A DNA stretch of 64,000 nucleotides from NCBI GenBank assembly GCA_016764435.1, contig JAESRX010000038.1, forward strand, positions 1-64,000. Direction: 5' to 3'. The position numbers and the translations under genes were made by a program. The stretch's first letter is position 1; each line of letters starts with the position of its first letter. Below the pieces are notes generated by a model. That model was given only the letters and a program-made list of their open reading frames with translations. It had not been told where the DNA came from and did no database searches. Positions 1-64,000 of the stretch are shown here, piece after piece. Origin of the DNA: Flavobacteriaceae bacterium. GTDB lineage: Bacteria; Bacteroidota; Bacteroidia; Flavobacteriales; Flavobacteriaceae.

Positions 1-1501
1 TATTTCCGTCAGAAAGATCGTTTACGAAGGCTACAGTAACAGGTCCGTTACAGTTATCTGCTTCGTCCAATACAACTTCGATGTTTGGAGCCGGCAGGTC
101 TTCGATACATTCAATGTTGATCGCTACAGGATTTGAAGCTGTAGGGTCGGTTGTGTCTACTATTTCAAATATCTGATCAATGGTAATGTATTTGCCACAG
201 TCATCAGTTACTGTATAAGTTCTTGTAATAATAATTGGACAAGTCCCAGATGGAGCATTGTCAATACTACTTACAGTTAGAGTCCCATTTAAGGGTTGAT
301 TGTCTATGATTACGATACTTCCTTCTAATAATTCTAATCCGGCGAGTGTATTAACAGGACTTGGTAAATCGGAAGCGCTACAGCCTTCGATAGTCTGTAA
401 AGTTAAGGATCCAATGATGCTTGGTATGTCATTAGGAAGCTCTGTTAAAGTAATGATTTCACTAGTTTTACTACAGTTTGTAAGAGAGGTGTTGTCGGTC
501 GCTGTTATGGTGTAATTACCAGCGCTTAAATTGGAGAAAGATCCCGTTGTATTTGTTTGCCCTCCAGGGTTTAATGTGTAGGTTATTGGGGTGGTTCCCC
601 CGGTAGTTGTTAAAGCAATGCTCCCTGTTGTGTTACAGCTAGGATTTATAATGTTAGGAGTTTCAAAAGTTATATTTATAACGGTAACAGTAAAGGAATG
701 TGATTTCGTAATTACAGAACCGCTAGGACCTGTGTATGTTGCGATATAATTAACAATTGTTGATCCCACAGGAAAAAAATCTCCTGGGGTATGTGATCCT
801 GTAAAAGTAAAATCAACCCCTGCAGAACAATTGCTTGAACTCAGTAGATTTCCATTTACTTGTATGGTATCGGCTTGGTTACTATTGGAAGGCTTACCTC
901 CAGTATATACAAAAGTATAAACAATTCTGTATATACCATCACTTGGTAATTGAGGGTCTACAGAAATGGTATGTGTTCCTACACCTAATATATCTATGTC
1001 AGTAGAAACTGCGGGAATTGGGCCTGTGTTGTTATTTTCGTCAATCCAGGAAATGAGCAGGTCGTAATTACCATCTGCATAGGTAACATCAATTGCTACA
1101 TTGTTTCCTTGTTGCATATATAAACTAGGAGTAGTGATTTGAGTATTGTTATTGTCTGGATGGTTCCCTGAAAAAAGTTTTACATAGCCTCCGTCAGTTC
1201 CTACTCTTGAAAGGTAGTGGAAATTCCAACATCCTTGTGAAAGTTCATTTTCGGGCCTTTCAAACAGCATTTCAAAAGAAAAATTTCCGTCTCCTCCAGA
1301 ACAGGTTTGTGAAGCTGTAGGAGGGCTCCATAAAACATCTGCTCCGATTTCGGGAGCAAAAACATCTGCACAGACAGTAATGTCTGCCGTTGGGTTTGTA
1401 ATTATGATACAGTCATTTACATTTTGCCCCACTAAAAGAGAAGTGCAAAAAGTTAATAGTATCGATGTTAGTAAGTTTCTTAAAAAGTAGTTTTTCTTCA
1501 T
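1..1501 (-). CDS. Large secreted adhesin, SprB-repeat/Ig-like, N-terminal part
   Basis: The minus strand is open without a stop from an ATG at 1501-1499 to the left edge, giving about 500 residues of a longer protein. It begins with a signal peptide (MKKNYFLRNLL, hydrophobic stretch, then LLVGQ). Near residues 285-335 is a SprB-like repeat (NPSCNTTGSIALTTTGG). After it come modules of the type RTYTVTDDCG followed by DEADNCNGPVTVAF, with regularly spaced cysteines, as in the long repeat tracts of flavobacterial adhesins. Proteins of this kind are normally exported by the type IX system and act in gliding or adhesion. The C-terminal sorting domain would lie outside the window, so the T9SS assignment is inference. 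Exact function is unknown. Confidence 0.85.
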   Translation of the reverse strand, partial: MKKNYFLRNLLTSILLTFCTSLLVGQNVNDCIIITNPTADITVCADVFAPEIGADVLWSPPTASQTCSGGDGNFSFEMLFERPENELSQGCWNFHYLSRVGTDGGYVKLFSGNHPDNNNTQITTPSLYMQQGNNVAIDVTYADGNYDLLISWIDENNNTGPIPAVSTDIDILGVGTHTISVDPQLPSDGIYRIVYTFVYTGGKPSNSNQADTIQVNGNLLSSSNCSAGVDFTFTGSHTPGDFFPVGSTIVNYIATYTGPSGSVITKSHSFTVTVINITFETPNIINPSCNTTGSIALTTTGGTTPITYTLNPGGQTNTTGSFSNLSAGNYTITATDNTSLTNCSKTSEIITLTELPNDIPSIIGSLTLQTIEGCSASDLPSPVNTLAGLELLEGSIVIIDNQPLNGTLTVSSIDNAPSGTCPIIITRTYTVTDDCGKYITIDQIFEIVDTTDPTASNPVAINIECIEDLPAPNIEVVLDEADNCNGPVTVAFVNDLSDGN

Positions 1502-1524
1502 AATTTTTGGAACTTAAAATTAGA

Positions 1525-1552
1525 CATAGGTATTCTTGTTTGATTTGGACAA
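1525..1552 (-). promoter_or_regulatory. Candidate promoter of the adhesin gene
   Basis: On the minus strand a TTG (1552-1550) is followed after 17 bases by TACCTATG (1532-1525). This matches the Bacteroidota -7 consensus TANNTTTG except at one position. It lies 24 bases upstream of the adhesin ATG. Prediction from motif only. Confidence 0.35.
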
Positions 1553-2084
1553 GTCAAAATCAAATAGTTCATATTTTTACTATTTTGGGAATAAGATATA
1601 ATCGAATGCTATTCAGTGGGTTTCGAATAACAACGAGTCCTCTACGTACTTATTAGGAACGCTGGAGAGTTCATAGTTCACTTCTGAAATAATAGGATCG
1701 AATGCCAATTTTTGGAGGCATTAAATACAGGGGTATTAATTTTACAGGAATAAAGTATTAATTTTTTGTTTTTTTATGAGGGGGAAAACAGGGTTTATTT
1801 ATTCGGATGAATTAATAGGGACGCTTTAGAACCAAATTTTTATAATATACGTAGTTGTTTTTGTATTTCGTAATAGGTGTGAGGAAGTGTTACGAAATGA
1901 ATAATTAGTTTTGTTTAGTAAAGTTAATTGACATTTATGAAATAAGCAACTTTAATTAATGATTCGTAATAGAAAATTAATAAATGGTGTTATTTGTTAC
2001 GTTATTCATTGTGGATGTCTGCTATATTAACTGTGGGTTTCACGATAATCAGTGATTTATAGTGTCTGTAATGTTTCTTGTTAG

Positions 2085-2118
2085 GGACTGTTTTTTTTGT
2101 AAAAAAAAACAGACAGTC
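2085..2118. repeat. Inverted repeat with A/T tracts
   Basis: GACTG followed by a T run, then GT, an A run, CAGA and CAGTC. The outer GACTGT/ACAGTC arms and the T/A tracts pair, with a four-base bulge in the right arm. It resembles a terminator-like hairpin but has no gene directly upstream of it in either direction. Confidence 0.4.
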
Positions 2119-2524
2119 GTAATACTTAATTGTCAATTGTCGTCCCCACAACATAGTTATATAAAGCATTTTTACGACTGCTGTTTCTTAATTTTATATT
2201 TTTTAAGATGTTTCTTAATTTAATTAACATCGGTTCATGTAATATATAGTTGTAATTATGAAAAATATGTTTTTCTTGTACATATAATCATCTATTTAAT
2301 AATTTATGATTGGTGATCCAGTCTTGGTTCACTCAATGATTAGGGGAGAAAGATGACCTTACCCCTAAGATTTATTACTTAAACAATGGGTAATTTTCAT
2401 GATTTTATAGTTATTTAGTTATTATTTAATTTTCAAATAAACGTATTCTTACTACCTTCTATTGGGAGTAGTAGGTGTTATTGTGATTGTAAATAGTTTT
2501 AATGGGGTAACTATATTAATCTTG

Positions 2525-2558
2525 CGTATTAAATATACGGGTTACGTATTTTAAATAC
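2525..2558. repeat. Two adjacent short palindromes
   Basis: CGTAT-TAAAT-ATACG (2525-2539) is followed four bases later by GTATTT-T-AAATAC (2546-2558). Both share the half-site GTATT/AATAC, and a further GTATT follows. This could be an operator-like site about 400 bases upstream of rfbA, or chance in AT-rich DNA. Confidence 0.25.
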
Positions 2559-2956
2559 AGGTATTCAAATGGTATAAATAAAGGACTCTTTTTTAACTGA
2601 GATGTATACATACAAATAGTTAAAACACAAGTTTGGGGACTTGTAAAGATGAAGGATTGTTTTCTAGGGGAATTCAATTACAGTCCAAATTTAAGATAGT
2701 TTTATGGATTAAATGATACAAATATGCGGATTAACCTTTTTTGTCTATAAACGGGTAGTATTTCTTTATAAATAGTAAAATTGACTTGATGTGTTGTGTC
2801 TTAGTTGATTAAGGTGTTTGTTGTTTGGGAGAGTTTCTTTAAGTATTTTAAGGGATATCTATAGTTTATAAAGGAGAAGAGGAAACATTCGCCTAAGAAG
2901 GTTGCTTTTTAGGTTGATTTGATTAATTTAGCTGTTCAAGTGAAATATCGCTATTT

Positions 2957-3835
2957 ATGAAAGGAATTCTCTTAGCCGGTGGGCATGGAACACGTTTGTA
3001 TCCTGTAACAAAAGGAACGTCAAAACAGTTGTTGGCCATTTATGATAAGCCTATGATTTACTATCCATTATCGGTCTTAATGCAAGCGGGGATATCTGAG
3101 GTGTTGATTATTTCTACGCCTAATGATTTGGGTAATTTTAAACATTTGTTTGGGGATGGCTCCGATTTAGGAATGCAGTTTTCTTATGTAGAACAACCCT
3201 CTCCCGATGGTTTAGCTCAGGCTTTTATATTAGGAGAAGAATTTATAGGCGAAGAGGATGTTTGTTTAGTACTGGGGGATAATATTTTCCACGGTGAAGG
3301 CTTGACGGACTTAATAGACAATGCCGTTTCAAATGTTAAAAATCATCAAAAAGCCAGTGTTTTTGGTTATTACGTAAGTGCTCCTAGCCGCTATGGTGTG
3401 GCCGCATTTGATGCGAATAATACGGTCATTAGTATCGAAGAGAAACCCTCAGAACCAAAGAGTAATTATGCGGTTGTAGGATTGTATTTTTACCCAAATT
3501 CTGTAATTAAAGTGGCAAAGAGTATCAGTCCTAGTGAACGGGGTGAGTTGGAGATTACATCGGTTAATCAATATTATTTAGCACAAGGAGCCTTACAACT
3601 TGAGATTATGGGACGTGGATACGCATGGCTAGATACCGGGACGCACGATTCTTTACTTGAGGCCTCTAATTTTGTCCAAACTATAGAAAAAAGACAAGGC
3701 TTGAAAATTGCATGTATAGAAGAAATTGCTTTTGAAAAAGGCTGGATTGATGCCCAACAGCTCCTTGTGATAGCCGCTCCTATGAAATCAACTTCCTATG
3801 GGCAGTATTTACTGAAATTAGCCGCTGGGAAATAG
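2957..3835 (+). CDS. rfbA: Glucose-1-phosphate thymidylyltransferase RfbA
   Basis: Joins dTTP and glucose-1-phosphate to give dTDP-glucose, the first step of dTDP-L-rhamnose synthesis in the cytoplasm. The N-terminal nucleotide-binding signature [19 protein letters not shown] and [11 protein letters not shown], the LGDNIFHG segment near residue 109 and [10 protein letters not shown] near residue 222 are all present. The length of 292 residues is normal for the short RmlA class. It is the first gene of the plus-strand locus and lies 29 bases upstream of rfbC. The start ATG is followed at once by the conserved KGILLAGG strand. Confidence 0.97.
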
Positions 3836-3864
3836 TATGAAATACACACTACTCACTATAAAAA

Positions 3865-4437
3865 ATGAAATTTAAAAAAACAAACATATCAAATTTGATT
3901 ATTTGCGAACCGACGGTATTTGGAGATTCTCGTGGTTATTTTATGGAGTCATTTAAACAAGACGATTTCAGTGCCTTTTTTGGGCATGCTATAAATTTCA
4001 TACAGGATAATGAGTCCATGTCTTCTTATGGCGTTTTACGTGGCATGCATTATCAAAGAGGTATGGATGCTCAGTCTAAATTGGTCCGAGTAGTGCAAGG
4101 GAAGGTGTTAGATGTAGTGGTGGATCTACGAAAAGACAGTCCGACATTTCAGGAAGTGTTTCGGATAGAATTGTCAGCTACAAATAAAAAACAATTGTTT
4201 GTCCCTAAAGGATGTGCTCACGGATATGTGGTATTGAGTGATACCGCAATTTTCCAATACAAAGTAGATGCCCCATATAAACCCTCCAGTGAATGTGGTT
4301 TTTTATACAATGATAAAACACTTCATATAGATTGGGAAGTGCCTCCTTCGGAGATTATTACTTCTGAAAAAGATAAGAAGGCCTCTGATTTTAAGAATGC
4401 ACCTGTTTTTTTAAATTCAAGCAACTTGTATGTATAA
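3865..4437 (+). CDS. rfbC: dTDP-4-dehydrorhamnose 3,5-epimerase RfbC
   Basis: Epimerises dTDP-4-keto-6-deoxyglucose at C3 and C5, the third step to dTDP-L-rhamnose. A cupin-type protein of 190 residues, normal for RmlC. It has the LRGMHYQ motif with the catalytic His, FVPKGCAHGYVVLSD, and the conserved tyrosine in FQYKVDAPYKP. Its 3' end overlaps rfbD by 8 bases, indicating translational coupling. Confidence 0.96.
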   Translation: MKFKKTNISNLIICEPTVFGDSRGYFMESFKQDDFSAFFGHAINFIQDNESMSSYGVLRGMHYQRGMDAQSKLVRVVQGKVLDVVVDLRKDSPTFQEVFRIELSATNKKQLFVPKGCAHGYVVLSDTAIFQYKVDAPYKPSSECGFLYNDKTLHIDWEVPPSEIITSEKDKKASDFKNAPVFLNSSNLYV

Positions 4438-5302
4438 TATTTTAGTTACTGGTGCGGGTGGCCAATTAGGGAAATGTATTCTTGATTGTAAAAAGACGCA
4501 CAAAAAATATAATTTTCATTTTGCAACACGCATAGAATTAGATATCTGTAATTTTGAGGCAGTTTCTGATTATTGCCAAGCGAATGATATCCATGTGATT
4601 ATAAATTGCGCAGCTTATACAAATGTAGATGCTGCAGAATCAGATATAGAGAATGCATTTAGAATCAATAAATACGGAGCTGAAAATATTGCTATTGTAG
4701 CAAAACAACAAGCATGTTCGCTTCTTCATATATCTACCGATTATGTGTTTGATGGAAATGGAAAGGTTCCCTATAATGAAGAAGACGCGACCAATCCGGT
4801 TACTGTTTATGGAAAAAGTAAATTAGCAGGGGAATTGGCAATTAAAAAGATAAACCCTGCAAATACGGTCATTATTAGAACTTCGTGGTTGTATTCACAG
4901 TATGCACCTAATTTTTTAAAAACAATGTTGCGCTTAGGTAAAGAAAAGACAGAAATATCCGTTGTAGATGATCAAAAAGGTTGCCCTACCTTTGCAATAG
5001 ATTTGGCAAATGTATTGTTGAAAATGATTCCGGAAATAAAATGTGAGCAGGTGAAAACATACCACTTCTCCAATGAAAATACTACAAGTTGGTATTTGTT
5101 TGCTCAGCGAATTATAAATACAATCTATAGGGATGTAAAGGTAGTTCCTATTCCTACGAGTGCTTTTATTACGAAGGCTAAAAGACCTGAATTTAGTGTG
5201 TTAGATTGTACACGGATAAAAAATGACTTTGGGCTTACAATTAGAGTGTGGGAAAAAGCGTTAGAGGAGTGTCTTAGCGTTGTTGTCAGCAGTAAAAAGT
5301 AA
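4430..5302 (+). CDS. rfbD: dTDP-4-dehydrorhamnose reductase RfbD
   Basis: NAD(P)H-dependent reduction of the 4-keto group, the last step to dTDP-L-rhamnose. A short-chain dehydrogenase with the glycine-rich start TGAGGQLGK, the NCAAYTNVDAAE segment, the STDYVFDG motif and the catalytic YGKSK (YxxxK). The 290-residue length is usual. The start codon lies inside the end of rfbC (8-base overlap). A 131-base gap follows before rfbB. Confidence 0.96.
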   Translation: MYNILVTGAGGQLGKCILDCKKTHKKYNFHFATRIELDICNFEAVSDYCQANDIHVIINCAAYTNVDAAESDIENAFRINKYGAENIAIVAKQQACSLLHISTDYVFDGNGKVPYNEEDATNPVTVYGKSKLAGELAIKKINPANTVIIRTSWLYSQYAPNFLKTMLRLGKEKTEISVVDDQKGCPTFAIDLANVLLKMIPEIKCEQVKTYHFSNENTTSWYLFAQRIINTIYRDVKVVPIPTSAFITKAKRPEFSVLDCTRIKNDFGLTIRVWEKALEECLSVVVSSKK

Positions 5303-5433
5303 AGAAAAGCTACTTTTAAAAGTGTAATTTCACCCCGCCAAGAGGCTATATTCTATGGTAATATTCACCCCGTAAAAGGTTGCCGATAGGATCGAAGTAT
5401 TCAATAGATGGACAAGATAGAAATAAATAAGAG
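5303..5433. repeat. Short gap with direct repeat and palindrome
   Basis: The gap between rfbD and rfbB contains the 12-base perfect palindrome ACTTTTAAAAGT (5312-5323) and two copies of TTCACCCCG (5329-5337 and 5364-5372). No gene is visible. Significance unknown. Confidence 0.3.
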
Positions 5434-6438
5434 ATGAAAGCAATTTTAGTGACAGGAGGCGCCGGTTTTATAGGCGCTAATTTTATTGAATTTATAATAG
5501 ATGAATATCCGGAATACCAGGTGGTAAATCTAGATAAATTGACTTATGCCGGAGATTTGATGCATTTAAAAAAAGTGCAAAATCATATGAATTATACTTT
5601 TATTCAGGGTGATATTTGTGATAGAGCATTGATAGAAATGCTTTTTACGACCTATGATATACGTGGAGTATTTCATTTAGCGGCAGAATCTCATGTAGAT
5701 AATTCCATCAGCAGTCCAGAAGTTTTTATAGAAACAAATATCAAGGGGACATTTACCTTATTAGATGTAGCCTATAAATACTGGATGGAAAAGCCTAATC
5801 AATATAGAAATGGCTATGAAAATTGTCGTTTTTTACAAGTTTCTACAGACGAAGTTTATGGTAGTTTAGGGAAAACAGGTTTGTTTACAGAGGAAACTTC
5901 CTATGCGCCAAATTCTCCATATAGTGCCTCAAAGGCAAGTGGAGATATGTTAGTGCGTAGCTACTATCACACTTATGGAATGAATACCATTATTACCAAT
6001 TGTTCTAATAATTATGGACCTAAACAGCATGCGGAAAAATTAATTCCAACCATCATACGTAAAATACTAGCAAACGAACAAATTCCCGTGTATGGAGATG
6101 GGAAAAATGTAAGAGACTGGCTGTATGTAAAAGATCATTGTGTAGGTTTAATGTTGGCCTTTGAAAAAGGGATTGCAGGTGAAGTGTATAATATTGGAGG
6201 TAAAAATGAAATGACGAACATCCAAATTGTCACTTTAATTTGTGCTCGAATGGATATTTTGTTGTCAAAAGATAGTGGGACTTGTGAGAAGCTGATTAAC
6301 TTTGTAGAAGATAGAGCAGGGCATGACTATAGGTATGCCATAGATGCTTCTAAAATAGAAGGCCACTTAGGCTGGGAAGCAAAAGAGAATTTTAAAACGG
6401 GAATACAGAAAACCATTGCATGGTATTTGAATAAATAA
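5434..6438 (+). CDS. rfbB: dTDP-glucose 4,6-dehydratase RfbB
   Basis: Converts dTDP-glucose to dTDP-4-keto-6-deoxyglucose, the second step of rhamnose synthesis. An extended SDR with the NAD-binding TGGAGFIGANF, the STDEVYGSLG motif containing the catalytic Thr-Asp-Glu triad, and the active-site YSASKAS (YxxxK). The 334-residue length is typical. Gene order rfbA-C-D-B completes the pathway, and wlbA starts two bases after its stop. Confidence 0.97.
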   Translation: MKAILVTGGAGFIGANFIEFIIDEYPEYQVVNLDKLTYAGDLMHLKKVQNHMNYTFIQGDICDRALIEMLFTTYDIRGVFHLAAESHVDNSISSPEVFIETNIKGTFTLLDVAYKYWMEKPNQYRNGYENCRFLQVSTDEVYGSLGKTGLFTEETSYAPNSPYSASKASGDMLVRSYYHTYGMNTIITNCSNNYGPKQHAEKLIPTIIRKILANEQIPVYGDGKNVRDWLYVKDHCVGLMLAFEKGIAGEVYNIGGKNEMTNIQIVTLICARMDILLSKDSGTCEKLINFVEDRAGHDYRYAIDASKIEGHLGWEAKENFKTGIQKTIAWYLNK

Positions 6439-6440
6439 GT

Positions 6441-7403
6441 ATGAATAAAAAAAACTTTGCCTTATTAGGAGCTGCAGGATATATTGCACCACGTCATTTA
6501 AAAGCAATTAAGGAAACAGGAAATACGCTTATAGCTGCGTTAGATAAAAATGATAGCGTAGGGATTTTGGATAGTTATTTCCCGAAAGCACATTTTTTTG
6601 TAGAATTTGAACGTTTTGACCGTCATATCGAAAAAATTACGCGCCAAGATAAAGTCTCTTTAGATTATGTGAGTATTTGTACTCCTAATTATTTACACGA
6701 TTCTCATATTCGTATGGCGTTGAGAAGAGGAGCCAGTGCTATTTGTGAAAAACCATTAGTGCTAAATCCCTGGAATATAGATGCTTTAATTGAAACGGAA
6801 AAGGAATCGGAAGGGACTATTAACTCTATTTTACAGTTGCGATTACATCCAAGTATTATCGCCTTAAAAGAAAAAATTGCCAACGGACCCGCCGATAAAG
6901 TATACGATGTAGATCTTACCTATTTAACCTCTCGAGGTAATTGGTATCATATTTCATGGAAAGGAGATGCTTCTAAATCTGGAGGGATCGCCACAAATAT
7001 AGGAGTCCACTTTTATGATATGTTAAGTTGGGTGTTTGGACCGATTAAAAATAATATAGTTCATGAACGTAAAGAAGACCGTGCGGCAGGTTATTTAGAG
7101 TTTTCACAAGCACGTGTTCGATGGTTCTTATCTATCAATGAAGATTTATTGCCAAAAGATATTGTCGCTGCGGGACAAAGAACCTATCGTTCGATCACCG
7201 TAAATGGCGAGGAAATTGAGTTTAGTGGAGGGTTTACAGACCTACACACACTAAGTTATGAGGCTATTTTAAAAGGAGAAGGCTTTGGTTTAGATGCTTC
7301 TAGAACCTCCATAGAGATAGTACATGATATTCGAAATGCGGAAATCACAAATAAAACAGGTGACTTTCATCCATTTTTACGCGCTAAAAATTATAATTTA
7401 TAG
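6441..7403 (+). CDS. wlbA: WlbA/WbpB-type UDP-sugar 3-dehydrogenase (Gfo/Idh/MocA)
   Basis: A Gfo/Idh/MocA oxidoreductase of 320 residues. The N-terminus NFALLGAAGYIAPRHLKAI, followed by YVSICTPNYLHDSH and the EKPLVLNPWN motif, is diagnostic of the WlbA/WbpB branch. That branch oxidises UDP-GlcNAc-uronic acid at C3 on the way to diacetylated mannuronic-type sugars. The family normally works with a WlbC/WbpE aminotransferase and a WlbB/WbpD acetyltransferase. The only such pair in this locus looks like PglE/PglD, so its true partners are unclear. Substrate assignment is by family. It lies two bases after rfbB and is followed by a 203-base gap. Confidence 0.85.
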   Translation: MNKKNFALLGAAGYIAPRHLKAIKETGNTLIAALDKNDSVGILDSYFPKAHFFVEFERFDRHIEKITRQDKVSLDYVSICTPNYLHDSHIRMALRRGASAICEKPLVLNPWNIDALIETEKESEGTINSILQLRLHPSIIALKEKIANGPADKVYDVDLTYLTSRGNWYHISWKGDASKSGGIATNIGVHFYDMLSWVFGPIKNNIVHERKEDRAAGYLEFSQARVRWFLSINEDLLPKDIVAAGQRTYRSITVNGEEIEFSGGFTDLHTLSYEAILKGEGFGLDASRTSIEIVHDIRNAEITNKTGDFHPFLRAKNYNL

Positions 7404-7528
7404 TGCGATAACATGTTGTAATATATAGTGTTGTTTGTTATATTCTATATATATTGAGATAGAAAAAAAACTTGATTCGAATAAATATTTGGGTAGTTTT
7501 ATGTATGTTTACCACCTGAAAGTTAAAA

Positions 7529-7547
7529 TCGATTTACTTAAAATCGA
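7529..7547 (+). promoter_or_regulatory. Leader stem-loop before the UpxY-like gene
   Basis: TCGATTT, loop ACTTA, AAATCGA forms a perfect 7-base-pair hairpin 60 bases upstream of the UpxY-like start. It would lie in the 5' leader if transcription starts in the 7404-7528 gap or upstream. NusG-family antiterminators of polysaccharide operons act on leader RNA or DNA elements, so this is a candidate recognition site. That role is inference. Confidence 0.35.
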
Positions 7548-7606
7548 ATCTATAGTTTTATAGAAGCTAATAAGATGTTTAGAAAGACATCCTTGTAAAA
7601 AAAAAA

Positions 7607-8113
7607 TTGAAAAAAAGTACGACTAGTTGGTTTGCAATATATACTGCTCCCCGCGCTGAAAAAAAAGTTTTTCAACGTTTAGAGTCGGTGGGGTATATTG
7701 TATATTTACCTTTATTAAGTACTGTAAAACAATGGAGTGATCGTAAGAAAAAGGTTGAAATACCGTTAATCTCTTCCTATGTTTTTGTTAAAATAGAACT
7801 TCTAGGACTTTCAAAGTTGAGAGGGGTTCCAGGAGTTGTTGGCGTGTTAAAATATTTAGGCAAGCCTGCCGCCGTAAAAGAGGTAGAAATTAATAATTTA
7901 AAAATATTAGTTAGGGAGCAGCAACATGTAAAAGTACTCACAGATATTCAGATTCCGAAAGGAACTCCAATTCAAGTAATAAATGGACAAATGAAGGGAG
8001 TTATTGGAGAGCTGGTACATTATAAAGGAAAGGTAAAAGTGATTGTCCGAGTGGAAGCTTGTGCTACGCTTGTGGAAGTGGAAGTTCCATTGTCCTTTGT
8101 AGAAAAGATATAG
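7607..8113 (+). CDS. UpxY-like NusG-family transcription antiterminator
   Basis: A 168-residue NusG paralogue of the RfaH/UpxY kind. The N-terminal domain has WFAIYTAPRAEKKVFQRL, YLPLLSTVKQWSDRKKK and SYVFVKI; the C-terminal KOW-like part has GTPIQVINGQMKGVIGEL. These proteins let RNA polymerase read through long polysaccharide operons. The start must be TTG at 7607: the only nearby upstream ATG runs into a stop, and the next in-frame Met is deep in the KOW domain. Unlike in Bacteroides capsule loci, where UpxY is usually first, it sits after five sugar genes. It may therefore mark the head of a second transcription unit. Confidence 0.88.
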   Translation: MKKSTTSWFAIYTAPRAEKKVFQRLESVGYIVYLPLLSTVKQWSDRKKKVEIPLISSYVFVKIELLGLSKLRGVPGVVGVLKYLGKPAAVKEVEINNLKILVREQQHVKVLTDIQIPKGTPIQVINGQMKGVIGELVHYKGKVKVIVRVEACATLVEVEVPLSFVEKI

Positions 8114-8242
8114 ATACTTTTTTAAGTGTAGATAAAATAAAACTATTGAGTTGATATTCAGTAGTTTTTTGTAATTTATAATAGTTATAATAATTGTGCA
8201 GCGCATAGGGATATGTGACTGACCGTGGCGAAGCTGTGAAAT

Positions 8243-9544
8243 ATGAATGAATTTTTAAAAAAATGTAACATTGCCGTTATCGGATTGGGCTATGTAGGCC
8301 TGCCGTTAGCTAGATTGTTTGCAACTAAATATCCTGTTGTTGGGTTTGATATTGACACAACACGTATTACTGCTCTAATTAATGGAAGTGATAGTACGAA
8401 TGAAGTGAGTGACTCTTTATTAAAAGGCGTATTAAAAATAGCAAATGTAGACAAAGAGGCGAAAGGGTTGTACTGTTCAAGTACACCTTCTGAAATCTCT
8501 AATTGTAATGTTTTTATCATTACAGTACCTACTCCCGTTGATCAAAATAATAGAGTAGTACTGACCCCTTTGGTAAAAGCAAGTGAAACTGTAGGGAATG
8601 TTTTGAAAAAAGGAGATCTTGTAATTTATGAATCTACCGTTTATCCGGGGGTTACAGAAGATGAATGTGTGCCTGTTTTAGAAAGGGTATCTGGACTCAT
8701 TTTTAATAAAGATTTTTTTGTAGGTTATTCTCCAGAACGCATAAATCCAGGAGATAAAGTACATAGCATTGAACATATTTTAAAAGTAACTTCTGGCTCT
8801 ACTCCAGAAATAGCGACTCAAGTAGATGACCTCTATAAAACGATTATTACTGCGGGTACACACAAAGCACCCAGTATAAAAGTAGCAGAAGCATCCAAAG
8901 TAATAGAAAATTCACAACGTGATATTAATATCGCTTTTATGAATGAGTTGGCTAAGATTTTCGGCTTGATGAATATTGATACCCAAGCAGTTTTAGAGGC
9001 TGCAGCAACCAAATGGAATTTTTTACCATTTACACCAGGGCTAGTTGGAGGGCATTGTATAGGAGTAGACCCCTATTATTTGGCGCAAAAAGCACAGGAG
9101 TTAGGATATAATCCAGGAATTATTTTGGCGGGTAGAAGAATGAATGATTCTATGGGAGCTTATGTAGCTTCTGATGTTGTTAAAATGATGCTAACAGAAG
9201 ATGTTCCTGTGAAAAACGCGAAGGTTTTAGTCTTAGGAATTACTTTTAAAGAAAACTGTCCTGATATTAGAAATACAAAAGTAGTAGATGTTATTAGGAG
9301 CCTTCAGGAATATGGAATGCAAGTAGATGTGTATGATCCTTGGGCAAATACAAATGATGTATTAAATGAATATCAATTAGAAATTAGCAATACGTTATTA
9401 TCAAAAAAATATGACACCATCATATTAACGGTAGCGCACAGTTCTTTTTTAATGCTAAATTTTGATGATTTATTATCAGAATGTGGTGTAGTATATGATG
9501 TAAAAGGTGTTCTTAAATCTAACAGGGTTAAAGCAAGTTTATAA
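8243..9544 (+). CDS. tviB: UDP-N-acetylhexosamine 6-dehydrogenase, TviB/WbpO type
   Basis: NAD-dependent oxidation of a UDP-N-acetylhexosamine (GalNAc or GlcNAc) to its uronic acid. It has the Rossmann motif IAVIGLGYVGLPLA, ITVPTPV, YESTVYPG, YSPERINPGD, the catalytic-Cys segment GLVGGHCIGVDPYYL and a C-terminal FKENCPDIRNTK domain. The overall sequence pattern is that of Salmonella TviB. The 433-residue length is normal. Its stop is directly followed by the ATG of ugd, so the two are coupled. Whether the product is GalNAcA or GlcNAcA cannot be decided from sequence alone; WlbA nearby would need UDP-GlcNAcA. Confidence 0.93.
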   Translation: MNEFLKKCNIAVIGLGYVGLPLARLFATKYPVVGFDIDTTRITALINGSDSTNEVSDSLLKGVLKIANVDKEAKGLYCSSTPSEISNCNVFIITVPTPVDQNNRVVLTPLVKASETVGNVLKKGDLVIYESTVYPGVTEDECVPVLERVSGLIFNKDFFVGYSPERINPGDKVHSIEHILKVTSGSTPEIATQVDDLYKTIITAGTHKAPSIKVAEASKVIENSQRDINIAFMNELAKIFGLMNIDTQAVLEAAATKWNFLPFTPGLVGGHCIGVDPYYLAQKAQELGYNPGIILAGRRMNDSMGAYVASDVVKMMLTEDVPVKNAKVLVLGITFKENCPDIRNTKVVDVIRSLQEYGMQVDVYDPWANTNDVLNEYQLEISNTLLSKKYDTIILTVAHSSFLMLNFDDLLSECGVVYDVKGVLKSNRVKASL

Positions 9545-10867
9545 ATGAAAGTAGTTATTGTTGGTTCAGGTTATGTAGGGTTAGTATCTGGTGCCTGTTT
9601 TGCAGAAATGGGAAACACAGTTACATGTGTGGATATTGATACTCATAAAATTGAAAATTTAAATAAAGGTGTTATTCCTATATATGAACCGGGTCTAGAG
9701 CCAATGGTTTTAAAAAATATAGAGAGGGAAAGTTTGTTTTTCTCCACGGATTTAGCAAATACTATTCAACAAGCAGTGATCGTTTTTATTGCTGTTGGAA
9801 CACCCATGGGTGATGACGGCGCTGCAGATTTAAAGTATGTATTGTCTGTAGCCAAAGAAATAGGGAAATCTATCAATCACTATGTAGTTGTAGTTAATAA
9901 ATCTACGGTACCTGTAGGAACAGCAGCTAAAGTAAAAGCAACGATTCAGAAAGAGCTAGACCTGCGTAACGTTGCTGTTGATTTTGATGTGGTTTCTAAT
10001 CCTGAATTTTTAAAGGAAGGGGCGGCAATCAATGATTTTATGAAGCCAGATCGTGTGATCATCGGTGCGGAGACTGAAAAAGCAATCGCCAAGATGAAGG
10101 AGTTATACATTCCTTTTTGTATGTCTCGTGAGCGATTTATTACCATGGATGTGCGTTCTGCTGAAATGACAAAATATGCCGCCAATGCAATGTTAGCTAC
10201 TAAAATTTCATTTATGAATGAAATTGCTAATATCTGTGAACGTGTAGGAGCAGATGCAAACCAAGTACGTATAGGAATTGGTTCAGATACACGTATTGGG
10301 TATAGTTTTATCTATCCAGGATGTGGTTATGGAGGTTCTTGTTTTCCTAAAGATGTAAAAGCATTAAAGAAAATGGCCCAAGAACATGAGTATGATGCAA
10401 AATTAATCACTGCAGTGGAGGCCGTTAATAATGCTCAAAAACTAGTAATCGCTGAAAAAATCATCAAAAAATATGGAGATGATCTAACAGGGAAAACTTT
10501 TGGGGTTTGGGGATTGGCTTTCAAACCAGGGACGGATGATATGCGAGAAGCACCTGCTATCTATATCATCAAAGAATTGGTCAGTAGAGGAGCTAAGATA
10601 ATAGCCTACGATCCAAAAGCAATAGACGAAGCAAAAGATTTCTACTTAAAAGGGATACAAAATATTACCTATGTAACTTCTAAATACCAAGCTTTAGATA
10701 ATGCCGATGCGATGATTTTACTCACAGAATGGAAGGAATTTAGATCTCCAGATTTTGGAGAAATGGCCAAATTATTAAAAGAACCTGTTATTTTTGATGG
10801 TAGAAATCAATACATAGCCTACAATATAGAAGAAAAAGGGTTTGATTATCATAGGATAGGGAAGTAA
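9545..10867 (+). CDS. ugd: UDP-glucose 6-dehydrogenase
   Basis: Oxidises UDP-glucose twice to UDP-glucuronate. It has the N-terminal MKVVIVGSGYVGLVSGACFAE Rossmann start, KSTVPVGTA, SNPEFLKEGAA, the catalytic Cys segment YPGCGYGGSCFPKDV and the C-terminal FGVWGLAFKPGTDDMREAP. The 440-residue length is usual. It starts on the base after the tviB stop. Its product can be turned into UDP-galacturonate by the epimerase at 14749. Confidence 0.97.
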   Translation: MKVVIVGSGYVGLVSGACFAEMGNTVTCVDIDTHKIENLNKGVIPIYEPGLEPMVLKNIERESLFFSTDLANTIQQAVIVFIAVGTPMGDDGAADLKYVLSVAKEIGKSINHYVVVVNKSTVPVGTAAKVKATIQKELDLRNVAVDFDVVSNPEFLKEGAAINDFMKPDRVIIGAETEKAIAKMKELYIPFCMSRERFITMDVRSAEMTKYAANAMLATKISFMNEIANICERVGADANQVRIGIGSDTRIGYSFIYPGCGYGGSCFPKDVKALKKMAQEHEYDAKLITAVEAVNNAQKLVIAEKIIKKYGDDLTGKTFGVWGLAFKPGTDDMREAPAIYIIKELVSRGAKIIAYDPKAIDEAKDFYLKGIQNITYVTSKYQALDNADAMILLTEWKEFRSPDFGEMAKLLKEPVIFDGRNQYIAYNIEEKGFDYHRIGK

Positions 10868-10876
10868 TTCCCCTAG

Positions 10877-10889
10877 CCCCCGAAGGGGG
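10877..10889. repeat. GC-rich hairpin after ugd
   Basis: CCCCC-GAA-GGGGG, nine bases after the ugd stop, with flanking TTCCCC and GGAA that can extend the pairing. It stands out sharply in the AT-rich surroundings. It has no T run, so it is more like a flavobacterial intergenic palindrome than a terminator. Confidence 0.55.
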
Positions 10890-10904
10890 AACTGATTACT
10901 GAGT

Positions 10905-10934
10905 GTCATCCTCGAGGACGGAGGGGATTCAGCG
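10905..10934. repeat. REP-like palindrome inside the polysaccharide locus
   Basis: GTCATCCTCGAGGACG followed by GAGGGGATTCAGCG. On the other strand this reads as a GGATCCCC-like start, a central palindrome and GATGAC, the same architecture as the repeats around 31.6-32.6 kb. It contains the 10-base palindrome TCCTCGAGGA. Confidence 0.5.
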
Positions 10935-11051
10935 TCAAAAAAAACTGGGTAAGAGTGATTTTTTTCAGACAAATGTGCGCTCATATGAGTGCTGCTAATA
11001 ACCAATATTCATAGCTCCCACGTGAGGGGCTCCTGACAACAGACAACTATC

Positions 11052-12071
11052 ATGAAAACAATCAACATTATATTAAGCGGTGGCTCAGGAACAAGACTCT
11101 GGCCTTTATCAAGACACAGTAAGCCGAAACAGTTCTTACCAATATTTGGTGGAAAATCATTGTTTCAGCATACTTTAGAAAGAAATAAGGATTTGGTAGA
11201 TGAGTTTATGATCATCACCAATAAAAATCAATATGTTCAGGCACTCGCCCAAGCAACTGGTTTAAAGATAGACTTAGACTATAAAATAATTGAGCCTATA
11301 GGAAGGAATACCGCACCGGCCATTGCCTTGGCAGCCTTGTCAGTAGCAACTGGGGATGTGTTATTTGTCACGCCTTCAGATCATATGATCAGTGATGCTC
11401 ATAAATATAAAGTGTGTTTGGAAAAAGCAGTTGATTTGGCGAAAAAAGACAAATTAGTAACCTTTGGAATCCGTCCTACTAGACCTGATACGGGTTTTGG
11501 TTATATAGAATTTGATGGAGAAGAGGTTCTTCAATTCAGGGAGAAACCAGATTTAGAAACAGCAATATCCTTTTTGGAACAAGGGAATTTCTGCTGGAAC
11601 AGTGGTATGTTTTGTTTTAAAGCGGGTACATTTTTAGAGGCCTTAAAAGAAGCAGATGAAACCATGTATAGCACTTGTGTGGCTGCTTATAAAACAATGC
11701 AAGATGGGCATATTGATTTAGAAGCCATGAAAGCCATTCCTTCGCAAAGCATTGATTATGCAGTGATGGAAAAGTCGAATATTGTAAAAACCGTAGCCTC
11801 GGATTTTGACTGGTCTGATTTAGGCTCTTTTGATGCTATTATTGAGTTTCAACAGCAAGGAGGAACCGTGGATAATTTGACAACCATAGAAGGGACGAAT
11901 AATAAACATGCTTATTCTTTCGGAGATCAAAAAGTATTTGCGGATAATATAAATAACCAAATTTGGGTTACAACATCAGATGCGTCTGTGGTATTGCCTT
12001 ATGGTGAAAGTGGAGATATTAAAGGTATTTATACTAAAGTAAAGAAATATAGTCCAGAATTATTGGAATAA
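11052..12071 (+). CDS. manC: Mannose-1-phosphate guanylyltransferase
   Basis: Makes GDP-mannose from GTP and mannose-1-phosphate. It has the signature LSGGSGTRLWPLSR with KPKQFLP, VTPSDHMI, GYIEF, FREKPD, WNSGMFCF and SIDYAVMEK. At 339 residues it has only the nucleotidyltransferase part and lacks the C-terminal isomerase domain of bifunctional ManC/AlgA. No phosphomannomutase gene is in the window. The start ATG is the first codon of the conserved beta strand. It lies 184 bases after ugd, beyond two palindromic repeats. Confidence 0.94.
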   Translation: MKTINIILSGGSGTRLWPLSRHSKPKQFLPIFGGKSLFQHTLERNKDLVDEFMIITNKNQYVQALAQATGLKIDLDYKIIEPIGRNTAPAIALAALSVATGDVLFVTPSDHMISDAHKYKVCLEKAVDLAKKDKLVTFGIRPTRPDTGFGYIEFDGEEVLQFREKPDLETAISFLEQGNFCWNSGMFCFKAGTFLEALKEADETMYSTCVAAYKTMQDGHIDLEAMKAIPSQSIDYAVMEKSNIVKTVASDFDWSDLGSFDAIIEFQQQGGTVDNLTTIEGTNNKHAYSFGDQKVFADNINNQIWVTTSDASVVLPYGESGDIKGIYTKVKKYSPELLE

Positions 12072-12175
12072 ATTTTCTTGTTGCCAAAGGCCAATATAAA
12101 AAATAAAGTGTATCTCAAAAACTTGATCTACTGAGTATAGGTATTCTAGAATTACACGAAAAAATTACTAACAAA

Positions 12176-12200
12176 GGTCCCTGAGCGAAGCCGAAGGGAC
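12176..12200. repeat. Palindromic repeat upstream of wza
   Basis: GTCCC (12177-12181) and GGGAC (12196-12200) flank TGAGCGAAGCCGAA. The pattern CCTGAGCGAAG-CGAAGG is a common intergenic palindrome type in Flavobacteriaceae genomes (recalled, not searched). It ends 14 bases before the wza ATG. Confidence 0.5.
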
Positions 12201-12214
12201 GGCTATTATTGAAA

Positions 12215-14638
12215 ATGAAAAAACTAATTACATTACTACTACTATTTGTGCTACTTGCGAATACCGCAACAATCAAAGCCCAAATAAGTACATCTCAGGT
12301 ACAATCCCTGAACGTAGATGCCATGTCTGATGCCGATATTGCTAAATACTGGGATCAAGCCAAGAGTCAAGGCTATAGTCTAGAGGAGTTATCCATTGCG
12401 GCCAGAGCAAAAGGAGTATCAGCCATGCAAATTTCCAAATTGAAACAACGTATTAGAGAACTTGGACTGAAAACGACCAACCAAGAAAATTCGTTTGAAG
12501 AAAAGGACTCAATAGTCGATTTTTCATACGATGTGCCTTTTGGACTGACGGGCATAGAAAGTGACAATAAGAAGCCCAAAAACGAATTGTTCGGTTTTGA
12601 TTTTTTTAGCAATCCTAAAATATCATTTACGCCCAATATTAATATGGCAACTCCGGAAAATTACCAACTAGGTCCGGGAGATGAATTGTTAATTGATGTA
12701 TGGGGAGCCGCAGAAAACACCTATGAGAAAATAGTGAATAAACAGGGAGCTATCCGAATAGAAAACATTGGATTGATTCATGTGAATGGAATGAGTATAA
12801 AAAATGCAACAGCTAAAATAAATAGCTATTTAAAACGAATTTATTCGGGTATTGGAGCAACTAAAAACAGCTATAATAAGGTGCATACTTCCATCATTTT
12901 AAAGAACATAAGAACAGTGCAAGTGAATATAATTGGAGAGGTAAAAGCTCCAGGTACATATTCCTTAAATGCATTGTCTACAGTTCTAAATGCCTTGTAT
13001 GCAGCAGGTGGTCCTACAGAAAATGGGACCTTTAGAAATGTGAAATTAATTCGAGGAGGACAGCCGTTGAGTAGTTTTGATATCTACGATTTTTTAATTA
13101 CGGGTACCGAGAAAGGAAATATACAGTTAAGGGATCAAGACGTAATTATTATAGGTCCTTATCTTAATCTAGTAACGATTGAAGGAGAGGTAAAACGACC
13201 TGGGATTTACGAATTAAAAGAAGGGGAAACCATGCAAGATTTATTGAAGTATTGTAGTGGTTTTAAACCAAATGCCTATACGAATCTCTTGACCATAGAA
13301 CGTGTAAATGGACGGCAAAAAGAAGTAAAGGAACTCGCTATTAATCAACATAATAGTTTTTTGATAAAAGGGGGAGATAAAGTAGTAGTAGAGACAATTA
13401 TAGATAAGTTTTCTAATAGAGTGAGTATTGGTGGCGCCGTATATCGTCCAGGTAATTATGAATATCAAAAAGGCTTGGATATTTTAACTTTGATAAATAA
13501 AGCTGACGGGATTAAGAAAGAAGCTTATTTAAGCAGAGGGATTATTATCCGAACACATGACGAAGCGACCAAGGAGACCATTGCGTTTTCTGTTACAGAT
13601 ATTTTAAAAAAGAAGTCTAGTATCGTTTTGATGCCAGAGGATAGTATCCATGTATATGATAAAATAGCACTGCGAGAACGACAATATGTAACCATTAACG
13701 GTGCGGTAAATAATCCTACGACAATAGATTTTATGGAGGGGATTAAAATAGAAGACTTGATAGCCATGGCCGCTGGTTTTACAGATGGTGCAGATGCCAA
13801 TACTATTGATATCTCAAGACGATTAAAAGACGGGAGTTTTGAAACGATTAGTCAGAATTTTAAGGTGAAAGTTCAAGGGGATTTAAGCATGTCCATGTCT
13901 TCTTCCTTTGTGTTAAAACCATTCGATATTGTTTCGGTTCGTTATTTAAAAGGATATTCCATTCAGAAAAAAGTGCAAGTATTAGGAGAAGTGAATTTTC
14001 CTGGAGATTATGCTATAACCAATAAAAATGAACGTATTTCAGACCTCATTAGACGTGCTGGAGATTTATCACCTTATGCTTATTTAAAAGGGGCGACGCT
14101 TATCCGAAAAAAGCAAGGGGTCGGAGACTTACAACAATTAAAATTTATTCAGCAAATAAGTAAAAAAGATACTTTATTGGATGATATAAAAGAAGTAAAA
14201 GAATTTAAGATAGGAATAGATCTTGAAACGATATTAAAGCATAAAGGGGAATATTTGGATGCTGACTTGGTTTTGAACGAAGGAGATGTCTTAATGATTC
14301 CTTCGGTCAAGCAAACCATAGAGGTGCAAGGAGAAGTACTGTCTCCTTCACTCGTTCTTTTTGAAGAAAATAGAGGAGTAAAACACTATATAGAAAGTTC
14401 TGGAGGATTTTCGGGAAGAGCAAGACGTAATAAAATATATGTAGTATATGCGAATGGAGATATAAAAACAGTATCTAACTTTTTGTTTTTCAGGCATTAT
14501 CCTAAATTAGAACCAGGAGCTACTATTCTAGTGCCTTCGAGAAAGCCGAGAGGAGAAGGAATGTCAGTACAAGCAATTTTAGGGATTACGACTAGTTTGG
14601 CAACCTTGGGGATTTTGATAAATACGTTGACAAAATAA
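12215..14638 (+). CDS. wza: Polysaccharide export protein Wza-like, multi-SLBB
   Basis: Outer-membrane exporter of the Wza/OPX family. A signal peptide (MKKLITLLLLFVLL, ending near IKAQ) is followed by a region of unknown fold. The polysaccharide-export domain is near residue 150 (NYQLGPGDELLIDVWG). Six SLBB modules are recognisable by motifs such as IIGEVKAPGTYSL, IEGEVKRPGIYEL, IGGAVYRPGNY, INGAVNNP, VLGEVNFPGDY and VQGEVLSP. A hydrophobic C-terminal helix ends the protein. At 807 residues it is about twice E. coli Wza, as is common in Bacteroidota. I chose ATG 12215 because it starts the signal peptide directly; a TTG at 12209 would add two residues. Confidence 0.93.
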   Translation: MKKLITLLLLFVLLANTATIKAQISTSQVQSLNVDAMSDADIAKYWDQAKSQGYSLEELSIAARAKGVSAMQISKLKQRIRELGLKTTNQENSFEEKDSIVDFSYDVPFGLTGIESDNKKPKNELFGFDFFSNPKISFTPNINMATPENYQLGPGDELLIDVWGAAENTYEKIVNKQGAIRIENIGLIHVNGMSIKNATAKINSYLKRIYSGIGATKNSYNKVHTSIILKNIRTVQVNIIGEVKAPGTYSLNALSTVLNALYAAGGPTENGTFRNVKLIRGGQPLSSFDIYDFLITGTEKGNIQLRDQDVIIIGPYLNLVTIEGEVKRPGIYELKEGETMQDLLKYCSGFKPNAYTNLLTIERVNGRQKEVKELAINQHNSFLIKGGDKVVVETIIDKFSNRVSIGGAVYRPGNYEYQKGLDILTLINKADGIKKEAYLSRGIIIRTHDEATKETIAFSVTDILKKKSSIVLMPEDSIHVYDKIALRERQYVTINGAVNNPTTIDFMEGIKIEDLIAMAAGFTDGADANTIDISRRLKDGSFETISQNFKVKVQGDLSMSMSSSFVLKPFDIVSVRYLKGYSIQKKVQVLGEVNFPGDYAITNKNERISDLIRRAGDLSPYAYLKGATLIRKKQGVGDLQQLKFIQQISKKDTLLDDIKEVKEFKIGIDLETILKHKGEYLDADLVLNEGDVLMIPSVKQTIEVQGEVLSPSLVLFEENRGVKHYIESSGGFSGRARRNKIYVVYANGDIKTVSNFLFFRHYPKLEPGATILVPSRKPRGEGMSVQAILGITTSLATLGILINTLTK

Positions 14639-14748
14639 TTTGGTTTTGAGATTGAAAGTATTAGCAAGCAATGTTAAATACGAAATAGTAAGAAGGTGTT
14701 TCTTGAAAATAATCAAAGAAACGTTCTTTACAATATAAGCATTAAAAG

Positions 14749-15768
14749 ATGAAAATATTAGTTACCGGAGCCGCTGGCTTTATTGGCTTTCATTTAGCCG
14801 AGGCTTTATTAAGACAAGGGGAAGAGGTTGTAGGCATTGATAATATTAATGATTACTATGATGTAAACCTTAAATATGATCGTTTGGCAGAGAGTGGAAT
14901 TCGTAAGGAACAGATTTCTGACAAAGGTTGTTTATTAAAAAGCCATAAATATGAGAAATATCGATTTGGGAAAATTGATATTACAGACCTTCCGAAGTTA
15001 GAGCAATTATTCAAGAAAGAAAACTTTACTCATGTGGTGAATTTGGCAGCCCAAGCGGGAGTGCGTTATTCTATTGAAAATCCACATGCTTATGTGCAGT
15101 CAAATTTAGTAGGCTATGTCAATTTATTGGAGTGTTGTAGGCATCATAAAATAGCACATTTTGTATACGCTTCCAGTTCTTCTGTTTATGGTGCGAATTC
15201 GAAAATTCCTTTCAGTGAAGATGATAAGGTAGAGCAACCAGTAAGCTTGTACGCTGCCACTAAAAAATCAAATGAATTAATGGCTTATACCTACTCTCAT
15301 TTGTATAATTTACAGACTACAGGACTTCGATTTTTTACTGTTTATGGTCCTTGGGGAAGACCAGATATGGCTCCTATGCTTTTTGCGAATGCGATATCTA
15401 ATGGAGCACCAATAAAGGTTTTTAATAATGGTGATATGCAACGAGATTTTACTTATATCGATGATATTGTAGAAGGGATTGTTCGTTGTATTAACTTAAA
15501 AACAATGAAGTTTCCAAAAGTGGAAATATTTAATATTGGGAATTCTAAGCCTGAGAATCTAATGGCTTTTATTGCTATTATAGAGGGGTGCCTAGGAAAA
15601 AAAGCAATCAAGAATTATATGCCCATGCAGGATGGAGATGTAAAAGTAACCTATGCGGATACTCGTAAATTGAATGAGGCTATTAGGTATCAACCTAAAT
15701 ATAGTTTAGAGAAAGGAGTTACCAAATTTATTAATTGGTTTAAACTATATGGAAATGGAAACCATTAG
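14749..15768 (+). CDS. UDP-glucuronate 4-epimerase-like SDR
   Basis: Extended SDR of 339 residues. It begins with TGAAGFIGFHLAEALL and continues with DNINDYYDVNLKYDRL, a segment characteristic of UDP-glucuronate 4-epimerases (LpsL/Cap1J group). It also has NLAAQAGVRYS, ASSSSVYG and catalytic YAATKKS, and RFFTVYGPWGRPDMAP further on. It probably makes UDP-galacturonate from the product of ugd. It lies between wza and wzz, 110 bases after wza. Confidence 0.9.
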   Translation: MKILVTGAAGFIGFHLAEALLRQGEEVVGIDNINDYYDVNLKYDRLAESGIRKEQISDKGCLLKSHKYEKYRFGKIDITDLPKLEQLFKKENFTHVVNLAAQAGVRYSIENPHAYVQSNLVGYVNLLECCRHHKIAHFVYASSSSVYGANSKIPFSEDDKVEQPVSLYAATKKSNELMAYTYSHLYNLQTTGLRFFTVYGPWGRPDMAPMLFANAISNGAPIKVFNNGDMQRDFTYIDDIVEGIVRCINLKTMKFPKVEIFNIGNSKPENLMAFIAIIEGCLGKKAIKNYMPMQDGDVKVTYADTRKLNEAIRYQPKYSLEKGVTKFINWFKLYGNGNH

Positions 15769-15861
15769 TTAAGACTTTTAGGAACTTGTAAACTAATTTA
15801 ATTAGTGGAAGTAAATTGTCAAACCAATAAAACGAATATATAATCAGCCACATCAATATAA

Positions 15862-16959
15862 ATGGATAAAAACATTGAAAATACAATGATAGCTAACCGC
15901 GATATAGACTTATTAGGACTCGCCAAAACTCTTTGGGGAGGTCGACGTACCATTCTAACATTCACTATTATATTTACATGTATAGGACTGTTCATAGCGT
16001 TGTTTTCTCCTAGAGAGTTTACCTCAAAAACGATTATGGTACCACAAGCGACAAGTTCTAAAGTAGGGGGCAATTTAGGTGGCTTAGCGGCTATGGCAGG
16101 AATTAGTCTAGGTGGAGCTTCTGGGGGAGAGGTGATTCCTCCAAGTTTGTATCCTAAAATCATCAATAGTATTCCTTTTAAAATGGAACTTCTACAAACC
16201 AAATTATCTATTGAAGGAATTGATCACGCTGTGACTTACCAAGAATATTATGAAAATCATCATAGTCTGGGAGTGTTAGGAGGAATTAAAAAATATACGA
16301 TAGGCTTACCTGGATTGTTGCTTAGCGCAATCAAAGGAACTAATACGGAGGTCAAATCTACACCTGTTGTTAATGATGGTATCATAAGAATTCCGTTAGC
16401 GACAGAAGGTTTATTTAACCAATTAAGAACTCAGGTTTATTTGAATTATAATGATAAAGACGGCTATATTGATCTTTCGGTTTCTATGCCACAAGCTTTG
16501 CCTGCAGCACAGATGACACTAAAAGCACAGGCTTTATTACAAACCGCAATTATTAAATTTAAAATAGAAAAGGCTGAAGATCAATTGTATTTTATTGAAG
16601 AACGTTTTTCTGAAGTAGAAAAAGTTTTTAAACAAAAACAAGGTGCTTTGGCTTATTTTAAAGATAGAAACTTGAATTTGATAACTTCACGTTCACAGTC
16701 TCGTTTGTTTAAATTACAAGTTGAATATGATCTAGCTTTTGGAGTTTATTCAGAACTAACAAAGCAAGTCGAGGCTCAGAAAATACAAGTGAAAGAAGAT
16801 ACGCCGGTTTTTACGATTTTAGAACCAGTGTCTGTACCCAATATACCCTCTAAGCCTGATAAGCTTATGATTATTCTATTATGGTTAATTATAGGAACTG
16901 GTTTCGGGGTGATCTCCTTTTTTATTAAAGTTGTTTTTGAGGAATTAAAAAAGAAATAA
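15862..16959 (+). CDS. wzz: Wzz-type chain-length determinant
   Basis: Inner-membrane co-polymerase that sets polysaccharide chain length together with Wzy. Two membrane segments flank a periplasmic domain: the first near residues 30-50 (ILTFTIIFTCIGLFIALF), the second near residues 338-360 (LMIILLWLIIGTGFGVISFF). The proline-rich stretch VSVPNIPSKPDK lies just before TM2, as in the family. A long helical region precedes it. No C-terminal tyrosine kinase domain is present, so this is a Wzz rather than a full Wzc. The next gene starts 34 bases downstream. Confidence 0.88.
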   Translation: MDKNIENTMIANRDIDLLGLAKTLWGGRRTILTFTIIFTCIGLFIALFSPREFTSKTIMVPQATSSKVGGNLGGLAAMAGISLGGASGGEVIPPSLYPKIINSIPFKMELLQTKLSIEGIDHAVTYQEYYENHHSLGVLGGIKKYTIGLPGLLLSAIKGTNTEVKSTPVVNDGIIRIPLATEGLFNQLRTQVYLNYNDKDGYIDLSVSMPQALPAAQMTLKAQALLQTAIIKFKIEKAEDQLYFIEERFSEVEKVFKQKQGALAYFKDRNLNLITSRSQSRLFKLQVEYDLAFGVYSELTKQVEAQKIQVKEDTPVFTILEPVSVPNIPSKPDKLMIILLWLIIGTGFGVISFFIKVVFEELKKK

Positions 16960-16993
16960 ATAAAATGAGATTGATTGTATTAAATATAGAAGC

Positions 16994-18508
16994 GTGGGAA
17001 GTATAGGGAGAGGAATTGTTTTATCATATGTAAATATATTATTAGGAATTATTTCCGGAATATTTTTAACTCCATTTATGATACAAGCAATGGGGAAGTC
17101 AGAATATGGCTTGTATATTTTAATAGGTTCGGTAGTTGGCTATATGTCTGTTTTTGATTTTGGAATAAACAATGCCTTGATTCGGTTTGTATCTAAATAC
17201 AGAGCAGAGGGAGATACGATTTCAGAACAGAAATTTTTGGGACAAGGAATTTTAGTTTACTTGCTGTTGGCTCTTTTAATTGTTCTAGTTGGCTATGGTT
17301 TCTATCTTAATATAGATGCCGTCTTTGGACAGTCACTTACCATAGAGGAACTTTCGAAGGCTAAACAAATGTTTGTGGTATTACTTATAAATATTGCTAT
17401 AACTGTCCCAGGAGGTGCTTTCGATGGTGTTATTAATGCTTATGAACGATATGAAATACCACGGATATCTAGGTCCTTAAGAATTGTATCTAGAGTTATT
17501 TTAATATACTATGTTTTAAAAAATGATGGTGATGCTATATCAGTAGTGTTAATTGATACTGCAATAAATATAATTATTGTTGGATTAAATGCCTTTTATT
17601 GTTTTAAGGTATTGAAAATAAAGTTGATCTTTTCTTTTGATAGAATCATCTTTGTGACTATGTTTAGCTATTCTTTTTGGGTTTTTTTAAATACGATAAT
17701 AGATCAGTTATATTGGAAGATGGGGCAAACATTACTTGGGATCTTCGAAAATACCGCCGAAGTTGCCGTATATGCAGTGGCCGCTACAATTATAGCATAC
17801 TATATGACTATCTCAGGTAGTTTAGTAGGTATTTTTTTACCGAAGGCTACAAAAATGTTTGTTGAAAAGATTGCTCCAAATGAAATCACCACATTTATGG
17901 TTAAAGTTGGCCGTATTCAAAGTTTTATATTAATAGGCGTTTTGGTTGGTTTTGTTTTTTTTGGAAAAAAGTTTATTATCTTATGGGTAGGCTTGGACTT
18001 TATGGAGTCTTATTATATTATAATAGTGACTCTTATTGGGCTAACTCCTTATTTGATTCAAAGTATTGGAGGTATTTTATTACAGGCATATGGGAAGTTT
18101 TCCATTCGAACATTAATTCTTTTAACGATTGTCATATTCAATTTGTTTCTCGCTATTTTCCTTGTTAAAATATATGCTGGTTTAGGTGTTGCCTATAGCA
18201 CTGCAATATCCTTTATGATACAGTTTATTGTTTTAAGTTTGTACTATAAAAAAACATTTGGTATCAGTTTAAAGCAATATTACGGAGGACTTATACAAGG
18301 ATGGGAATACGGGATATTCATTATAATAGGGCTTGGATTTATCTGTAGTGTTTTTAATTTCACAGATGAACTTTGGAGTAGTTTTTTATGGAATAGTATG
18401 TTGTTTCTTCTGTTTTATTTAATGTCTATTTATTTTATTGTATTGAAGTCTACAGAAAAAAGTGTTTTACTCAAATACCTTAAATCTAAGATGCATAAAT
18501 TTTTATAA
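16994..18508 (+). CDS. wzx: Wzx flippase (polysaccharide transporter)
   Basis: Integral membrane protein of 504 residues and about 12-14 transmembrane helices, of the PST/MATE flippase type. The N-terminus SYVNILLGIISGIFLTPFMI with GKSEYGLYILIGS, and the FDFGINNALIRFVSKY motif, fit family members that flip undecaprenyl-linked repeat units. The start is GTG 16994. The ATG at 16965 is in another frame and ends quickly, and the next internal Met would cut away the first helix. Confidence 0.9.
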   Translation: MGSIGRGIVLSYVNILLGIISGIFLTPFMIQAMGKSEYGLYILIGSVVGYMSVFDFGINNALIRFVSKYRAEGDTISEQKFLGQGILVYLLLALLIVLVGYGFYLNIDAVFGQSLTIEELSKAKQMFVVLLINIAITVPGGAFDGVINAYERYEIPRISRSLRIVSRVILIYYVLKNDGDAISVVLIDTAINIIIVGLNAFYCFKVLKIKLIFSFDRIIFVTMFSYSFWVFLNTIIDQLYWKMGQTLLGIFENTAEVAVYAVAATIIAYYMTISGSLVGIFLPKATKMFVEKIAPNEITTFMVKVGRIQSFILIGVLVGFVFFGKKFIILWVGLDFMESYYIIIVTLIGLTPYLIQSIGGILLQAYGKFSIRTLILLTIVIFNLFLAIFLVKIYAGLGVAYSTAISFMIQFIVLSLYYKKTFGISLKQYYGGLIQGWEYGIFIIIGLGFICSVFNFTDELWSSFLWNSMLFLLFYLMSIYFIVLKSTEKSVLLKYLKSKMHKFL

Positions 18509-18644
18509 TAGATGTTCTAGTTGAATTTTATAAAAGAACAAGGTGACTGGTATGTACCGTTGGGTATGAACTATGAAGGAGCTTTGATTTTCAGTATGTT
18601 GCTAAAAGTACTCCTTCAAATATTAATAACAATAAATAAATTTC

Positions 18645-19601
18645 ATGCATTTACACATAGCTTACTCTAGTGACAATAATTATGTGCCTTTTTTAGGGAC
18701 ATCTATTATTTCTTTACTTGAAAATAATAAAGTATTTAAAAAGATAACACTTCATATTTTATCAAATAAGATAACAGAGGATAGTAAAAATAAATTAGAA
18801 GAGATTGTTCAACAGTATAAAAGAGAAGCCATTTTTTATGATTTTTCAGATATAGAGGATAGGTTAAAAGGAATTAAGGTTAAAACTATTGCTATAAGTG
18901 CTTATTCGAGATTGTTTCTTACAGATGTATTACCAGAAAGTGTAACTAAAATTATTTATTTAGATTGTGACTCCATTATTCTGGGCTCCTATGAAGAGCT
19001 ATGGAATAGTCCTATTGATGATTATTATATGATGGGAGTACAGGATGTAATTCCTGATTTTTTTAAAGATAAAATAGGTTTAGATAAAAAGGATCTTTAT
19101 GTCAATTCAGGAATGCTCTACATGAATATAGAAAAGATGAGAATTAATGATTCGAAAAAGATGATTAGAGCATTTATGGATAGTTTTAGTGGAGAGATCC
19201 CTCACCATGATCAAGGAGTTATGAATGGTTTGTTTTCGAAGAATTGCAATATTTTAAAACCGAGATATAACTGTATGACTCCGTTTTTTTTAATGAGTAG
19301 TCGAAATTTAAAGTCATTTTATAAGATGGATGATTTTTATTTGGACAATGAGCTCGAAGAGGCTGTTTCAAATCCTGTTTTTATACACTTTACAGAATCA
19401 TATTTAACCAGACCATGGGTGAAAGGTTCGAAACATCCTTTTGTGAAGGAGTTTTTAAGGTATAAATCAATGACGCCATGGAGTGATATGCCTTTAAAAG
19501 ATGATACAAGAACTTTTAGTTTAAAAATGGTAGCCTTTCTATTTAAGATATTACCTTTCTCCATTTTTATGTTATTTTTAAAATTAATGAAGGCTAATTA
19601 A
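18645..19601 (+). CDS. Glycosyltransferase family 8
   Basis: 318 residues with the GT8 layout: HIAYSSDNNYVPFLGTSI at the N-terminus, ISAYSRLFLTDVLP, then the metal-binding DxD motif in IIYLDCDSIIL (near residue 105), VNSGMLYMN and HHDQGVMN. Family members transfer hexoses with retention in LPS and capsule synthesis. Acceptor and donor are unknown. It follows wzx after a 136-base gap with no visible gene and is 8 bases before the next glycosyltransferase. Confidence 0.9.
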   Translation: MHLHIAYSSDNNYVPFLGTSIISLLENNKVFKKITLHILSNKITEDSKNKLEEIVQQYKREAIFYDFSDIEDRLKGIKVKTIAISAYSRLFLTDVLPESVTKIIYLDCDSIILGSYEELWNSPIDDYYMMGVQDVIPDFFKDKIGLDKKDLYVNSGMLYMNIEKMRINDSKKMIRAFMDSFSGEIPHHDQGVMNGLFSKNCNILKPRYNCMTPFFLMSSRNLKSFYKMDDFYLDNELEEAVSNPVFIHFTESYLTRPWVKGSKHPFVKEFLRYKSMTPWSDMPLKDDTRTFSLKMVAFLFKILPFSIFMLFLKLMKAN

Positions 19602-19609
19602 ATTTTAGG

Positions 19610-20674
19610 ATGCAAAAAAAGAAGGTTTGTTTTTTTTTAAATACGCTTGCTGTTCCAGGTGGTACGCAAAGAGTTTTGACTACGATAGTAAATCAACTAG
19701 TGAATAATTATACGGTCTCTATCATTGTAACAGAATCTTTAGAGACTGTTTTTGATTTAGACGATCGCGTACAGTTAGTTATGATACCTTCCGTAAAAAA
19801 CAGTTTTTTTTTATGGAAGAGAAGTTTTTTTGTTTATAACTATTTAAAAAAGAAAAGTATCCATTATTTTGTAGTATTAGATGCTAATATTTCATTAATT
19901 TATAATTGTTTTGTTCCTAGTAAATGTCAAGCAATCATTTGGGAGCATCTTTCACTAAAAAATAATAGAACAACTTTTTTTTGTAGGTTGTCAAGGTGGA
20001 TGGCAACAAAATATGTTGATAAGTTTGTGTTTTTAAATGATTTAGAAATTAAATTATGGAGAGATAAATATGCACTTTCTGAAAGGAAAATTGTAAAAAT
20101 CTACAATCCGTTAAGTTTTAATAATATTCCTAAGGTGGATCCACAGGGATTGTTTTCTAAAAAGAAAATGTTAGCCGTAGGGAATGCCATTCATGTTAAA
20201 GGCTTCGATTTGTTATTAGAAAGTTGGAGGATTTTAAATGCCAAAGGCTGGGTGTTGCAAATAGTAGGTTTAACAGAAGAAAGAGCCAAAGACCTCATGG
20301 TTTTAATAACCGAGTTTGAGTTGGAGAAATCAGTGGAACTTATCCCACCCGTTAGTAATATAGAGTATTACTATTTGAATGCTTCAATATATTGTTTATC
20401 ATCTCGATCAGAGGTGCTTCCAATGGTGTTAATTGAAGCGCAGGCATATGGATTACCTGCAGTTTGTTTTCCATGTGGAGGAGGTCCAAAGGAAATATTA
20501 AATCAATCTGGAATAATTTGCAATAGTTATAGTGTTAATGAATATGCGATGGCTTTGAGAAGTTTAATTGAATCTAGTGCCGCATTTGTGAAGTTTTCAA
20601 ATGCAGCTCAAATTTCAAGTAAGGAGTTTGAAATTTCAAAAATAATTAAAGAGTGGGAACGTGTATTTTCATGA
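19610..20674 (+). CDS. Glycosyltransferase family 4
   Basis: 354 residues, GT-B fold. It has the N-terminal FFLNTLAVPGGTQRVLTTIV loop, a GNAIHVKGFDLLLESWR segment opening the C-terminal domain, and the E-x7-E donor-site motif SRSEVLPMVLIEAQAYGLP followed by GGGPKEIL. A retaining transferase of the polysaccharide repeat unit; sugar unknown. The coding sequence contains several runs of eight or nine T (for example 19630-19638 and 19804-19812), which could be slippage-prone. Confidence 0.9.
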   Translation: MQKKKVCFFLNTLAVPGGTQRVLTTIVNQLVNNYTVSIIVTESLETVFDLDDRVQLVMIPSVKNSFFLWKRSFFVYNYLKKKSIHYFVVLDANISLIYNCFVPSKCQAIIWEHLSLKNNRTTFFCRLSRWMATKYVDKFVFLNDLEIKLWRDKYALSERKIVKIYNPLSFNNIPKVDPQGLFSKKKMLAVGNAIHVKGFDLLLESWRILNAKGWVLQIVGLTEERAKDLMVLITEFELEKSVELIPPVSNIEYYYLNASIYCLSSRSEVLPMVLIEAQAYGLPAVCFPCGGGPKEILNQSGIICNSYSVNEYAMALRSLIESSAAFVKFSNAAQISSKEFEISKIIKEWERVFS

Positions 20675-20701
20675 AATTATAGAATACTTAATACATTTTA
20701 A

Positions 20702-21799
20702 ATGTTATTATTAGAGTTAGTTACAAGGGATTATCTTCAGATTTATTATGCGGTTTTAATTGCTTTTTTTATAGTTGTATTTGTTTTAATAAACACAACA
20801 CAGAATAAACAAAGAGTTCTTGAAGTTTCTTATGTATTTACTGTTTTATTTTTATTGTTTTCTAGCTTTTTATGGGGGCTTAGACCTGTTCATATTGGAG
20901 CAGATACTTTAGGGTATATGTATAAATACGTTGAGTATTGTCAGTATCAAAGCATTGATGAATTGCCTATTGATTTGAGCAGTGACATCTTTTTTATGTT
21001 TACTCAATATCTTTTTTCACGCTATTTTTCCTACACTATCTTTTTTTTGTTTATATCCGTTTTTATTCATTTTAGTGTTTATAAAGTCGTAGCTCTATTT
21101 GTTAAAAAAGACAAGGTTTATGATATTCAGATTTATTTTATTTTTTTATTTTGCGCATTGTTTAGTTTTCCATCCTTGCATTCGAATATTTTAAGAAATG
21201 GATTGGGAGTTAGTTTTTTGCTGATTTCGCTCGGGTATTGGTATAATTCAAGAATATTATATTCGATATTTTTTGGTGTAATGGCGGTGTTTTTTCATAA
21301 AACTACGCTCATACCAATTGCAATATTGGTGTTTTTATCGAACGTAAATATAAGAAGGAATATACTGATCGTACTTTATTTTATGAGTGCTTTAATTTCG
21401 TTCTTAAAATTAGGTATAAATAACCTCCCTTTTATTCAAAGTACGGAGTACGATAGAGCACGTCTCTATTTAGATGCAACAGTTAATTATTATCGAACAG
21501 GATTTCGTGTAGATTTTTTTTTATTTAATACGATGTTTCTTCTCATTTTTCTTTTTTTTAGAGTACGTGATAAGAGATTGAATATTCTATTAAATTATTA
21601 CCTTATCGCATCCTCTTTATTTTTCTTGTGGTTTCAAATTCCATTTTCAGATAGAATAGGGTTGTATTCTTGGTTAGCTATACCCATCATCTTTTTTTAT
21701 TCTATGTGTCATAATTTTAATCGGAATAAATCACTTATTGTGGGAGGGGGCGTATTAATGTTTATAGTCGTTAATTCAATTATTGTTTTAAAAAATTAG
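20702..21799 (+). CDS. wzy: Wzy-like polymerase (EpsG family)
   Basis: 365 residues dominated by hydrophobic helices (about ten). Its pattern fits EpsG/Wzy: a RPVHIGADTLGYMYKYVEY loop after the second helix, LHSNILRNGLGVSFLLISLGYWY, and FFHKTTLIPIAIL. The R-x-G-x-D-T-x-x-Y signature and the LRNGL and HKT loops are typical of EpsG proteins, which polymerise repeat units in the periplasm. No other polymerase candidate is in the locus. Strongly AT-rich, like the neighbouring glycosyltransferases. Confidence 0.82.
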   Translation: MLLLELVTRDYLQIYYAVLIAFFIVVFVLINTTQNKQRVLEVSYVFTVLFLLFSSFLWGLRPVHIGADTLGYMYKYVEYCQYQSIDELPIDLSSDIFFMFTQYLFSRYFSYTIFFLFISVFIHFSVYKVVALFVKKDKVYDIQIYFIFLFCALFSFPSLHSNILRNGLGVSFLLISLGYWYNSRILYSIFFGVMAVFFHKTTLIPIAILVFLSNVNIRRNILIVLYFMSALISFLKLGINNLPFIQSTEYDRARLYLDATVNYYRTGFRVDFFLFNTMFLLIFLFFRVRDKRLNILLNYYLIASSLFFLWFQIPFSDRIGLYSWLAIPIIFFYSMCHNFNRNKSLIVGGGVLMFIVVNSIIVLKN

Positions 21800-21805
21800 T
21801 AAAAA

Positions 21806-22918
21806 ATGAAAAGAATACTACAAATTGTGGGAGGGATGAATAGAGCAGGTGCAGAGACGATGCTAATGAATTTGTATCGTAATATTGATAGGAATAAATA
21901 TCAATTTGATTTTGTTTATTTTACCTATGATAAATGTGACTATGATGAGGAAATTAGATCAATGGGAGGTCGAATTTTTACAACTCAACGTTTTAAAGGG
22001 GAGGAAGTTTCTGTTTTTAAAAGGGCCATGAGATTGCGAGAGATAATAAATGATAATGCCAGTTTTCACGCCGTACATTCCCATACATTATTTAGTTCTT
22101 CTTTCCATTTAGGAGTTGCTAAATTTTGTAATATATCAAAACGTATTGCACATTCTCACAATACAAATGATGTCAATAGTACTACGTTTATAGGGCGTTT
22201 ATATCAGAAGTTTTCGAGGCTACTAATCCATTGTTTTGCTACTGATTTCATAGCTTGTGGTGAAGCAGCTAGTAAGTACCTCTTTCTCTCTTCTGATTCT
22301 GAGAAGGTTCTTTTTCTTCCAAATGCGATAGATCTCGATAAATTTACACTGAAAAAAGAACATAAAATACAGCTAGAACTGGGCTTAGGGTTTCATAAGA
22401 AAATGGTACTCCAAATAGGAAGACTTAGTCAGGTGAAAAATTTTGAGTTCACGATTAAACTAGCTTCCTATTTGAAGACTATAGGCAACGATGACTTTCA
22501 TTTTATTTTTGTAGGTCAAGGTCCAGATTTAGAAAAGTTAAAAAAATTAAGGGAGGATTTAAAAGTGAATGATTTAATTACCTTTTTAGGTGTTAGGGGA
22601 GATATCCCTAATTTATTTGCTAATTCTGACATAATGCTTATGCCATCATATCATGAAGGGTTTCCAGTTGTCTTAGTGGAGGCTCAAGCAGCAGGATTGC
22701 CTTCTGTAATCTCTACAAATATATCCAGAGAGGTAGATTTAGGAATTAATTTGGTCTCTTTTTGTTCTTTGGAACAAGACTATAAAGAATGGATAATTCA
22801 AATGGAAATAGGATTGAATAATAAAAATGAAGATGTTGATTTTCTAAAACAAATTTTAACGAAGAAAGGATTTTCTGTTATAGAAAGTGCTGTGAAATTA
22901 CAGAAATTATATGCGTAA
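21806..22918 (+). CDS. Glycosyltransferase family 4 (capsular type)
   Basis: 370 residues. The N-terminus RILQIVGGMNRAGAETMLMNLYR, then VHSHTLFSS and RIAHSHNT, is the typical start of capsular GT4 enzymes. The C-terminal domain has MVLQIGRLSQVKNFEF, FVGQGPDLEKLK and the E-x7-E motif in YHEGFPVVLVEAQAAGLP. It starts six bases after wzy and overlaps the next gene by 8 bases, so it belongs to a tightly coupled block. Confidence 0.92.
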   Translation: MKRILQIVGGMNRAGAETMLMNLYRNIDRNKYQFDFVYFTYDKCDYDEEIRSMGGRIFTTQRFKGEEVSVFKRAMRLREIINDNASFHAVHSHTLFSSSFHLGVAKFCNISKRIAHSHNTNDVNSTTFIGRLYQKFSRLLIHCFATDFIACGEAASKYLFLSSDSEKVLFLPNAIDLDKFTLKKEHKIQLELGLGFHKKMVLQIGRLSQVKNFEFTIKLASYLKTIGNDDFHFIFVGQGPDLEKLKKLREDLKVNDLITFLGVRGDIPNLFANSDIMLMPSYHEGFPVVLVEAQAAGLPSVISTNISREVDLGINLVSFCSLEQDYKEWIIQMEIGLNNKNEDVDFLKQILTKKGFSVIESAVKLQKLYA

Positions 22919-23798
22919 GGTTAAAGGTTTAATATCTATAGGGATCCCCTTTTATAATGCAGAAAACTTTTTAGATTTTGCAATTTGTTCAGTTTTAAAT
23001 CAAACGTATACAAATTGGGAGTTGTTTTTGTTAGATGACGGAAGTACAGACAACTCTTTGTCAGTTATAAAAAAATACGAAAAAGACTCGAGAATATCAG
23101 TACTGTCAGATGGAGAAAACAAAGGCCTTCCTACACGGTTAAATCAGCTTTCAAATTTATCAAATGGAAAATATTATGCACGAATGGATGCAGATGACGT
23201 GATGTTTCCTACACGATTGGAGAAGCAATATTTTTTCCTGGAAAATAACTGTGAAATTGATATTGTTGGGACTGGGGCCATTGTCATTGATGCTAATAAT
23301 ACGATTACTGGACTAAGAAACGTGTTAACTGGACAGGTGAAAATTAAAAGTGTTTATGAGGTTTTAAAAAAGGGGCTGTTTATCCATCCATCTGTGATGG
23401 GGAAGAGTTCTTGGTTTAAAAAGAACCCCTATGACATTAAATTAAAAAGGGCTCAGGATTTAGACCTTTGGGCAAGATCTATTGAGGGGAGTAAATTTCA
23501 TGTTTTAAATGAGCCACTATTGTTCTATCGGGAAGATGCTTTAGTTAGCTTAAATAAGGCATTGAAGGCAAATTTGTATACAATAAAGATTGCCACAAAA
23601 CATCAGGGTAAATTAAGTAAGGTTCAATTCTTTGAGATCTATTTTAAGAGTTATTCCAAAAGTTTTATTTATTTAGTATGTAATGTTTTGGGTTTGATGA
23701 AGCTTTTAGTGAATAGAAGGTCAATTAAATTATCAACGGATGAATCGATTCGGCTAGCTAGTATTTTGTCTAAATCCTTAATTTTTAGATATATATGA
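22911..23798 (+). CDS. Glycosyltransferase family 2
   Basis: 295 residues, GT-A fold. ISIGIPFYNAENFLDFAICSVLNQTY, then ELFLLDDGSTDNSL, KGLPTRLNQ and ARMDADDVMFPTRLEKQ contain the usual two aspartate motifs of inverting GT2 enzymes. AQDLDLWAR supplies the likely catalytic-base region (xED-like position). Overlaps the preceding GT4 gene by 8 bases. Donor and acceptor unknown. Confidence 0.92.
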   Translation: MRKVKGLISIGIPFYNAENFLDFAICSVLNQTYTNWELFLLDDGSTDNSLSVIKKYEKDSRISVLSDGENKGLPTRLNQLSNLSNGKYYARMDADDVMFPTRLEKQYFFLENNCEIDIVGTGAIVIDANNTITGLRNVLTGQVKIKSVYEVLKKGLFIHPSVMGKSSWFKKNPYDIKLKRAQDLDLWARSIEGSKFHVLNEPLLFYREDALVSLNKALKANLYTIKIATKHQGKLSKVQFFEIYFKSYSKSFIYLVCNVLGLMKLLVNRRSIKLSTDESIRLASILSKSLIFRYI

Positions 23799-23925
23799 GT
23801 TGTTTTTTAATTACCATACATTGTGACCTAATTCTAAAAAAATGTTTAAGGTTCGTTGTTCCAACTGATTCTTCTATTTTTAAAAATAAATACAGGGTGA
23901 TAATTACATCTAAACATGAAATTTT

Positions 23926-25092
23926 ATGGGGGATATAGCGAAACCAAAGCTCATTAGGACTGCTACGGTTGCAACATCATTAGACGTATTATTAAAAGGA
24001 CAGTTTTTTTATTTTAACAGTAAATTTGATGTAATAGCTGTTTCAGGAAATCAGTCTGTTTTGACTAAAATAGCAAAACGAGAAGGGATTACCACCAGAA
24101 GTGTTCCTATGGAACGTTCAATTAGTATCTTAAAAGATTTGAATTCTCTGTGGGCACTTTTTTTGATTTTTAAAAAGGAAAAACCTCTAATAGTACATTC
24201 TATTACACCTAAGGCAGGTTTATTAAGTATGATCGCGGCATTTTTTGCACATGTTCCTATTCGTATTCATACCTTTACAGGATTAATATTTCCTACACGT
24301 ACCGGATTTATGTTTTTTTTATTGAAAAATATGGATAGATTAACTTGTTTATTTGCTACCAAGATAATTCCAGAAGGTCAAGGGGTAAAAAGGGATCTTT
24401 TAAGACACAAAGTTACTAAAAAACAACTTAAAGTTGTTGCAAATGGGAATGTCAATGGAATCAGTTCTAAAGAGTTTTCTGGTGCTAATTTTTCGGAAGA
24501 TTATTTAATAAAATTAAAAAAAGAATTAAAGATACTCGAAACAGATATTGTTTTTTGTTTTGTAGGAAGGATTGTTGGAGATAAGGGAATAAATGAATTA
24601 ATTGTTGCCTTTATGAAGCTATCAAGCCAGTATGATCATGTCAAGTTATTACTGGTAGGAGATTATGAAAGAAAATTAGACCCCATCACTTCACTAAATG
24701 AGCGGGAAATTAATGAAAATTCTCAGATACTATCCGTAGGTTGGCAGGTGGATGTAAGGCCTTATTTAGCCATTTCCGATGTTTTTGTTTTTCCTTCATA
24801 TCGGGAAGGGTTTCCAAATGTTGTAATGCAAGCAGGTGCAATGGGCTTGCCTTGTATTGTTTCTGATATAAGTGGATGTAACGAAATAATAAAAGAAGGA
24901 GTAAACGGAATGATAATACCTCCGAAAAATGAAAAATTGTTATTTATGGCAATGAAGTATGTTCTTGAGAATGAAGAACACGTGAGTAACATGGCTTCAG
25001 TTTCACGGAAAATAATTGTTGAAAATTATGAACAACAGTATGTTTGGGAGGAGTTATTGAAGGAATATAATAGATTAATAAATAGCGTATAA
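23926..25092 (+). CDS. Glycosyltransferase family 4, PglA-like
   Basis: 388 residues. The N-terminal region VHSITPKAGLLSMIAAF, RIHTFTGLIFPT and IPEGQGVKRDL resembles the PglA/WbnH-like GT4 group that adds a second sugar to an undecaprenyl-linked primer. The C-terminal part has CFVGRIVGDKGINELI, LLLVGDYERKLDP and the E-x7-E motif YREGFPNVVMQAGAMGLP. It sits directly before the PglC-like primer transferase, which supports a role in the second step of repeat-unit assembly (inference). An odd 127-base gap precedes it. Confidence 0.9.
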   Translation: MGDIAKPKLIRTATVATSLDVLLKGQFFYFNSKFDVIAVSGNQSVLTKIAKREGITTRSVPMERSISILKDLNSLWALFLIFKKEKPLIVHSITPKAGLLSMIAAFFAHVPIRIHTFTGLIFPTRTGFMFFLLKNMDRLTCLFATKIIPEGQGVKRDLLRHKVTKKQLKVVANGNVNGISSKEFSGANFSEDYLIKLKKELKILETDIVFCFVGRIVGDKGINELIVAFMKLSSQYDHVKLLLVGDYERKLDPITSLNEREINENSQILSVGWQVDVRPYLAISDVFVFPSYREGFPNVVMQAGAMGLPCIVSDISGCNEIIKEGVNGMIIPPKNEKLLFMAMKYVLENEEHVSNMASVSRKIIVENYEQQYVWEELLKEYNRLINSV

Positions 25093-25096
25093 TTTT

Positions 25097-25702
25097 ATGT
25101 ATATCAATTTTTTTAAGCGACTAATAGATGTTATTTTATCATTTGTAGGCTTACTAGTCATAAGTCCAATACTTTTGATTGTTACTGTATTTTTGACCTT
25201 ATCGAATAGAGGAAAACCTTTCTTTTTTCAAATGCGTCCAGGTAAAAAGAATACACTTTTCCGAATTATCAAGTTTAAAACGATGAATGATAAAAAAGGA
25301 AAGAATGGTGAATTGTTACCAGACGCTGAGCGCTTAACCAATATCGGTAATTTTATTAGGAAAACATCACTAGATGAATTACCACAGCTAATAAATGTAT
25401 TAAAAGGAGATATGAGTCTTATAGGCCCACGACCACTTTTACCTGAGTATTTACCCTTGTACTCCTCTGATCAAAGTCGTAGACATCATGTGAAACCTGG
25501 GATTACTGGATGGGCACAAGTAAATGGTAGAAATGCTATTTCTTGGGAAGAAAAATTTAAATTAGATGTTTATTATGTAGATAATATTTCATTTCTGTTA
25601 GATGTAAAAATCATATTAAAAACTTTTAAAAAAGTATTGGTTTCTGAAGGTGTATCTCAAGAAGGACAGATAACGATGGAAAAGTTTCAAGGAAAAGTAT
25701 GA
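25097..25702 (+). CDS. pglC: Undecaprenyl-phosphate sugar-1-phosphate transferase, PglC type
   Basis: Starts repeat-unit synthesis by moving a sugar-1-phosphate to undecaprenyl phosphate at the inner membrane. A short 201-residue monotopic form with one hydrophobic N-terminal segment (RLIDVILSFVGLLVISPILLI), FKTMND, the catalytic Asp-Glu in TSLDELPQLINVLKGDMSLI with GPRPLL after it, and PGITGWAQVNGRN. The small size and its place beside pglD, pglE and pglF homologues indicate diacetylbacillosamine phosphate as the substrate. Its last bases overlap the pglD ATG. Confidence 0.93.
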   Translation: MYINFFKRLIDVILSFVGLLVISPILLIVTVFLTLSNRGKPFFFQMRPGKKNTLFRIIKFKTMNDKKGKNGELLPDAERLTNIGNFIRKTSLDELPQLINVLKGDMSLIGPRPLLPEYLPLYSSDQSRRHHVKPGITGWAQVNGRNAISWEEKFKLDVYYVDNISFLLDVKIILKTFKKVLVSEGVSQEGQITMEKFQGKV

Positions 25703-26304
25703 CATGTATATATGGAGCCAGTGGGCATGGAAAAGTAATAGCTTCGATTCTTACATTGCAAGGTGTTTCGATTGATTATTTTTTGGATGATTATTCTAGA
25801 TTGGATAACTTATGCGGAATTACCGTTAAATGTTGTGATGATGTTGAAGAATTGAAAAAAAGTGAATTAATTATCGGGATTGGTGACAATGGTATTCGAA
25901 AAAAAATCGCACTAGAATTAGAAACTATATTTATCAATGCAATTCATCCAAAGGCAATTTTAGATCCAAGCGTTTTGATAGGGGAAGGGAACATAGTAGG
26001 AGCTAATGCTGTCGTTAATATTGATACAATCATAGGGGATCATTGTATTGTTAATACAGGTGCTATTATTGAACATGACTGTACTCTAGATAGTTTTGTG
26101 CACATTTCACCAAATGCCACACTTTTAGGCGGTGTTCAGGTGGGAGAAGGGACTCATATAGGTGCGGGAGCAACTATTCTTCCCGAAATAAGAATAGGAA
26201 AATGGGTAACCATAGGAGCAGGAGCTGTTGTAATTAAGAATATACCAGATTATGCAGTTGTTGTTGGGAGTCCCGGGAAAATAATAAAATACAATATCAA
26301 ATAA
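25699..26304 (+). CDS. pglD: UDP-4-amino-sugar N-acetyltransferase, PglD type
   Basis: Acetylates the C4 amine of UDP-4-amino-4,6-dideoxy-GlcNAc. 201 residues. The N-terminal domain is CIYGASGHGKVIASIL with IGIGDNGIRKKI. The C-terminal left-handed beta helix has hexapeptide repeats and the likely catalytic His in AIIEHDCTLDSFVHISPNA. ATGA overlap with pglC upstream and a one-base overlap with pglE downstream. Confidence 0.93.
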   Translation: MTCIYGASGHGKVIASILTLQGVSIDYFLDDYSRLDNLCGITVKCCDDVEELKKSELIIGIGDNGIRKKIALELETIFINAIHPKAILDPSVLIGEGNIVGANAVVNIDTIIGDHCIVNTGAIIEHDCTLDSFVHISPNATLLGGVQVGEGTHIGAGATILPEIRIGKWVTIGAGAVVIKNIPDYAVVVGSPGKIIKYNIK

Positions 26305-27437
26305 TGAATAATAATAAAATTTGGCTTTCTTCTCCACATATGGGAGGGAATGAAATGAAATATGTACAGGAAGCTTACGCTACTAATTGGATAGCACCGT
26401 TGGGACCTAATGTAAATGGTTTTGAGAAAGATCTTCAGAATTATACTGGAGCCAAACATGCGTCTGCATTGAGCTCAGGGACGGCTGCGATTCACTTAGC
26501 CTTAATTTTATTAGGGGTAAAATCTGGAGATGAAGTACTTGCTTCTACTTTTACTTTTTCAGCGACTATAAATCCTATTAAATATTTAGGAGCTATTCCT
26601 ATTCTTATAGATAGTGAAAAAGAGACCTGGAATATGTGTCCAAAGGCTTTAGAAGAAGCAATTATAGATCGTATAGAAAAAGGAAACAAGCCGAAAGCAA
26701 TTATCTGCGTGTATCTATATGGTATGCCAGCAAAAATAGAAGCGTTAATGGCTGTAGCCAATAAATATCAGATTCCTATGGTTGAAGATGCTGCAGAAGC
26801 ATTAGGAAGTACCTATAAAGGAAAAGCGATGGGGACCTTTGGTGAATTTGGAGTGCTTTCTTTTAACGGGAACAAAATTATTACTACTTCAGCCGGTGGT
26901 GCGTTGATTTCTGATGATAAAGAAATGATTGAAAAATCTCGTTTTTTAGCTACACAAGCCCGAGATGATGCACCTCATTATCAACATTCAGAAGTAGGTT
27001 ACAACTATAGAATGAGTAATATTCTAGCAGGAATTGGTAGAGGGCAAATGGAAGTGTTGGATGAAAGGGTTGGGCAACGTAGAGCTAATTTTAAATTTTA
27101 TAAGGAAATATTTGATAAAATTCAAGGGGTTACTTTACTCGAAGAACCTAATTCAGATTATTTTTCTAATTTCTGGTTAACGGCTATATTGGTAGATCCA
27201 CTAAAAACAAATGGAGTTTCAAGAGAAGATATTCGCCTTGAATTAGAGAAGGAAAATATTGAATGTCGTCCTTTATGGAAACCCATGCATTTACAACCTG
27301 TATTTTCAGACTGCCCATATTATGGGACAGGTGTGTCTGAGGAGTTATTTGAAAAAGGGTTGTGTTTGCCGTCGGGATCTAATCTTACCGATGCGGAACG
27401 TTTCCGTATAAAATTGGCATTACAGAATGTCTTATAA
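26304..27437 (+). CDS. pglE: PLP aminotransferase, PglE type (DegT/DnrJ/EryC1)
   Basis: Transfers an amino group to the 4-keto sugar made by PglF. 377 residues. The start WLSSPHMGGNEMKYVQEAY, then NWIAPLGPNVNGFEK, LSSGTAAIHLAL, VEDAAEALGSTYKGKAMG, the PLP-lysine segment SFNGNKIITTSAGG, and CRPLWKPMHLQPVF with CLPSGS closely follow the Campylobacter PglE pattern. Shares one base with the pglD stop. A 436-base gap then separates it from pglF. Confidence 0.94.
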   Translation: MNNNKIWLSSPHMGGNEMKYVQEAYATNWIAPLGPNVNGFEKDLQNYTGAKHASALSSGTAAIHLALILLGVKSGDEVLASTFTFSATINPIKYLGAIPILIDSEKETWNMCPKALEEAIIDRIEKGNKPKAIICVYLYGMPAKIEALMAVANKYQIPMVEDAAEALGSTYKGKAMGTFGEFGVLSFNGNKIITTSAGGALISDDKEMIEKSRFLATQARDDAPHYQHSEVGYNYRMSNILAGIGRGQMEVLDERVGQRRANFKFYKEIFDKIQGVTLLEEPNSDYFSNFWLTAILVDPLKTNGVSREDIRLELEKENIECRPLWKPMHLQPVFSDCPYYGTGVSEELFEKGLCLPSGSNLTDAERFRIKLALQNVL

Positions 27438-27873
27438 AATCTTATTTGAGAAGATATGAAAGGGATTTAAAAGGATACTTTATTTTTAGAGTGTTTTTTA
27501 TCTGAATGCAATGATAGGTGTCATCCTAGCTGTAGAGGCAGTGAAGACTATGTTTTTATTGAAAGGGCCTCCTGAAAAAATGAATTATTCTCAATAGAAA
27601 TAAGTTATTTAAGGTGATTAATAGAGGGTGAATTAGTATCATAAGTTTACTTGTTTACCCTTCTATTTGTTTTTGAGATTAAACGGTAATAGAACTTTAA
27701 AATAGTAAGAAAAGGGATTAAAGGTACTTTGTTTGCTATGATTGAGCTATCTATATTGTTTTGGGTGTTTTACATCTAATTCCTCCCTGAAAACCGTGAA
27801 TGAACCAAAGGTGTATTAATTTATTGGATTGATTGAAATAGTATACCTTTGGAATGCTAAATGAAAGAAAATT
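27438..27873. other. Gap between pglE and pglF
   Basis: 436 AT-rich bases with stops in all frames and no recognisable gene or gene remnant. Its right end carries the candidate promoter of pglF. Nothing else could be supported. Confidence 0.5.
27824..27851 (+). promoter_or_regulatory. Candidate promoter of pglF
   Basis: TTG at 27824-27826, a 17-base spacer, then TACCTTTG at 27844-27851, which matches the Bacteroidota -7 consensus TANNTTTG. Predicted transcription would start about 15 bases before the pglF ATG at 27874. Confidence 0.5.
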
Positions 27874-29799
27874 ATGATACGTGCTTTTTTACTAAAAAAC
27901 ACTAATGTTTATGTATCCAAATGGTTGATATTTGGAATTGATTTATTTTTACTTATAAACTGTTTACTGTTCTCCTACTTTATACGTTTTAACTTTTCAG
28001 TTAATTTCGATGTGAAAGCGATGATTGATACCATCCCTTTTGTGATCGTATTGGGAGGGCTGAGTTTTTTACTAGTAGGCTCTCATAAGGGAGTGATAAG
28101 ACACACAAGTGAGAAAGATGCAGTCAATGTGTTTCTTGCGGTAAGCCTATTGGCTTGGTTTGAAATTTTATTTGTCGGGTTAAACAGGTATTTTTCTGTT
28201 ATAGATAGTTTTACGATACCGTTAACTATTATTGCTATTCAGTTTATTTTAAGTGTCTTGGTCTTAATTTCAAGTCGTTTTATTTTTAAAGCAGTCTACC
28301 ATCATATTACAACAGTAATTGAGTCATCTACGAATGTGATGATTTATGGAGCGGGGGACTCAGGAATTTTAACATGTCAGGCTATAAAGGGAGATAAGAA
28401 AAATAATTTCCAAGTGATTGGTTTTATAGATGATGATAAATTAAAACGGAATAAAAAAGTACATGGTATCACTGTTTTTAGACGTAGTAGTGTAAATTTA
28501 GATTTTATTATAAAATATGGAATTCATGAAATTATTATTGCCATTCAGACCATGTCTGGAGAACAACTAACAGAAATAGTTGATTATTATTTAGAATTCA
28601 ATGTGAAAGTTAAAATAGTACCCAATGTTTCTGAATGGTTGCATGGTAGTTTACATTCGGGGCAAATAAAGGAGGTTAGAATTGAAGATTTATTAAATAG
28701 AACACCTATAAAATTAGACAACTCTAAGTTAATGGAAGAGTTTGTAGGGAAGACCGTGTTTGTTACAGGAGGTGCTGGTTCTATAGGGAGTGAAATAGTA
28801 CGTCAGTTGGTGACGTATCATTGTGCACGTATTGTGGTAATCGATCAAGCCGAATCTGTACTGTACGAGCTGGAGCAAGAATTGATTCAGAAGGGTGCGG
28901 AAAATGTAATCGCAATAGTAGGAGACGTGAGGGATTATTCAAAAATGAATCTTTTATTTGAAGAATATTTACCTGTGTACGTTTTTCATGCGGCAGCTTA
29001 TAAACATGTGCCTTTGATGGAACAAAATCCGTATGAGGCTGTAAAAGTGAATGTAGGAGGGACCAAATTAATAGCGGATTTATCTTCTAAATATGGAGTG
29101 AGTAAATTTGTGATGGTTTCTACAGATAAGGCAGTAAACCCTAGTAATGTGATGGGAGCAACCAAGCGGATTGCGGAGATTTATGTAGGGAGTTTAAAAA
29201 ATAAAGATGGGACTAAATTTATCACCACTCGTTTTGGGAATGTATTAGGATCTAATGGTTCTGTAATTCCATTGTTTAGAAAACAAATACTGAATGGCGG
29301 TCCACTATCATTAACTCATAAGGAAATCACACGTTATTTCATGACAATTCCAGAAGCTTGCCAGTTGGTGATTGAAGCCGGGGTTATGGGGAGTGGTGGT
29401 GAAATTTTTATATTTGATATGGGAGAGTCTGTAAAAATATTTGATTTAGCCAAACGTATGATCTACTTGTCTGGTTTTAGTTACCCTAACGAAATAGATA
29501 TTGTTATTACAGGCCTACGCCCAGGAGAGAAGTTGTATGAAGAGTTGTTAGCTGAAAAGGAAAACACCTTGCCTACCCATCATGAAAAAATTATGATAGC
29601 CAAGGTACATTGTTTTGATCCAGAAAAGAAACAAGAAGAGATCGCGGCCTTATGTGTTTTAGCATTGTCAGCAAATAGCATGACTATCGTGGAGAAAATG
29701 AAAGAAATAGTCCCTGAATTTATATCTAATAATTCAGCGTATCAAGTGTTGGATAAAAAACATGGTAAAGGAGAGGGAGAACAACCGAGAATGTCATAA
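27874..29799 (+). CDS. pglF: UDP-GlcNAc 4,6-dehydratase, PglF/CapD type
   Basis: Membrane-anchored dehydratase of 641 residues that forms UDP-4-keto-6-deoxy-GlcNAc, the first step of the bacillosamine branch. Four N-terminal transmembrane helices (to about residue 140) are followed by a nucleotide-binding domain (VMIYGAGDSGIL). The SDR domain has FVTGGAGSIGSEIVRQL near residue 295, AAAYKHVPLME, and MVSTDKAVNPSNVMGATKR. A Met stands where classical SDRs have Tyr, as is normal for PglF and FlaA1-like enzymes. A candidate promoter lies just upstream, so it may be expressed apart from pglCDE. Confidence 0.94.
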   Translation: MIRAFLLKNTNVYVSKWLIFGIDLFLLINCLLFSYFIRFNFSVNFDVKAMIDTIPFVIVLGGLSFLLVGSHKGVIRHTSEKDAVNVFLAVSLLAWFEILFVGLNRYFSVIDSFTIPLTIIAIQFILSVLVLISSRFIFKAVYHHITTVIESSTNVMIYGAGDSGILTCQAIKGDKKNNFQVIGFIDDDKLKRNKKVHGITVFRRSSVNLDFIIKYGIHEIIIAIQTMSGEQLTEIVDYYLEFNVKVKIVPNVSEWLHGSLHSGQIKEVRIEDLLNRTPIKLDNSKLMEEFVGKTVFVTGGAGSIGSEIVRQLVTYHCARIVVIDQAESVLYELEQELIQKGAENVIAIVGDVRDYSKMNLLFEEYLPVYVFHAAAYKHVPLMEQNPYEAVKVNVGGTKLIADLSSKYGVSKFVMVSTDKAVNPSNVMGATKRIAEIYVGSLKNKDGTKFITTRFGNVLGSNGSVIPLFRKQILNGGPLSLTHKEITRYFMTIPEACQLVIEAGVMGSGGEIFIFDMGESVKIFDLAKRMIYLSGFSYPNEIDIVITGLRPGEKLYEELLAEKENTLPTHHEKIMIAKVHCFDPEKKQEEIAALCVLALSANSMTIVEKMKEIVPEFISNNSAYQVLDKKHGKGEGEQPRMS

Positions 29800-30057
29800 G
29801 TATTTTTTTTTCATGGACGTATATATGAGTATTTTAAATCAATAAGAAAAGATATCGTATTGTTTTTTTATGAAATTGCTTCAAGGTATGTGTCGTTTTT
29901 TAACAATTGAATCGGCGATATAATGACGCATTGTAATTGTTAGATTAAATTATATTCTTGTATGAAAATCAATAAAGATTTAAGGGGTGTCGAGAATAGT
30001 CTTTTTTGAATAAAGACGAACCTTTACTATAACTAAGAATGACCAACAAGGCCCCGT

Positions 30058-31461
30058 TTAAAACAAGCCTGTTTTTCTCAAGGAAATAAATCCACCTACA
30101 TTTACCGGACGATATGTACCTGTATCAAACGAACTACCTAGAATAATATCTATGGGTAGTTTTTTTATGCTTGGTAATTTACATTCTATATAGCCAGAGA
30201 ACTGGGTGAGTTTTGGGTCGTATTCATTGTCAAACCATCCAATGTAGGTAGTATGGCTCAAAATGGCTTTGTATTCTATTGTTTTAATAAGTCCTTTTAC
30301 TCCGATATTAAAGGCCATAAAACGGTTGTCTTTAAACCCTTCGGTAAAACCATTTGAATCCATTTCCCTTGTTGTAAAATAAGGAGAGCTTATTCCATTT
30401 CCAAAATAAGTCCATCCAGACCTGTAAACAGAATTGTTAAAATAATTATCTCTACCACTTTTCTGAACGAGTTCACCTTTCTCATTTTTAAACCCTGTAG
30501 TACTTCCGCTCATGTGTTTCGTGTAAGTAAACTCTGTTAATAAGTGTGAAACTACAGCGCTTGTTTCTTTAAAATCTATAAACAGCCCGTAAATACCATC
30601 TCTCCAATTAGTGAATTCACGACCAGATCTATCCTCAAATGGGTGGGAATAATAGAAATGGATGTTTTTTGTGATTCCTTTATAGGTTCCTTGTAATAAA
30701 TACGATCCTATATGATTTCCTAAGGCATTTATTTTTTCATTATCTATGGCGTTTTCTCCACCAGATTTTCCGCTAATAACTCTTAAATAGTCCTTTATAT
30801 TTCGAGGAGGATTTTCTCCAGTATTTCCCGAACCTGCCCATTGTGCATAATGAGTGAGGCCTGCGGTTAAATGCCATTTCTCGTTTAAGAGTGCCTTAAA
30901 AAATAAACTCTTTTTATGCAAACGAGTCTTGTCAATATAGCGTGGGTCATTCATTAAATAATCTCCGTATTGCCCCTTAAATGTCAACCATTTTTTTGCA
31001 AACGGAAGTTTAATGTATTCTGTTAGTTGGATGTTATATCCAGGTAAAGAACGTGAATTTCCAGATTCTGCAATGTTTCCATTAGATGAGGAAAGCCCTT
31101 CGAAAATGGTGGCATTGTGCTTGACTCCTAGGTCCAATTGTATTTTTTTATAACGAATACTTGTATATAGTTGGTTGATCATTACATCGTTCTCTTTAGT
31201 AATGCCTCCCGTAAATTGTGCGCCATAACCAAACTGCCAGTTTTTAGAACTTGTATTTTCAATAGCCTTTTGAATTCCAAAAATGACCATGCCATTATTG
31301 GAATTAGGTACGGATCCATGCTTGTTAGAAACCATCCAGAAAGGCAGGGTTTCTTTACTAGAAAAATGGGAGGTGAGTTCTATGGAGTACTCCTGCTTTT
31401 TTTGAGCGAAACTATTTAGTGTTATAAGCACTAAAAGTATAGATATGATATTTCTTTTCAT
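30058..31461 (-). CDS. wzi: Wzi-family capsule assembly outer-membrane protein
   Basis: 467 residues with an N-terminal signal peptide (MKRNIISILLVLITLNSFAQ) and the alternating aromatic/polar strands of a beta barrel. Family features: FWMVSNKHGSVP near residue 42, QFGYGAQFTGG, LDLGVKHNATIFEGLSSSNGNI, and the HFYYSHPFEDRSG region. Wzi-like proteins help attach or assemble capsule at the cell surface. It lies at the end of the polysaccharide locus but on the opposite strand, converging with pglF, so it is transcribed separately. Confidence 0.88.
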   Translation of the reverse strand: MKRNIISILLVLITLNSFAQKKQEYSIELTSHFSSKETLPFWMVSNKHGSVPNSNNGMVIFGIQKAIENTSSKNWQFGYGAQFTGGITKENDVMINQLYTSIRYKKIQLDLGVKHNATIFEGLSSSNGNIAESGNSRSLPGYNIQLTEYIKLPFAKKWLTFKGQYGDYLMNDPRYIDKTRLHKKSLFFKALLNEKWHLTAGLTHYAQWAGSGNTGENPPRNIKDYLRVISGKSGGENAIDNEKINALGNHIGSYLLQGTYKGITKNIHFYYSHPFEDRSGREFTNWRDGIYGLFIDFKETSAVVSHLLTEFTYTKHMSGSTTGFKNEKGELVQKSGRDNYFNNSVYRSGWTYFGNGISSPYFTTREMDSNGFTEGFKDNRFMAFNIGVKGLIKTIEYKAILSHTTYIGWFDNEYDPKLTQFSGYIECKLPSIKKLPIDIILGSSFDTGTYRPVNVGGFISLRKTGLF

Positions 31462-31562
31462 GGCGTTTTTTAAAGGAGTAAAAGTACGTTTTTATGTGTG
31501 AATATAGTTTTTGTGTGGATTTTGTTTTTGTGGTATTGAGTAATTGTCCGTAGTAAATAGGA

Positions 31563-31613
31563 TCCTCACGAAGGCTGGGCGACCTGTTATCCTTGCGAAT
31601 ACTTGGTGCCAGT
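31563..31613. repeat. Two decayed REP-like units upstream of GIY-YIG gene
   Basis: Two tandem units. The first starts TCCTCACGAAGGCTGGG (31563) and the second TCCTTGCGAATACTTGG (31590), each ending in GACC or GCCAGT. They match the pattern TCCTCACGCATGCGGGGACC of the copy at 32322. Diverged but recognisable. Confidence 0.45.
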
Positions 31614-31716
31614 GTTAAAAAAAGGAGGCAGGGTGAAGATGTTGTGTCCCATTGCCTTTTTTCTGTATTCAATTGGTCAAAAGAAAAGCTTATTGTTAGG
31701 TTCATTTCTCGATGTT

Positions 31717-31740
31717 GGACCCCGCGTTTTCGAGGGTGAC
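31717..31740. repeat. REP-like unit
   Basis: GGACCCCGCGTTTTCGAGG followed by GTGAC. With one gap it is nearly the same as the unit at 32520. It is GC-rich within AT-rich DNA and is followed by a TAAGGATTCG...GATAAA string that recurs at 32210-32229. Confidence 0.55.
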
Positions 31741-31881
31741 GGGGTGCGGGTGTGATGCGTACTGGGTTAAGGATTCGTATGATAAAGACCTGTGTAGAAT
31801 CAACCTGAGTATTAATAATAAAGAATATAGTGACAACATTTCCTTAAAATTCATTCAAGTTAATTTCCGTATATTAAAATC

Positions 31882-32169
31882 ATGCAAAAAACAGGCTTTG
31901 TATACATAATAGCGAGTAAACGCAATGGGACTTTGTACATAGGAGTTACAAATGATATCAGACGACGTGTACAGGAACATAAAACGAATCTAAATAAATG
32001 GTTTACTGAGAAGTATGGATGTAAAACATTGGTTTGGTATGAACGATTTGAGGATATACGAATGGCTATAGCGAGAGAAAAGAAATTGAAAAAATGGCTC
32101 CGTAATTGGAAATTAGAATTGATAGAGCAACAGAATCCTGACTGGAAGGATTTGTCGAAGGGATGGTGA
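31882..32169 (+). CDS. Small GIY-YIG endonuclease-domain protein
   Basis: 95 residues making one GIY-YIG domain: GFVYIIASKRNGTLYIGVTNDIRRRVQEHK contains the paired Y-I / Y-I-G strands and the catalytic Arg. A conserved Glu follows in the helix region (YERFEDIRMAIAREKKLKKW). Ends in NPDWKDLSKGW, usual for this stand-alone family (UPF0213-like, annotated as putative endonuclease). Cellular role unknown. It is isolated, with REP-like repeats on both sides and no operon partners, which suggests a mobile or domesticated element. Confidence 0.88.
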   Translation: MQKTGFVYIIASKRNGTLYIGVTNDIRRRVQEHKTNLNKWFTEKYGCKTLVWYERFEDIRMAIAREKKLKKWLRNWKLELIEQQNPDWKDLSKGW

Positions 32170-32186
32170 TGGTTTTTAGTTTGATA

Positions 32187-32208
32187 TGCAGCGATACGGG
32201 TTCGTACG
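32187..32208. repeat. 22-base direct repeat, copy 1
   Basis: TGCAGCGATACGGGTTCG plus TACG, 18 bases after the GIY-YIG stop. It recurs at 32548-32569 with two mismatches. Confidence 0.6.
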
Positions 32209-32321
32209 CTAAGGATTCGGATGTGATAAATTTTGATACAATAAGTTCATTGTATTTCAGGACCAAGTGTTTTTTTATGGTAATTTACTTTTTACAGCTC
32301 TTAGTACCCGCACCACGTGTC

Positions 32322-32346
32322 CTCCTCACGCATGCGGGGACCCAGC
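32322..32346. repeat. REP-like unit, reverse orientation
   Basis: CTCCTCACGCATGCGGGG followed by ACCCAGC. Reversed relative to the units at 31717 and 32520, and about 20 of 28 positions match the unit at 32411, nearly all differences being transitions. Confidence 0.55.
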
Positions 32347-32410
32347 GTTAGAAACTTTCCGATTTAACATTTGAGTGGCTGTTCATTCCAAGTGTCTAAC
32401 TGCTCCAATT

Positions 32411-32438
32411 TTCCTGCTTGCGCATGTGGAGATCCAGT
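32411..32438. repeat. REP-like unit, reverse orientation
   Basis: TTCCTGCTTGCGCATGTGG followed by AGATCCAGT. Same orientation as the unit at 32322. Confidence 0.5.
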
Positions 32439-32519
32439 AGTTAGTAAGTACGTTGCATTGTGTTTTTTCTGAAGTCAGTCAGTCAAAAAAGGCATACTGT
32501 TGCGCGCCTTTCTTACACT

Positions 32520-32569
32520 GGTCCCCCGCGTTCTCCAGGGTGACGAATGCAGCGATACGGATTCGAACG
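32520..32569. repeat. REP-like unit plus second copy of 22-base repeat
   Basis: GGTCCCCCGCGTTCTCCAGG then GTGACGAA leads directly into the second copy of the 22-base repeat (32548-32569). Right boundary of the repeat island; no gene is visible from here to 32829. Confidence 0.55.
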
Positions 32570-32829
32570 GCATGAGTACACCGAGTAGTTAGAGGTACAA
32601 AAAGAAGTAAAACATAAAGTTCAAACTCCGCTATTAATCCACAACATTCCTTAGCTGGAAATACGCTTCATCAATGATTACTGCTATTCCGCAACAATGT
32701 TCCCCTTATTGCTTGATCCTATTCCCTTTTTCCTAAATTACCATATACACAACTAAAATGCACTTCAATTAACTTTTTCTCGAATTATCACTAAAATTCA
32801 AATAAATCACGAAAAATGAAAGGTTTATG

Positions 32830-32859
32830 TTGTCGAGTCGAAATATTAGTATAGATTTG
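32830..32859 (+). promoter_or_regulatory. Promoter of the aromatic amino acid operon
   Basis: TTG at 32830-32832, exactly 19 bases of spacer, then TAGATTTG at 32852-32859. This is a full match to the Bacteroidota vegetative consensus TTG-N19-TANNTTTG. Transcription would begin near 32866, 13 bases before the leader-peptide ATG. Confidence 0.75.
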
Positions 32860-32878
32860 TCAATACAAAACCAGTACA

Positions 32879-32959
32879 ATGACAATTTTTAACACTTGGA
32901 GCTTCTATTATTTTTACTTTTATTTTAAAGTAGAACAGGAGACGGTACGTGTTAAGTAA
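32879..32959 (+). CDS. Aromatic-rich leader peptide (attenuator)
   Basis: A 26-codon frame, ATG to TAA, too short for ordinary gene calling. It starts MTIFNTWS and then has eight consecutive aromatic codons, FYYFYFYF, at residues 9-16. In total there are five Phe, four Tyr and one Trp. It lies between a consensus promoter and an intrinsic terminator, upstream of the Phe/Tyr biosynthetic genes, as in classical ribosome-mediated attenuation. A ribosome stalled on the aromatic run would leave 32939-32943 (GAGAC) free to pair with GTCTC in the 5' arm of the terminator at 32985-32989. Function inferred from arrangement; no expression evidence. Confidence 0.78.
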   Translation: MTIFNTWSFYYFYFYFKVEQETVRVK

Positions 32960-32980
32960 GATATAAACTAACAAATAACA

Positions 32981-33013
32981 AAAAGTCTCAAATTAATTTG
33001 AGGCTTTTTTTTT
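32981..33013 (+). terminator. Attenuator terminator before pheA
   Basis: AAAAGTCTCAAATT (32981-32994) pairs with AATTTGAGGCTTTT (32995-33008) with a single G-U wobble, and nine T follow from 33005. It lies 22 bases after the leader peptide stop and 21 bases before pheA. A terminator ahead of the genes it would switch off fits attenuation. Confidence 0.82.
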
Positions 33014-33033
33014 GTGATAAATCTAAGGAATTA

Positions 33034-33852
33034 ATGAAGGTAGCTATACAAGGAATCAAGGGGTCTTTTCACCACATTGTGGCGGAGCAGTATTTTGGGA
33101 CAAACACTCAATTACTCGAGTGCATGACATTTAGCGAAATGCCAGATTTATTACATACTAAAGAGGCAAGTGTTGCAATTATGGCTATTGAGAATTCAAT
33201 AGCGGGCGCTTTATTACCCAATTATGCCTTAATAGACGCGCATGATTTATCCATTTCTGGAGAGTATTATTTGCCGATTTTGCATAACTTGATGGTTTTA
33301 AAGGGGCAAAAAATAGAAGATATAACTGAGGTGTATTCACATCCAATGGCCTTGTTACAGTGTCACAAGTTTTTTAAAGACTACCCACATATTAAATTGA
33401 TAGAGGATCAAGATACAGCAGAAGTCGCACGTAGGATTCATAAAAAAAAATTAAAAGGGGTGGGAGCAATTGCAAGTGAGAAAGCCGCAACATATTATGA
33501 ATTAACTATTTTGGCAAGGGAGATCCAAACCATTAAAAATAATGCTACGCGTTTTGTGATTTTGAATAATTCGGGAATAAAAACAAATCCTTTGGCGGAT
33601 AAAGCATCTATAAAATTCATCTTAGAACATAAAACAGGGAGCTTAGGAGAGGTGTTAGAGGTTTTTTCTAAACACAAGGTTAGTTTATCTAAAATTCAAT
33701 CACTGCCGGTTATTGAATCACCTTGGGAATATGCTTTTTTTGCAGATTTGGTTTTTGGGAGTTATCAGAATTATCAGTCCGCTATGCATGAGGTAGCATC
33801 AAAAGTATCAGATTTGAAAATAGTAGGTGAATATAAAAAAAGCAAGAGATAA
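33034..33852 (+). CDS. pheA: Prephenate dehydratase
   Basis: Converts prephenate to phenylpyruvate, the Phe branch. 272 residues with no chorismate mutase domain. The N-terminal catalytic part begins KVAIQGIKGSFHHIVAEQYF, with IENSIAGALLPNY and the TRF motif in NNATRFVIL near residue 175. A C-terminal ACT domain (FILEHKTGSLGEVLEVFSKH, then SLPVIESPWEY) should bind Phe for feedback. ATG 33034 was chosen because an upstream TTG at 32998 lies inside the attenuator terminator. The stop overlaps the next start by one base. Confidence 0.94.
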   Translation: MKVAIQGIKGSFHHIVAEQYFGTNTQLLECMTFSEMPDLLHTKEASVAIMAIENSIAGALLPNYALIDAHDLSISGEYYLPILHNLMVLKGQKIEDITEVYSHPMALLQCHKFFKDYPHIKLIEDQDTAEVARRIHKKKLKGVGAIASEKAATYYELTILAREIQTIKNNATRFVILNNSGIKTNPLADKASIKFILEHKTGSLGEVLEVFSKHKVSLSKIQSLPVIESPWEYAFFADLVFGSYQNYQSAMHEVASKVSDLKIVGEYKKSKR

Positions 33853-35003
33853 TGCTGATCAATAAAGCACATAGATTAGAAGACGTTAAAGAATACTATT
33901 TCTCCAAGAAATTGAGAGAGGTAGCCGCCTTAAAAGCATCAGGGAAACCAATCATAAATATTGCGATTGGAAGTCCGGATTTAGAACCACCAGTGTCGGT
34001 GATAAATGCGCTTTCCTCAGCCATGGATGATGCGATGGCACATCAATATAAAAGCTACCAGGGAATTCCTGAATTCAGGGAAGCTGCGAGTGGGTTTTAT
34101 GAAAACCAATACCATGTAACACTTGATCCACTATCGGAAATATTACCATTAATGGGGTCTAAAGAAGGTATATTACATATTTCTATGGCCTTTTTAAATC
34201 ACGGAGACCAAGTATTGATTCCAAATCCAGGGTATCCAACTTATACTTCCGTAACTAAATTAGTAGGTGGGGAAACTGTTTTGTATGACTTGACGGAAGC
34301 GCAAGGTTATTATCCAGATTTTGAGAGCTTAGAAAAGCTAGATCTGTCTCGAGTAAAACTAATGTGGGTGAATTATCCGCACATGCCAACGGGAGTTAAA
34401 GCGACCGTTGAATTGTTCGAAAAATTGGTTTCTTTCGGGAAAAAACACCAAATTTTAATTGTTAATGATAATCCATATAGTTTTATTTTGAATGATACGC
34501 CACTTAGTATTTTGGCAATAGACGGGGCTAAAGAAGTCGCCTTGGAACTTAATTCTTTAAGTAAAACTTTCAATATGTCAGGCTGGAGAGTGGGTATGTT
34601 ATTAGGAGCGGCGTCTTATTTGGAGACGGTTTTACAGGTGAAGAGTAATATGGATTCAGGGATGTTTTATGGCATTCAAAAGGGAGCCATTGCGGCTATG
34701 AATCAACCAAAGGAATGGTTTTCCGATTTGAATTCTATTTATAAGAAGCGAAGGGAAATAGTTTGGGAAATATTGGATGTTTTTAAGTGCACGTATGCTA
34801 AAGATACCGCAGGATTGTTTGTTTGGGCAAAATTACCTGAAGGTAAAAATGCGGAAGAGTTTACGGATGAATTATTGTACCAAAAAGATGTATTTATATC
34901 TCCAGGAACGGTGTTTGGTCCTATTGGAAAAGGTTATATTCGTGTTGCTCTATGTGAAACGGAACAAGATTTAAACGAAGTATTAAAACGCATTAAATCC
35001 TAA
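33852..35003 (+). CDS. Class I/II PLP aminotransferase of the aromatic operon
   Basis: 383 residues, fold type I. It has INIAIGSPDLEPP at the N-terminus, YKSYQGIPEFREAASGFY, NPGYPTY, NYPHMPTGVKAT, NDNPYSFI and the PLP-lysine segment LNSLSKTFNMSGWRVGML. Its place between pheA and tyrA suggests transamination of phenylpyruvate and 4-hydroxyphenylpyruvate to Phe and Tyr, or of prephenate. This is inferred from context: the family also includes aspartate and diaminopimelate aminotransferases. A one-base overlap with pheA and three bases before tyrA indicate tight coupling. Confidence 0.9.
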   Translation: MLINKAHRLEDVKEYYFSKKLREVAALKASGKPIINIAIGSPDLEPPVSVINALSSAMDDAMAHQYKSYQGIPEFREAASGFYENQYHVTLDPLSEILPLMGSKEGILHISMAFLNHGDQVLIPNPGYPTYTSVTKLVGGETVLYDLTEAQGYYPDFESLEKLDLSRVKLMWVNYPHMPTGVKATVELFEKLVSFGKKHQILIVNDNPYSFILNDTPLSILAIDGAKEVALELNSLSKTFNMSGWRVGMLLGAASYLETVLQVKSNMDSGMFYGIQKGAIAAMNQPKEWFSDLNSIYKKRREIVWEILDVFKCTYAKDTAGLFVWAKLPEGKNAEEFTDELLYQKDVFISPGTVFGPIGKGYIRVALCETEQDLNEVLKRIKS

Positions 35004-35006
35004 GTG

Positions 35007-35870
35007 ATGAAACAAATAGTAGTAATAGGCTTAGGACTGATTGGAGGTTCTATGGCATTGGATTTAAAAAAACGAGTCCCCTCGGAAATTATAGGAGTGG
35101 ATGTGTCGGATGCGAATGCGGAAAGGGCGTTAAATAAAGGCATCATAGATAAAATAGGAACTATTGAAGCTGTAAAAAATGCGGATACGGTTATTGTAGC
35201 GGTTCCTGTAGATTTGACTTCTAAAGTAGTGTCGGAAGTATTGGATTTGATCGGGGAGAAAACATTGGTTTTTGATGTAGGATCGGTAAAAGAAATCATT
35301 TGTAAAACATTGAGTACGCACTTGAGAAGGAAAAATTTTGTAGCGGCTCATCCCATTGCAGGAACAGAGTTTTCGGGACCCGATGCTGCAGTCCATGGAT
35401 TGTTTGACGGGAAAGTGAATATTTTATGCGAAACAGAGAAATCGGATTGGAAGATTTTAGACAAAGCATTAAGTTTGTTTAAACTATTAAATATGCGAAT
35501 TAAAATGATGGACCCCGCAGCACATGATCGTCATATAGCATATGTCTCTCATTTGTCACATGTGAGTTCTTTTATGCTGGGAAAAACAGTCTTAGAAATT
35601 GAACGTAATGAAGAACATATTTTTGATATGGCAGGAAGTGGGTTTGCTTCGACTGTGCGATTGGCAAAAAGTTCGCCAGCAACTTGGACTCCTATTTTTA
35701 TGGGGAATAAAGAGAATTTATTGGCATCGTTGGATGGGTTTATTAAAAATTTGACAGAGTTTAGAAGCATTATTGAACAAGAAAACACCAAGGAATTGTC
35801 TAAAATAATGGACGATACCAATTATATAAAATCAGTATTGAGCGGTATTAAAGAAAATACCGACTCATAA
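35007..35870 (+). CDS. tyrA: Prephenate dehydrogenase
   Basis: Oxidative decarboxylation of prephenate to 4-hydroxyphenylpyruvate, the Tyr branch. 287 residues. Rossmann start IVVIGLGLIGGSMALDL, VIVAVPVDLTSKVV, FDVGSVKE, AAHPIAGTEFSGP and the catalytic-His region HDRHIAYVSHLSHVSSFML. No fused mutase or ACT domain. ATG 35007 is preferred to the GTG one codon earlier, which directly follows the previous stop. Confidence 0.94.
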   Translation: MKQIVVIGLGLIGGSMALDLKKRVPSEIIGVDVSDANAERALNKGIIDKIGTIEAVKNADTVIVAVPVDLTSKVVSEVLDLIGEKTLVFDVGSVKEIICKTLSTHLRRKNFVAAHPIAGTEFSGPDAAVHGLFDGKVNILCETEKSDWKILDKALSLFKLLNMRIKMMDPAAHDRHIAYVSHLSHVSSFMLGKTVLEIERNEEHIFDMAGSGFASTVRLAKSSPATWTPIFMGNKENLLASLDGFIKNLTEFRSIIEQENTKELSKIMDDTNYIKSVLSGIKENTDS

Positions 35871-35925
35871 ATTAAAGAGCATTATAAAATAAATAAACGG
35901 ATTCGTTTATTACAACATAAATAAA

Positions 35926-37002
35926 ATGGAAAATAACAAAGAATTTAGACAGTGGTTGGATGCAATGAAATTGAGTCATCCATTAGTAATTGCAGGACCG
36001 TGTAGTGCGGAAACCGAAGAACAAGTAATGGCGACAGCAAGGGAATTGCAAAAAACAGATACCAATGTGTTTAGAGCGGGTATTTGGAAACCAAGAACAC
36101 GCCCTGGACAGTTTGAAGGAGTCGGAGAAATAGGATTGAAATGGTTGCAACAAGTGAAAGAAGAGACAGGGATGATGGTCACTACTGAAGTTGGGAACGC
36201 AGACCATGTAGAGAAAGCATTGAAGCACGGAATCGATATTCTATGGATTGGTGCACGTACCACCGTGAATCCTTTTGTAGTGCAGGAAATTGCAGATGCT
36301 TTAAAAGGGGTAGATATCCCTGTATTGGTGAAAAATCCTGTAAATCCAGATTTAGCCCTTTGGTTAGGTGCTGTGGAACGTATTCAGACTGCAGGAATTA
36401 CTCAGTTGGGAGTTATTCATAGAGGATTTTCGAGTTATAATTCCGGGCATTACCGTAATAAACCGAAATGGAGTTTACCCATCGAATTGAAAAAAGAATT
36501 TCCGGATTTACCTATCATTTTAGACCCTTCTCATATTTGTGGGCGTAGAGACACCTTATTAGATGTGTCGCAAACAGGATTGGATTTGAATTTTGATGGG
36601 TTTATGATCGAAACGCACATCGATCCTGATAATGCTTGGAGTGATGCTGCACAGCAAATTACTCCTGCCAGATTGGATGAGATTACCAAAGAATTGAGAA
36701 TTAGAAAGAAGAGTAGTACGGCGGAAGAATTTCAACGTAAATTAACCATGCATCGTCACGAATTGGATTTGCTAGATGCTAATTTAATTGAAATGTTGGC
36801 AGATAGAATGGGAATTGCAAATCAGATTGGAGCGATAAAAAGAAAAGAAAACGTGGCTATTTTACAAGGTGATCGTTGGTCAGAAATCTTAAATAGTATG
36901 GTAGAAACAGGGGTGAAATCAGGTTTGACCAAAGAGTTTGTAGAAACTATTTTTAAGGCAATACATGTAGAGTCAATTAACATTCAGCAAAAGAAGGACT
37001 AA
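35926..37002 (+). CDS. Bifunctional DAHP synthase / chorismate mutase
   Basis: 358 residues in two domains. Residues 1 to about 260 are a type I beta DAHP synthase (PLVIAGPCSAETEEQV, FRAGIWKPRTRPGQFEG, WIGARTTVNPFVVQEI, LVKNPVNPDL, DPSHICGRRD), which condenses PEP and erythrose-4-phosphate. About residues 270-358 are an AroQ chorismate mutase helix bundle (HRHELDLLDANLIEMLADRM, IKRKENVAI). The fusion joins the first step of the shikimate pathway to the first step of the Phe/Tyr branch and supplies the mutase missing from pheA and tyrA here. Last gene of the operon, followed by a strong terminator. Confidence 0.95.
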   Translation: MENNKEFRQWLDAMKLSHPLVIAGPCSAETEEQVMATARELQKTDTNVFRAGIWKPRTRPGQFEGVGEIGLKWLQQVKEETGMMVTTEVGNADHVEKALKHGIDILWIGARTTVNPFVVQEIADALKGVDIPVLVKNPVNPDLALWLGAVERIQTAGITQLGVIHRGFSSYNSGHYRNKPKWSLPIELKKEFPDLPIILDPSHICGRRDTLLDVSQTGLDLNFDGFMIETHIDPDNAWSDAAQQITPARLDEITKELRIRKKSSTAEEFQRKLTMHRHELDLLDANLIEMLADRMGIANQIGAIKRKENVAILQGDRWSEILNSMVETGVKSGLTKEFVETIFKAIHVESINIQQKKD

Positions 37003-37081
37003 TAAACAGAGACTTCGAAACGTTCAATCGTTTATGATTGGAATTAATTTATTGAGACGTTTCTATTGTAGATAAGAAATG

Positions 37082-37115
37082 AAAACGGCTAAGCTTTTGC
37101 TTAGCCGTTTTTTTT
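37082..37115 (+). terminator. Intrinsic terminator of the aromatic operon
   Basis: AAAACGGCTAAGC and GCTTAGCCGTTTT form a perfect 13-base-pair stem around a TTTT loop, followed by a T run to 37115. Lies 80 bases after the DAHP synthase gene. Confidence 0.9.
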
Positions 37116-37281
37116 AGGCGCTTAAAATCGGTTTATTATAAGTGTTCTTATGGTGGGTCGGGGCTTGAAAGTAATCACTTTTAAATGAGTAGACTTTACT
37201 GTTATGGATGCTTAAGCTACTTGTCGGAGACGAAGTCACTAATCACTGCTCCCTAGTTCTTATTTGTCAAAACAATTACAC

Positions 37282-37289
37282 TATCTTTG
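37282..37289 (+). promoter_or_regulatory. Candidate -7 box of rsgA
   Basis: TATCTTTG matches TANNTTTG 23 bases before the rsgA GTG. The nearest upstream TTG (37264-37266) gives only 15 bases of spacing, so the -33 element is weak or absent. Confidence 0.45.
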
Positions 37290-37312
37290 TCCCCTAAAAA
37301 AACTCATTAATA

Positions 37313-38251
37313 GTGGAAGGTATAGTAACAAAATCAACAGGAAGTTGGTATTCTGTTAGAACGGAGAAAGGAACTCAATACGATTGTCGTATTCCTGGAC
37401 GTTTTAGAATGAAGGGTATAAAAAGTACCAATCCTGTGGCGGTTGGAGATAAAGTGAGCTTTAATTTGGAGCAAGATAAAAAGACGGGTGTGATTCAGGA
37501 AATTCATGACCGTAAAAATTATATTGTGCGTAAATCAGTGAATTTATCCAAGCAAACACACATTATTGCATCCAATATTGATATTGCTTTTTTATTGGTT
37601 ACCATAGACAATCCTCCCACATCAACGGGGTTTATAGATCGATTCTTGGCAACAGCTGAAGCGTATTCTATTCCTGTAATTCTATTGTTTAATAAGGTAG
37701 ATATTTATACAGAGGAAGATCGTCTTCTCAATCAAGAATTGACCGCTGTTTATACTGAAATAGGGTATCAGTGCATTGATGTATCTGCAACCACAGGACA
37801 TAACATCGAACTTGTGAAAGCCATAATGAAAGATAAAGTAAGTATGTTTTCAGGGCATTCAGGAGTGGGGAAATCTACGATGATAAACGCGGTAGAAGAA
37901 GGGTTGAATTTAAAAACAGGAGAAGTTTCTAAACAGCATAAGCAAGGGATTCATACCACTACATTTGCAGAAATGTTCACCTTGACATTTGGAGGATACA
38001 TAATTGATACACCAGGAATCAAAGGATTTGGAGTGGTTGCTTTTTCGAAAGAAGAAATAGGTGATTATTTTCCAGAGATATTTAAAATAAAAGGAGGATG
38101 TAAATTTAATAATTGCATCCATATGAATGAGCCTCACTGCGTGGTGAAAGATGCGGTGGCTACAGACGTTATTGCTATATCTCGATATACAAGTTATTTA
38201 CAATTACTGGATGATGAAGAACAACATTACCGAGTAGATATTTACAATTAA
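37313..38251 (+). CDS. rsgA: Ribosome small-subunit-dependent GTPase RsgA
   Basis: Circularly permuted GTPase in late 30S maturation. 312 residues: N-terminal OB fold (VTKSTGSWYSVRT), then G4 (FNKVDIY near residue 124), G1 P-loop (SGHSGVGKSTMIN near 180) and G3 (DTPGIKGFG near 230), in the permuted order typical of RsgA. A C-terminal zinc knuckle is present (CKFNNCIHMNEPHC). The start codon is GTG; no in-frame ATG is close. Confidence 0.96.
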   Translation: MEGIVTKSTGSWYSVRTEKGTQYDCRIPGRFRMKGIKSTNPVAVGDKVSFNLEQDKKTGVIQEIHDRKNYIVRKSVNLSKQTHIIASNIDIAFLLVTIDNPPTSTGFIDRFLATAEAYSIPVILLFNKVDIYTEEDRLLNQELTAVYTEIGYQCIDVSATTGHNIELVKAIMKDKVSMFSGHSGVGKSTMINAVEEGLNLKTGEVSKQHKQGIHTTTFAEMFTLTFGGYIIDTPGIKGFGVVAFSKEEIGDYFPEIFKIKGGCKFNNCIHMNEPHCVVKDAVATDVIAISRYTSYLQLLDDEEQHYRVDIYN

Positions 38252-38469
38252 ATTGATTTACTGAGACGTTAGTTTCTGCTTGTTTTAAATGCTTTGTCAG
38301 GCGATTAAAATCGGGTTTCCTTTTGAGTATGAGAAGCATATGTATAGAAATGAGTAGTTTCAAATCTTAACCTAGGTTACTTTATGTATGTCAGTGGAAA
38401 TAAAAAATCAATAATATTACTTAAGCGTATAATTCATCTGATATATTCAATTTAATCCATTACATCCCT

Positions 38470-38922
38470 ATGAAAGTAGTATTACAACGTGTATCCAAAG
38501 CATCCGTAAGTATCAATAATAGCCTAGAAAGTTCCATAGGTAACGGCTTATTGATATTATTGGGGATTCACCCAGAAGATACACAAGAAGATATCGATTG
38601 GTTGGTAAAAAAAATAGGCAACATGCGTATTTTTGAAGATGAAAATGGGGTGATGAATTTTTCCGTATTGGATGTCAAAGGCGAAGTGTTAGTGGTGAGC
38701 CAGTTTACACTACAAGCCAGTACTAAAAAAGGAAACCGTCCTTCTTATATAAAGGCAGCGAGGCCAGTCGTAGCGATTCCACTGTACGAAGCTTTCAAGA
38801 AACAATTAGCAAGTTGTATTTCTATAGACGTGAAAAGTGGCGTCTTTGGTGCAGATATGCAAGTCGCGATGGTGAATGATGGGCCCATTACTATTATTTT
38901 AGATTCGATGGCTAAAGTCTGA
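38470..38922 (+). CDS. dtd: D-aminoacyl-tRNA deacylase
   Basis: 150 residues, the family's usual size. Frees tRNA from D-amino acids (and Gly from tRNA-Ala). It has the N-terminal MKVVLQRVSKASVSI, the catalytic SQFTLQA motif (residues 78-84), and the cross-subunit Gly-Pro motif in MVNDGPITIILDS. 218 bases after rsgA, with no gene in the gap. Confidence 0.96.
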   Translation: MKVVLQRVSKASVSINNSLESSIGNGLLILLGIHPEDTQEDIDWLVKKIGNMRIFEDENGVMNFSVLDVKGEVLVVSQFTLQASTKKGNRPSYIKAARPVVAIPLYEAFKKQLASCISIDVKSGVFGADMQVAMVNDGPITIILDSMAKV

Positions 38923-39056
38923 TATTTTTTTATAGATTGCTGGCGTTCAGTAAATCCTCAAGAAATTTTTCAAAAAAAAACCTAAGACCAATGTCGTCCT
39001 ATGTTTTTTTTTGTGGGTTTAGAGAACAATTGTAACACTAATTGTTTTATATATAT

Positions 39057-40970
39057 ATGAGGAAATATCACCTATTATTTATCGTCTTTTGGATACTATT
39101 AGAAGGGAATGCCCAAACTTCTTATGCTTTTGATTCTATACCCAGTTCTTTATTGAAGCATGCAAATGCTATTGTTAGAAATGCAAGTATCTCCATTGAA
39201 GTCCTGGCATTAGATAAGATGAAAATTAAGGTAAAGAAGATTGTAACTATTAAAAATGAGCTTGGAGACATGCATAGCTCAGTGGTAGTTCACTATGGTC
39301 GGAATACCAAAATTAAATCAATAAAAACCATTATTTATGATCGAAATGGTCTAGAAATAAAAAAAGTTAAATCTAAAGATTATAAAGATGTAAGTGCTGT
39401 TTCTGGAGGGACTTTATACGGAGACAGTCGCATTCAGTACTATACGTATATTCCTGTCGATTATCCATATACTATCTATTATGAATATGAGTTACAGACC
39501 TCAAATACGGCATTGATACCCAACTGGTATCCGGTGTCCTATATGAATACTAGTGTGGAATACAGTTCTTATAGTGTTCAGAATTTTATAGGAGGTGCGT
39601 TTAAACATCTGAATAAAAACTTCGAAAATTTTACGATTACATCAGACATTACAGCTACAGGGGTTTCTTGTTCCTTACAGGATTTTTCTGCAATAAAAGA
39701 AGAGGAATTGAGTGGTGGTATTAAAAATAAAGTACCGTCGATGTTAGTACATTTGGAATCTTTTTCTGCCTATGGAACGAAAGGGAGTTTTTCAAATTGG
39801 AATGAATTTGGGGAATGGATGAATGCCTCAATTTTAACAGATAATTCAAATCTTAGTAAGCATACAATTAGTGAAGTGTTAGCCTTGACTTCGGGAATAG
39901 AAAATGAAAGAGAGCGTGCACGTTTAGTCTATGAATATATGCAAGGGAAGATGCGGTATATAAGTGTGCAAGTCGGTATTGGAGGGATCCAACCAGAAAA
40001 AGTAATGACTGTGGATCGGTTAGCTTATGGAGATTGCAAAGGTCTGTGTGTTTATACGAAGAAGTTATTAGAACTAGTGAATGTTCCTGCTCATTATGTA
40101 GTAGTTCAGGCAGGGAGAAATATAGAGGGATTTGAGAAAGATTTTCCATCGGTAGAACAGGGAAACCACATTATACTAAACCTACCTTTAGATAAAGAGG
40201 ATGTTTGGTTAGAATGTACAAATATGAACATGCCATTTGGGTTTTTAGGCGATTTTACCGATGATAGAAACGTAATAGTCGTTACCAAAGAAGGCGGAGA
40301 AATAAAGAAAACACCCACTTATAAAACAGCGAATAATGTGCAACTTACAATTGCTGAGGTATTCCTGTCTGCTACGGGTTCTGTCAAGGGAAATGTTGAA
40401 ATTACCAGTACGGGGATTCAATATGACCAACATTTTCACCTAGAAATGTATGATCAAGAACGGCTCCAAAAACATTATAAAGAGAATTATTGGGACTATA
40501 TTAATAACTTAACCTTAGGCGCTGTTACATTAGAAAATGACAAAAAAAATGTAGTGTTTAAGGAAGGATTATCTTTTGAAATAGGAGGTTATCTACAGTC
40601 AATGGATGATAAAGTGTTTTTTGATGTCAATGTTTTTAATAAATTCACGAGGGTTCCAAAAAAGTATAGAGAACGAATCTATAATTTTGAAAAACAACGA
40701 GGTTGGAGGGATGAAGAAACTATAAAAATAGAAATTCCGAATAGTTATTCACTTGTTTCAGTGCCTAAAGAAGTGGAAATTTCTAATGAATTTGGGCTGT
40801 ATTCGATGTCTTTAGAAAAAGTGTCGGAAAAGGTTTTTTTATACAAAAGAATATTTCAATTGAATAAAGGAGTCTACTCAAAAGAAAAGTACAAGCACTA
40901 TAGAAAATTTATAAAACAAGTCATAAAATACGATCAATCAAAATTAGTATTAACTACCAGGAAAATTTAA
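39057..40970 (+). CDS. DUF3857 / transglutaminase-like secreted protein, copy 1
   Basis: 637 residues with a signal peptide (MRKYHLLFIVFWILLEGNAQ). The N-terminal half is DUF3857-like (SISIEVLALDKMKIKVKKIVTI, YDRNGLEIKKVKSKDYKDV, YTIYYEYEL). The middle is transglutaminase-like: ERARLVYEYMQGKMRYISVQVG, GDCKGLCVYTKKLLELVNVPAHYVV with the Cys, and GNHIILNLPL with the His. The Cys is preserved, so peptidase- or transglutaminase-like chemistry is possible, but substrate is unknown. ATG 39057 starts the signal peptide; a TTG five codons earlier is less likely. Followed after six bases by a paralogue. Confidence 0.82.
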   Translation: MRKYHLLFIVFWILLEGNAQTSYAFDSIPSSLLKHANAIVRNASISIEVLALDKMKIKVKKIVTIKNELGDMHSSVVVHYGRNTKIKSIKTIIYDRNGLEIKKVKSKDYKDVSAVSGGTLYGDSRIQYYTYIPVDYPYTIYYEYELQTSNTALIPNWYPVSYMNTSVEYSSYSVQNFIGGAFKHLNKNFENFTITSDITATGVSCSLQDFSAIKEEELSGGIKNKVPSMLVHLESFSAYGTKGSFSNWNEFGEWMNASILTDNSNLSKHTISEVLALTSGIENERERARLVYEYMQGKMRYISVQVGIGGIQPEKVMTVDRLAYGDCKGLCVYTKKLLELVNVPAHYVVVQAGRNIEGFEKDFPSVEQGNHIILNLPLDKEDVWLECTNMNMPFGFLGDFTDDRNVIVVTKEGGEIKKTPTYKTANNVQLTIAEVFLSATGSVKGNVEITSTGIQYDQHFHLEMYDQERLQKHYKENYWDYINNLTLGAVTLENDKKNVVFKEGLSFEIGGYLQSMDDKVFFDVNVFNKFTRVPKKYRERIYNFEKQRGWRDEETIKIEIPNSYSLVSVPKEVEISNEFGLYSMSLEKVSEKVFLYKRIFQLNKGVYSKEKYKHYRKFIKQVIKYDQSKLVLTTRKI

Positions 40971-40976
40971 AATGCT

Positions 40977-42977
40977 ATGAAAAAAATCACCCTGTTTTTA
41001 TGTTTAATTTCATTTCTCGCAACTGCTCAAAACTATAAGTTTGGGAAGGTGTCTAAAGAAGAATTAGAAGAACAATTTTATCCCAAGGATTCAAGCGTTA
41101 ACGCCGCCATACTTTTCAAGAACCGAAGAACCTATTTTGATTATACTCAAAGTGATGGATTTTTTGTAATTACGGAAGTACATGAGCGGATAAAAATTTA
41201 TAATAAAGAAGGATATGATTGGGCAACGAAAGAGATACGCTACTACACATCGTCTTCTTCGGGGTCTGAAAAAGTTACAGTGAGTACCGCCAAAACCTTT
41301 CGCTTGGAAGATGGAAAGATAAAATCATATAAATTAAAAAAAGGAGGAGTTTTTCTTGAAAAAGAAAATAAGTACTGGTCTAAAAAGATTTTTACCATGC
41401 CTAATTTAACGGAAGGCTGTGTGGTAGAATGGAAATATAAATTAATATCACCCTATAAAGGAATAGATAAATTGAACTTTCAATACTCAATACCCGTAAA
41501 AAGAATACAATGTAAAATTGAGATTCCGGAATATTATATATTTAATTTAAGATATATAGGGTTTGAGAAAACGAGTTCAAAGAAGTACGTTAAGGGCGGT
41601 GTTATTACAATTACAAATAAGGATAGATCCAATCGGTGGATGACGGGATCTGTTTTCTCTTCGAGTGATATAAATTATAAAATTAACGTAATGGAGGTGA
41701 GTAAAGATTTCATGCCTGCCTTAAAAGAAGAATTGTATGTCAGTAATATAAACAATTATAGAACTTCGATTAAGTTTGAACTATCCTCTGTAAGATGGCC
41801 GAACAGACCTATTAAAAACTTTTCAAAATCTTGGGACAATGTATCTAAAACAATTTTAGCGAACAGTAGTTTCGGAGGGGAATTAAAAAAGAAATTGTAT
41901 TTTAAAAAAGACTTGGAACTCCTTAAGGTCGCTTCGGGAAACCAGAAAGAGCTCGTAGATAAGATTTTTAATTTTGTAAAAGAGAAGGTGAAATGGAATG
42001 GTTATAACGGTTTGTATACGGATAAAGGTGTGAAGGTTGCTTATAAAAAGGGGACAGGGAATATCGCCGAAATTAATTTGATTTTGACAGCAATGCTTCG
42101 CGATGCGGGGATAACGGCGAATCCAGTACTCGTGAGTACACGGAGTCATGGTGTTCCTGTATTTCCTACTATTGAAGGTTTTAATTACGTGGTGGTTGGT
42201 GTTGGAGAAAAAGGAGGTATAGTGTTATTGGATGCTTCTGAAAAGTACAGCACTCCAGATGTACTTCCTTTTAGAACGTTGAATTGGAAGGGGCGTATTA
42301 TTAGAGATGATAAAACATCCAGTTGGGTGCCTTTGATTCCTTTAGAACATTCAAAAAAAGAATATATGATTAGCGCTGTGCTAAATGACAATGAGGAACT
42401 TTCTGGATTTGTAAGAACAAAATTTTCAAATAGAGCCGCCTTGCGTTATCGGAAAACTAAGAATGCCTTATCTGAAGATGAACTTCTAGAGGAAATTGAT
42501 GAAAAGTATGAGGATATAGATGTGTTATTAGCAAAAGTAAAGTTTAGGGAAGATATCTATAAACCAGTAGTTGAATCATTGAAGTTTACTTCGGAAGATT
42601 TGTTGGAAGAGATAAATGGAGATGTATTTATAAAGCCGTTGCTCTTTCTTGGAGAAACAACCAACCCTTTTAAAATGGACGAAAGGGTCTATCCTATAGA
42701 TTATGGGAGTCCTTGGACAACTAATTATAAAGTTTCTATTAAAATTCCTGGAAATTATAAAGTGGTTTCTATTCCGGAAAGTGTGAAATTGGAGATGGAA
42801 GAGGGCATAGGGTCTTTTTTGATGCAAGTCAAGGAACAAAATGGAACCATAAGAATTTTTGTAAGCTTGTCTATGAACACGGGGATGATACATGCCTCTA
42901 AATATAAAATGTTGAAGGATTTTTATAGAGATATGTTAAAAAAGATAAACGAGAAGATTGTTTTAAAAAAGGTGTAA
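40977..42977 (+). CDS. DUF3857 / transglutaminase-like secreted protein, copy 2
   Basis: 666 residues, signal peptide MKKITLFLCLISFLATAQ. Same architecture as the gene six bases upstream: DUF3857 part (FVITEVHERIKIYNKEGYDW, CVVEWKYKLISPY) then a transglutaminase-like core (LVDKIFNFVKEKVKWNGY, GNIAEINLILTAMLRDAGI). In the core, the position expected for the catalytic Cys reads GNIAEINL instead of GDCKGLCV, so this copy appears to have lost its nucleophile. It is probably non-enzymatic, perhaps paired with copy 1. Function unknown. Confidence 0.82.
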   Translation: MKKITLFLCLISFLATAQNYKFGKVSKEELEEQFYPKDSSVNAAILFKNRRTYFDYTQSDGFFVITEVHERIKIYNKEGYDWATKEIRYYTSSSSGSEKVTVSTAKTFRLEDGKIKSYKLKKGGVFLEKENKYWSKKIFTMPNLTEGCVVEWKYKLISPYKGIDKLNFQYSIPVKRIQCKIEIPEYYIFNLRYIGFEKTSSKKYVKGGVITITNKDRSNRWMTGSVFSSSDINYKINVMEVSKDFMPALKEELYVSNINNYRTSIKFELSSVRWPNRPIKNFSKSWDNVSKTILANSSFGGELKKKLYFKKDLELLKVASGNQKELVDKIFNFVKEKVKWNGYNGLYTDKGVKVAYKKGTGNIAEINLILTAMLRDAGITANPVLVSTRSHGVPVFPTIEGFNYVVVGVGEKGGIVLLDASEKYSTPDVLPFRTLNWKGRIIRDDKTSSWVPLIPLEHSKKEYMISAVLNDNEELSGFVRTKFSNRAALRYRKTKNALSEDELLEEIDEKYEDIDVLLAKVKFREDIYKPVVESLKFTSEDLLEEINGDVFIKPLLFLGETTNPFKMDERVYPIDYGSPWTTNYKVSIKIPGNYKVVSIPESVKLEMEEGIGSFLMQVKEQNGTIRIFVSLSMNTGMIHASKYKMLKDFYRDMLKKINEKIVLKKV

Positions 42978-43026
42978 ATTTTTTAGTATATTCGGAGCTT
43001 ATACTAACCTAACAAATAAAGAACAC

Positions 43027-43674
43027 ATGAAAAAAGTAATTTTAATGTTGGCCATAATCGGACTAGCATTTACTTCTTGTAAAGATTGCGAGAAAAAATC
43101 AGTAGCTACAGATGTAGTTGAGGTGGCTACAAAAGTAGTTGTTGAAGCAGTAGATTATAAAGGAGATTTTGTAGTGGACGTTATCAACTCTAATGTCACT
43201 TGGAAAGGATATAAGCCTACCGGTTCTCATAACGGGGCCTTGAAAATTAAATCTGGAAGTTTTTCATTTGCAAATGGAGCCTTAGCTTCTGGTGAGTTTT
43301 TACTAGATATGACCAGTATTGAGGTTTTGGACATTCCAGCGGACCATAAAAATAATGCAAAATTATTAGGACATTTAAAAAGTGATGATTTTTTCGGAAC
43401 AGAAAAAAATCCCGTAGCTATTTTTAAGGTCATAACAGTTGACGGAAACACTGTTTCAGGTGATTTAACAATCAAAGGGATAACTAAAAGCGTAACATTT
43501 ACCGCGAATTCTTCTGAAGATAACGGTGTCATGTCTTTTGAGAGTGAAGTATTTAAAATTGATAGAACTGATTTTGATATCAAATACAAATCAAAATCAT
43601 TTTTCGAAAATTTAAAAGATAAATTTATCAATGACGAAATTGAAATTTCATTTGCAGTAAACTCTGTAAAGTAA
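43027..43674 (+). CDS. YceI-family lipoprotein
   Basis: 215 residues. A lipoprotein signal ends in FTSCKD (lipobox Cys near residue 19), followed by a short linker and a YceI domain: VDVINSNVTWKGYKPTGSHNG, IEVLDIPADHKNNAKLLGHLKSDDFF, NPVAIFKV, GDLTIKGITKSVTFT. YceI proteins form a lipocalin-like pocket for long isoprenoid or lipid ligands. Here it should be membrane-anchored in the periplasm. Followed by a strong terminator. Confidence 0.92.
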   Translation: MKKVILMLAIIGLAFTSCKDCEKKSVATDVVEVATKVVVEAVDYKGDFVVDVINSNVTWKGYKPTGSHNGALKIKSGSFSFANGALASGEFLLDMTSIEVLDIPADHKNNAKLLGHLKSDDFFGTEKNPVAIFKVITVDGNTVSGDLTIKGITKSVTFTANSSEDNGVMSFESEVFKIDRTDFDIKYKSKSFFENLKDKFINDEIEISFAVNSVK

Positions 43675-43697
43675 TTTTTTTTAAAAAAAACAGTTAT

Positions 43698-43732
43698 AAA
43701 AAGCCATTTCATTTGTTTGAAGTGGCTTTTTT
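43698..43732 (+). terminator. Intrinsic terminator after the YceI gene
   Basis: AAAAAGCCATTTCA pairs with TGAAGTGGCTTTTT (one wobble) around a six-base loop, ending in a T run. It starts 24 bases after the stop. Confidence 0.85.
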
Positions 43733-43965
43733 GTTTTTTGGTCAATACTCTTTAGTAGGGGACAAAAGGGGCTCCATTCATTGGTTTGAATCTTTCGAGG
43801 ACACTCTTTATGCATAAGAACGATCAGGTCATAGTGAGCGGAAACGTCAATAGTTATTTTAAGGTATATATTCGACAGTTAGAAGTGAAGGGCTATCGTC
43901 CGAGACACGCTATTCAAAGATTCGGTAATCCTATACCTAATTTCTGTTCTGAGAGGGGTTAATAA

Positions 43966-44442
43966 CTATTTTTCTTTTTTGGGTGCTAAGGGGATCTTAA
44001 TCTCATTTTTAGCAGAACTCATGACGATATTACTTCTTACATTTCCTACAGATGATAGCACAGATAATTTATTCTTCAAAAATAATTGATAATGATGAAT
44101 GTCTGGAACAACCACCTTTAATAGATAATCATAGTTTCCCGCAACGTGATGGCACTCTAACACTTCGTCTAGTTTTATAATTGCATTTTCAAAGCGACTA
44201 ATAAGTTCTTTAGAATGGACTTGTAAAGATACTTGGCAATAGACAGTCATACCATAACCAAGTTTTAGACGATCCACCAATGCCACATACTTTGTGATAA
44301 TCCCTGCTTTTTCAAGTCGTTTTATGCGTTCGTAAGTAGGCGTGACTGTGAGTCCTACGCGCATGGCAATTTCCTTGGTATTCGCCTTGCTATTATCTTG
44401 TAGTAGGTTTACTATTTTTAGGTCTATAGGGTCTAATTGCAT
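43966..44442 (-). CDS. Lrp/AsnC-family transcription regulator
   Basis: 158 residues. N-terminal winged helix-turn-helix (LDPIDLKIVNLLQDNSKANTKEIAMRVGLTVTPTYERIKRLEKAGII), then the RAM/AsnC effector domain (VLECHHVAGNYDYLLKVVVPD). Divergent from the methionine gamma-lyase-like gene with 163 bases between the start codons, so that enzyme is a likely target. Amino acid effector unknown. Confidence 0.93.
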   Translation of the reverse strand: MQLDPIDLKIVNLLQDNSKANTKEIAMRVGLTVTPTYERIKRLEKAGIITKYVALVDRLKLGYGMTVYCQVSLQVHSKELISRFENAIIKLDEVLECHHVAGNYDYLLKVVVPDIHHYQLFLKNKLSVLSSVGNVRSNIVMSSAKNEIKIPLAPKKEK

Positions 44443-44605
44443 TGGGTTTAGTTTTTTGTACTGTTATGTCCTAGTAGTTTTAAGGTTTAAAGATAATAAA
44501 ACTATTTTATATAGTTATGATGGTGTTATTTTCTTATTTGATAGTTAATGTCAGTTTTTAAGTTTGATTATCTTTATATTTACCTTAAATTTAATAAGTT
44601 ATACC

Positions 44606-45823
44606 ATGGTTGATACAAAAGAGATGGCTTTAAAGCCAGCAAACGAAATTCAAGATTTACAGTATTTTGGAGAATTTGGAGGAGTAAATCCATCCATTTC
44701 TGATTCTGCTACTTATACCTTTTTAGCAGCGAAAACAATGGTAGACACCTTTGAAGGACAAGCAGAAGGTTGTTATTTGTATTCAAGACATACCAGTCCA
44801 AGTAATATGTTTTTAGGAGAAGCTTTAGCCGCGATGGAATTTACAGAAACAGCCAATGTTGCAGGTTCTGGAATGGGAGCTATTACCTCTGTTATTTTAC
44901 AGATTTGTGGTGCAGGAGATCACATTGTTTCAAGTAGAACTATCTATGGAGGGACCTATGCATTTGCGAAAAATTTCTTACCAAAATTTAATATAAAGAC
45001 CTCGTTTGTAGATATTACAAACTTAGAAAAAATAGAAGCAGCCATCACTGAAAACACCAAGATGATTTACTGCGAAAGTGTCAGTAATCCATTATTGGAA
45101 ATTGCAGATATTCCTGCCTTGTCTAAATTAGCTAAGAAGTACGGAATACCATTAGTGGTAGACAATACTTTTTCTCCATTAATTATCACTCCTAAAAAAT
45201 TGGGAGCTACTATTACGATACATAGTTTAACTAAATTTATAAACGGAACTAATGATACTGTTGGAGGTGTTGTTTGTGGATCACATGATTTTATCAATGC
45301 ATTAAAAAGTGTAAATGATGGAGCCGCCATGTTACTAGGACCTGTGATGGACAGTTTAAGATCTGCGAGTATTTTAAAGAATATGAGAACCCTTCATATT
45401 CGAATGAAACAACACAGTCACAATGCTAAATACTTGGCGGAGCGCTTTGAAAAAGACGGATTGACAGTGGTGTATCCTGGACTGGAGAGTCATAAAGGGC
45501 ATGAGTTGTTCAAAACGATGTACAATGCGGAATATGGTTTTGGAGGAATCATGACAGTGGATGCTGGAAGTATTGAAAAAGCCAATGAATTGATGGAATT
45601 AATGCAAGCAAAAAACTTAGGGTATTTAGCCGTGAGTTTAGGTTTTTATAAAACATTATTCAGTGCGCCTGGATCAAGTACTTCTTCAGAAATCCCTGAG
45701 GATGAACAAGCAGCAATGGGCTTGTCTGATGGTATTGTTCGATTTTCTATAGGATTGGATAACGACATTGAACGCACCTATCAATCAATGAAAAAATGCA
45801 TGCAAACAGTTAAAGTTTTGTAA
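44606..45823 (+). CDS. Cys/Met metabolism PLP enzyme, methionine gamma-lyase-like
   Basis: 405 residues, fold type I. The motif YSRHTSPSNMFLGEALAAME, GSGMGAITSVILQIC, SRTIYGGTYAFAKNFLPK, YCESVSNPLLEIADI, VVDNTFSPLI, and the PLP-lysine segment ITIHSLTKFINGTND place it in the Cys/Met family (gamma-lyase, gamma-synthase or sulfhydrylase). A gamma-lyase is the best guess given the divergent Lrp gene, but substrate is not proven. ATG 44606 is preferred over an upstream TTG that would add an unsupported hydrophobic extension. Confidence 0.9.
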   Translation: MVDTKEMALKPANEIQDLQYFGEFGGVNPSISDSATYTFLAAKTMVDTFEGQAEGCYLYSRHTSPSNMFLGEALAAMEFTETANVAGSGMGAITSVILQICGAGDHIVSSRTIYGGTYAFAKNFLPKFNIKTSFVDITNLEKIEAAITENTKMIYCESVSNPLLEIADIPALSKLAKKYGIPLVVDNTFSPLIITPKKLGATITIHSLTKFINGTNDTVGGVVCGSHDFINALKSVNDGAAMLLGPVMDSLRSASILKNMRTLHIRMKQHSHNAKYLAERFEKDGLTVVYPGLESHKGHELFKTMYNAEYGFGGIMTVDAGSIEKANELMELMQAKNLGYLAVSLGFYKTLFSAPGSSTSSEIPEDEQAAMGLSDGIVRFSIGLDNDIERTYQSMKKCMQTVKVL

Positions 45824-45844
45824 TGTAATTCACATAGTTTTTCT

Positions 45845-45871
45845 AACCACGGCTTTTAGTCGTGGTTTTTT
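45845..45871 (+). terminator. Intrinsic terminator after the Cys/Met enzyme gene
   Basis: AACCACGGCT, loop TTT, AGTCGTGGTT (ten pairs with one wobble) then T run to 45871; begins 22 bases after the stop. Confidence 0.85.
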
Positions 45872-46036
45872 GTGCCTGCATATTTTGAACCGATAGGGTT
45901 AAATTAGGGAGACTATTTAACATTTAGCGGTGAAATGTATCAATATTACTACAGGAAGCACCTATGTGACTGGTTTTATTTAATTTGCACAACCTTTTAA
46001 AAAACCGTAAACTTACACAAACTTAAACCAAACTAT

Positions 46037-47530
46037 ATGGAGCCAAAAATCGTCGAGAATAAAGAGTTAAGTATTTGGGAAGCTTTAATTCCTATTGTTT
46101 TTTTAGTAGGAATGTTGGCTTTTAATGTATTAGCAGTTTATGGAGATGATGCGCTGAGTGGTTCGAATCAATTTGCCTTGTTAATTGGTGGAGCGGTAGC
46201 AGCTATTGTTGGTTTTTTCAATAAAGTTCCTTATCAAAAAATGATGGACGAAGTGGCCGATAATCTACGCTCTACGACAGGGGCTATTTTAATCTTACTT
46301 TTTGTGGGAGCATTGGCAGGAACTTGGCTGATAAGTGGAGTAATCCCATCGATGATTTATTATGGTTTAAAGATTTTAAACCCGACCATATTTTTACCCG
46401 CAACGGTTATAATTTGTGCGATAATCTCTATTGCGACAGGAAGTTCTTGGACTACCTCTGCGACAGTGGGTATTGCCTTAATTGGTATTGGTAAGGCTTT
46501 AGGAATTCCGCTAGGAATGGTTGCTGGAGCAGTGCTTTCTGGAGCGTATTTTGGAGATAAAATGTCGCCATTATCCGATACAACTAATTTAGCGCCTGCC
46601 ATGGCTGGGACCGATTTGTTTACACATATTAGATACATGGTTTATACCACAGTACCTACTATTTTGATTACCTTAGTTGTATTTATAATTATTGGCTTAA
46701 ACCTCGATGTTACCGGTACGATAAATAACGATGCCATTTTAGGAGCCATAGACGAAGCTTTTTATATTACGCCATGGTTATTTCTAGTGCCAGCAGTAGT
46801 CATTGTTTTAATCATAAAAAAAACAGAACCCTTAGTTGCCTTATTAATTGGTACTTTGTTAGGAGGTGTTTTTGCTATTATTTTTCAACCAGGTATTGTA
46901 TTGAAAGTAGCTGGAGCAGACACCATGACATTTGCCACTGCATATAAAGGGATTATGAATGCCATTACGGTAGATACAGCTATCGAGACAAGTAATGCTG
47001 ACCTGAATGATTTATTTGTAGCAGGAGGGATGAAAAAGATGATGAATACGATATGGTTAATTATTTGTGCTATGGTTTTTGGAGGGGTGATGGAAGCCAT
47101 TGGAGCGCTCTCTAGAATTAGTAACTCCCTGTTAAAAATGGCAGATTCTGTGTTTGGATTGTTTGCCAGTACAGTCGCCAGTTGTTTGGCATTGAATGTA
47201 ACGGCTTCGGATCAATATTTGGCCATAGTAATTCCAGGGAAAATGTTCCAAAAAGCCTATAAAGAAAAAGGATTAGCTCCAGAAAATTTAAGTAGGACCT
47301 TAGAGGATTCAGGTACGGTAACTTCTGTACTTGTTCCATGGAATACCTGTGGAGCGTATCAGGCGGGCGTCCTAGGCGTCCCCGTGTTTGATTATGCCTT
47401 GTATGCCGTGTTTAACTGGTTGAGTCCGTTTATGACCTTATTGTTCGCAGCGTTTCATATTAAACTGAAGATGTTAGTGGCGGATAAGAAAAAAGTAAAA
47501 GAAGAAAAACCTGTTCAAGCGACAGATTAG
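46037..47530 (+). CDS. nhaC: Na+/H+ antiporter NhaC family
   Basis: 497 residues and about 11-12 membrane helices. NhaC features: LLFVGALAGTWLISGVIPSMIYYGL, ATGSSWTTSATVGIALIGIGKALG, GAYFGDKMSPLSDTTNLAPA, and near the end LEDSGTVTSVLVPWNTCGAYQAGVLGV. Exchanges Na+ for H+ at the inner membrane, a useful function in a marine bacterium. It has terminator-bounded upstream DNA and stands as a single gene. Confidence 0.93.
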   Translation: MEPKIVENKELSIWEALIPIVFLVGMLAFNVLAVYGDDALSGSNQFALLIGGAVAAIVGFFNKVPYQKMMDEVADNLRSTTGAILILLFVGALAGTWLISGVIPSMIYYGLKILNPTIFLPATVIICAIISIATGSSWTTSATVGIALIGIGKALGIPLGMVAGAVLSGAYFGDKMSPLSDTTNLAPAMAGTDLFTHIRYMVYTTVPTILITLVVFIIIGLNLDVTGTINNDAILGAIDEAFYITPWLFLVPAVVIVLIIKKTEPLVALLIGTLLGGVFAIIFQPGIVLKVAGADTMTFATAYKGIMNAITVDTAIETSNADLNDLFVAGGMKKMMNTIWLIICAMVFGGVMEAIGALSRISNSLLKMADSVFGLFASTVASCLALNVTASDQYLAIVIPGKMFQKAYKEKGLAPENLSRTLEDSGTVTSVLVPWNTCGAYQAGVLGVPVFDYALYAVFNWLSPFMTLLFAAFHIKLKMLVADKKKVKEEKPVQATD

Positions 47531-47713
47531 TGGTGCGCTTGGATTATTTCCCTTAATGTGTTGTTATTACAATTCAAGTCAACTCTTTTTTTAAAAAGGT
47601 TGTTTCTTTGTTAGACTCTTTATTTAGAAAGCAGTTGTTCTCTAGTAGTTTTTTTCAAGAATAGAACGGATACTGTTCTTATTTCTTGAGATCTAAAATA
47701 GAAAAATAAAACT

Positions 47714-48523
47714 ATGAATTGTAGAAATTGCGCGCAAGAATTAAGAGAATTAAACCTGTTTTGTGCAGGTTGTGGAGGTAAAGTAGTAACGGATAGAGTG
47801 TTGGTTCGTATCTTATGGACCGAATTTGCAACGAGTATTTTAGGGTGGGATAATAAGTATTTTTTCACTTTAAGAATGATGCTATTTCGCCCGAAACAAG
47901 TATTGAAAGAATACTTAGCGGGTACTCGGAAAAAATAGGTGAATCCCTTAACTTTTTTTGCTTTGGGTGCTGCAATTGCTATGATTGTGTTTAATGTTTT
48001 TGTAGAGGATTATGTTAGGATGGGGACTTCAATAAATGAATCTCAATTAGAACCATTATATAATTTTCAAAAGGCTGCAGGAATCACTATCGATTTTGAG
48101 ACTTTTAAGAACGAGATGAAGGTTAAGAATGAAAATTTTACAAAAAATATTATAAAATATTTTAATTTGTTTTCATTTGTGCTGTTGCCATTATATACCT
48201 TGATGTCGTTCCTCGTGTTTTGGAGGCGGAGTTTCTTTGGAGAGCATTTGGTCATAAATGCTTTTGTACAAGGTACTACCTTTTGGTTTGTCTTAGTTTT
48301 ATTTGGATTGGCCATGTTATTTAGCAATCCATGGATTTTTATGGTGTCCAGTGTGTTTATTGTTTTCTATTACTTGTATGTGTATGGCGTTTTTTACAAG
48401 CTAAAATTAAAGAAGGTAATTATGTATTTCTTTAAATTTTTTGGAGTATTGATAGGGGCTTTTTTACTTATGATGGTCCTAAGTGTTATTCTTGGTTTTT
48501 TTTTAGGAGGTATGTTATTATAA
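47714..48523 (+). pseudogene. DUF3667 zinc-ribbon membrane protein, interrupted by in-frame TAG
   Basis: Two frames abut exactly and are in the same phase: 47714-47938 (74 residues, ending KEYLAGTRKK) and 47939-48523 (194 residues from a GTG, NPLTFFALGAA). Joined, they give a normal DUF3667 protein. It has an N-terminal zinc ribbon (CRNCAQEL and FCAGCGGK), the region TLRMMLFRPKQVLKEYLAGTRKK, then Y-V-N-P, then four or so membrane helices. In the family the residue after G-x-R-K-K is commonly Tyr, so TAG 47936-47938 most likely arose from TAT or TAC by one base change. Either a recent pseudogene, a sequencing error, or a read-through stop. Function of intact family members is unknown. Confidence 0.8.
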
Positions 48524-48771
48524 GCAAAGGGACATATTACATGCTGTTTTTTAGAAAGAGAAAATTGAAAATTACGTCATAAATAATAAGGAGGTTCTGG
48601 AGGATTCATCCTAAGGTTTTGGATATTTAAATTTTTTACATAGCTATCTATCCAAAAGAATGGAGCCAAGAGTAACTACTGAAAGAAGAACTTGTTTCAC
48701 ATTGGTACTCTGAGTAATCAATCACACAGAAGTGGTAGCTTAATACTTACAGCTTGTCTTTTAAAAAGAAG

Positions 48772-50739
48772 TTATATAAACCAGTTCCAAACCAGTCCAA
48801 ATCTCACGGTTAAATCACGGTACGGATACATAGGGGCCGAATAATAATCACGCCCTGTAAAACTTGCACCAAGATTTTCCACTTTAAGATACAAGCGAGT
48901 TCTTCTAATTTCAGCATTTATAAATAAGTCTAACATTGGGAAATTTCCAATTTTGGTAGTACTTTGAGTAGAAAATTCACTGAGTAATGGGTTGTAATTA
49001 TCTGCGTAATAACTGCTGAAATACTTAAATGTAATTCCTGTTTGTAAGAACATAGGATCGCCCTTAAAAACGTGATCTGAAAAGTAGAAGGTATTTCTAG
49101 TGACAAATGTAGGGACGTTTAAAACAGCATCATTACTAATCACTTCTTGGTATAAAAAGGTGTTGTCTAAGGTGAATTTACCCACAGAAATAGCTTTGTG
49201 TACTTTTAGTTTTAGATAGTTAATAGTTCCATTATATTGCGTGGCCACTTGATTTTCGTTGAAATAAGTGTAGTCGGTTAGGATGGAATAACTCGCATCT
49301 ATATCTATGATTTTTTCTGAGTCAAATTGAAAACCTAGTCGTTGTACTTTTTGATTGTTAAAGGCATTGTACCAATTGTAATTTTTATAATCACTTTGCT
49401 GCAAAAGGAAGTTGAAATTAGGTGTTTTACTGGAGCTTAAAGCGGTGATTTTTACAACATACAAGCTGTCTTTTTTAAAACTAGCCACAGCGTTGAATTC
49501 ATAGCCCGTGATGTCATCTGTTAAAATACTAGAAGCTTTGGCTCTAAAGTTAAATTTCTTTATGTGTGTATCCCAGTCTGCACCTATGGATAAGGCGTTT
49601 CCTTTAAGCCTGCTTGGAATGGTTTTTTCATTTAAAAATAAGACACTATTAAAATGGTAATTATAATTAAAAAGATTGGCAGTGGCACGTAGTTTTCCCA
49701 AGACGATAGGGGATTTTAATTCCGCATATACTTGATTGTTCATCTTCTGGTAGGCCGTATGGTCACTTATTTTTTTCTGATAGGCTTCTCCAAAATAGGA
49801 GTCCATTGCGCTTGCTTGGTTAAAGCGGTAATGCTGTGTTTCGTAGCTGAATTGATGTCCTATCTTTAATTTTGTAGTGGCTTGAATACTATCATTTACT
49901 TTTCCTAAGGTGTACTGATGGTCTAGGTAATAGCGTTTTCCTTCGAACATGTTATTCGCATCGGTAAAATTGACCTCCATACGCCCTCTCTCTTTATAAT
50001 TAGAATCGTTGGATTCAAAATACTGAAGTGATTGTTCTGGAAGTCCACCGTATTCATCGTTGTAAAAATCATAAGAAACCATGTGACCTCTAGCGGTGTA
50101 ATTCCCACTCTTAGATTGGTAGTTAAAGGTGCTTCTGAAATTTCCGTGACTTGCCAGGGAGTTTCTGTAATGTCCTAAAGAACGCAATCCTTTGTATTCA
50201 AAAGAGACATTAAATTTTCGAGACGTATTTACGGTAAATAAAATATCTAGTATTTGACCTTGCTCCATTCCTGTGCGATACATTACTTCGGTCGTTGCTG
50301 TAGGAACTTGAAAATAATTGATGGCTTCTATAGGGATGTATTCAAATTGCTTGGCATTCGCACCTAAATCAGGAAATAGACCGCTTTTAGTAAAATCATG
50401 TCCTAGCTTTTGATATGTTTGTCCTTGGTTATGAAAGGCCATCAATTCAAAGTCATCTCTTCTTAAGGCATTGTGTTTGAATTCTTTTCTCAAGGTTAAC
50501 GTGGTGTCGATATACGTCGTGTCATTTTCAAAAGAAATAATTTTATAGTCTGTGAAATGGGTTTTTCCACTTAACGATATCGTAATTTCTTGATCACTAC
50601 CATTAATAGAATCTTGGTATTTATTAATCTCATCATTTGAGTATCCCCTGTTTCGTAAATTTTCTTTATCTATTTTGATTTGAGCAGTGCTCACTATAAA
50701 AGTGCAGCAGATTAAAAAAGTACTTAAAAAAAATTTCAT
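48772..50739 (-). CDS. Putative outer-membrane porin (Porin_10 family)
   Basis: 655 residues with a signal peptide (MKFFLSTFLICCTFIVSTAQ) and a long series of beta strands ending in the aromatic-terminated VRFGLVWNWFI. An N-terminal DKENLRNRGYSNDEINKYQDS segment precedes the barrel. HNQGQTYQKLGHDF and GLRSLGHYRNSLASHGNFR, with TATTEVMYRTGMEQGQILD, are usual landmarks of the Bacteroidota putative porin family. Cargo unknown. Divergent from rnhB. Confidence 0.85.
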   Translation of the reverse strand: MKFFLSTFLICCTFIVSTAQIKIDKENLRNRGYSNDEINKYQDSINGSDQEITISLSGKTHFTDYKIISFENDTTYIDTTLTLRKEFKHNALRRDDFELMAFHNQGQTYQKLGHDFTKSGLFPDLGANAKQFEYIPIEAINYFQVPTATTEVMYRTGMEQGQILDILFTVNTSRKFNVSFEYKGLRSLGHYRNSLASHGNFRSTFNYQSKSGNYTARGHMVSYDFYNDEYGGLPEQSLQYFESNDSNYKERGRMEVNFTDANNMFEGKRYYLDHQYTLGKVNDSIQATTKLKIGHQFSYETQHYRFNQASAMDSYFGEAYQKKISDHTAYQKMNNQVYAELKSPIVLGKLRATANLFNYNYHFNSVLFLNEKTIPSRLKGNALSIGADWDTHIKKFNFRAKASSILTDDITGYEFNAVASFKKDSLYVVKITALSSSKTPNFNFLLQQSDYKNYNWYNAFNNQKVQRLGFQFDSEKIIDIDASYSILTDYTYFNENQVATQYNGTINYLKLKVHKAISVGKFTLDNTFLYQEVISNDAVLNVPTFVTRNTFYFSDHVFKGDPMFLQTGITFKYFSSYYADNYNPLLSEFSTQSTTKIGNFPMLDLFINAEIRRTRLYLKVENLGASFTGRDYYSAPMYPYRDLTVRFGLVWNWFI

Positions 50740-50762
50740 CGATCTAATAAATATTGTATGGA

Positions 50763-50770
50763 CAAAGGTA
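50763..50770 (-). promoter_or_regulatory. Candidate -7 box of the porin gene
   Basis: Minus strand TACCTTTG (50770-50763) matches TANNTTTG, 24 bases upstream of the porin ATG. No clear TTG at -33. Confidence 0.4.
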
Positions 50771-50916
50771 AATTATTTGAACGGAAATAAAAGGTTAAAA
50801 TTGTTCGTAAATATTTGCGTTCTTTGTAAGTTGAAAAGAACTGTTTTCTCGATGGGTATTTATTAGCACTTATCCGGAGAATAGTAGTAAATAGTACCCT
50901 AAAAAATATAAAATAA

Positions 50917-51516
50917 ATGAGTCTTAAATCTTTTTTTAAAGCAGGTTGTATTGAAGTAGGAACTGACGAGGCTGGACGTGGTTGTTTAGCGGGGCCTGTA
51001 GTGGCGGCAGCCGTGATTTTACCAGCAGATTTCTCCCACGACTTATTAAACGATTCTAAGAAATTGACGGAGAAACAGCGTCATTTTTTACGTCCTATTA
51101 TAGAAAAAGAAGCGTTGGCCTGGAGTGTGGGCTATGTTTGGCAAGAAGAAATTGATAAAATTAATATTTTACAGGCTTCCATACTCGCCATGCATAAATC
51201 CATCGCTACATTGTCTATCGTTCCAGCCCATATAATTGTGGATGGTAATAAATTCAATGCCTATAAAAAAATCCCTCATGAAACCATAATTAAAGGGGAT
51301 GGTAAGTATTTAAGTATCGCGGCAGCTTCCGTATTGGCTAAAACGTATAGAGATGATTATATGGAGAAAATTCATCTTGATTTTCCTGAATATGCGTGGG
51401 ATAGAAATAAAGGGTATCCTACTAAAGTACATCGGCAAGGGATTCGTGACCACGGAATTACCAAACATCACAGGAAAACTTTTAGATTATTACCCGAACA
51501 ACTCAAATTATTTTAA
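50917..51516 (+). CDS. rnhB: Ribonuclease HII
   Basis: Cleaves the RNA strand of RNA-DNA hybrids and removes single ribonucleotides. 199 residues. Catalytic Asp-Glu in [15 protein letters not shown] (about residues 18-19), [30 protein letters not shown] with the later Asp residues, and the C-terminal GYPTKVH and HRKTFRL. Usual RNase HII length. Confidence 0.96.
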
Positions 51517-51629
51517 CGCTGTCAGTCAGTAGTCCTCATTCTTAAATTTCACGATGTGCTACTTATTCAAAAATAGATTTGTAAATGATAGATATTTAAG
51601 TGAAATTTGTAAGCTAAAAATATACCAAT

Positions 51630-52682
51630 ATGATTAAAAGAGGTCGTGCACAAATATCAAAATTTATCATTCATAAAGTAGGGAACAAATTCAATAGTTC
51701 TACCAATGCTTTTTCGGACAAAGTATTAGAATTTGACCAAGAGACGTATGAGTTGATGTTACCGTTTTTGCTAAAACCTTTTACAAACGTAGCCGAGAGT
51801 TTCCGTTTTAGTCATCATGCAGATATCGCTTTGAACGAAATTAATAGCTATACTAAACAAGTGTTTGAAGATGGTGATTCTTTTGTAGAAGTGTCTCAGA
51901 ATATTGTAACACATTTGTTTGAGCAGTCTAATTCAGCGCAGATTAAAAGAGGAGACGTATTGATCGCCTTTTTTGAGGATGTGGAATACAGAGATGTAAT
52001 GACCACTGCCATTGGGATTTTTAAAATAGAGAGCAAGTCTAGTTTTTTCCAAACGTATATGGACGATAGTAACTTCGATATTATGTTACAACAAGGAATT
52101 AGTACCAAGCGTATAGACAAAGGATGTTTGATTATTAATTCTACAGACGATGAAGGACGTACTGTTTTAAGTGTGGATAATAATAATTATGATGCGCAGT
52201 ATTGGATCAAGAATTTCTTAAATGTTAAATATGCCGATGATGCCAATCAACATACAAATACATACATAGAAATGTGTAAAGACTTTTCTGACCAAGTAAT
52301 TCAGGAGGAGTTTGGACTGCACGAAAAAAATAAATTCTTAGCGAGTACCGTAGATTTCTTTAATGAAAACGACCATGTAAATATCAACGCTTTTAAAGAA
52401 GAAGTTTTTGACGAAGAAGGTGGGCGTATGGAGCTTTTTGAAGATTATAAAAAGCAATATGAAGAAGCGAATGATGTGCTGGTTAGAAATGATTTTATCA
52501 TCTCAGATGTTGTCTTGAAAAAGCAAAAGTCAAAGATGAGAACGGAGATTAAATTGGATACAAATATTCAAATTAAATTAGATATTGATGCACCTGATGC
52601 TTATACAGAATACATAGAGCAAGGTTTTGATGAGGAAAAGAAAATGAAATTCTATAAGGTGTTTTACAACGAAGAGAAATAG
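51630..52682 (+). CDS. Nucleoid-associated protein, NdpA/YejK family
   Basis: 350 residues starting IKRGRAQISKFIIHKVGNKFN. The family pattern is present: FSHHADIALNEINSYTKQVF, LFEQSNSAQIKRGDVLIAFFEDV, KGCLIINSTDDEGRTVLSVDNNN, FKVKVQ-like strands replaced here by IKLDTNIQIKLDIDA near the end. Members associate with the nucleoid; no enzymatic role is known. A TAGATTTG box at 51574 upstream may be its -7 element. Followed by a terminator. Confidence 0.85.
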   Translation: MIKRGRAQISKFIIHKVGNKFNSSTNAFSDKVLEFDQETYELMLPFLLKPFTNVAESFRFSHHADIALNEINSYTKQVFEDGDSFVEVSQNIVTHLFEQSNSAQIKRGDVLIAFFEDVEYRDVMTTAIGIFKIESKSSFFQTYMDDSNFDIMLQQGISTKRIDKGCLIINSTDDEGRTVLSVDNNNYDAQYWIKNFLNVKYADDANQHTNTYIEMCKDFSDQVIQEEFGLHEKNKFLASTVDFFNENDHVNINAFKEEVFDEEGGRMELFEDYKKQYEEANDVLVRNDFIISDVVLKKQKSKMRTEIKLDTNIQIKLDIDAPDAYTEYIEQGFDEEKKMKFYKVFYNEEK

Positions 52683-52725
52683 TTTATCAAGATAAAACGA
52701 ACATAGTAAGCCAAAAGGCGCGCTG

Positions 52726-52780
52726 AAAAAGGAATAAATAGAGGTGAGTGAAATCACTTTTAATTTATTCCTTTTTTTTT
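52726..52780 (+). terminator. Intrinsic terminator after the nucleoid protein gene
   Basis: AAAAAGGAATAAAT pairs perfectly with ATTTATTCCTTTTT; the loop holds a second small stem (GTGA/TCAC). A T run ends it at 52780. Confidence 0.88.
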
Positions 52781-53316
52781 GATTACATAGTTGAGCTATG
52801 TGTGAACCGTTATTTAAAAATAGCGCAAGGTCTAGAAAGGGGGATCTTGATTTTCATACCAAAAGAATAACATGTATTGATTGGTTTAGTTTGTTAATGA
52901 ATCTCTAACAGTTAGGTTTGTATTGCTTCCGAATACGAGAATCTAGTAATAGAAACGTGTGTTTTATGTAAAAAACACCTTCAAATAACCGAAATAAGTA
53001 GCTTGTTTTTGTGCTTATATTTTTAATAAAATTGTGTAAATGCAATGGGTGTTCTTAGGTTTTTGTCTAGGAGTAATACTGTAATTAACAAGCTTATAGA
53101 TAGTTGTTTATAAGCATGTTTATTGTTGTTTAAAGTATAAAATTTAGTGATATTGAATCCTTTCCTGAGCGTTGCGTATTTTAATTCAGGAGCTGTTGTT
53201 TTTAATAAAAGGAATAGTCTCCGAAGTAACAATCCTAAAATAATTATAAATCAACTACTATTTTCCATTTGTTTTGTGTAATTTTCTGCTTTGAAAATAC
53301 TCATAATTATTACACA
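52781..53316. other. Intergenic region before the patatin gene
   Basis: About 540 AT-rich bases with no supportable gene. A 69-codon minus-strand frame (53023-53232) shows no protein features and is treated as chance. Nothing else recognised. Confidence 0.45.
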
Positions 53317-54240
53317 TTGAACGAAGAGAGAATCCCTAAAAAAGCATTGGTTATATCAGGTGGAGGCAGTAAAGGTGCTTTTGCTGGTGGTGTTGCTAAA
53401 TTTTTGATCGAAGATAAGAAAAATGACTACGAAATAATTATAGGGACTTCTACGGGGAGTTTAATGGTGACGCATTTAGCATTGAAAAAGTTAGATGAAT
53501 TACGAGAGATATACTCAAACATTAAACAGCGTAGTATTTTCAGTAATAATCCCTTTTATGTTCGGAAAGTAGATGGTGCTCAGGTAGTAGGAGTGCGGCA
53601 TTTAAATACCCTTTGGAATTTTATGAATGGTCGTAAAACTTTTGGAGAGAGTAAAAATCTACGAAAATTTATTAAAAGGAAAATAACAAAAGACTATTTT
53701 GAAGAGGTCAAACAATCAAAGACCGATGTAGTGGTTACGGTTTCCAATTTAACCGCAAATAGAGTGGAATACAAAGCGGTAAAAGACTGTACGTATGATG
53801 ATTTTTGTGATTGGATTTGGGGTTCTTGTAACTATGTTCCTTTTATGAGTCTGCTTAAGAAAAATGGGTTTGAATATGCGGATGGTGGTTTTGGTGCTTT
53901 GGTGCCTATTACGGAAGCCATCAACAGAGGAGCTACAGAAATTGATGTTATTATTTTAGAAACAGAAACGGAACATTTAAGCCGTTTACCTTCTACAAGT
54001 CCATTTTCATTACTGTCTACGGTGGTGGAATTTATGTTAGATCAAGTAGAACAACAAAATGTAACCATTGGTAAATTGGAAGCCAAAAAGAATAATGTTC
54101 AGCTTAATTTGTATTATACGCCTACTGTATTGACCACTAATTCATTGGTGTTTAATAAAAAACAAATGGCGAAATGGTGGGAGCAAGGCTACGTATATGC
54201 TAAAAATAAAGAATTGAATTTAAGTAATGAGTTGAAATAA
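53317..54240 (+). CDS. Patatin-like phospholipase
   Basis: About 307 residues. The oxyanion loop SGGGSKGAFAGGVAKFL is at the start, the nucleophile Ser in GTSTGSL (near residue 44), and the catalytic Asp in ADGGFGALVPI (near residue 188), so the Ser-Asp dyad is complete. Likely a cytoplasmic or membrane-associated lipid acyl hydrolase; substrate unknown. The start is uncertain: TTG 53317 (NEERIPKKALVISGGG) gives a normal N-terminus, whereas the frame is open back to a TTG at 53269 with no homology-like residues. No in-frame ATG is near. Confidence 0.88.
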   Translation: MNEERIPKKALVISGGGSKGAFAGGVAKFLIEDKKNDYEIIIGTSTGSLMVTHLALKKLDELREIYSNIKQRSIFSNNPFYVRKVDGAQVVGVRHLNTLWNFMNGRKTFGESKNLRKFIKRKITKDYFEEVKQSKTDVVVTVSNLTANRVEYKAVKDCTYDDFCDWIWGSCNYVPFMSLLKKNGFEYADGGFGALVPITEAINRGATEIDVIILETETEHLSRLPSTSPFSLLSTVVEFMLDQVEQQNVTIGKLEAKKNNVQLNLYYTPTVLTTNSLVFNKKQMAKWWEQGYVYAKNKELNLSNELK

Positions 54241-54319
54241 GTTCGGCTCTCGCAGGTCTCTTTTTAGGGGCTAGCGTTTTGTTTTCTAGAAAAGAGCATG
54301 TAAAAATGGAAGGTTAGTT

Positions 54320-54365
54320 AAAACAAGAAAGCGAAAAGTGATATCACTTTTCGCTTTCTTGTTTT
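54320..54365. terminator. Bidirectional terminator, 23-bp perfect palindrome
   Basis: Each arm is 23 bases (54320-54342 and 54343-54365), centred on GATATC. It starts with AAAACAAG and ends with CTTGTTTT, and lies between the convergent patatin and lipB genes. It would end transcription from both sides. Confidence 0.85.
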
Positions 54366-54397
54366 AATCCTTAATACGCTTCTCTAGTTCAACGTAT

Positions 54398-55093
54398 TTA
54401 TCCTATTATTTCAGCATTAAATAAAGAAGAAAAATGAGCGAGAATTTTTCCTTGAACCTCCTCAATATCTACTTTTTTATTTAATTCAGCTTCCATAGAA
54501 GTCACTGCTTTTCCTTTAATACCACAAGGAATAATATTGTCAAAATACCCTAAGTCAGTATTTGCATTTAAGGCAAAACCATGCATGGTAACCCATCTGC
54601 TAGTTCTAACACCTAATGCGCATATTTTACGAGCAAATGGAGTTCCTACATCTAACCAAACACCTGTTTCTCCTTCACTGCGTTCGCTTTTAATTCCGTA
54701 TTCAGCCAATGTTAGAATAATAGATTCCTCCAGTGTACGTAGGTATTTATGAATGTCGGTAAAAAAGTTATCAAGGTCTATAATAGGATAGCCAACGATC
54801 TGTCCTGGTCCGTGATAGGTGATGTCTCCGCCTCGGTTGATTTTATAAAACGTAGCTCCTTTTGCTTTTAATTGTTCTTCATTTAACAGTAAATTACTGA
54901 TGTCTCCACTTTTTCCTAGTGTGTAAACATGAGGGTGTTCTACAAAAAGGAAATAGTTAGGGGTTTTTTCTGAAGTATCATTTTTTCGATTAGACATTTT
55001 AATGTCTATTATTTCTTGAAATAATTTTTCTTGGTATTCCCAAGTGTCAATATAGTCTTTTGACCCTAATTTCTGAAGTTGTACTTGTTGCAT
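54398..55093 (-). CDS. lipB: Lipoyl(octanoyl) transferase LipB
   Basis: Transfers octanoyl from acyl carrier protein to lipoate-dependent enzymes. 231 residues. It has FVEHPHVYTLGKSGD, the RGGDITYHGPGQIVGYPI motif, the catalytic Lys in ARKICALGVR and the catalytic Cys in FDNIIPCGIKGKAVTS. Normal length. The Pmp3-like gene ends 8 bases upstream, so the two are likely cotranscribed. Confidence 0.96.
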   Translation of the reverse strand: MQQVQLQKLGSKDYIDTWEYQEKLFQEIIDIKMSNRKNDTSEKTPNYFLFVEHPHVYTLGKSGDISNLLLNEEQLKAKGATFYKINRGGDITYHGPGQIVGYPIIDLDNFFTDIHKYLRTLEESIILTLAEYGIKSERSEGETGVWLDVGTPFARKICALGVRTSRWVTMHGFALNANTDLGYFDNIIPCGIKGKAVTSMEAELNKKVDIEEVQGKILAHFSSLFNAEIIG

Positions 55094-55101
55094 TTTAGAT
55101 G

Positions 55102-55260
55102 TTATTTATTGGGATTGTTTATAATTACTAATGCAGCAATTACACCAGGAACCCATCCGCAGAGCGTTAATAAAAATACGATAATAATAGATCCACAACC
55201 TTTACCTATGACGGATAGAGGAGGGAAGAGAATTGCTAATACGACACGCCAAATACTCAT
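55102..55260 (-). CDS. YqaE/Pmp3-family small membrane protein
   Basis: 52 residues, MSIWRVVLAILFPPLSVIGK then GCGSIIIVFLLTLCGWVPGVIAALVII: two membrane helices around the FPP motif and the CGWVPG turn, the standard Pmp3/UPF0057 layout. Members relate to membrane potential and salt or cold stress. ATG 55260-55258 gives the canonical length; a longer frame back to 55317 adds 19 residues unlike the family. Upstream of lipB. Confidence 0.92.
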   Translation of the reverse strand: MSIWRVVLAILFPPLSVIGKGCGSIIIVFLLTLCGWVPGVIAALVIINNPNK

Positions 55261-55337
55261 AAGACAAATAATTTTAGATTTATTAATATTTTCCAAAGGT
55301 CTAAAAAATAAATACATTATCCAACGTTATAAATATG

Positions 55338-55345
55338 TACTTTTG
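55338..55345 (+). promoter_or_regulatory. Candidate -7 box of gldA
   Basis: TACTTTTG matches TANNTTTG 15 bases before the gldA ATG. No good TTG at -33. Confidence 0.4.
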
Positions 55346-55359
55346 TTAAAAATCAACAC

Positions 55360-56253
55360 ATGTTTGTAAAGGTTCAAAATATAGTGAAGAAATACGGCAA
55401 TCAGTTTGCTTTAAAAGAAGTGAGTTTTTCTTTGAAAAAAGGGGAAGTTGTTGGTTTTTTAGGTCCCAACGGTGCGGGTAAATCTTCTATGATGAAGATC
55501 ATTACCGGATTTATGGAAGCGACTTCTGGGGATGTGTTCATAGATGATGTAAAAATGACAACAGTTTCTGTGGGTCTCAAAAAACAAATAGGCTATTTGC
55601 CAGAACATAATCCGTTGTATTTGGATATGTATGTCAAGGAATATTTGTCTTTTTTAGCGTCGATTCATTCCTTAGATAAAAAGGAAGTGGACACCGCGAT
55701 AAAGGCGGTTGGCTTAGGTGCTGAGGTTTCTAAAAAAATAAAACACTTGTCTAAAGGATACCGACAGCGAGTAGGGCTAGCAGGAGCCATAATGCACAAT
55801 CCATCAGTACTTATTTTAGATGAACCTACGACGGGATTAGACCCGAATCAATTGGTCTCCATGCGTGCCTTGATAAAATCTTTAGCAGTGGATAAAGTAG
55901 TGTTGTTATCTACACATGTTATGCAAGAAGTGGAAGCTATGTGCGACCGCGTTATCATTATAAATAAAGGAGAGATTGTAGCGGATGAAAGCTTATTTGT
56001 CCTTACAGAACAGCAGGTGCAATTATTAGAAGTGGAGTTTGATAGACCTGTTTCTATGGATGAAATTCACGAATTAAAACATCTAAAAGACGCGAATAAT
56101 TACAGTGGTTTGTCTTGGGTGCTTACGTTTACTACCAGTATAGACATGCGTGCATCTGTATTTGATTTTGCACATGATAAAGGCTATAAGATTTTACAAT
56201 TAACCTCTAAGGATAAGAGCTTGGAAAGCCTGTTTTCTGCATTGACTACTTAA
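55360..56253 (+). CDS. gldA: Gliding-motility ABC transporter ATPase GldA
   Basis: 297 residues, ABC ATPase. Walker A GPNGAGKSSMMKI (near residue 37), Q-loop KQIGYLPEHNPLYLDMYVKEYL, signature LSKGYRQRVGLAGAI, Walker B LILDEPTTGLDPNQL and H-loop LLSTHVMQEVEAMCDR. The sequence pattern and the flavobacterial background fit GldA, which with GldF and GldG forms a transporter tied to gliding; the permease genes are not in the window. Converges with the DUF2807 gene, overlapping by 8 bases. Confidence 0.88.
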   Translation: MFVKVQNIVKKYGNQFALKEVSFSLKKGEVVGFLGPNGAGKSSMMKIITGFMEATSGDVFIDDVKMTTVSVGLKKQIGYLPEHNPLYLDMYVKEYLSFLASIHSLDKKEVDTAIKAVGLGAEVSKKIKHLSKGYRQRVGLAGAIMHNPSVLILDEPTTGLDPNQLVSMRALIKSLAVDKVVLLSTHVMQEVEAMCDRVIIINKGEIVADESLFVLTEQQVQLLEVEFDRPVSMDEIHELKHLKDANNYSGLSWVLTFTTSIDMRASVFDFAHDKGYKILQLTSKDKSLESLFSALTT

Positions 56254-56989
56254 ATATTAAACGCCCTTTATAGTGTTCTATGACATTTACAATTGGTGGT
56301 TTGCTATAACAATACACATTTCCGAGCCTGTATAGGTTTCCTTCTATTTTTTCCGTTGCATATACATGCATGTCATTTGTAGAAGTATTTGTGACTGTCA
56401 CATTTTTCGCAATGAGATTTGCTCCTAGAAAACGGGGGTCAGTATCTGAAAAATTCACGTTTAAATTATCAGTTGTCCCTTGAACTTTAATCGTTGCGGT
56501 TCCATTTGCTAAAACCCAAAGGTTGGTGCATTTTACCTGAATATCATAGTCTCCTATAGGTAAGTATTTGAATTTGTCTCCCGTGACATGTAAATATAAA
56601 TTAGGGTATTCTAAGGTGTTTAAGGACGTGACGGTATGTTGGGATGAATTCCTTATTTCTACGATGTTAGGGGAGGTAATAGTGATTACGGCGTCATCAT
56701 AGCCTCGTACAAAATTACAATCGTTTTCGTTGGTAAAGGTAAGTCTGTCTCCGTCTATAGTTCCAAAAATTTCTGGCTTTAAATTTTTTCCGGTTTTAAT
56801 ACTCACTTTTTGAGGGCTTCCATAGCGAAGTACTAGGCGTATGTTTTTCTGAATGGTTATTTTTGTGAATATTGGAAATTCCATTTCGTAGGTCACCGTG
56901 TGTCCTGCAGTTTGAAAACAGTCACCCGTGTCTTCTTTGTCACAGGCCATTAATAGTGTAAGTATACAGAGTAAGGCTATTTTTTTCAT
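56246..56989 (-). CDS. DUF2807 (GIN-domain) lipoprotein
   Basis: 247 residues. Lipoprotein signal with lipobox LLMACDK. The rest is a head-to-tail beta-solenoid-like GIN domain: FTKITIQKNIRLVLRYGSPQKVSIKTGKNL, GDRLTFTNENDC, NIVEIRNSSQHTV, DYDIQVKCTNLWVLANGTATI. Role in the envelope unknown. Last gene of the minus-strand run that begins with dnaE; its 3' end overlaps gldA. Confidence 0.85.
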   Translation of the reverse strand: MKKIALLCILTLLMACDKEDTGDCFQTAGHTVTYEMEFPIFTKITIQKNIRLVLRYGSPQKVSIKTGKNLKPEIFGTIDGDRLTFTNENDCNFVRGYDDAVITITSPNIVEIRNSSQHTVTSLNTLEYPNLYLHVTGDKFKYLPIGDYDIQVKCTNLWVLANGTATIKVQGTTDNLNVNFSDTDPRFLGANLIAKNVTVTNTSTNDMHVYATEKIEGNLYRLGNVYCYSKPPIVNVIEHYKGRLIFK

Positions 56990-57007
56990 AGTGTTTTATA
57001 GGTTGTT

Positions 57008-58099
57008 TTAAAAGCGATATCCCAATCCAAACTCCAAGTTCTCAGCTCTAAAGAGGTTTACTCGGATGGTAACTTCGGTAAATATATGTGTATTTAATTG
57101 ATGTTTAAAACCAATGCGTTCGTAGATGTTTGAAATGTAATTCACTGGATTGTACGCGTAATATCCTACTTGAGTAATAAAAGAAAAGGAGTCCAGTTGG
57201 AGTTCATGTCCAATAAGGATCCCTACCCTTAATTTATTATTTGTAGGTAGGTTTTTGTTTTCTGTACTGTTTATGAATTGGGCATATCTTGGAAGAAAAT
57301 TGGCGTAAAACACCTCTGTTCCGAATGTGAGGGTGGAATACCAATTTATTTTTTTACTTCCATAAGCCGTAAGGGTGTAAAAAGAATAGCGTCCACTATC
57401 AATAATTTTAGATTCATTGATACCTCCTCTGATAACGACGTTGTAGTAAATAGGTAGTTTTTCAAAGCTGTTTTTTTTGCGAGATAAAATGGCTGTCGGT
57501 ATTGTTTCTGTTGTCAATTGATAATTGATTCCTGCATGTGCGGCTATGGTGTTTAGTCCAAGGTTTGGGTTGTTAATAGCAGCATTGGAATAATGATACA
57601 GACCTAAGCCTGCTTGAAGCCCCCAATTCCCTATGATTTGTGCTCGTTTAAAGTCTAATTTTAGAAATCCAGTAAATAGTAGAGATGATCCAATAGCTTG
57701 GTTAAAGGGATTGCTTTCTTCATGATATGGATGGCTCAGATAGGCCAATCCAAAACCAGTACTTAATTTAATGGAATTGGGATTGTTTTTATTGTTTAGA
57801 AAAAAAGAATAGTGTCTAAATAATGTATAAGCGTGACCTAAGACTTCTGAATTTAAGTTTTCGTATAATAGGGACCATCCTTTTTCGGGCGCATTGTAAT
57901 GTGTATTGAAGTCTGGATTTTTAGTTGTGGGAGTACTCCATGATATAAATATTCCAGAGGCGTTTCCATCGATGGCCTTGGCTAGTTTTTTATCATGTTC
58001 TATCAGTTGCCCATAAAATCCGTCAAGTTGGATTGTGGCCTGCGAGTAGGAATTGCTACAGAGTACAAAGAAAAACAGGAATGCAATTGATTTTTTCAT
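57008..58099 (-). CDS. PagL-like acyloxyacyl hydrolase family outer-membrane protein, copy 1
   Basis: 363 residues with signal peptide (MKKSIAFLFFFVLCSNSYSQ). The segment GLYHYSNAAINNPNLGLN near residues 170-187 is the PagL-type active site (His and Ser in H-x-S-N), and the protein ends in a barrel strand (EFGLGYRF). PagL removes a 3-O-linked acyl chain from lipid A; the long Bacteroidota members are annotated as acyloxyacyl hydrolases. Activity here is inferred. A paralogue lies 44 bases upstream. Confidence 0.8.
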   Translation of the reverse strand: MKKSIAFLFFFVLCSNSYSQATIQLDGFYGQLIEHDKKLAKAIDGNASGIFISWSTPTTKNPDFNTHYNAPEKGWSLLYENLNSEVLGHAYTLFRHYSFFLNNKNNPNSIKLSTGFGLAYLSHPYHEESNPFNQAIGSSLLFTGFLKLDFKRAQIIGNWGLQAGLGLYHYSNAAINNPNLGLNTIAAHAGINYQLTTETIPTAILSRKKNSFEKLPIYYNVVIRGGINESKIIDSGRYSFYTLTAYGSKKINWYSTLTFGTEVFYANFLPRYAQFINSTENKNLPTNNKLRVGILIGHELQLDSFSFITQVGYYAYNPVNYISNIYERIGFKHQLNTHIFTEVTIRVNLFRAENLEFGLGYRF

Positions 58100-58143
58100 T
58101 TTTTAAGCTCTTTTTGGTGTTCGATTCACGTGTTAATTCTTAA

Positions 58144-59253
58144 TTAAAAACGAATACCACCGCCAAATTCTACCGTTTCTGCATCCGCACCATGAACTTT
58201 TAATCGAAGGGCTACGAACCATTTTTTATGGAAGTATCTTTTTAAGGAGATTGCCTCGTATACCTTGGTTTGATAGTCAAAATCTGAAACCAAGTAATAG
58301 CCAATCTGTCCTTCCACGGAAAAGTTATTGATAAACTGTTCATAACCAATAAAACCACCGACTCTAATGTTCGTGAAAGAGGTTCGTTTATTTGAATTTT
58401 TAACATTGGCTATTTTATAATATTCTTCTAAGAAAGGAGAATAATAGACATCGGAACCTATTTGTATGGCGGCGTTTTTACTGAGTCGTTTGTCTGCATA
58501 TATGGAGAAAACAGCAAATCCTTTCATGCCACTTCCTATATATTCTGCTTCGTTCACACCACCACGCAGTGCGATGTTTAATTTAATAGGTTCTCGATAT
58601 TTAGGAGGATCTTCACTCGGTATTAAGGAAAAAGGGATAGGAGTTTTATCCAATTGGTAATTGACACCTAAAGTAGCGGCCCATGTGTTTACTCCGTTAT
58701 TTGGAGATTTTACATTGGCATTAGACGCATGGATAAAGGTAAGACCTACATTCAGTCCTAAGTGATCTAAAATGTTTTCTCGTTGATAATAGAGTTTAAA
58801 ATAGGTGCTTGAGCCTAAGGCAGAACCGAAGGCTATATTCTTGTTGTTATTTTCTTTATCGTAGGGATTGGTATTGTAAGAAATACCAAAACCAGTACGT
58901 AGGATCAATTGATTTATTTTTTTTCTATTTAAAAGGTAAAAGTTATAATGGCCATAAAGCGCATATAAATCACCTAAAACATCACTTTTGTAATCTTGAA
59001 ATGACAAAGAGATTCCAAAATCCGGATAGTTGTATCTAGATTCCCAATGTTCACCTCCATAATTTTTTTGATTCCAACTGATGATAAATCCTTCAGGATG
59101 TCCTTGTAGAAATGCATTAGAATCTGGGCTATGCGCAATGACGTTCCCGTAGAGGTAGTCTAATTGTACATAACTTGGTTTTTTATTGATCGATTGAGAG
59201 TACCCCGCATTAATAATAGGTATTAATAAGGCAATCAGTATTATTTTTTTCAT
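58144..59253 (-). CDS. PagL-like acyloxyacyl hydrolase family outer-membrane protein, copy 2
   Basis: 369 residues, signal peptide MKKIILIALLIPIINAGYSQ. Same layout as copy 1: NVGLTFIHASNANVKSPNNG carries the H-x-S-N site, followed by VNTWAATLGVNYQL, and the C-terminus is a barrel strand (VEFGGGIRF). The two copies share the pattern but differ widely, so the duplication is old. Starts 13 bases after the dnaE stop, hence probably cotranscribed with it. Confidence 0.8.
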   Translation of the reverse strand: MKKIILIALLIPIINAGYSQSINKKPSYVQLDYLYGNVIAHSPDSNAFLQGHPEGFIISWNQKNYGGEHWESRYNYPDFGISLSFQDYKSDVLGDLYALYGHYNFYLLNRKKINQLILRTGFGISYNTNPYDKENNNKNIAFGSALGSSTYFKLYYQRENILDHLGLNVGLTFIHASNANVKSPNNGVNTWAATLGVNYQLDKTPIPFSLIPSEDPPKYREPIKLNIALRGGVNEAEYIGSGMKGFAVFSIYADKRLSKNAAIQIGSDVYYSPFLEEYYKIANVKNSNKRTSFTNIRVGGFIGYEQFINNFSVEGQIGYYLVSDFDYQTKVYEAISLKRYFHKKWFVALRLKVHGADAETVEFGGGIRF

Positions 59254-59266
59254 AGCGGGGGTAAAT

Positions 59267-62200
59267 CTATGAATTTAATTTAAATTGATAACCACCTTTT
59301 ATTAAGGCATCTATGAAATCGTTATTAATATCTATTTTTCGAGTTCTACTAGGCATGTCTAGACTTATTTTTTCTTTGACATCATTGATCACAATGTGTA
59401 GGTTTTTCTGCCCTTGGTATGCACTAATGACTTCGTTTAATTTAGAAATCATCTCTTTATTAATTTGTTTTAAATTAAAAGTAAGGGTGATTTTTTTTCC
59501 GAATTCGCCTAGGATATCTTGTAGTAAGATAACATTGGTGAACATAAAACGCACATCTCCATTGTTCCATCCTGGTTTTACAAATATCTTTAAGTATAAA
59601 AATGCATTGGGTACTAAAAAGTGTTTGTGGCGTAAATATTCTTCTCCAAATATCCTGAATTCATGAGAGCCAGAATAATCTTCTATAAAAAAGGAGCCCC
59701 ATCCTTTTCCGTTTTTTGAAATCCGATGTTGTACTTCGGTGACGATTCCTCCGATGGATAATTCTTGATTTACTAAGGCTGCTGGGTTGGCTAATGCGCT
59801 TAATAAAGAAGGGCAAAAGTATTTAATTTCTGTTTTAAAATCATCTAAGGGGTGTCCAGAGATGTAAATTCCTACCACTTCTTTTTCCTTGGATAGTTTT
59901 TCCATGACTCCCCATGGTTCACAATCAGGAATAATAGGTTCTGGGATTTGGACTTCGGAATGTTCTCCAAACATGGATATTTGTGCCGAATTTTTGCTTT
60001 CTTGAAATTTATTTCCAAAGCGCATGGCTTTTTCTAGAAAAGTAGTATTTCCATCTACGGCCATATATTGAGCACGATGTGTCTCGGAGAAAGAGTCAAA
60101 TCCTCCAGCGAGTAATAGTCCTTCGAAAGCACGTTTATTAGCAGCTCTTAAATCGATGCGTTTTGCCAAATCAAAAACAGATTTATAGCGACCTCCTTCT
60201 TTTCGATTGTTAATAATGGTCATAATAGCACCATTTCCAACACCTTTTATGGCGCCCATTCCAAAACGAACAGCTCCTGTATCGTTTACTGTAAATTTAA
60301 AAGAAGATTCGTTAATGTCTGGACCTAATACTTTTAAGCCCATTCGCTTACATTCTTCCATAAAGAAGGACACTTTTTTAATGTCGTTCATATTATTAGA
60401 AAGTACCGCAGCCATATATTCTGCAGGATAATGTGCTTTTAAATAGGCCGTTTGATAGGCTATCCAAGCGTAACAAGTAGAGTGAGATTTATTAAAGGCA
60501 TAGGATGCAAAGGCCTCCCAGTCTGTCCATATCTTTTCTAATTTATCTTCTGCATGTCCTTTTGCTTTTGCTTTTTCAATGAATTTAGGTTTCATTTTTG
60601 CCAGCACTGCAATTTGCTTTTTACCCATTGCTTTACGCAATACATCGGCTTCCCCTTTTGTAAAGTCGGCTAGTTTTTGAGACAGTAGCATTACCTGTTC
60701 TTGGTATACGGTAATACCATAGGTTTCTTTCAGGTATTCCTCCATGTCGGCCAAATCGTATTCAATCTCCTCAATCCCGTGTTTTCGATTAATAAACGAG
60801 GGGATGTATTCAATTGGACCTGGTCTGTACAGGGCATTCATGGCAATTAAATCGTCAAAAACGGTTGGTTTTAACTCGCGCATGTATTTTTGCATTCCTG
60901 CAGATTCATATTGGAAAATACCAACGGTTTCTCCGCGCTGGAAGAGTTCATAGGTTTTTACATCTTCCAAGTCAAATTCCTCAGGATCTAAATCTACCCC
61001 GTGTTTTTCTTTGACTAAGGCACAGGCATCTTTAATTAGGGTCAGTGTTTTTAGCCCCAAGAAGTCCATTTTCAAGAGTCCGGCATCTTCCACTACGGAG
61101 TTGTCAAACTGTGTGACATACATGTTGGAATCCTTGGCCAGGGCCACCGGGACATACTTGGTAATATCATCGGGAGTAATAATAACTCCACAGGCGTGAA
61201 TTCCGGTATTTCTTACCGATCCTTCCAGGACCAATGCTTTGTTAATTACTTCTGAATCGAGTCCGTTTCCTTGAGAAACTCGTTTTAATTCTTCAATTAA
61301 TTCAATTTCTTCCGACCTGAATTTTTCTTTAAGTCCTTTATCGTCCAAGCTGAAAATCTTATTCAGTTTGGTCATTTCAGGGATTAATTTAGCAATTCTA
61401 TCGGCTTCAAATAGGGGTAAATCCAAAACACGAGCGGTGTCTCTAATGGAGGATTTAGCCGCCATAGTACCGTAAGTGATAATTTGTGCAACCTGATTGG
61501 CACCATATTTTTCAATCACGTAATCCATTACACGTCCACGTCCTTCATCATCAAAATCAATATCAATATCGGGCATGGATACACGTTCCGGGTTCAGGAA
61601 ACGCTCAAAAAGTAATTTATATTTTAAAGGGTCAATATTTGTAATCCATAAACAGTAAGCAACTACAGATCCAGCGGCAGAACCACGTCCTGGTCCTACA
61701 CTTACGTCCATTTTTCTGGCCGCACGAATAAAATCTTCGACAATTAAAAAGTACCCTGGATATCCAGTATTTCTAATAACGTCCAATTCAAAATCTAGGC
61801 GTTCTATAACTTCGTCACTGAGGTCTTCTCCATATCTTATTTTAGCGCCTTTGTAGGTGATATGTCTTAAAAAAGCATTTTCTCCACGTTTTCCTCCATC
61901 CACTAAATCTTCGGGATGTACAAATTCGGGACCAATATCAAAGGCAGGAAGTAGTACAGACCTAGCAAGGGTGTACACTTCTATTTGATCTACGATTTCC
62001 TGGATATTTATAATGGCTTGTGGCACATCTTTAAAGAGCGCTTTCATTTCTGAACTCGATTTAAAGTAGTATTCGTCATTTGGTAATCCGTATCTATACC
62101 CACGTCCCCGTCCTATTGGGGTCGCTTGTTTTTCTCCGTCTTTTACACAAAGTAAAATATCGTGAGGTATGGAATCTTTACGCTCTAGGTAAAAGGTGTT

Positions 62201-63634
62201 ATTGGTGGCAATTAATTTAACGTCATGCTTTTTTGAAAAGGAAATCAATGTTTTATTGACACGGTCTTCATCCTCTTGTCCGTGGCGCATGATTTCGATG
62301 TATAAATCGCGGCCGAATTGCCCTTTCCACCAAAGCAAAGCTTCTTCTGCTTGTCTTTCTCCTAGATTTAGAATTTTATTAGGGATTTCACCGTACATAT
62401 TCCCCGTTAATACAATGATATCTTCCTTGTATTTTTCTATGATTTTACGGTCAATTCTAGGGATGTAATAAAAACCATCTACAAAGGCAATGGAGGACAT
62501 TTTAGCAATATTATGATAGCCATTTTTATTCTTTGCAAGGAGAACTACGGCATAACCATTATCTTTTACTTTTTTATTGAGGTGATCCTCACAGATGTTA
62601 AATTCACAACCAACAATAGGTTTTAGTATTTTGTTTGTAGGTTCTTTACCTGCCTCTATAAGTTCTTTATTAGCAGCTTCTACTGATTTATTATGATTTA
62701 AAACAGCTGTTACAAAATGAAATGCCGCCATCATATTACCACTGTCAGTAAGAGCAATAGCACTGTGATTGTTTTTTACCGCCCCGTTTACCATTGTTTT
62801 AATTTGCATGGTAGATTGCAGGATGGTGAACTGGGTGTGATTGTGTAAATGAGCAAAGGTAGCATCCTCCATTAATGCGATATTGTCCGAGAGGTTAATG
62901 TCCTCGGTCGCAATTTCAGACTGCTTAATTTTCTTGGCTATTTTCTCACTTTGCTTTTTTAGATTGATGTGTTTTAGACCAATTCCTGGAATTAATACTG
63001 GGTTTTTAGCCTTGTAAGTGTCTAAGAAACCTTCGCTTGCTAATAGCTCCTCTTCTGAAAAACCATCGGTACGAATTAATTCTAAGAAACAGCGTGTGGT
63101 GGCCTCTACATCCGCAGTCGCATTGTGCGCTTCTGAAAAGGGAGTTTGGAATAAAAACGCATGCAATTCCGTTAGTGTTGGAAGCTTAAATTTCCCGCCT
63201 CTACCTCCTGGTATTTGACAGAGACTTGCGGTGCGTTCTGTACAAGTATCTAAAATAGGAAGTTTGTTTAAAGGAGATTCCATACCTGCACGGTGGAACT
63301 CACAGCCCATAATATTTAAATCAAATACTACGTTTTGACCAACCACAAAGGTGGTCTTTTCCAGGGCCTCATTAAACCTGTTCAGACCGTCACGTAGGTC
63401 TATCCCTTGCTCTTGGGCAAGTTCTGTAGAGATTCCGTGAATTCTTTCTGCATCGTAAGGAATGTTATAGTCTTCGGGGATGATTAAAAAATCGTCGTGT
63501 TCCAGTAGTTTTCCAAACTCATCATGTAGCTGCCAAGCTAATTGAACACAGCGAGGCCAGTTATTAGTGTCTGTAATTGGAGCATTCCAACTCTTAGGTA
63601 AGCCCGTAGTTTCTGTATCAAAAATTAGGTACAT
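59267..63634 (-). CDS. dnaE: DNA polymerase III alpha subunit with N-terminal exonuclease domain
   Basis: Main replicative polymerase, 1455 residues. Residues 1 to about 190 form a DEDDh 3'-5' exonuclease (FDTETTGLPKSW, VVGQNVVFDLNIM, EAHNATADVEATTRCFLE), normally a separate protein (DnaQ) in Proteobacteria. The PHP domain starts near residue 263 (FAHLHNHTQFTI). The polymerase core has GPGRGSAAGSVVAYCL and the catalytic PDIDIDFDDEGRGRVMDYV near residue 686, with later NTGIHACGVIITPDD, YRPGPIEYIPSFI, YQEQVMLLSQ and ASYAFNKSHSTCYAWIAYQ. An OB fold is near the C-terminus. ATG 63634 begins directly with the exonuclease strand. Confidence 0.96.
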   Translation of the reverse strand: MYLIFDTETTGLPKSWNAPITDTNNWPRCVQLAWQLHDEFGKLLEHDDFLIIPEDYNIPYDAERIHGISTELAQEQGIDLRDGLNRFNEALEKTTFVVGQNVVFDLNIMGCEFHRAGMESPLNKLPILDTCTERTASLCQIPGGRGGKFKLPTLTELHAFLFQTPFSEAHNATADVEATTRCFLELIRTDGFSEEELLASEGFLDTYKAKNPVLIPGIGLKHINLKKQSEKIAKKIKQSEIATEDINLSDNIALMEDATFAHLHNHTQFTILQSTMQIKTMVNGAVKNNHSAIALTDSGNMMAAFHFVTAVLNHNKSVEAANKELIEAGKEPTNKILKPIVGCEFNICEDHLNKKVKDNGYAVVLLAKNKNGYHNIAKMSSIAFVDGFYYIPRIDRKIIEKYKEDIIVLTGNMYGEIPNKILNLGERQAEEALLWWKGQFGRDLYIEIMRHGQEDEDRVNKTLISFSKKHDVKLIATNNTFYLERKDSIPHDILLCVKDGEKQATPIGRGRGYRYGLPNDEYYFKSSSEMKALFKDVPQAIINIQEIVDQIEVYTLARSVLLPAFDIGPEFVHPEDLVDGGKRGENAFLRHITYKGAKIRYGEDLSDEVIERLDFELDVIRNTGYPGYFLIVEDFIRAARKMDVSVGPGRGSAAGSVVAYCLWITNIDPLKYKLLFERFLNPERVSMPDIDIDFDDEGRGRVMDYVIEKYGANQVAQIITYGTMAAKSSIRDTARVLDLPLFEADRIAKLIPEMTKLNKIFSLDDKGLKEKFRSEEIELIEELKRVSQGNGLDSEVINKALVLEGSVRNTGIHACGVIITPDDITKYVPVALAKDSNMYVTQFDNSVVEDAGLLKMDFLGLKTLTLIKDACALVKEKHGVDLDPEEFDLEDVKTYELFQRGETVGIFQYESAGMQKYMRELKPTVFDDLIAMNALYRPGPIEYIPSFINRKHGIEEIEYDLADMEEYLKETYGITVYQEQVMLLSQKLADFTKGEADVLRKAMGKKQIAVLAKMKPKFIEKAKAKGHAEDKLEKIWTDWEAFASYAFNKSHSTCYAWIAYQTAYLKAHYPAEYMAAVLSNNMNDIKKVSFFMEECKRMGLKVLGPDINESSFKFTVNDTGAVRFGMGAIKGVGNGAIMTIINNRKEGGRYKSVFDLAKRIDLRAANKRAFEGLLLAGGFDSFSETHRAQYMAVDGNTTFLEKAMRFGNKFQESKNSAQISMFGEHSEVQIPEPIIPDCEPWGVMEKLSKEKEVVGIYISGHPLDDFKTEIKYFCPSLLSALANPAALVNQELSIGGIVTEVQHRISKNGKGWGSFFIEDYSGSHEFRIFGEEYLRHKHFLVPNAFLYLKIFVKPGWNNGDVRFMFTNVILLQDILGEFGKKITLTFNLKQINKEMISKLNEVISAYQGQKNLHIVINDVKEKISLDMPSRTRKIDINNDFIDALIKGGYQFKLNS

Positions 63635-63909
63635 GAAGTCTGAATATTTTTAGTATAAATGAGGGTTTAAAATTAACCATTTTGGAATTGATAGCATTGA
63701 TTGGAGCGTAATTTTTTCAAATAGTTGTTTTTTTTAAAATAGATTCAATCTATGGAGCGCCTTACACTACTTATATGCAAGGAGTTATGTACTTGGTTGT
63801 TGAGGTGGTTGTAGGGTGCGTATTTTTAGCTGAAAAAGCTAACATCCGTCATAGTTCTTAAAATAAGCTTGTTGTAATTTTAACCTGTTAAACAGAGAGA
63901 TGTTGTTGT
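63635..63909. other. Intergenic region upstream of dnaE
   Basis: AT-rich DNA with no supportable gene. It should hold the dnaE promoter, but no clear TANNTTTG element was recognised on the minus strand. A small inverted repeat TTAGCT-GAAAA-AGCTAA lies at about 63827-63843. Confidence 0.4.
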
Positions 63910-64000
63910 ATGGAATCATGTAATAAAGATCAATTTTTAAATTCAAACAAACTTTTTAGAACAACTGGTGTGGTTGAATCCGTGCGTGGGGAGCAAGCTA
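63910..64000 (+). CDS. Possible start of a gene cut by the right edge
   Basis: An ATG at 63910 opens a frame that stays open for 30 codons to the window end (MESCNKDQFLNSNKLFRTTG, then VVESVRGEQA). The composition is protein-like and it points away from dnaE, but it is too short to assign. Confidence 0.3.
   Translation, partial: MESCNKDQFLNSNKLFRTTGVVESVRGEQA

Follow-up and report, generated by a model that had tools for sequence, protein, structure and literature searches.

Where does an antiterminator of the UpxY family load when its gene lies in the middle of a polysaccharide locus, and which genes does it then serve? The question is raised by a 64,000-nucleotide stretch of DNA from a member of the Flavobacteriaceae (contig JAESRX010000038.1, positions 1 to 64,000), hereafter the window. 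Judging from the sequence and its conservation, we consider it quite probable that an element behind the gene, at 8196-8238, is a UpxY loading and pause site from which an antiterminated block of about 21 kb would open.

Architecture of the locus

The gene and its surroundings comprise the following features.

2957-7403, forward strand: upstream unit of rmlA, rmlC, rmlD, rmlB and a gene for a Gfo/Idh/MocA oxidoreductase, assigned by Pfam and NCBIfam matches
7404-7606: gap of 203 nt before upxY
7607-8113, forward strand: upxY, encoding a NusG-paralogue antiterminator of 168 aa, with a TTG start
8139-8168, forward strand: terminator-like hairpin between upxY and the element, with a 13-bp stem, a 4-nt loop and a T-run
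8243-29799, forward strand: presumed antiterminated block of about 21 kb, with 17 ORFs of at least 100 aa, 14 of them scanned

An earlier note on this DNA had read five sugar-nucleotide genes ahead of the regulator, and the five genes of the upstream unit do lie there on the same strand. On the other side, all 14 scanned ORFs of the block have polysaccharide-type Pfam matches; they begin with a tviB-like gene at 8243, the next ORF of at least 100 aa after upxY, and include ugd-like, manC-like and wza-like genes, Wzz, a flippase, glycosyltransferases, an aminotransferase and others. Within the block, the flippase-type gene (Polysacc_synt) occupies 16994-18508.

The same note had proposed two transcription units, with antitermination confined to the downstream one, and this division gains support from the terminator-like hairpin at 8139-8168 and the conserved element that comes after it. 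With such a hairpin standing between upxY and the element, the locus seems to split into an rml-upxY portion and a portion from tviB onward. The region 8136-8178 folds at -12.1 kcal/mol, and a scan suited to low GC content finds four terminator-like hairpins on the forward strand between 2 and 38 kb, namely 8139-8168 and those near 2892, 32980 and 37083. A standard terminator scan returns nine sites against 7.8 expected and misses the hairpin at 8139-8168, so the terminator is to be read as suggestive; among loci with a long gap between upxY and the element, 3 of 14, the window included, carry a similar hairpin. The hairpin at 2892-2913 stands just before rmlA and perhaps marks the start of the upstream unit.

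Scanning for sigma-70-type promoters gave 64 sites against 58.4 expected. Bacteroidetes-type promoters follow the consensus TTG, 17-23 nt, TAnnTTTG; allowing one mismatch, this pattern matches six times in 7301-8260, including at 7472, inside the gap, and at 8169, ahead of the element, which is too frequent to trust. Among 29 sites close behind upxY, 4 have TAnnTTTG at -350 to -40, against 8 on the opposite strand.

A UpxY-family protein

The UpxY-like antiterminator with a TTG start that the earlier note had recognised holds up on both counts: the product scores 134.1 bits against the NCBIfam profile NF033644 (UpxY antiterminator; cut-off 100) over residues 8-164, and the 168-aa ORF at 7607-8113 begins with TTG. 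The location given for it stood in part, in that the gene exists, while 7404 is the start of the preceding gap and upxY itself begins at 7607. The product also contains the Pfam NusG N-terminal domain, and falls below the NCBIfam cut-offs of the RfaH, NusG and LoaP families. An AlphaFold2 model computed from an alignment of 81 UpxY relatives (pLDDT 92.6) has an NGN-type N-terminal domain and a C-terminal domain of beta-strands, and the nearest solved folds are those of NusG and RfaH; the predicted architecture is thus the NGN domain plus KOW-type C-terminal domain that membership calls for. Polysaccharide genes flank upxY on both sides, the genomic context of the family. The protein encoded at 7607-8113 is a true member of the UpxY family of NusG paralogues and, we infer, would prevent premature termination in its own operon. 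A second upxY is present in the same genome, on another contig.

The most conserved stretch among the 81 aligned UpxY proteins is KQWSDRKK, residues 41-48 of the window protein, within which S44, D45, R46 and K48 are invariant. It is possibly a contact to nucleic acid or polymerase.

The hairpin upstream of upxY

7529-7547, forward strand: first-noted hairpin, judged to lie outside the system, being at chance level and missing from other leaders

The earlier note had offered this hairpin, upstream of upxY, as the element that recruits UpxY. Reading of the sequence confirms both the 203-nt gap and the hairpin within it, a perfect 7-bp stem (TCGATTT with AAATCGA) around the 5-nt loop ACTTA, lying within repeat I5. 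A perfect leader hairpin would suit a protein whose B. fragilis relatives work on leaders upstream of upxY, according to the available part of one report (PMC7819879). Against this, of 1000 dinucleotide-shuffled versions of the gap 19.8% contain a perfect stem of at least 7 bp with a loop of 3-8 nt; the window has roughly one such stem per kb, and 34 of 107 upxY leaders of 203 nt (window included) have one; the folding of the whole gap is unremarkable (z -1.43). The 19-mer has no second copy in the window (0.03 expected), and its conservation before the upxY genes of relatives failed to appear: allowing up to four mismatches, it is absent from the leaders (up to 400 nt) of all 107 other upxY loci. 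Its sole within-genus match, 92% over 26 bases in the congener G001, falls between genes that by eye resemble pyrF and tpiA, not in a capsule locus. As a recruitment site for UpxY the hairpin is rejected, and we regard the idea as barely credible.

A conserved element beside upxY

Conservation points to the other side of the gene, where the candidate loading element has two parts.

8196-8238, forward strand: whole loading element, an RNA hairpin, 3 nt and then GGCGAAGCTGTG, before the tviB-like gene
8196-8223, forward strand: RNA hairpin of the element, GTGCAGCGCATAGGGATATGTGACTGAC, with two bulged bases; it folds at -9.4 kcal/mol and ends 3 nt before the core
8227-8238, forward strand: ops-like core, GGCGAAGCTGTG, presumably where polymerase pauses and where UpxY touches the non-template DNA

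The consensus motif reads TG(T/G)GACTnA-n-GGCGAAGCYRTG, or in a longer form TG(T/G)GACTnA, a few bases and GGCGAAGC(C/T)(G/A)TG, and corresponds to 8214-8238 in the window. It was first spotted upstream of upxY in a few relatives; in the window it lies downstream. Counting as adjacent any RGCGAAGCY with TG(T/G)GA-like context up to 500 nt upstream or 700 nt downstream of upxY, the element adjoins the gene in 49 of 108 loci (L001, L034, L042 and L043 being left out as redundant), 6 times upstream and 43 times downstream, with 29 of the 43 no more than 100 nt from the upxY stop. Accepting any core, with no context demanded, gives 54 of 111 loci. The order upxY, element, downstream genes is therefore the usual one among loci with an adjacent element (43 of 49), and the closest ORF of at least 150 aa on the upstream side shares the strand of upxY in 26 of 40 loci checked. 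A upxY gene normally precedes the block that it is presumed to serve.

On a tree of the 81 UpxY proteins, presence of the element takes 16 changes against 27.3 under shuffling (none of 500 shuffles as low), and the element is spread over the tree, so that no single clade owns it. The 59 loci lacking the element were searched for enriched words, and nothing comparable emerged.

A palindrome-like sequence, CCCTGAGCGAAGCCGAAGGG, at 12179-12198, stands just before the wza-like gene and holds GCGAAGC without the upstream context; this type of pattern has one further copy in the window's own genome, and the reversed pattern has none.

A hairpin kept by compensating changes

The 3' arm of the RNA hairpin contains the semi-conserved TGTGACTGA at 8214-8222, and the 5' arm varies in sequence across loci. 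Pairing was assessed by swapping halves between sites, first in 41 sites (8 of the 49 having been dropped at protein identity of at least 75%): own 5' and 3' arms average -7.77 kcal/mol, swapped ones -5.00 (sd 0.31; 0 of 500 as low). A further 66 held-out sites, found by a sequence-only model that excluded the 5' arm and drawn from 89 loci (minus 13 training-set sites, 9 without a usable core and 1 duplicate), give -7.33 kcal/mol for own arms and -5.30 for swapped ones (sd 0.24; 0 of 500 as low). In 38 of these 66 a spacer of 2 or 3 nt separates the hairpin from the core; at some sites (L195, L198 and L214) the hairpin is weak. On these comparisons, the 5' arm pairs with its own 3' arm and the hairpin is kept by compensating changes. 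No Rfam 15 covariance model matches in the window at its gathering score, and none matches 7380-8300 at E<=1.

The sequence of the 3' arm may be conserved because UpxY touches that stretch of upstream duplex DNA; contact of UpxY with upstream duplex DNA is credited to Saba 2024 in the accessible part of PMC12691694.

An ops-like core

GCGAAGC is fixed in the 49 selected sites, yet it was itself the selection criterion. The core is able to close as a minihairpin, GGC-GAA-GCY, whose outer pair is G-C in 20, G-T in 13 and A-T in 8 of 41 sites; no site has a mispair there, though the selection pattern would permit A-C. With standard DNA energies the window's 12-mer is predicted to stay unfolded, and the GGCGAAGCCGTG form comes out at -1.7 kcal/mol. 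The ops element of E. coli reads GGCGGTAGCGTG; set against these letters, GGCGAAGCTGTG agrees at positions 1-4 and 10-12, short of an exact ops. The two 12-mers are collinear, and the core would by analogy work as ops does, through a non-template hairpin, a pause and recruitment. A 9-mer containing GCGAAGC forms an extraordinarily stable DNA hairpin, as described in the available part of PMC10527192.

The core is also oriented. All 50 copies of RGCGAAGCY within 300 nt of upxY, spread over 48 loci, are on the coding strand; at greater distances 1.0 Mb holds 25 and 22 on the two strands, some of them true-looking elements. Conserved dyads near operon starts can, as a matter of general knowledge, be double-stranded sites of ordinary DNA-binding regulators, but for such a site both the position of all 50 cores near upxY on the coding strand and the G-T outer pairs, which fit a single strand better, would be out of keeping, and we think it very improbable that the element is one.

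Specificity and co-occurrence with UpxY

As a candidate UpxY loading site, the reading we prefer, the element was described by a model of 27 positions built from 41 sites (R1), which matches the window at 8212-8238 with 25.6 bits, a site that belongs to the training set. Across the window's own genome (3.03 Mb, 81% complete) R1 matches twice at E<=5, once beside each upxY, with no extra site; both belong to the training set, and the informative part is therefore the lack of other matches. A first, loose pattern search of the same genome had been uninformative, the pattern and its reversed form each matching 4 times.

Among 119 relatives, 21 have an R1 match at E<=0.05 and 20 of the 21 carry UpxY (presence being called at E<1e-8), against a base rate of 35/119; outside the training genomes, 8 of 9 relatives with a match carry it. 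G001, the one relative with a match and no detected UpxY, is a congener whose genome is incomplete (75%); its site stands before gmd. The association widens to the phylum: R1 matches 74 of 296 genomes at E<=0.01, and 72 of the 74 carry UpxY against a base rate of 158/296 (Fisher 1e-21), UpxY presence here being called at E<=1e-28 or so, with UpxY matches listed down to about 120 bits and more than 100 bits estimated from E for the weakest. Matches at this threshold occur in 2 of 138 UpxY-free genomes, which is about chance. The reverse link is looser, with 86 of the 158 UpxY genomes lacking a match at E<=0.01.

Three genomes have a match and no detected UpxY (G001, G303 and G341). G303 holds a strong one at C17:4127-4153 (L179; E 2.2e-4), with no UpxY match at E<=1e-15. 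G183, counted in the phylum statistics despite its repeat-like matches, has at least 25 of them on many contigs (for instance C29:4039-4061 and C1:9050-9072), nearly all to model positions 2-24 and close to one another in score, as though a dispersed repeat contained the core.

An RNA regulator answering to a small molecule, the ribosome or another protein, and linked to UpxY through polysaccharide operons only, would likewise show a conserved RNA hairpin, and start codons are close in several loci (5 nt from core to ATG in the window). UpxY-free genomes are, however, expected to hold polysaccharide operons and match the element at roughly chance level; taken with the lack of an Rfam family match and the collinearity with ops, this makes such a regulator an improbable account of the element.

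Element sites away from upxY

In 40 genomes upxY has no adjacent core, and 29 of these have a match elsewhere at E<=0.05, where about 2 would be expected, a few of them on the upxY contig, farther off; the other 11 have no match at that threshold. The first ORFs after 19 non-adjacent sites comprise 10 that are clearly of polysaccharide type, 3 that are cytidylyltransferase-like and 6 with other or no matches. A further 26 include four nucleotide-sugar dehydrogenases, two each of epimerases, flippase-type and export proteins, one phage integrase and one 23S-intervening protein, all of these family counts covering ORFs that follow element sites. Leader promoters find weak support in an excess of TAnnTTTG, found at -350 to -40 in 18 of 52 mostly non-adjacent sites against 9 on the opposite strand. 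With the element standing before polysaccharide genes away from upxY in other genomes, UpxY probably acts in trans as well.

At L155 (G009:C19) two more element matches lie after upxY on the reverse strand, at 6502 and 9796 (E 0.02-0.04), in one gene cluster and before genes that by eye are Wzc-like and manC-like. Reloading sites are a possible explanation.

A proposed loading mechanism

The rml/upxY unit would supply UpxY, and polymerase moving beyond 8168, whether by read-through or from a local promoter, would transcribe 8196-8238. The nascent RNA of 8196-8223 would fold as a hairpin behind polymerase, and in the bubble GGCGAAGCTGTG would be exposed on the non-template strand, free to form the GC-GAA-GC minihairpin. 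RNA hairpin and non-template core may then jointly pause polymerase and let UpxY bind; the bound protein would travel with polymerase and suppress pausing and termination through the block. Since the terminator-like hairpin precedes the element, it would be out of reach of UpxY that loads there.

Comparison with known systems

Bacteroides UpxY, reportedly the subject of a 2009 study by Chatzidaki-Livanis, is of the same protein family and belongs to polysaccharide loci as in the window; it is said (Saba 2024) to recognise paused polymerase via non-template and upstream DNA, with RNA hairpins helping. As far as the available text of two reports goes, B. fragilis UpxY proteins act on leaders upstream of upxY (PMC7819879), whereas the window's element follows the gene, and each acts on its own operon, with UpxZ (PMC7593976), whereas in genomes other than this one the same element is found also away from upxY. 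In the Bacteroides UpxY/UpxZ pair upxZ comes directly after upxY, a place taken in the window by the tviB-like gene.

RfaH of Proteobacteria is likewise a NusG paralogue, acting in trans through ops, a 12-nt GGCG....TG element in operon leaders whose non-template DNA hairpin pauses polymerase and recruits RfaH (PMC11001881 and PMC6391919, in the parts available). A 2020 paper, in its accessible portion, named E. coli RfaH as then the sole representative with recruitment known in detail (PMC7593976). The ops loop is GGTA where the window core has GAA, and the window adds an RNA hairpin in front. Against the RfaH profile TIGR01955 (cut-off 144.5 bits) the window UpxY scores 57.7, and its C-terminal domain is a predicted beta barrel, in contrast to the autoinhibited alpha hairpin of RfaH. 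LoaP of Bacillus is also a NusG paralogue that serves a long operon with a leader hairpin, that of dfn (PMC12691694, available part); the window UpxY scores 36.3 bits against NF033641 (LoaP; cut-off 125), and the window hairpin has an ops-like core after it.

Among the literature matches listed for the motif and for UpxY recruitment, none reports the element in its accessible text, and Saba 2024 may print the motif. What the present analysis seems to add to the Bacteroides work is one phylum-wide sequence element, which mostly follows upxY and also stands ahead of polysaccharide genes away from upxY. With a short element that can be searched for and that predicts the sites of UpxY action, the regulon would become readable from Bacteroidota genomes and the mechanism testable through changing 12 bases, and the GCGAAGC DNA minihairpin may gain a natural role. 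We hold the scales level on the broadest proposal, that one bipartite UpxY loading code, an RNA pause hairpin plus a non-template d(GCGAAGC) minihairpin, is common to the Bacteroidota, marks the polysaccharide regulon served in cis and trans, and matches the ops of Proteobacteria, by descent or by convergence on the geometry of polymerase.

Follow-up and report, generated by a model that had tools for sequence, protein, structure and literature searches.

The window, which is the whole 64,000-nucleotide stretch of DNA analysed here, contains four closely packed genes, the last ending at position 37002, for prephenate dehydratase (pheA), a class I/II aminotransferase, prephenate dehydrogenase (tyrA) and a DAHP synthase fused to chorismate mutase (DAHPS/CM). 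They are preceded on the plus strand by a region (32830–33037) in which, as read from the window sequence, a predicted promoter, a leader ORF and a terminator follow one another up to pheA. The host is a marine flavobacterium, and the nearest named relatives by protein identity are a Flavobacteriaceae MAG (92%) and Lutibacter (72%). A separate ORF of 95 codons also lies in the window, and by eye its product resembles a small protein of the GIY-YIG nuclease family. The coordinates of all features are collected in Table 1.

Table 1. Features of the pheA locus, in window coordinates.
Feature	Position	Strand	Details and basis
95-codon ORF, MQKTGFVYIIASKRNGTLYIGVTNDIRRRVQEHK...	31882–32169	+	Window sequence
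Bacteroidota-type promoter (predicted), TTG-N19-TAGATTTG	32830–32859	+	TTG 32830–32832, TAGATTTG 32852–32859; predicted from sequence
Leader peptide ORF, MTIFNTWSFYYFYFYFKVEQETVRVK and stop	32879–32959	+	ATG 32879, TAA 32957–32959; 26 codons
Helix P1, 5' strand, TTTAACAC	32888–32895	+	Leader codons 4–6; fold, covariation
Regulatory codons, FYYFYFYF	32903–32926	+	Eight consecutive Phe/Tyr codons (codons 9–16); direct reading
Antiterminator strand, GAGAC	32939–32943	+	Pairs with 32985–32989; covariation
Helix P1, 3' strand, GTGTTAAG	32949–32956	+	Just past the antiterminator; fold, covariation
Intrinsic terminator	32980–33013	+	13-bp stem, 4-base loop, nine T; hairpin 32980–33009; scan and fold
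Antiterminator partner, GTCTC	32985–32989	+	In the terminator 5' arm; direct reading, fold, covariation
pheA, prephenate dehydratase with C-terminal ACT-like region	33037–33852	+	PF00800, 185.9 bits
Class I/II aminotransferase	33852–35003	+	PF00155, 189.2 bits
tyrA, prephenate dehydrogenase	35004–35870	+	PF02153 and PF20463; NF006307, 354.5 bits (cut-off 295)
DAHP synthase fused to chorismate mutase	35926–37002	+	PF00793, 135.3 bits; PF01817, 67.8 bits
Likely operon-end terminator	37082–37117	+	Hairpin with T run; called on the minus strand by the scan, plus strand also flanked by a T run

An earlier reading of the letters alone (henceforth the sequence-only reading) had proposed that the genes behind the leader make Phe and Tyr, and the Pfam and NCBIfam assignments of pheA, the aminotransferase, tyrA and DAHPS/CM agree with it. 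Two of the matches are weaker than the rest: the ACT match of pheA reached 23.7 bits against a cut-off of 27, and the best NCBIfam models for the aminotransferase were of the LL-diaminopimelate aminotransferase type, all under their cut-offs. Judged from the operon context, this enzyme is presumably an aromatic aminotransferase. Since the operon makes both amino acids and also supplies the entry step of the pathway, it fits a leader that carries both codon types. Direct reading of the leader region likewise bore out the TTG-N19 promoter of Bacteroidota type, the 26-codon peptide with eight consecutive Phe/Tyr codons plus a Trp (at codon 7) and the distance of exactly 12 bases between the end of the last Phe codon and GAGAC. 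For the terminator, described earlier as a 14-pair hairpin with nine T, the nine T stood and the stem was shortened to 13 pairs by scan and fold. The Phe/Tyr operon is thus preceded by eight consecutive Phe/Tyr codons, and an intrinsic terminator separates the leader ORF from pheA, the first gene of the operon.

When the 250 bases 5' of pheA were shuffled 4000 times with dinucleotide content preserved, an ATG-initiated ORF with eight consecutive aromatic codons never arose, and only two shuffles reached a run of six. Specificity was assessed over 1.18 Mb, comprising both strands of the window and of 80 pheA loci, by scanning for any short ORF that has a terminator close by and a run of five or more F/Y/W codons. 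The scan returned 69 sites, every one of them (69/69) a pheA leader, and found no such combination away from pheA in the 1.18 Mb covered.

Upstream regions were then compared at 200 loci: 80 from named genomes and 80 representing Flavobacteriaceae genera, with two further sets of 20, one drawn from the order and class outside this family and the other from the remainder of the phylum. A Phe/Tyr-rich ORF occupied the equivalent place at 172 of the 200 according to an automatic filter, and at three more on closer reading; the filter required a terminator, hence all 172 filtered leaders have the equivalent hairpin. Phe and Tyr codons were both present in 172/172. In a set of 62 mutually dissimilar leaders, used for the statistics below, the mean content was 5.4 Phe and 3.4 Tyr codons per leader, and 36 leaders also had a Trp codon. 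In 19 of these 62 the promoter pattern TTG-N17-21-TAnnTTTG was present no more than 75 bases 5' of the leader's start codon, mostly 17–21 bases before it, compared to 0.5% of shuffles.

Within the family, the aromatic run and the terminator upstream of pheA, whose presence in relatives had been named as a check on the sequence-only reading, were both retained in 79 of the 80 Flavobacteriaceae genera sampled. Over the whole sample of loci, two apparent exceptions were resolved, one because the leader begins with GTG (L176, seen in L210) and the other because it lies 469 bases upstream of pheA (L156, seen in L208). The sole genus of the 80 without a leader is that of L120/L209 (G235:C1). At this locus a repeated coding-like sequence (HGQPGHRCDIAVGA) is found directly upstream of pheA in the leader's stead. 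The arrangement at L156/L208 (G284:C1) is also unusual, with the leader about 470 and the terminator about 360 bases upstream of pheA, leaving a gap of about 330 bases between attenuator and gene. At the 20 loci sampled from the order and class outside this family, some families have the element and others do not: it was found at L164, L166, L168, L169 and L173–L182, in a weak form at L165, and not at L163, L167 and L170–L172. Elsewhere in the phylum it was present at one of about 20 loci (L199).

The sequence-only reading had regarded the 5-base antiterminator as its weak point. The five contiguous pairs of the window are indeed at the short end, the helix having 6–10 pairs in most relatives, but the two strands covary clearly. 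We permuted partners among the 62 dissimilar leaders in 20,000 trials, an approach suited to helices that vary in offset and are possibly pseudoknotted. Antiterminator strands scored a mean of 17.9 with their own terminator arms versus 13.6 with foreign ones (z = 12.2), and in 0/20,000 permutations was the observed mean attained. The test is conservative, given that relatedness among the leaders lifts the scores of foreign partners. The variants seen include GAGAC/GTCTC, GGGAC/GTCCC, AGGATT/AATCCT, GGGATT/AATCCC, AGGGCT/AGCCCT, GAGCGGTC/GACCGCTC and GCCGGG/CCCGGC.

The position of the antiterminator is similarly constrained, beginning 7–14 bases after the last aromatic codon in nearly all leaders, usually 10–11, whether it falls inside the ORF, across the stop codon (as in Lutibacter) or beyond it (just past the stop in L023 and L026). 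That it is kept in different frames, over the stop or after it, points to selection on the RNA rather than the peptide. This bears upon a different explanation of the locus, namely that the aromatic peptide is a functional small protein, e.g. a membrane protein, that the terminator simply ends its transcript and that pheA has another promoter. The conserved position of the ORF and its strongly hydrophobic product would suit such a protein. However, only the aromatic content is kept while order, length and C-terminus vary freely, the stop codon shifts relative to the antiterminator, GAGAC is maintained as a nucleotide element irrespective of frame and even past the stop, and the ORF occurs at pheA and nowhere else in the 1.18 Mb scanned, all of which makes a small protein of this kind very improbable.

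Folding the leader with and without the segment that a ribosome would cover, as had been suggested earlier, separated two states. With the leader hidden by a stalled ribosome, the RNA ahead of the ribosome in the window folds the antiterminator (-8.9 kcal/mol) with a pairing probability of 1.00, versus 0.29 for naked RNA whose terminator 3' arm has yet to be transcribed. The corresponding means across the 62 leaders were 0.97 and 0.68, and the antiterminator was formed in the stalled-state fold in 98% of them. The full naked leader folds the terminator, with a mean probability of 0.92. Covariation, spacing and the stalled-state fold all point to an antiterminator that a stalled ribosome would free and that is in competition with the terminator.

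A second conserved helix, P1, did not figure in the sequence-only reading. In the window fold it spans the aromatic codons, and its strands covary as well (permutation z = 8.6, 62 dissimilar leaders), with variants such as TTAACAC/GTGTTAA, ACACATAT/GTATGTGT, ATTTATAA/TTATAAAT, TGTATGG/CCATACA, CACTTAT/ATAAGTG and TACTACAA/TTGTAGTA; the search for covarying stems in relatives therefore yielded both P1 and the antiterminator. The naked fold of the window puts part of GAGAC within the P1 hairpin, so that P1 would act there as a protector that blocks the antiterminator. Because the naked antiterminator already averages 0.68, such protection, with the two helices exclusive, can be clearly seen only in the window and in about 29% of the dissimilar leaders, by ordinary folding with programs that cannot score pseudoknots.

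In many leaders the P1 3' strand begins 0–7 bases past the antiterminator, which makes a pseudoknot of both helices geometrically possible. Attenuation could then operate with P1 and the antiterminator coexisting in a pseudoknot that stabilises antitermination, P1 being no protector at all. The strand order would permit an H-type pseudoknot, and ordinary folding in many relatives shows P1 not excluding the antiterminator. On the other hand, it is with part of GAGAC inside P1 that the naked antiterminator of the window drops to its low value, and in some relatives, such as L085, P1 runs straight into the antiterminator strand, making the two exclusive. On balance we consider the pseudoknotted form unlikely. 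The broader proposal of an old attenuator family extending through much of Bacteroidia, with mixed-codon sensing of Phe or Tyr and a pseudoknotted antiterminator around the stalled ribosome, seems to us quite unlikely as a whole.

Together, the anatomy of the leader, its conservation, the covariation of antiterminator and P1 and the folding behaviour suggest, as far as sequence can tell, that the pheA leader very probably attenuates transcription of the Phe/Tyr operon by a ribosome-mediated mechanism. From these observations we infer the start of transcription, the stalling, the termination or read-through in vivo and the response to both amino acids. Transcription would begin near 32866 and a ribosome would start the leader peptide. 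When charged tRNA-Phe or tRNA-Tyr is scarce, the ribosome would stall in the Phe/Tyr run and cover codons 4–6, so that P1 could not form and GAGAC, just ahead, would stay free; once GTCTC is made the two would pair, blocking the terminator and letting the polymerase enter pheA–aminotransferase–tyrA–DAHPS/CM. When both amino acids are ample, the ribosome would proceed to the stop codon and cover the P1 3' strand and most of GAGAC, and the terminator would form. A counterpoint to this step is that such a ribosome would cover GAGAC marginally, as the distance from the start of GAGAC to the end of the stop codon is 21 bases in the window. In the absence of any ribosome, P1 would hold GAGAC and the terminator would again form. 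Given that Phe and Tyr codons are interleaved, a shortage of either should open the operon, and the presence of both codons in every leader found suggests a built-in either/or sensor of Phe and Tyr. Reinitiation at pheA by the leader ribosome was also considered and rejected, the leader stop being too far away (77 bases) and separated from pheA by the terminator.

Comparison with Rfam gave no family matching the window attenuator at its threshold. T-box models matched neither the window at thresholds nor the leader when E values up to 10 were admitted. Apart from a weak alignment to Phe_leader, the sub-threshold matches, mostly to terminator-bearing sRNAs, were rejected. These searches concern a further explanation, in which a metabolite-binding riboswitch or a T-box would sense Phe/Tyr or uncharged tRNA and the ORF would be incidental. 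Both kinds of element likewise end in a choice between terminator and antiterminator. Nevertheless, at these limits neither the window nor the leader matched any riboswitch or T-box, the aligned leaders have no sequence-conserved aptamer core, and the Phe/Tyr codon run would be left unexplained. An element of either sort is extremely improbable here.

Similar leaders were found in the same genome for other amino acids, all on the minus strand of their contigs. A His-codon leader (MYNLIHHTHHFFSDQHRVS) and terminator lie ahead of hisG (L203, G000:C93, 1208–1332), with a P1-like spanning helix of 9 bp (TTTAATTCA/TGAATTAAA). Ahead of ilvD there is an Ile/Leu/Val-codon leader (MENFNSLIIISLINVVVIRITRIREGMV) with a terminator (L207, G000:C96, 999–1137), in which GGAAGG/CCTTCC could be the antiterminator, and trpE is preceded by a Trp leader (MTRNTNIWWWNSLNQTSEQ) with a strong terminator behind it (L204, G000:C35, about 1330–1450). 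An antiterminator helix like that of pheA was not found in the trpE leader, and could be made out only weakly in the his and ilv leaders. With His, Ile/Leu/Val and Trp leaders each accompanied by a terminator, the organism seems to control several amino acids in this manner, and the pheA leader can be linked to these counterparts.

Most documented cases of leader-peptide attenuation come from Proteobacteria and Actinobacteria. In the Bacteroidota, it has been only predicted in the open-licence literature searched. Against this background the pheA leader provides a clean case that is deeply conserved, has two covarying helices and lacks an Rfam family of its own. The family could join Rfam, and culturable Flavobacterium would be a ready test bed.

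The enterobacterial pheA attenuator (RF01859, Phe_leader) shares with the window a Phe-codon-rich leader, an intrinsic terminator and the control of prephenate dehydratase, and its model gives a weak, full-length alignment to the window leader (25.2 bits, E 0.024, below the gathering threshold of 55). The codons of enterobacterial pheL are for Phe only and not Tyr. The window leader differs in its mixed Phe/Tyr codons, its four-gene operon for Phe, Tyr and DAHP synthase, its phylum and its promoter type. Another candidate structured RNA of Bacteroidetes, Bacteroid-trp (RF01692), which we take to be a trp leader, concerns a different amino acid and matched neither the window at its gathering score nor the leader up to an E value of 10.

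Closer precedents come from the phylum itself. An attenuator has been predicted ahead of Bacteroides thetaiotaomicron pheA > hisHb > aroA-aroQ > tyrA (PMC1173090, Table 7), which has the same four activities in one operon as the window; the tabulated entry derives from a database of predicted attenuators and is given there without leader peptide, codon content or antiterminator. For Flavobacterium psychrophilum, a species of the same family, a structured 5' element of the same gene, pheA, has been reported to be transcribed, to be conserved across Flavobacteriaceae and to lack any Rfam hit, in a paper that also proposes leader-peptide attenuation for amino-acid operons (PMC9723704); its account of the pheA element gives no mixed-codon peptide or covarying helices. 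A study that surveyed five bacterial genomes depicts two candidate F/Y uORFs (PMC6429828, Fig. 6b), which like the window leader are short ORFs containing Phe and Tyr, in their case before genes of the shikimate pathway. The sequence-only reading had supposed that the leader may be undescribed. This needs correcting: an attenuator had already been predicted (PMC1173090) and a structured element at pheA reported (PMC9723704). No paper with mixed Phe/Tyr leaders in Bacteroidota was found among the main texts of the open-licence literature. Three features are additions not found in the open-licence main texts searched, namely a codon run that mixes Phe and Tyr, a spread across the class and a P1 helix that covaries. 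With an attenuator predicted before and a pheA 5' element at hand, the window leader belongs to a known type, for which it is a well supported example.
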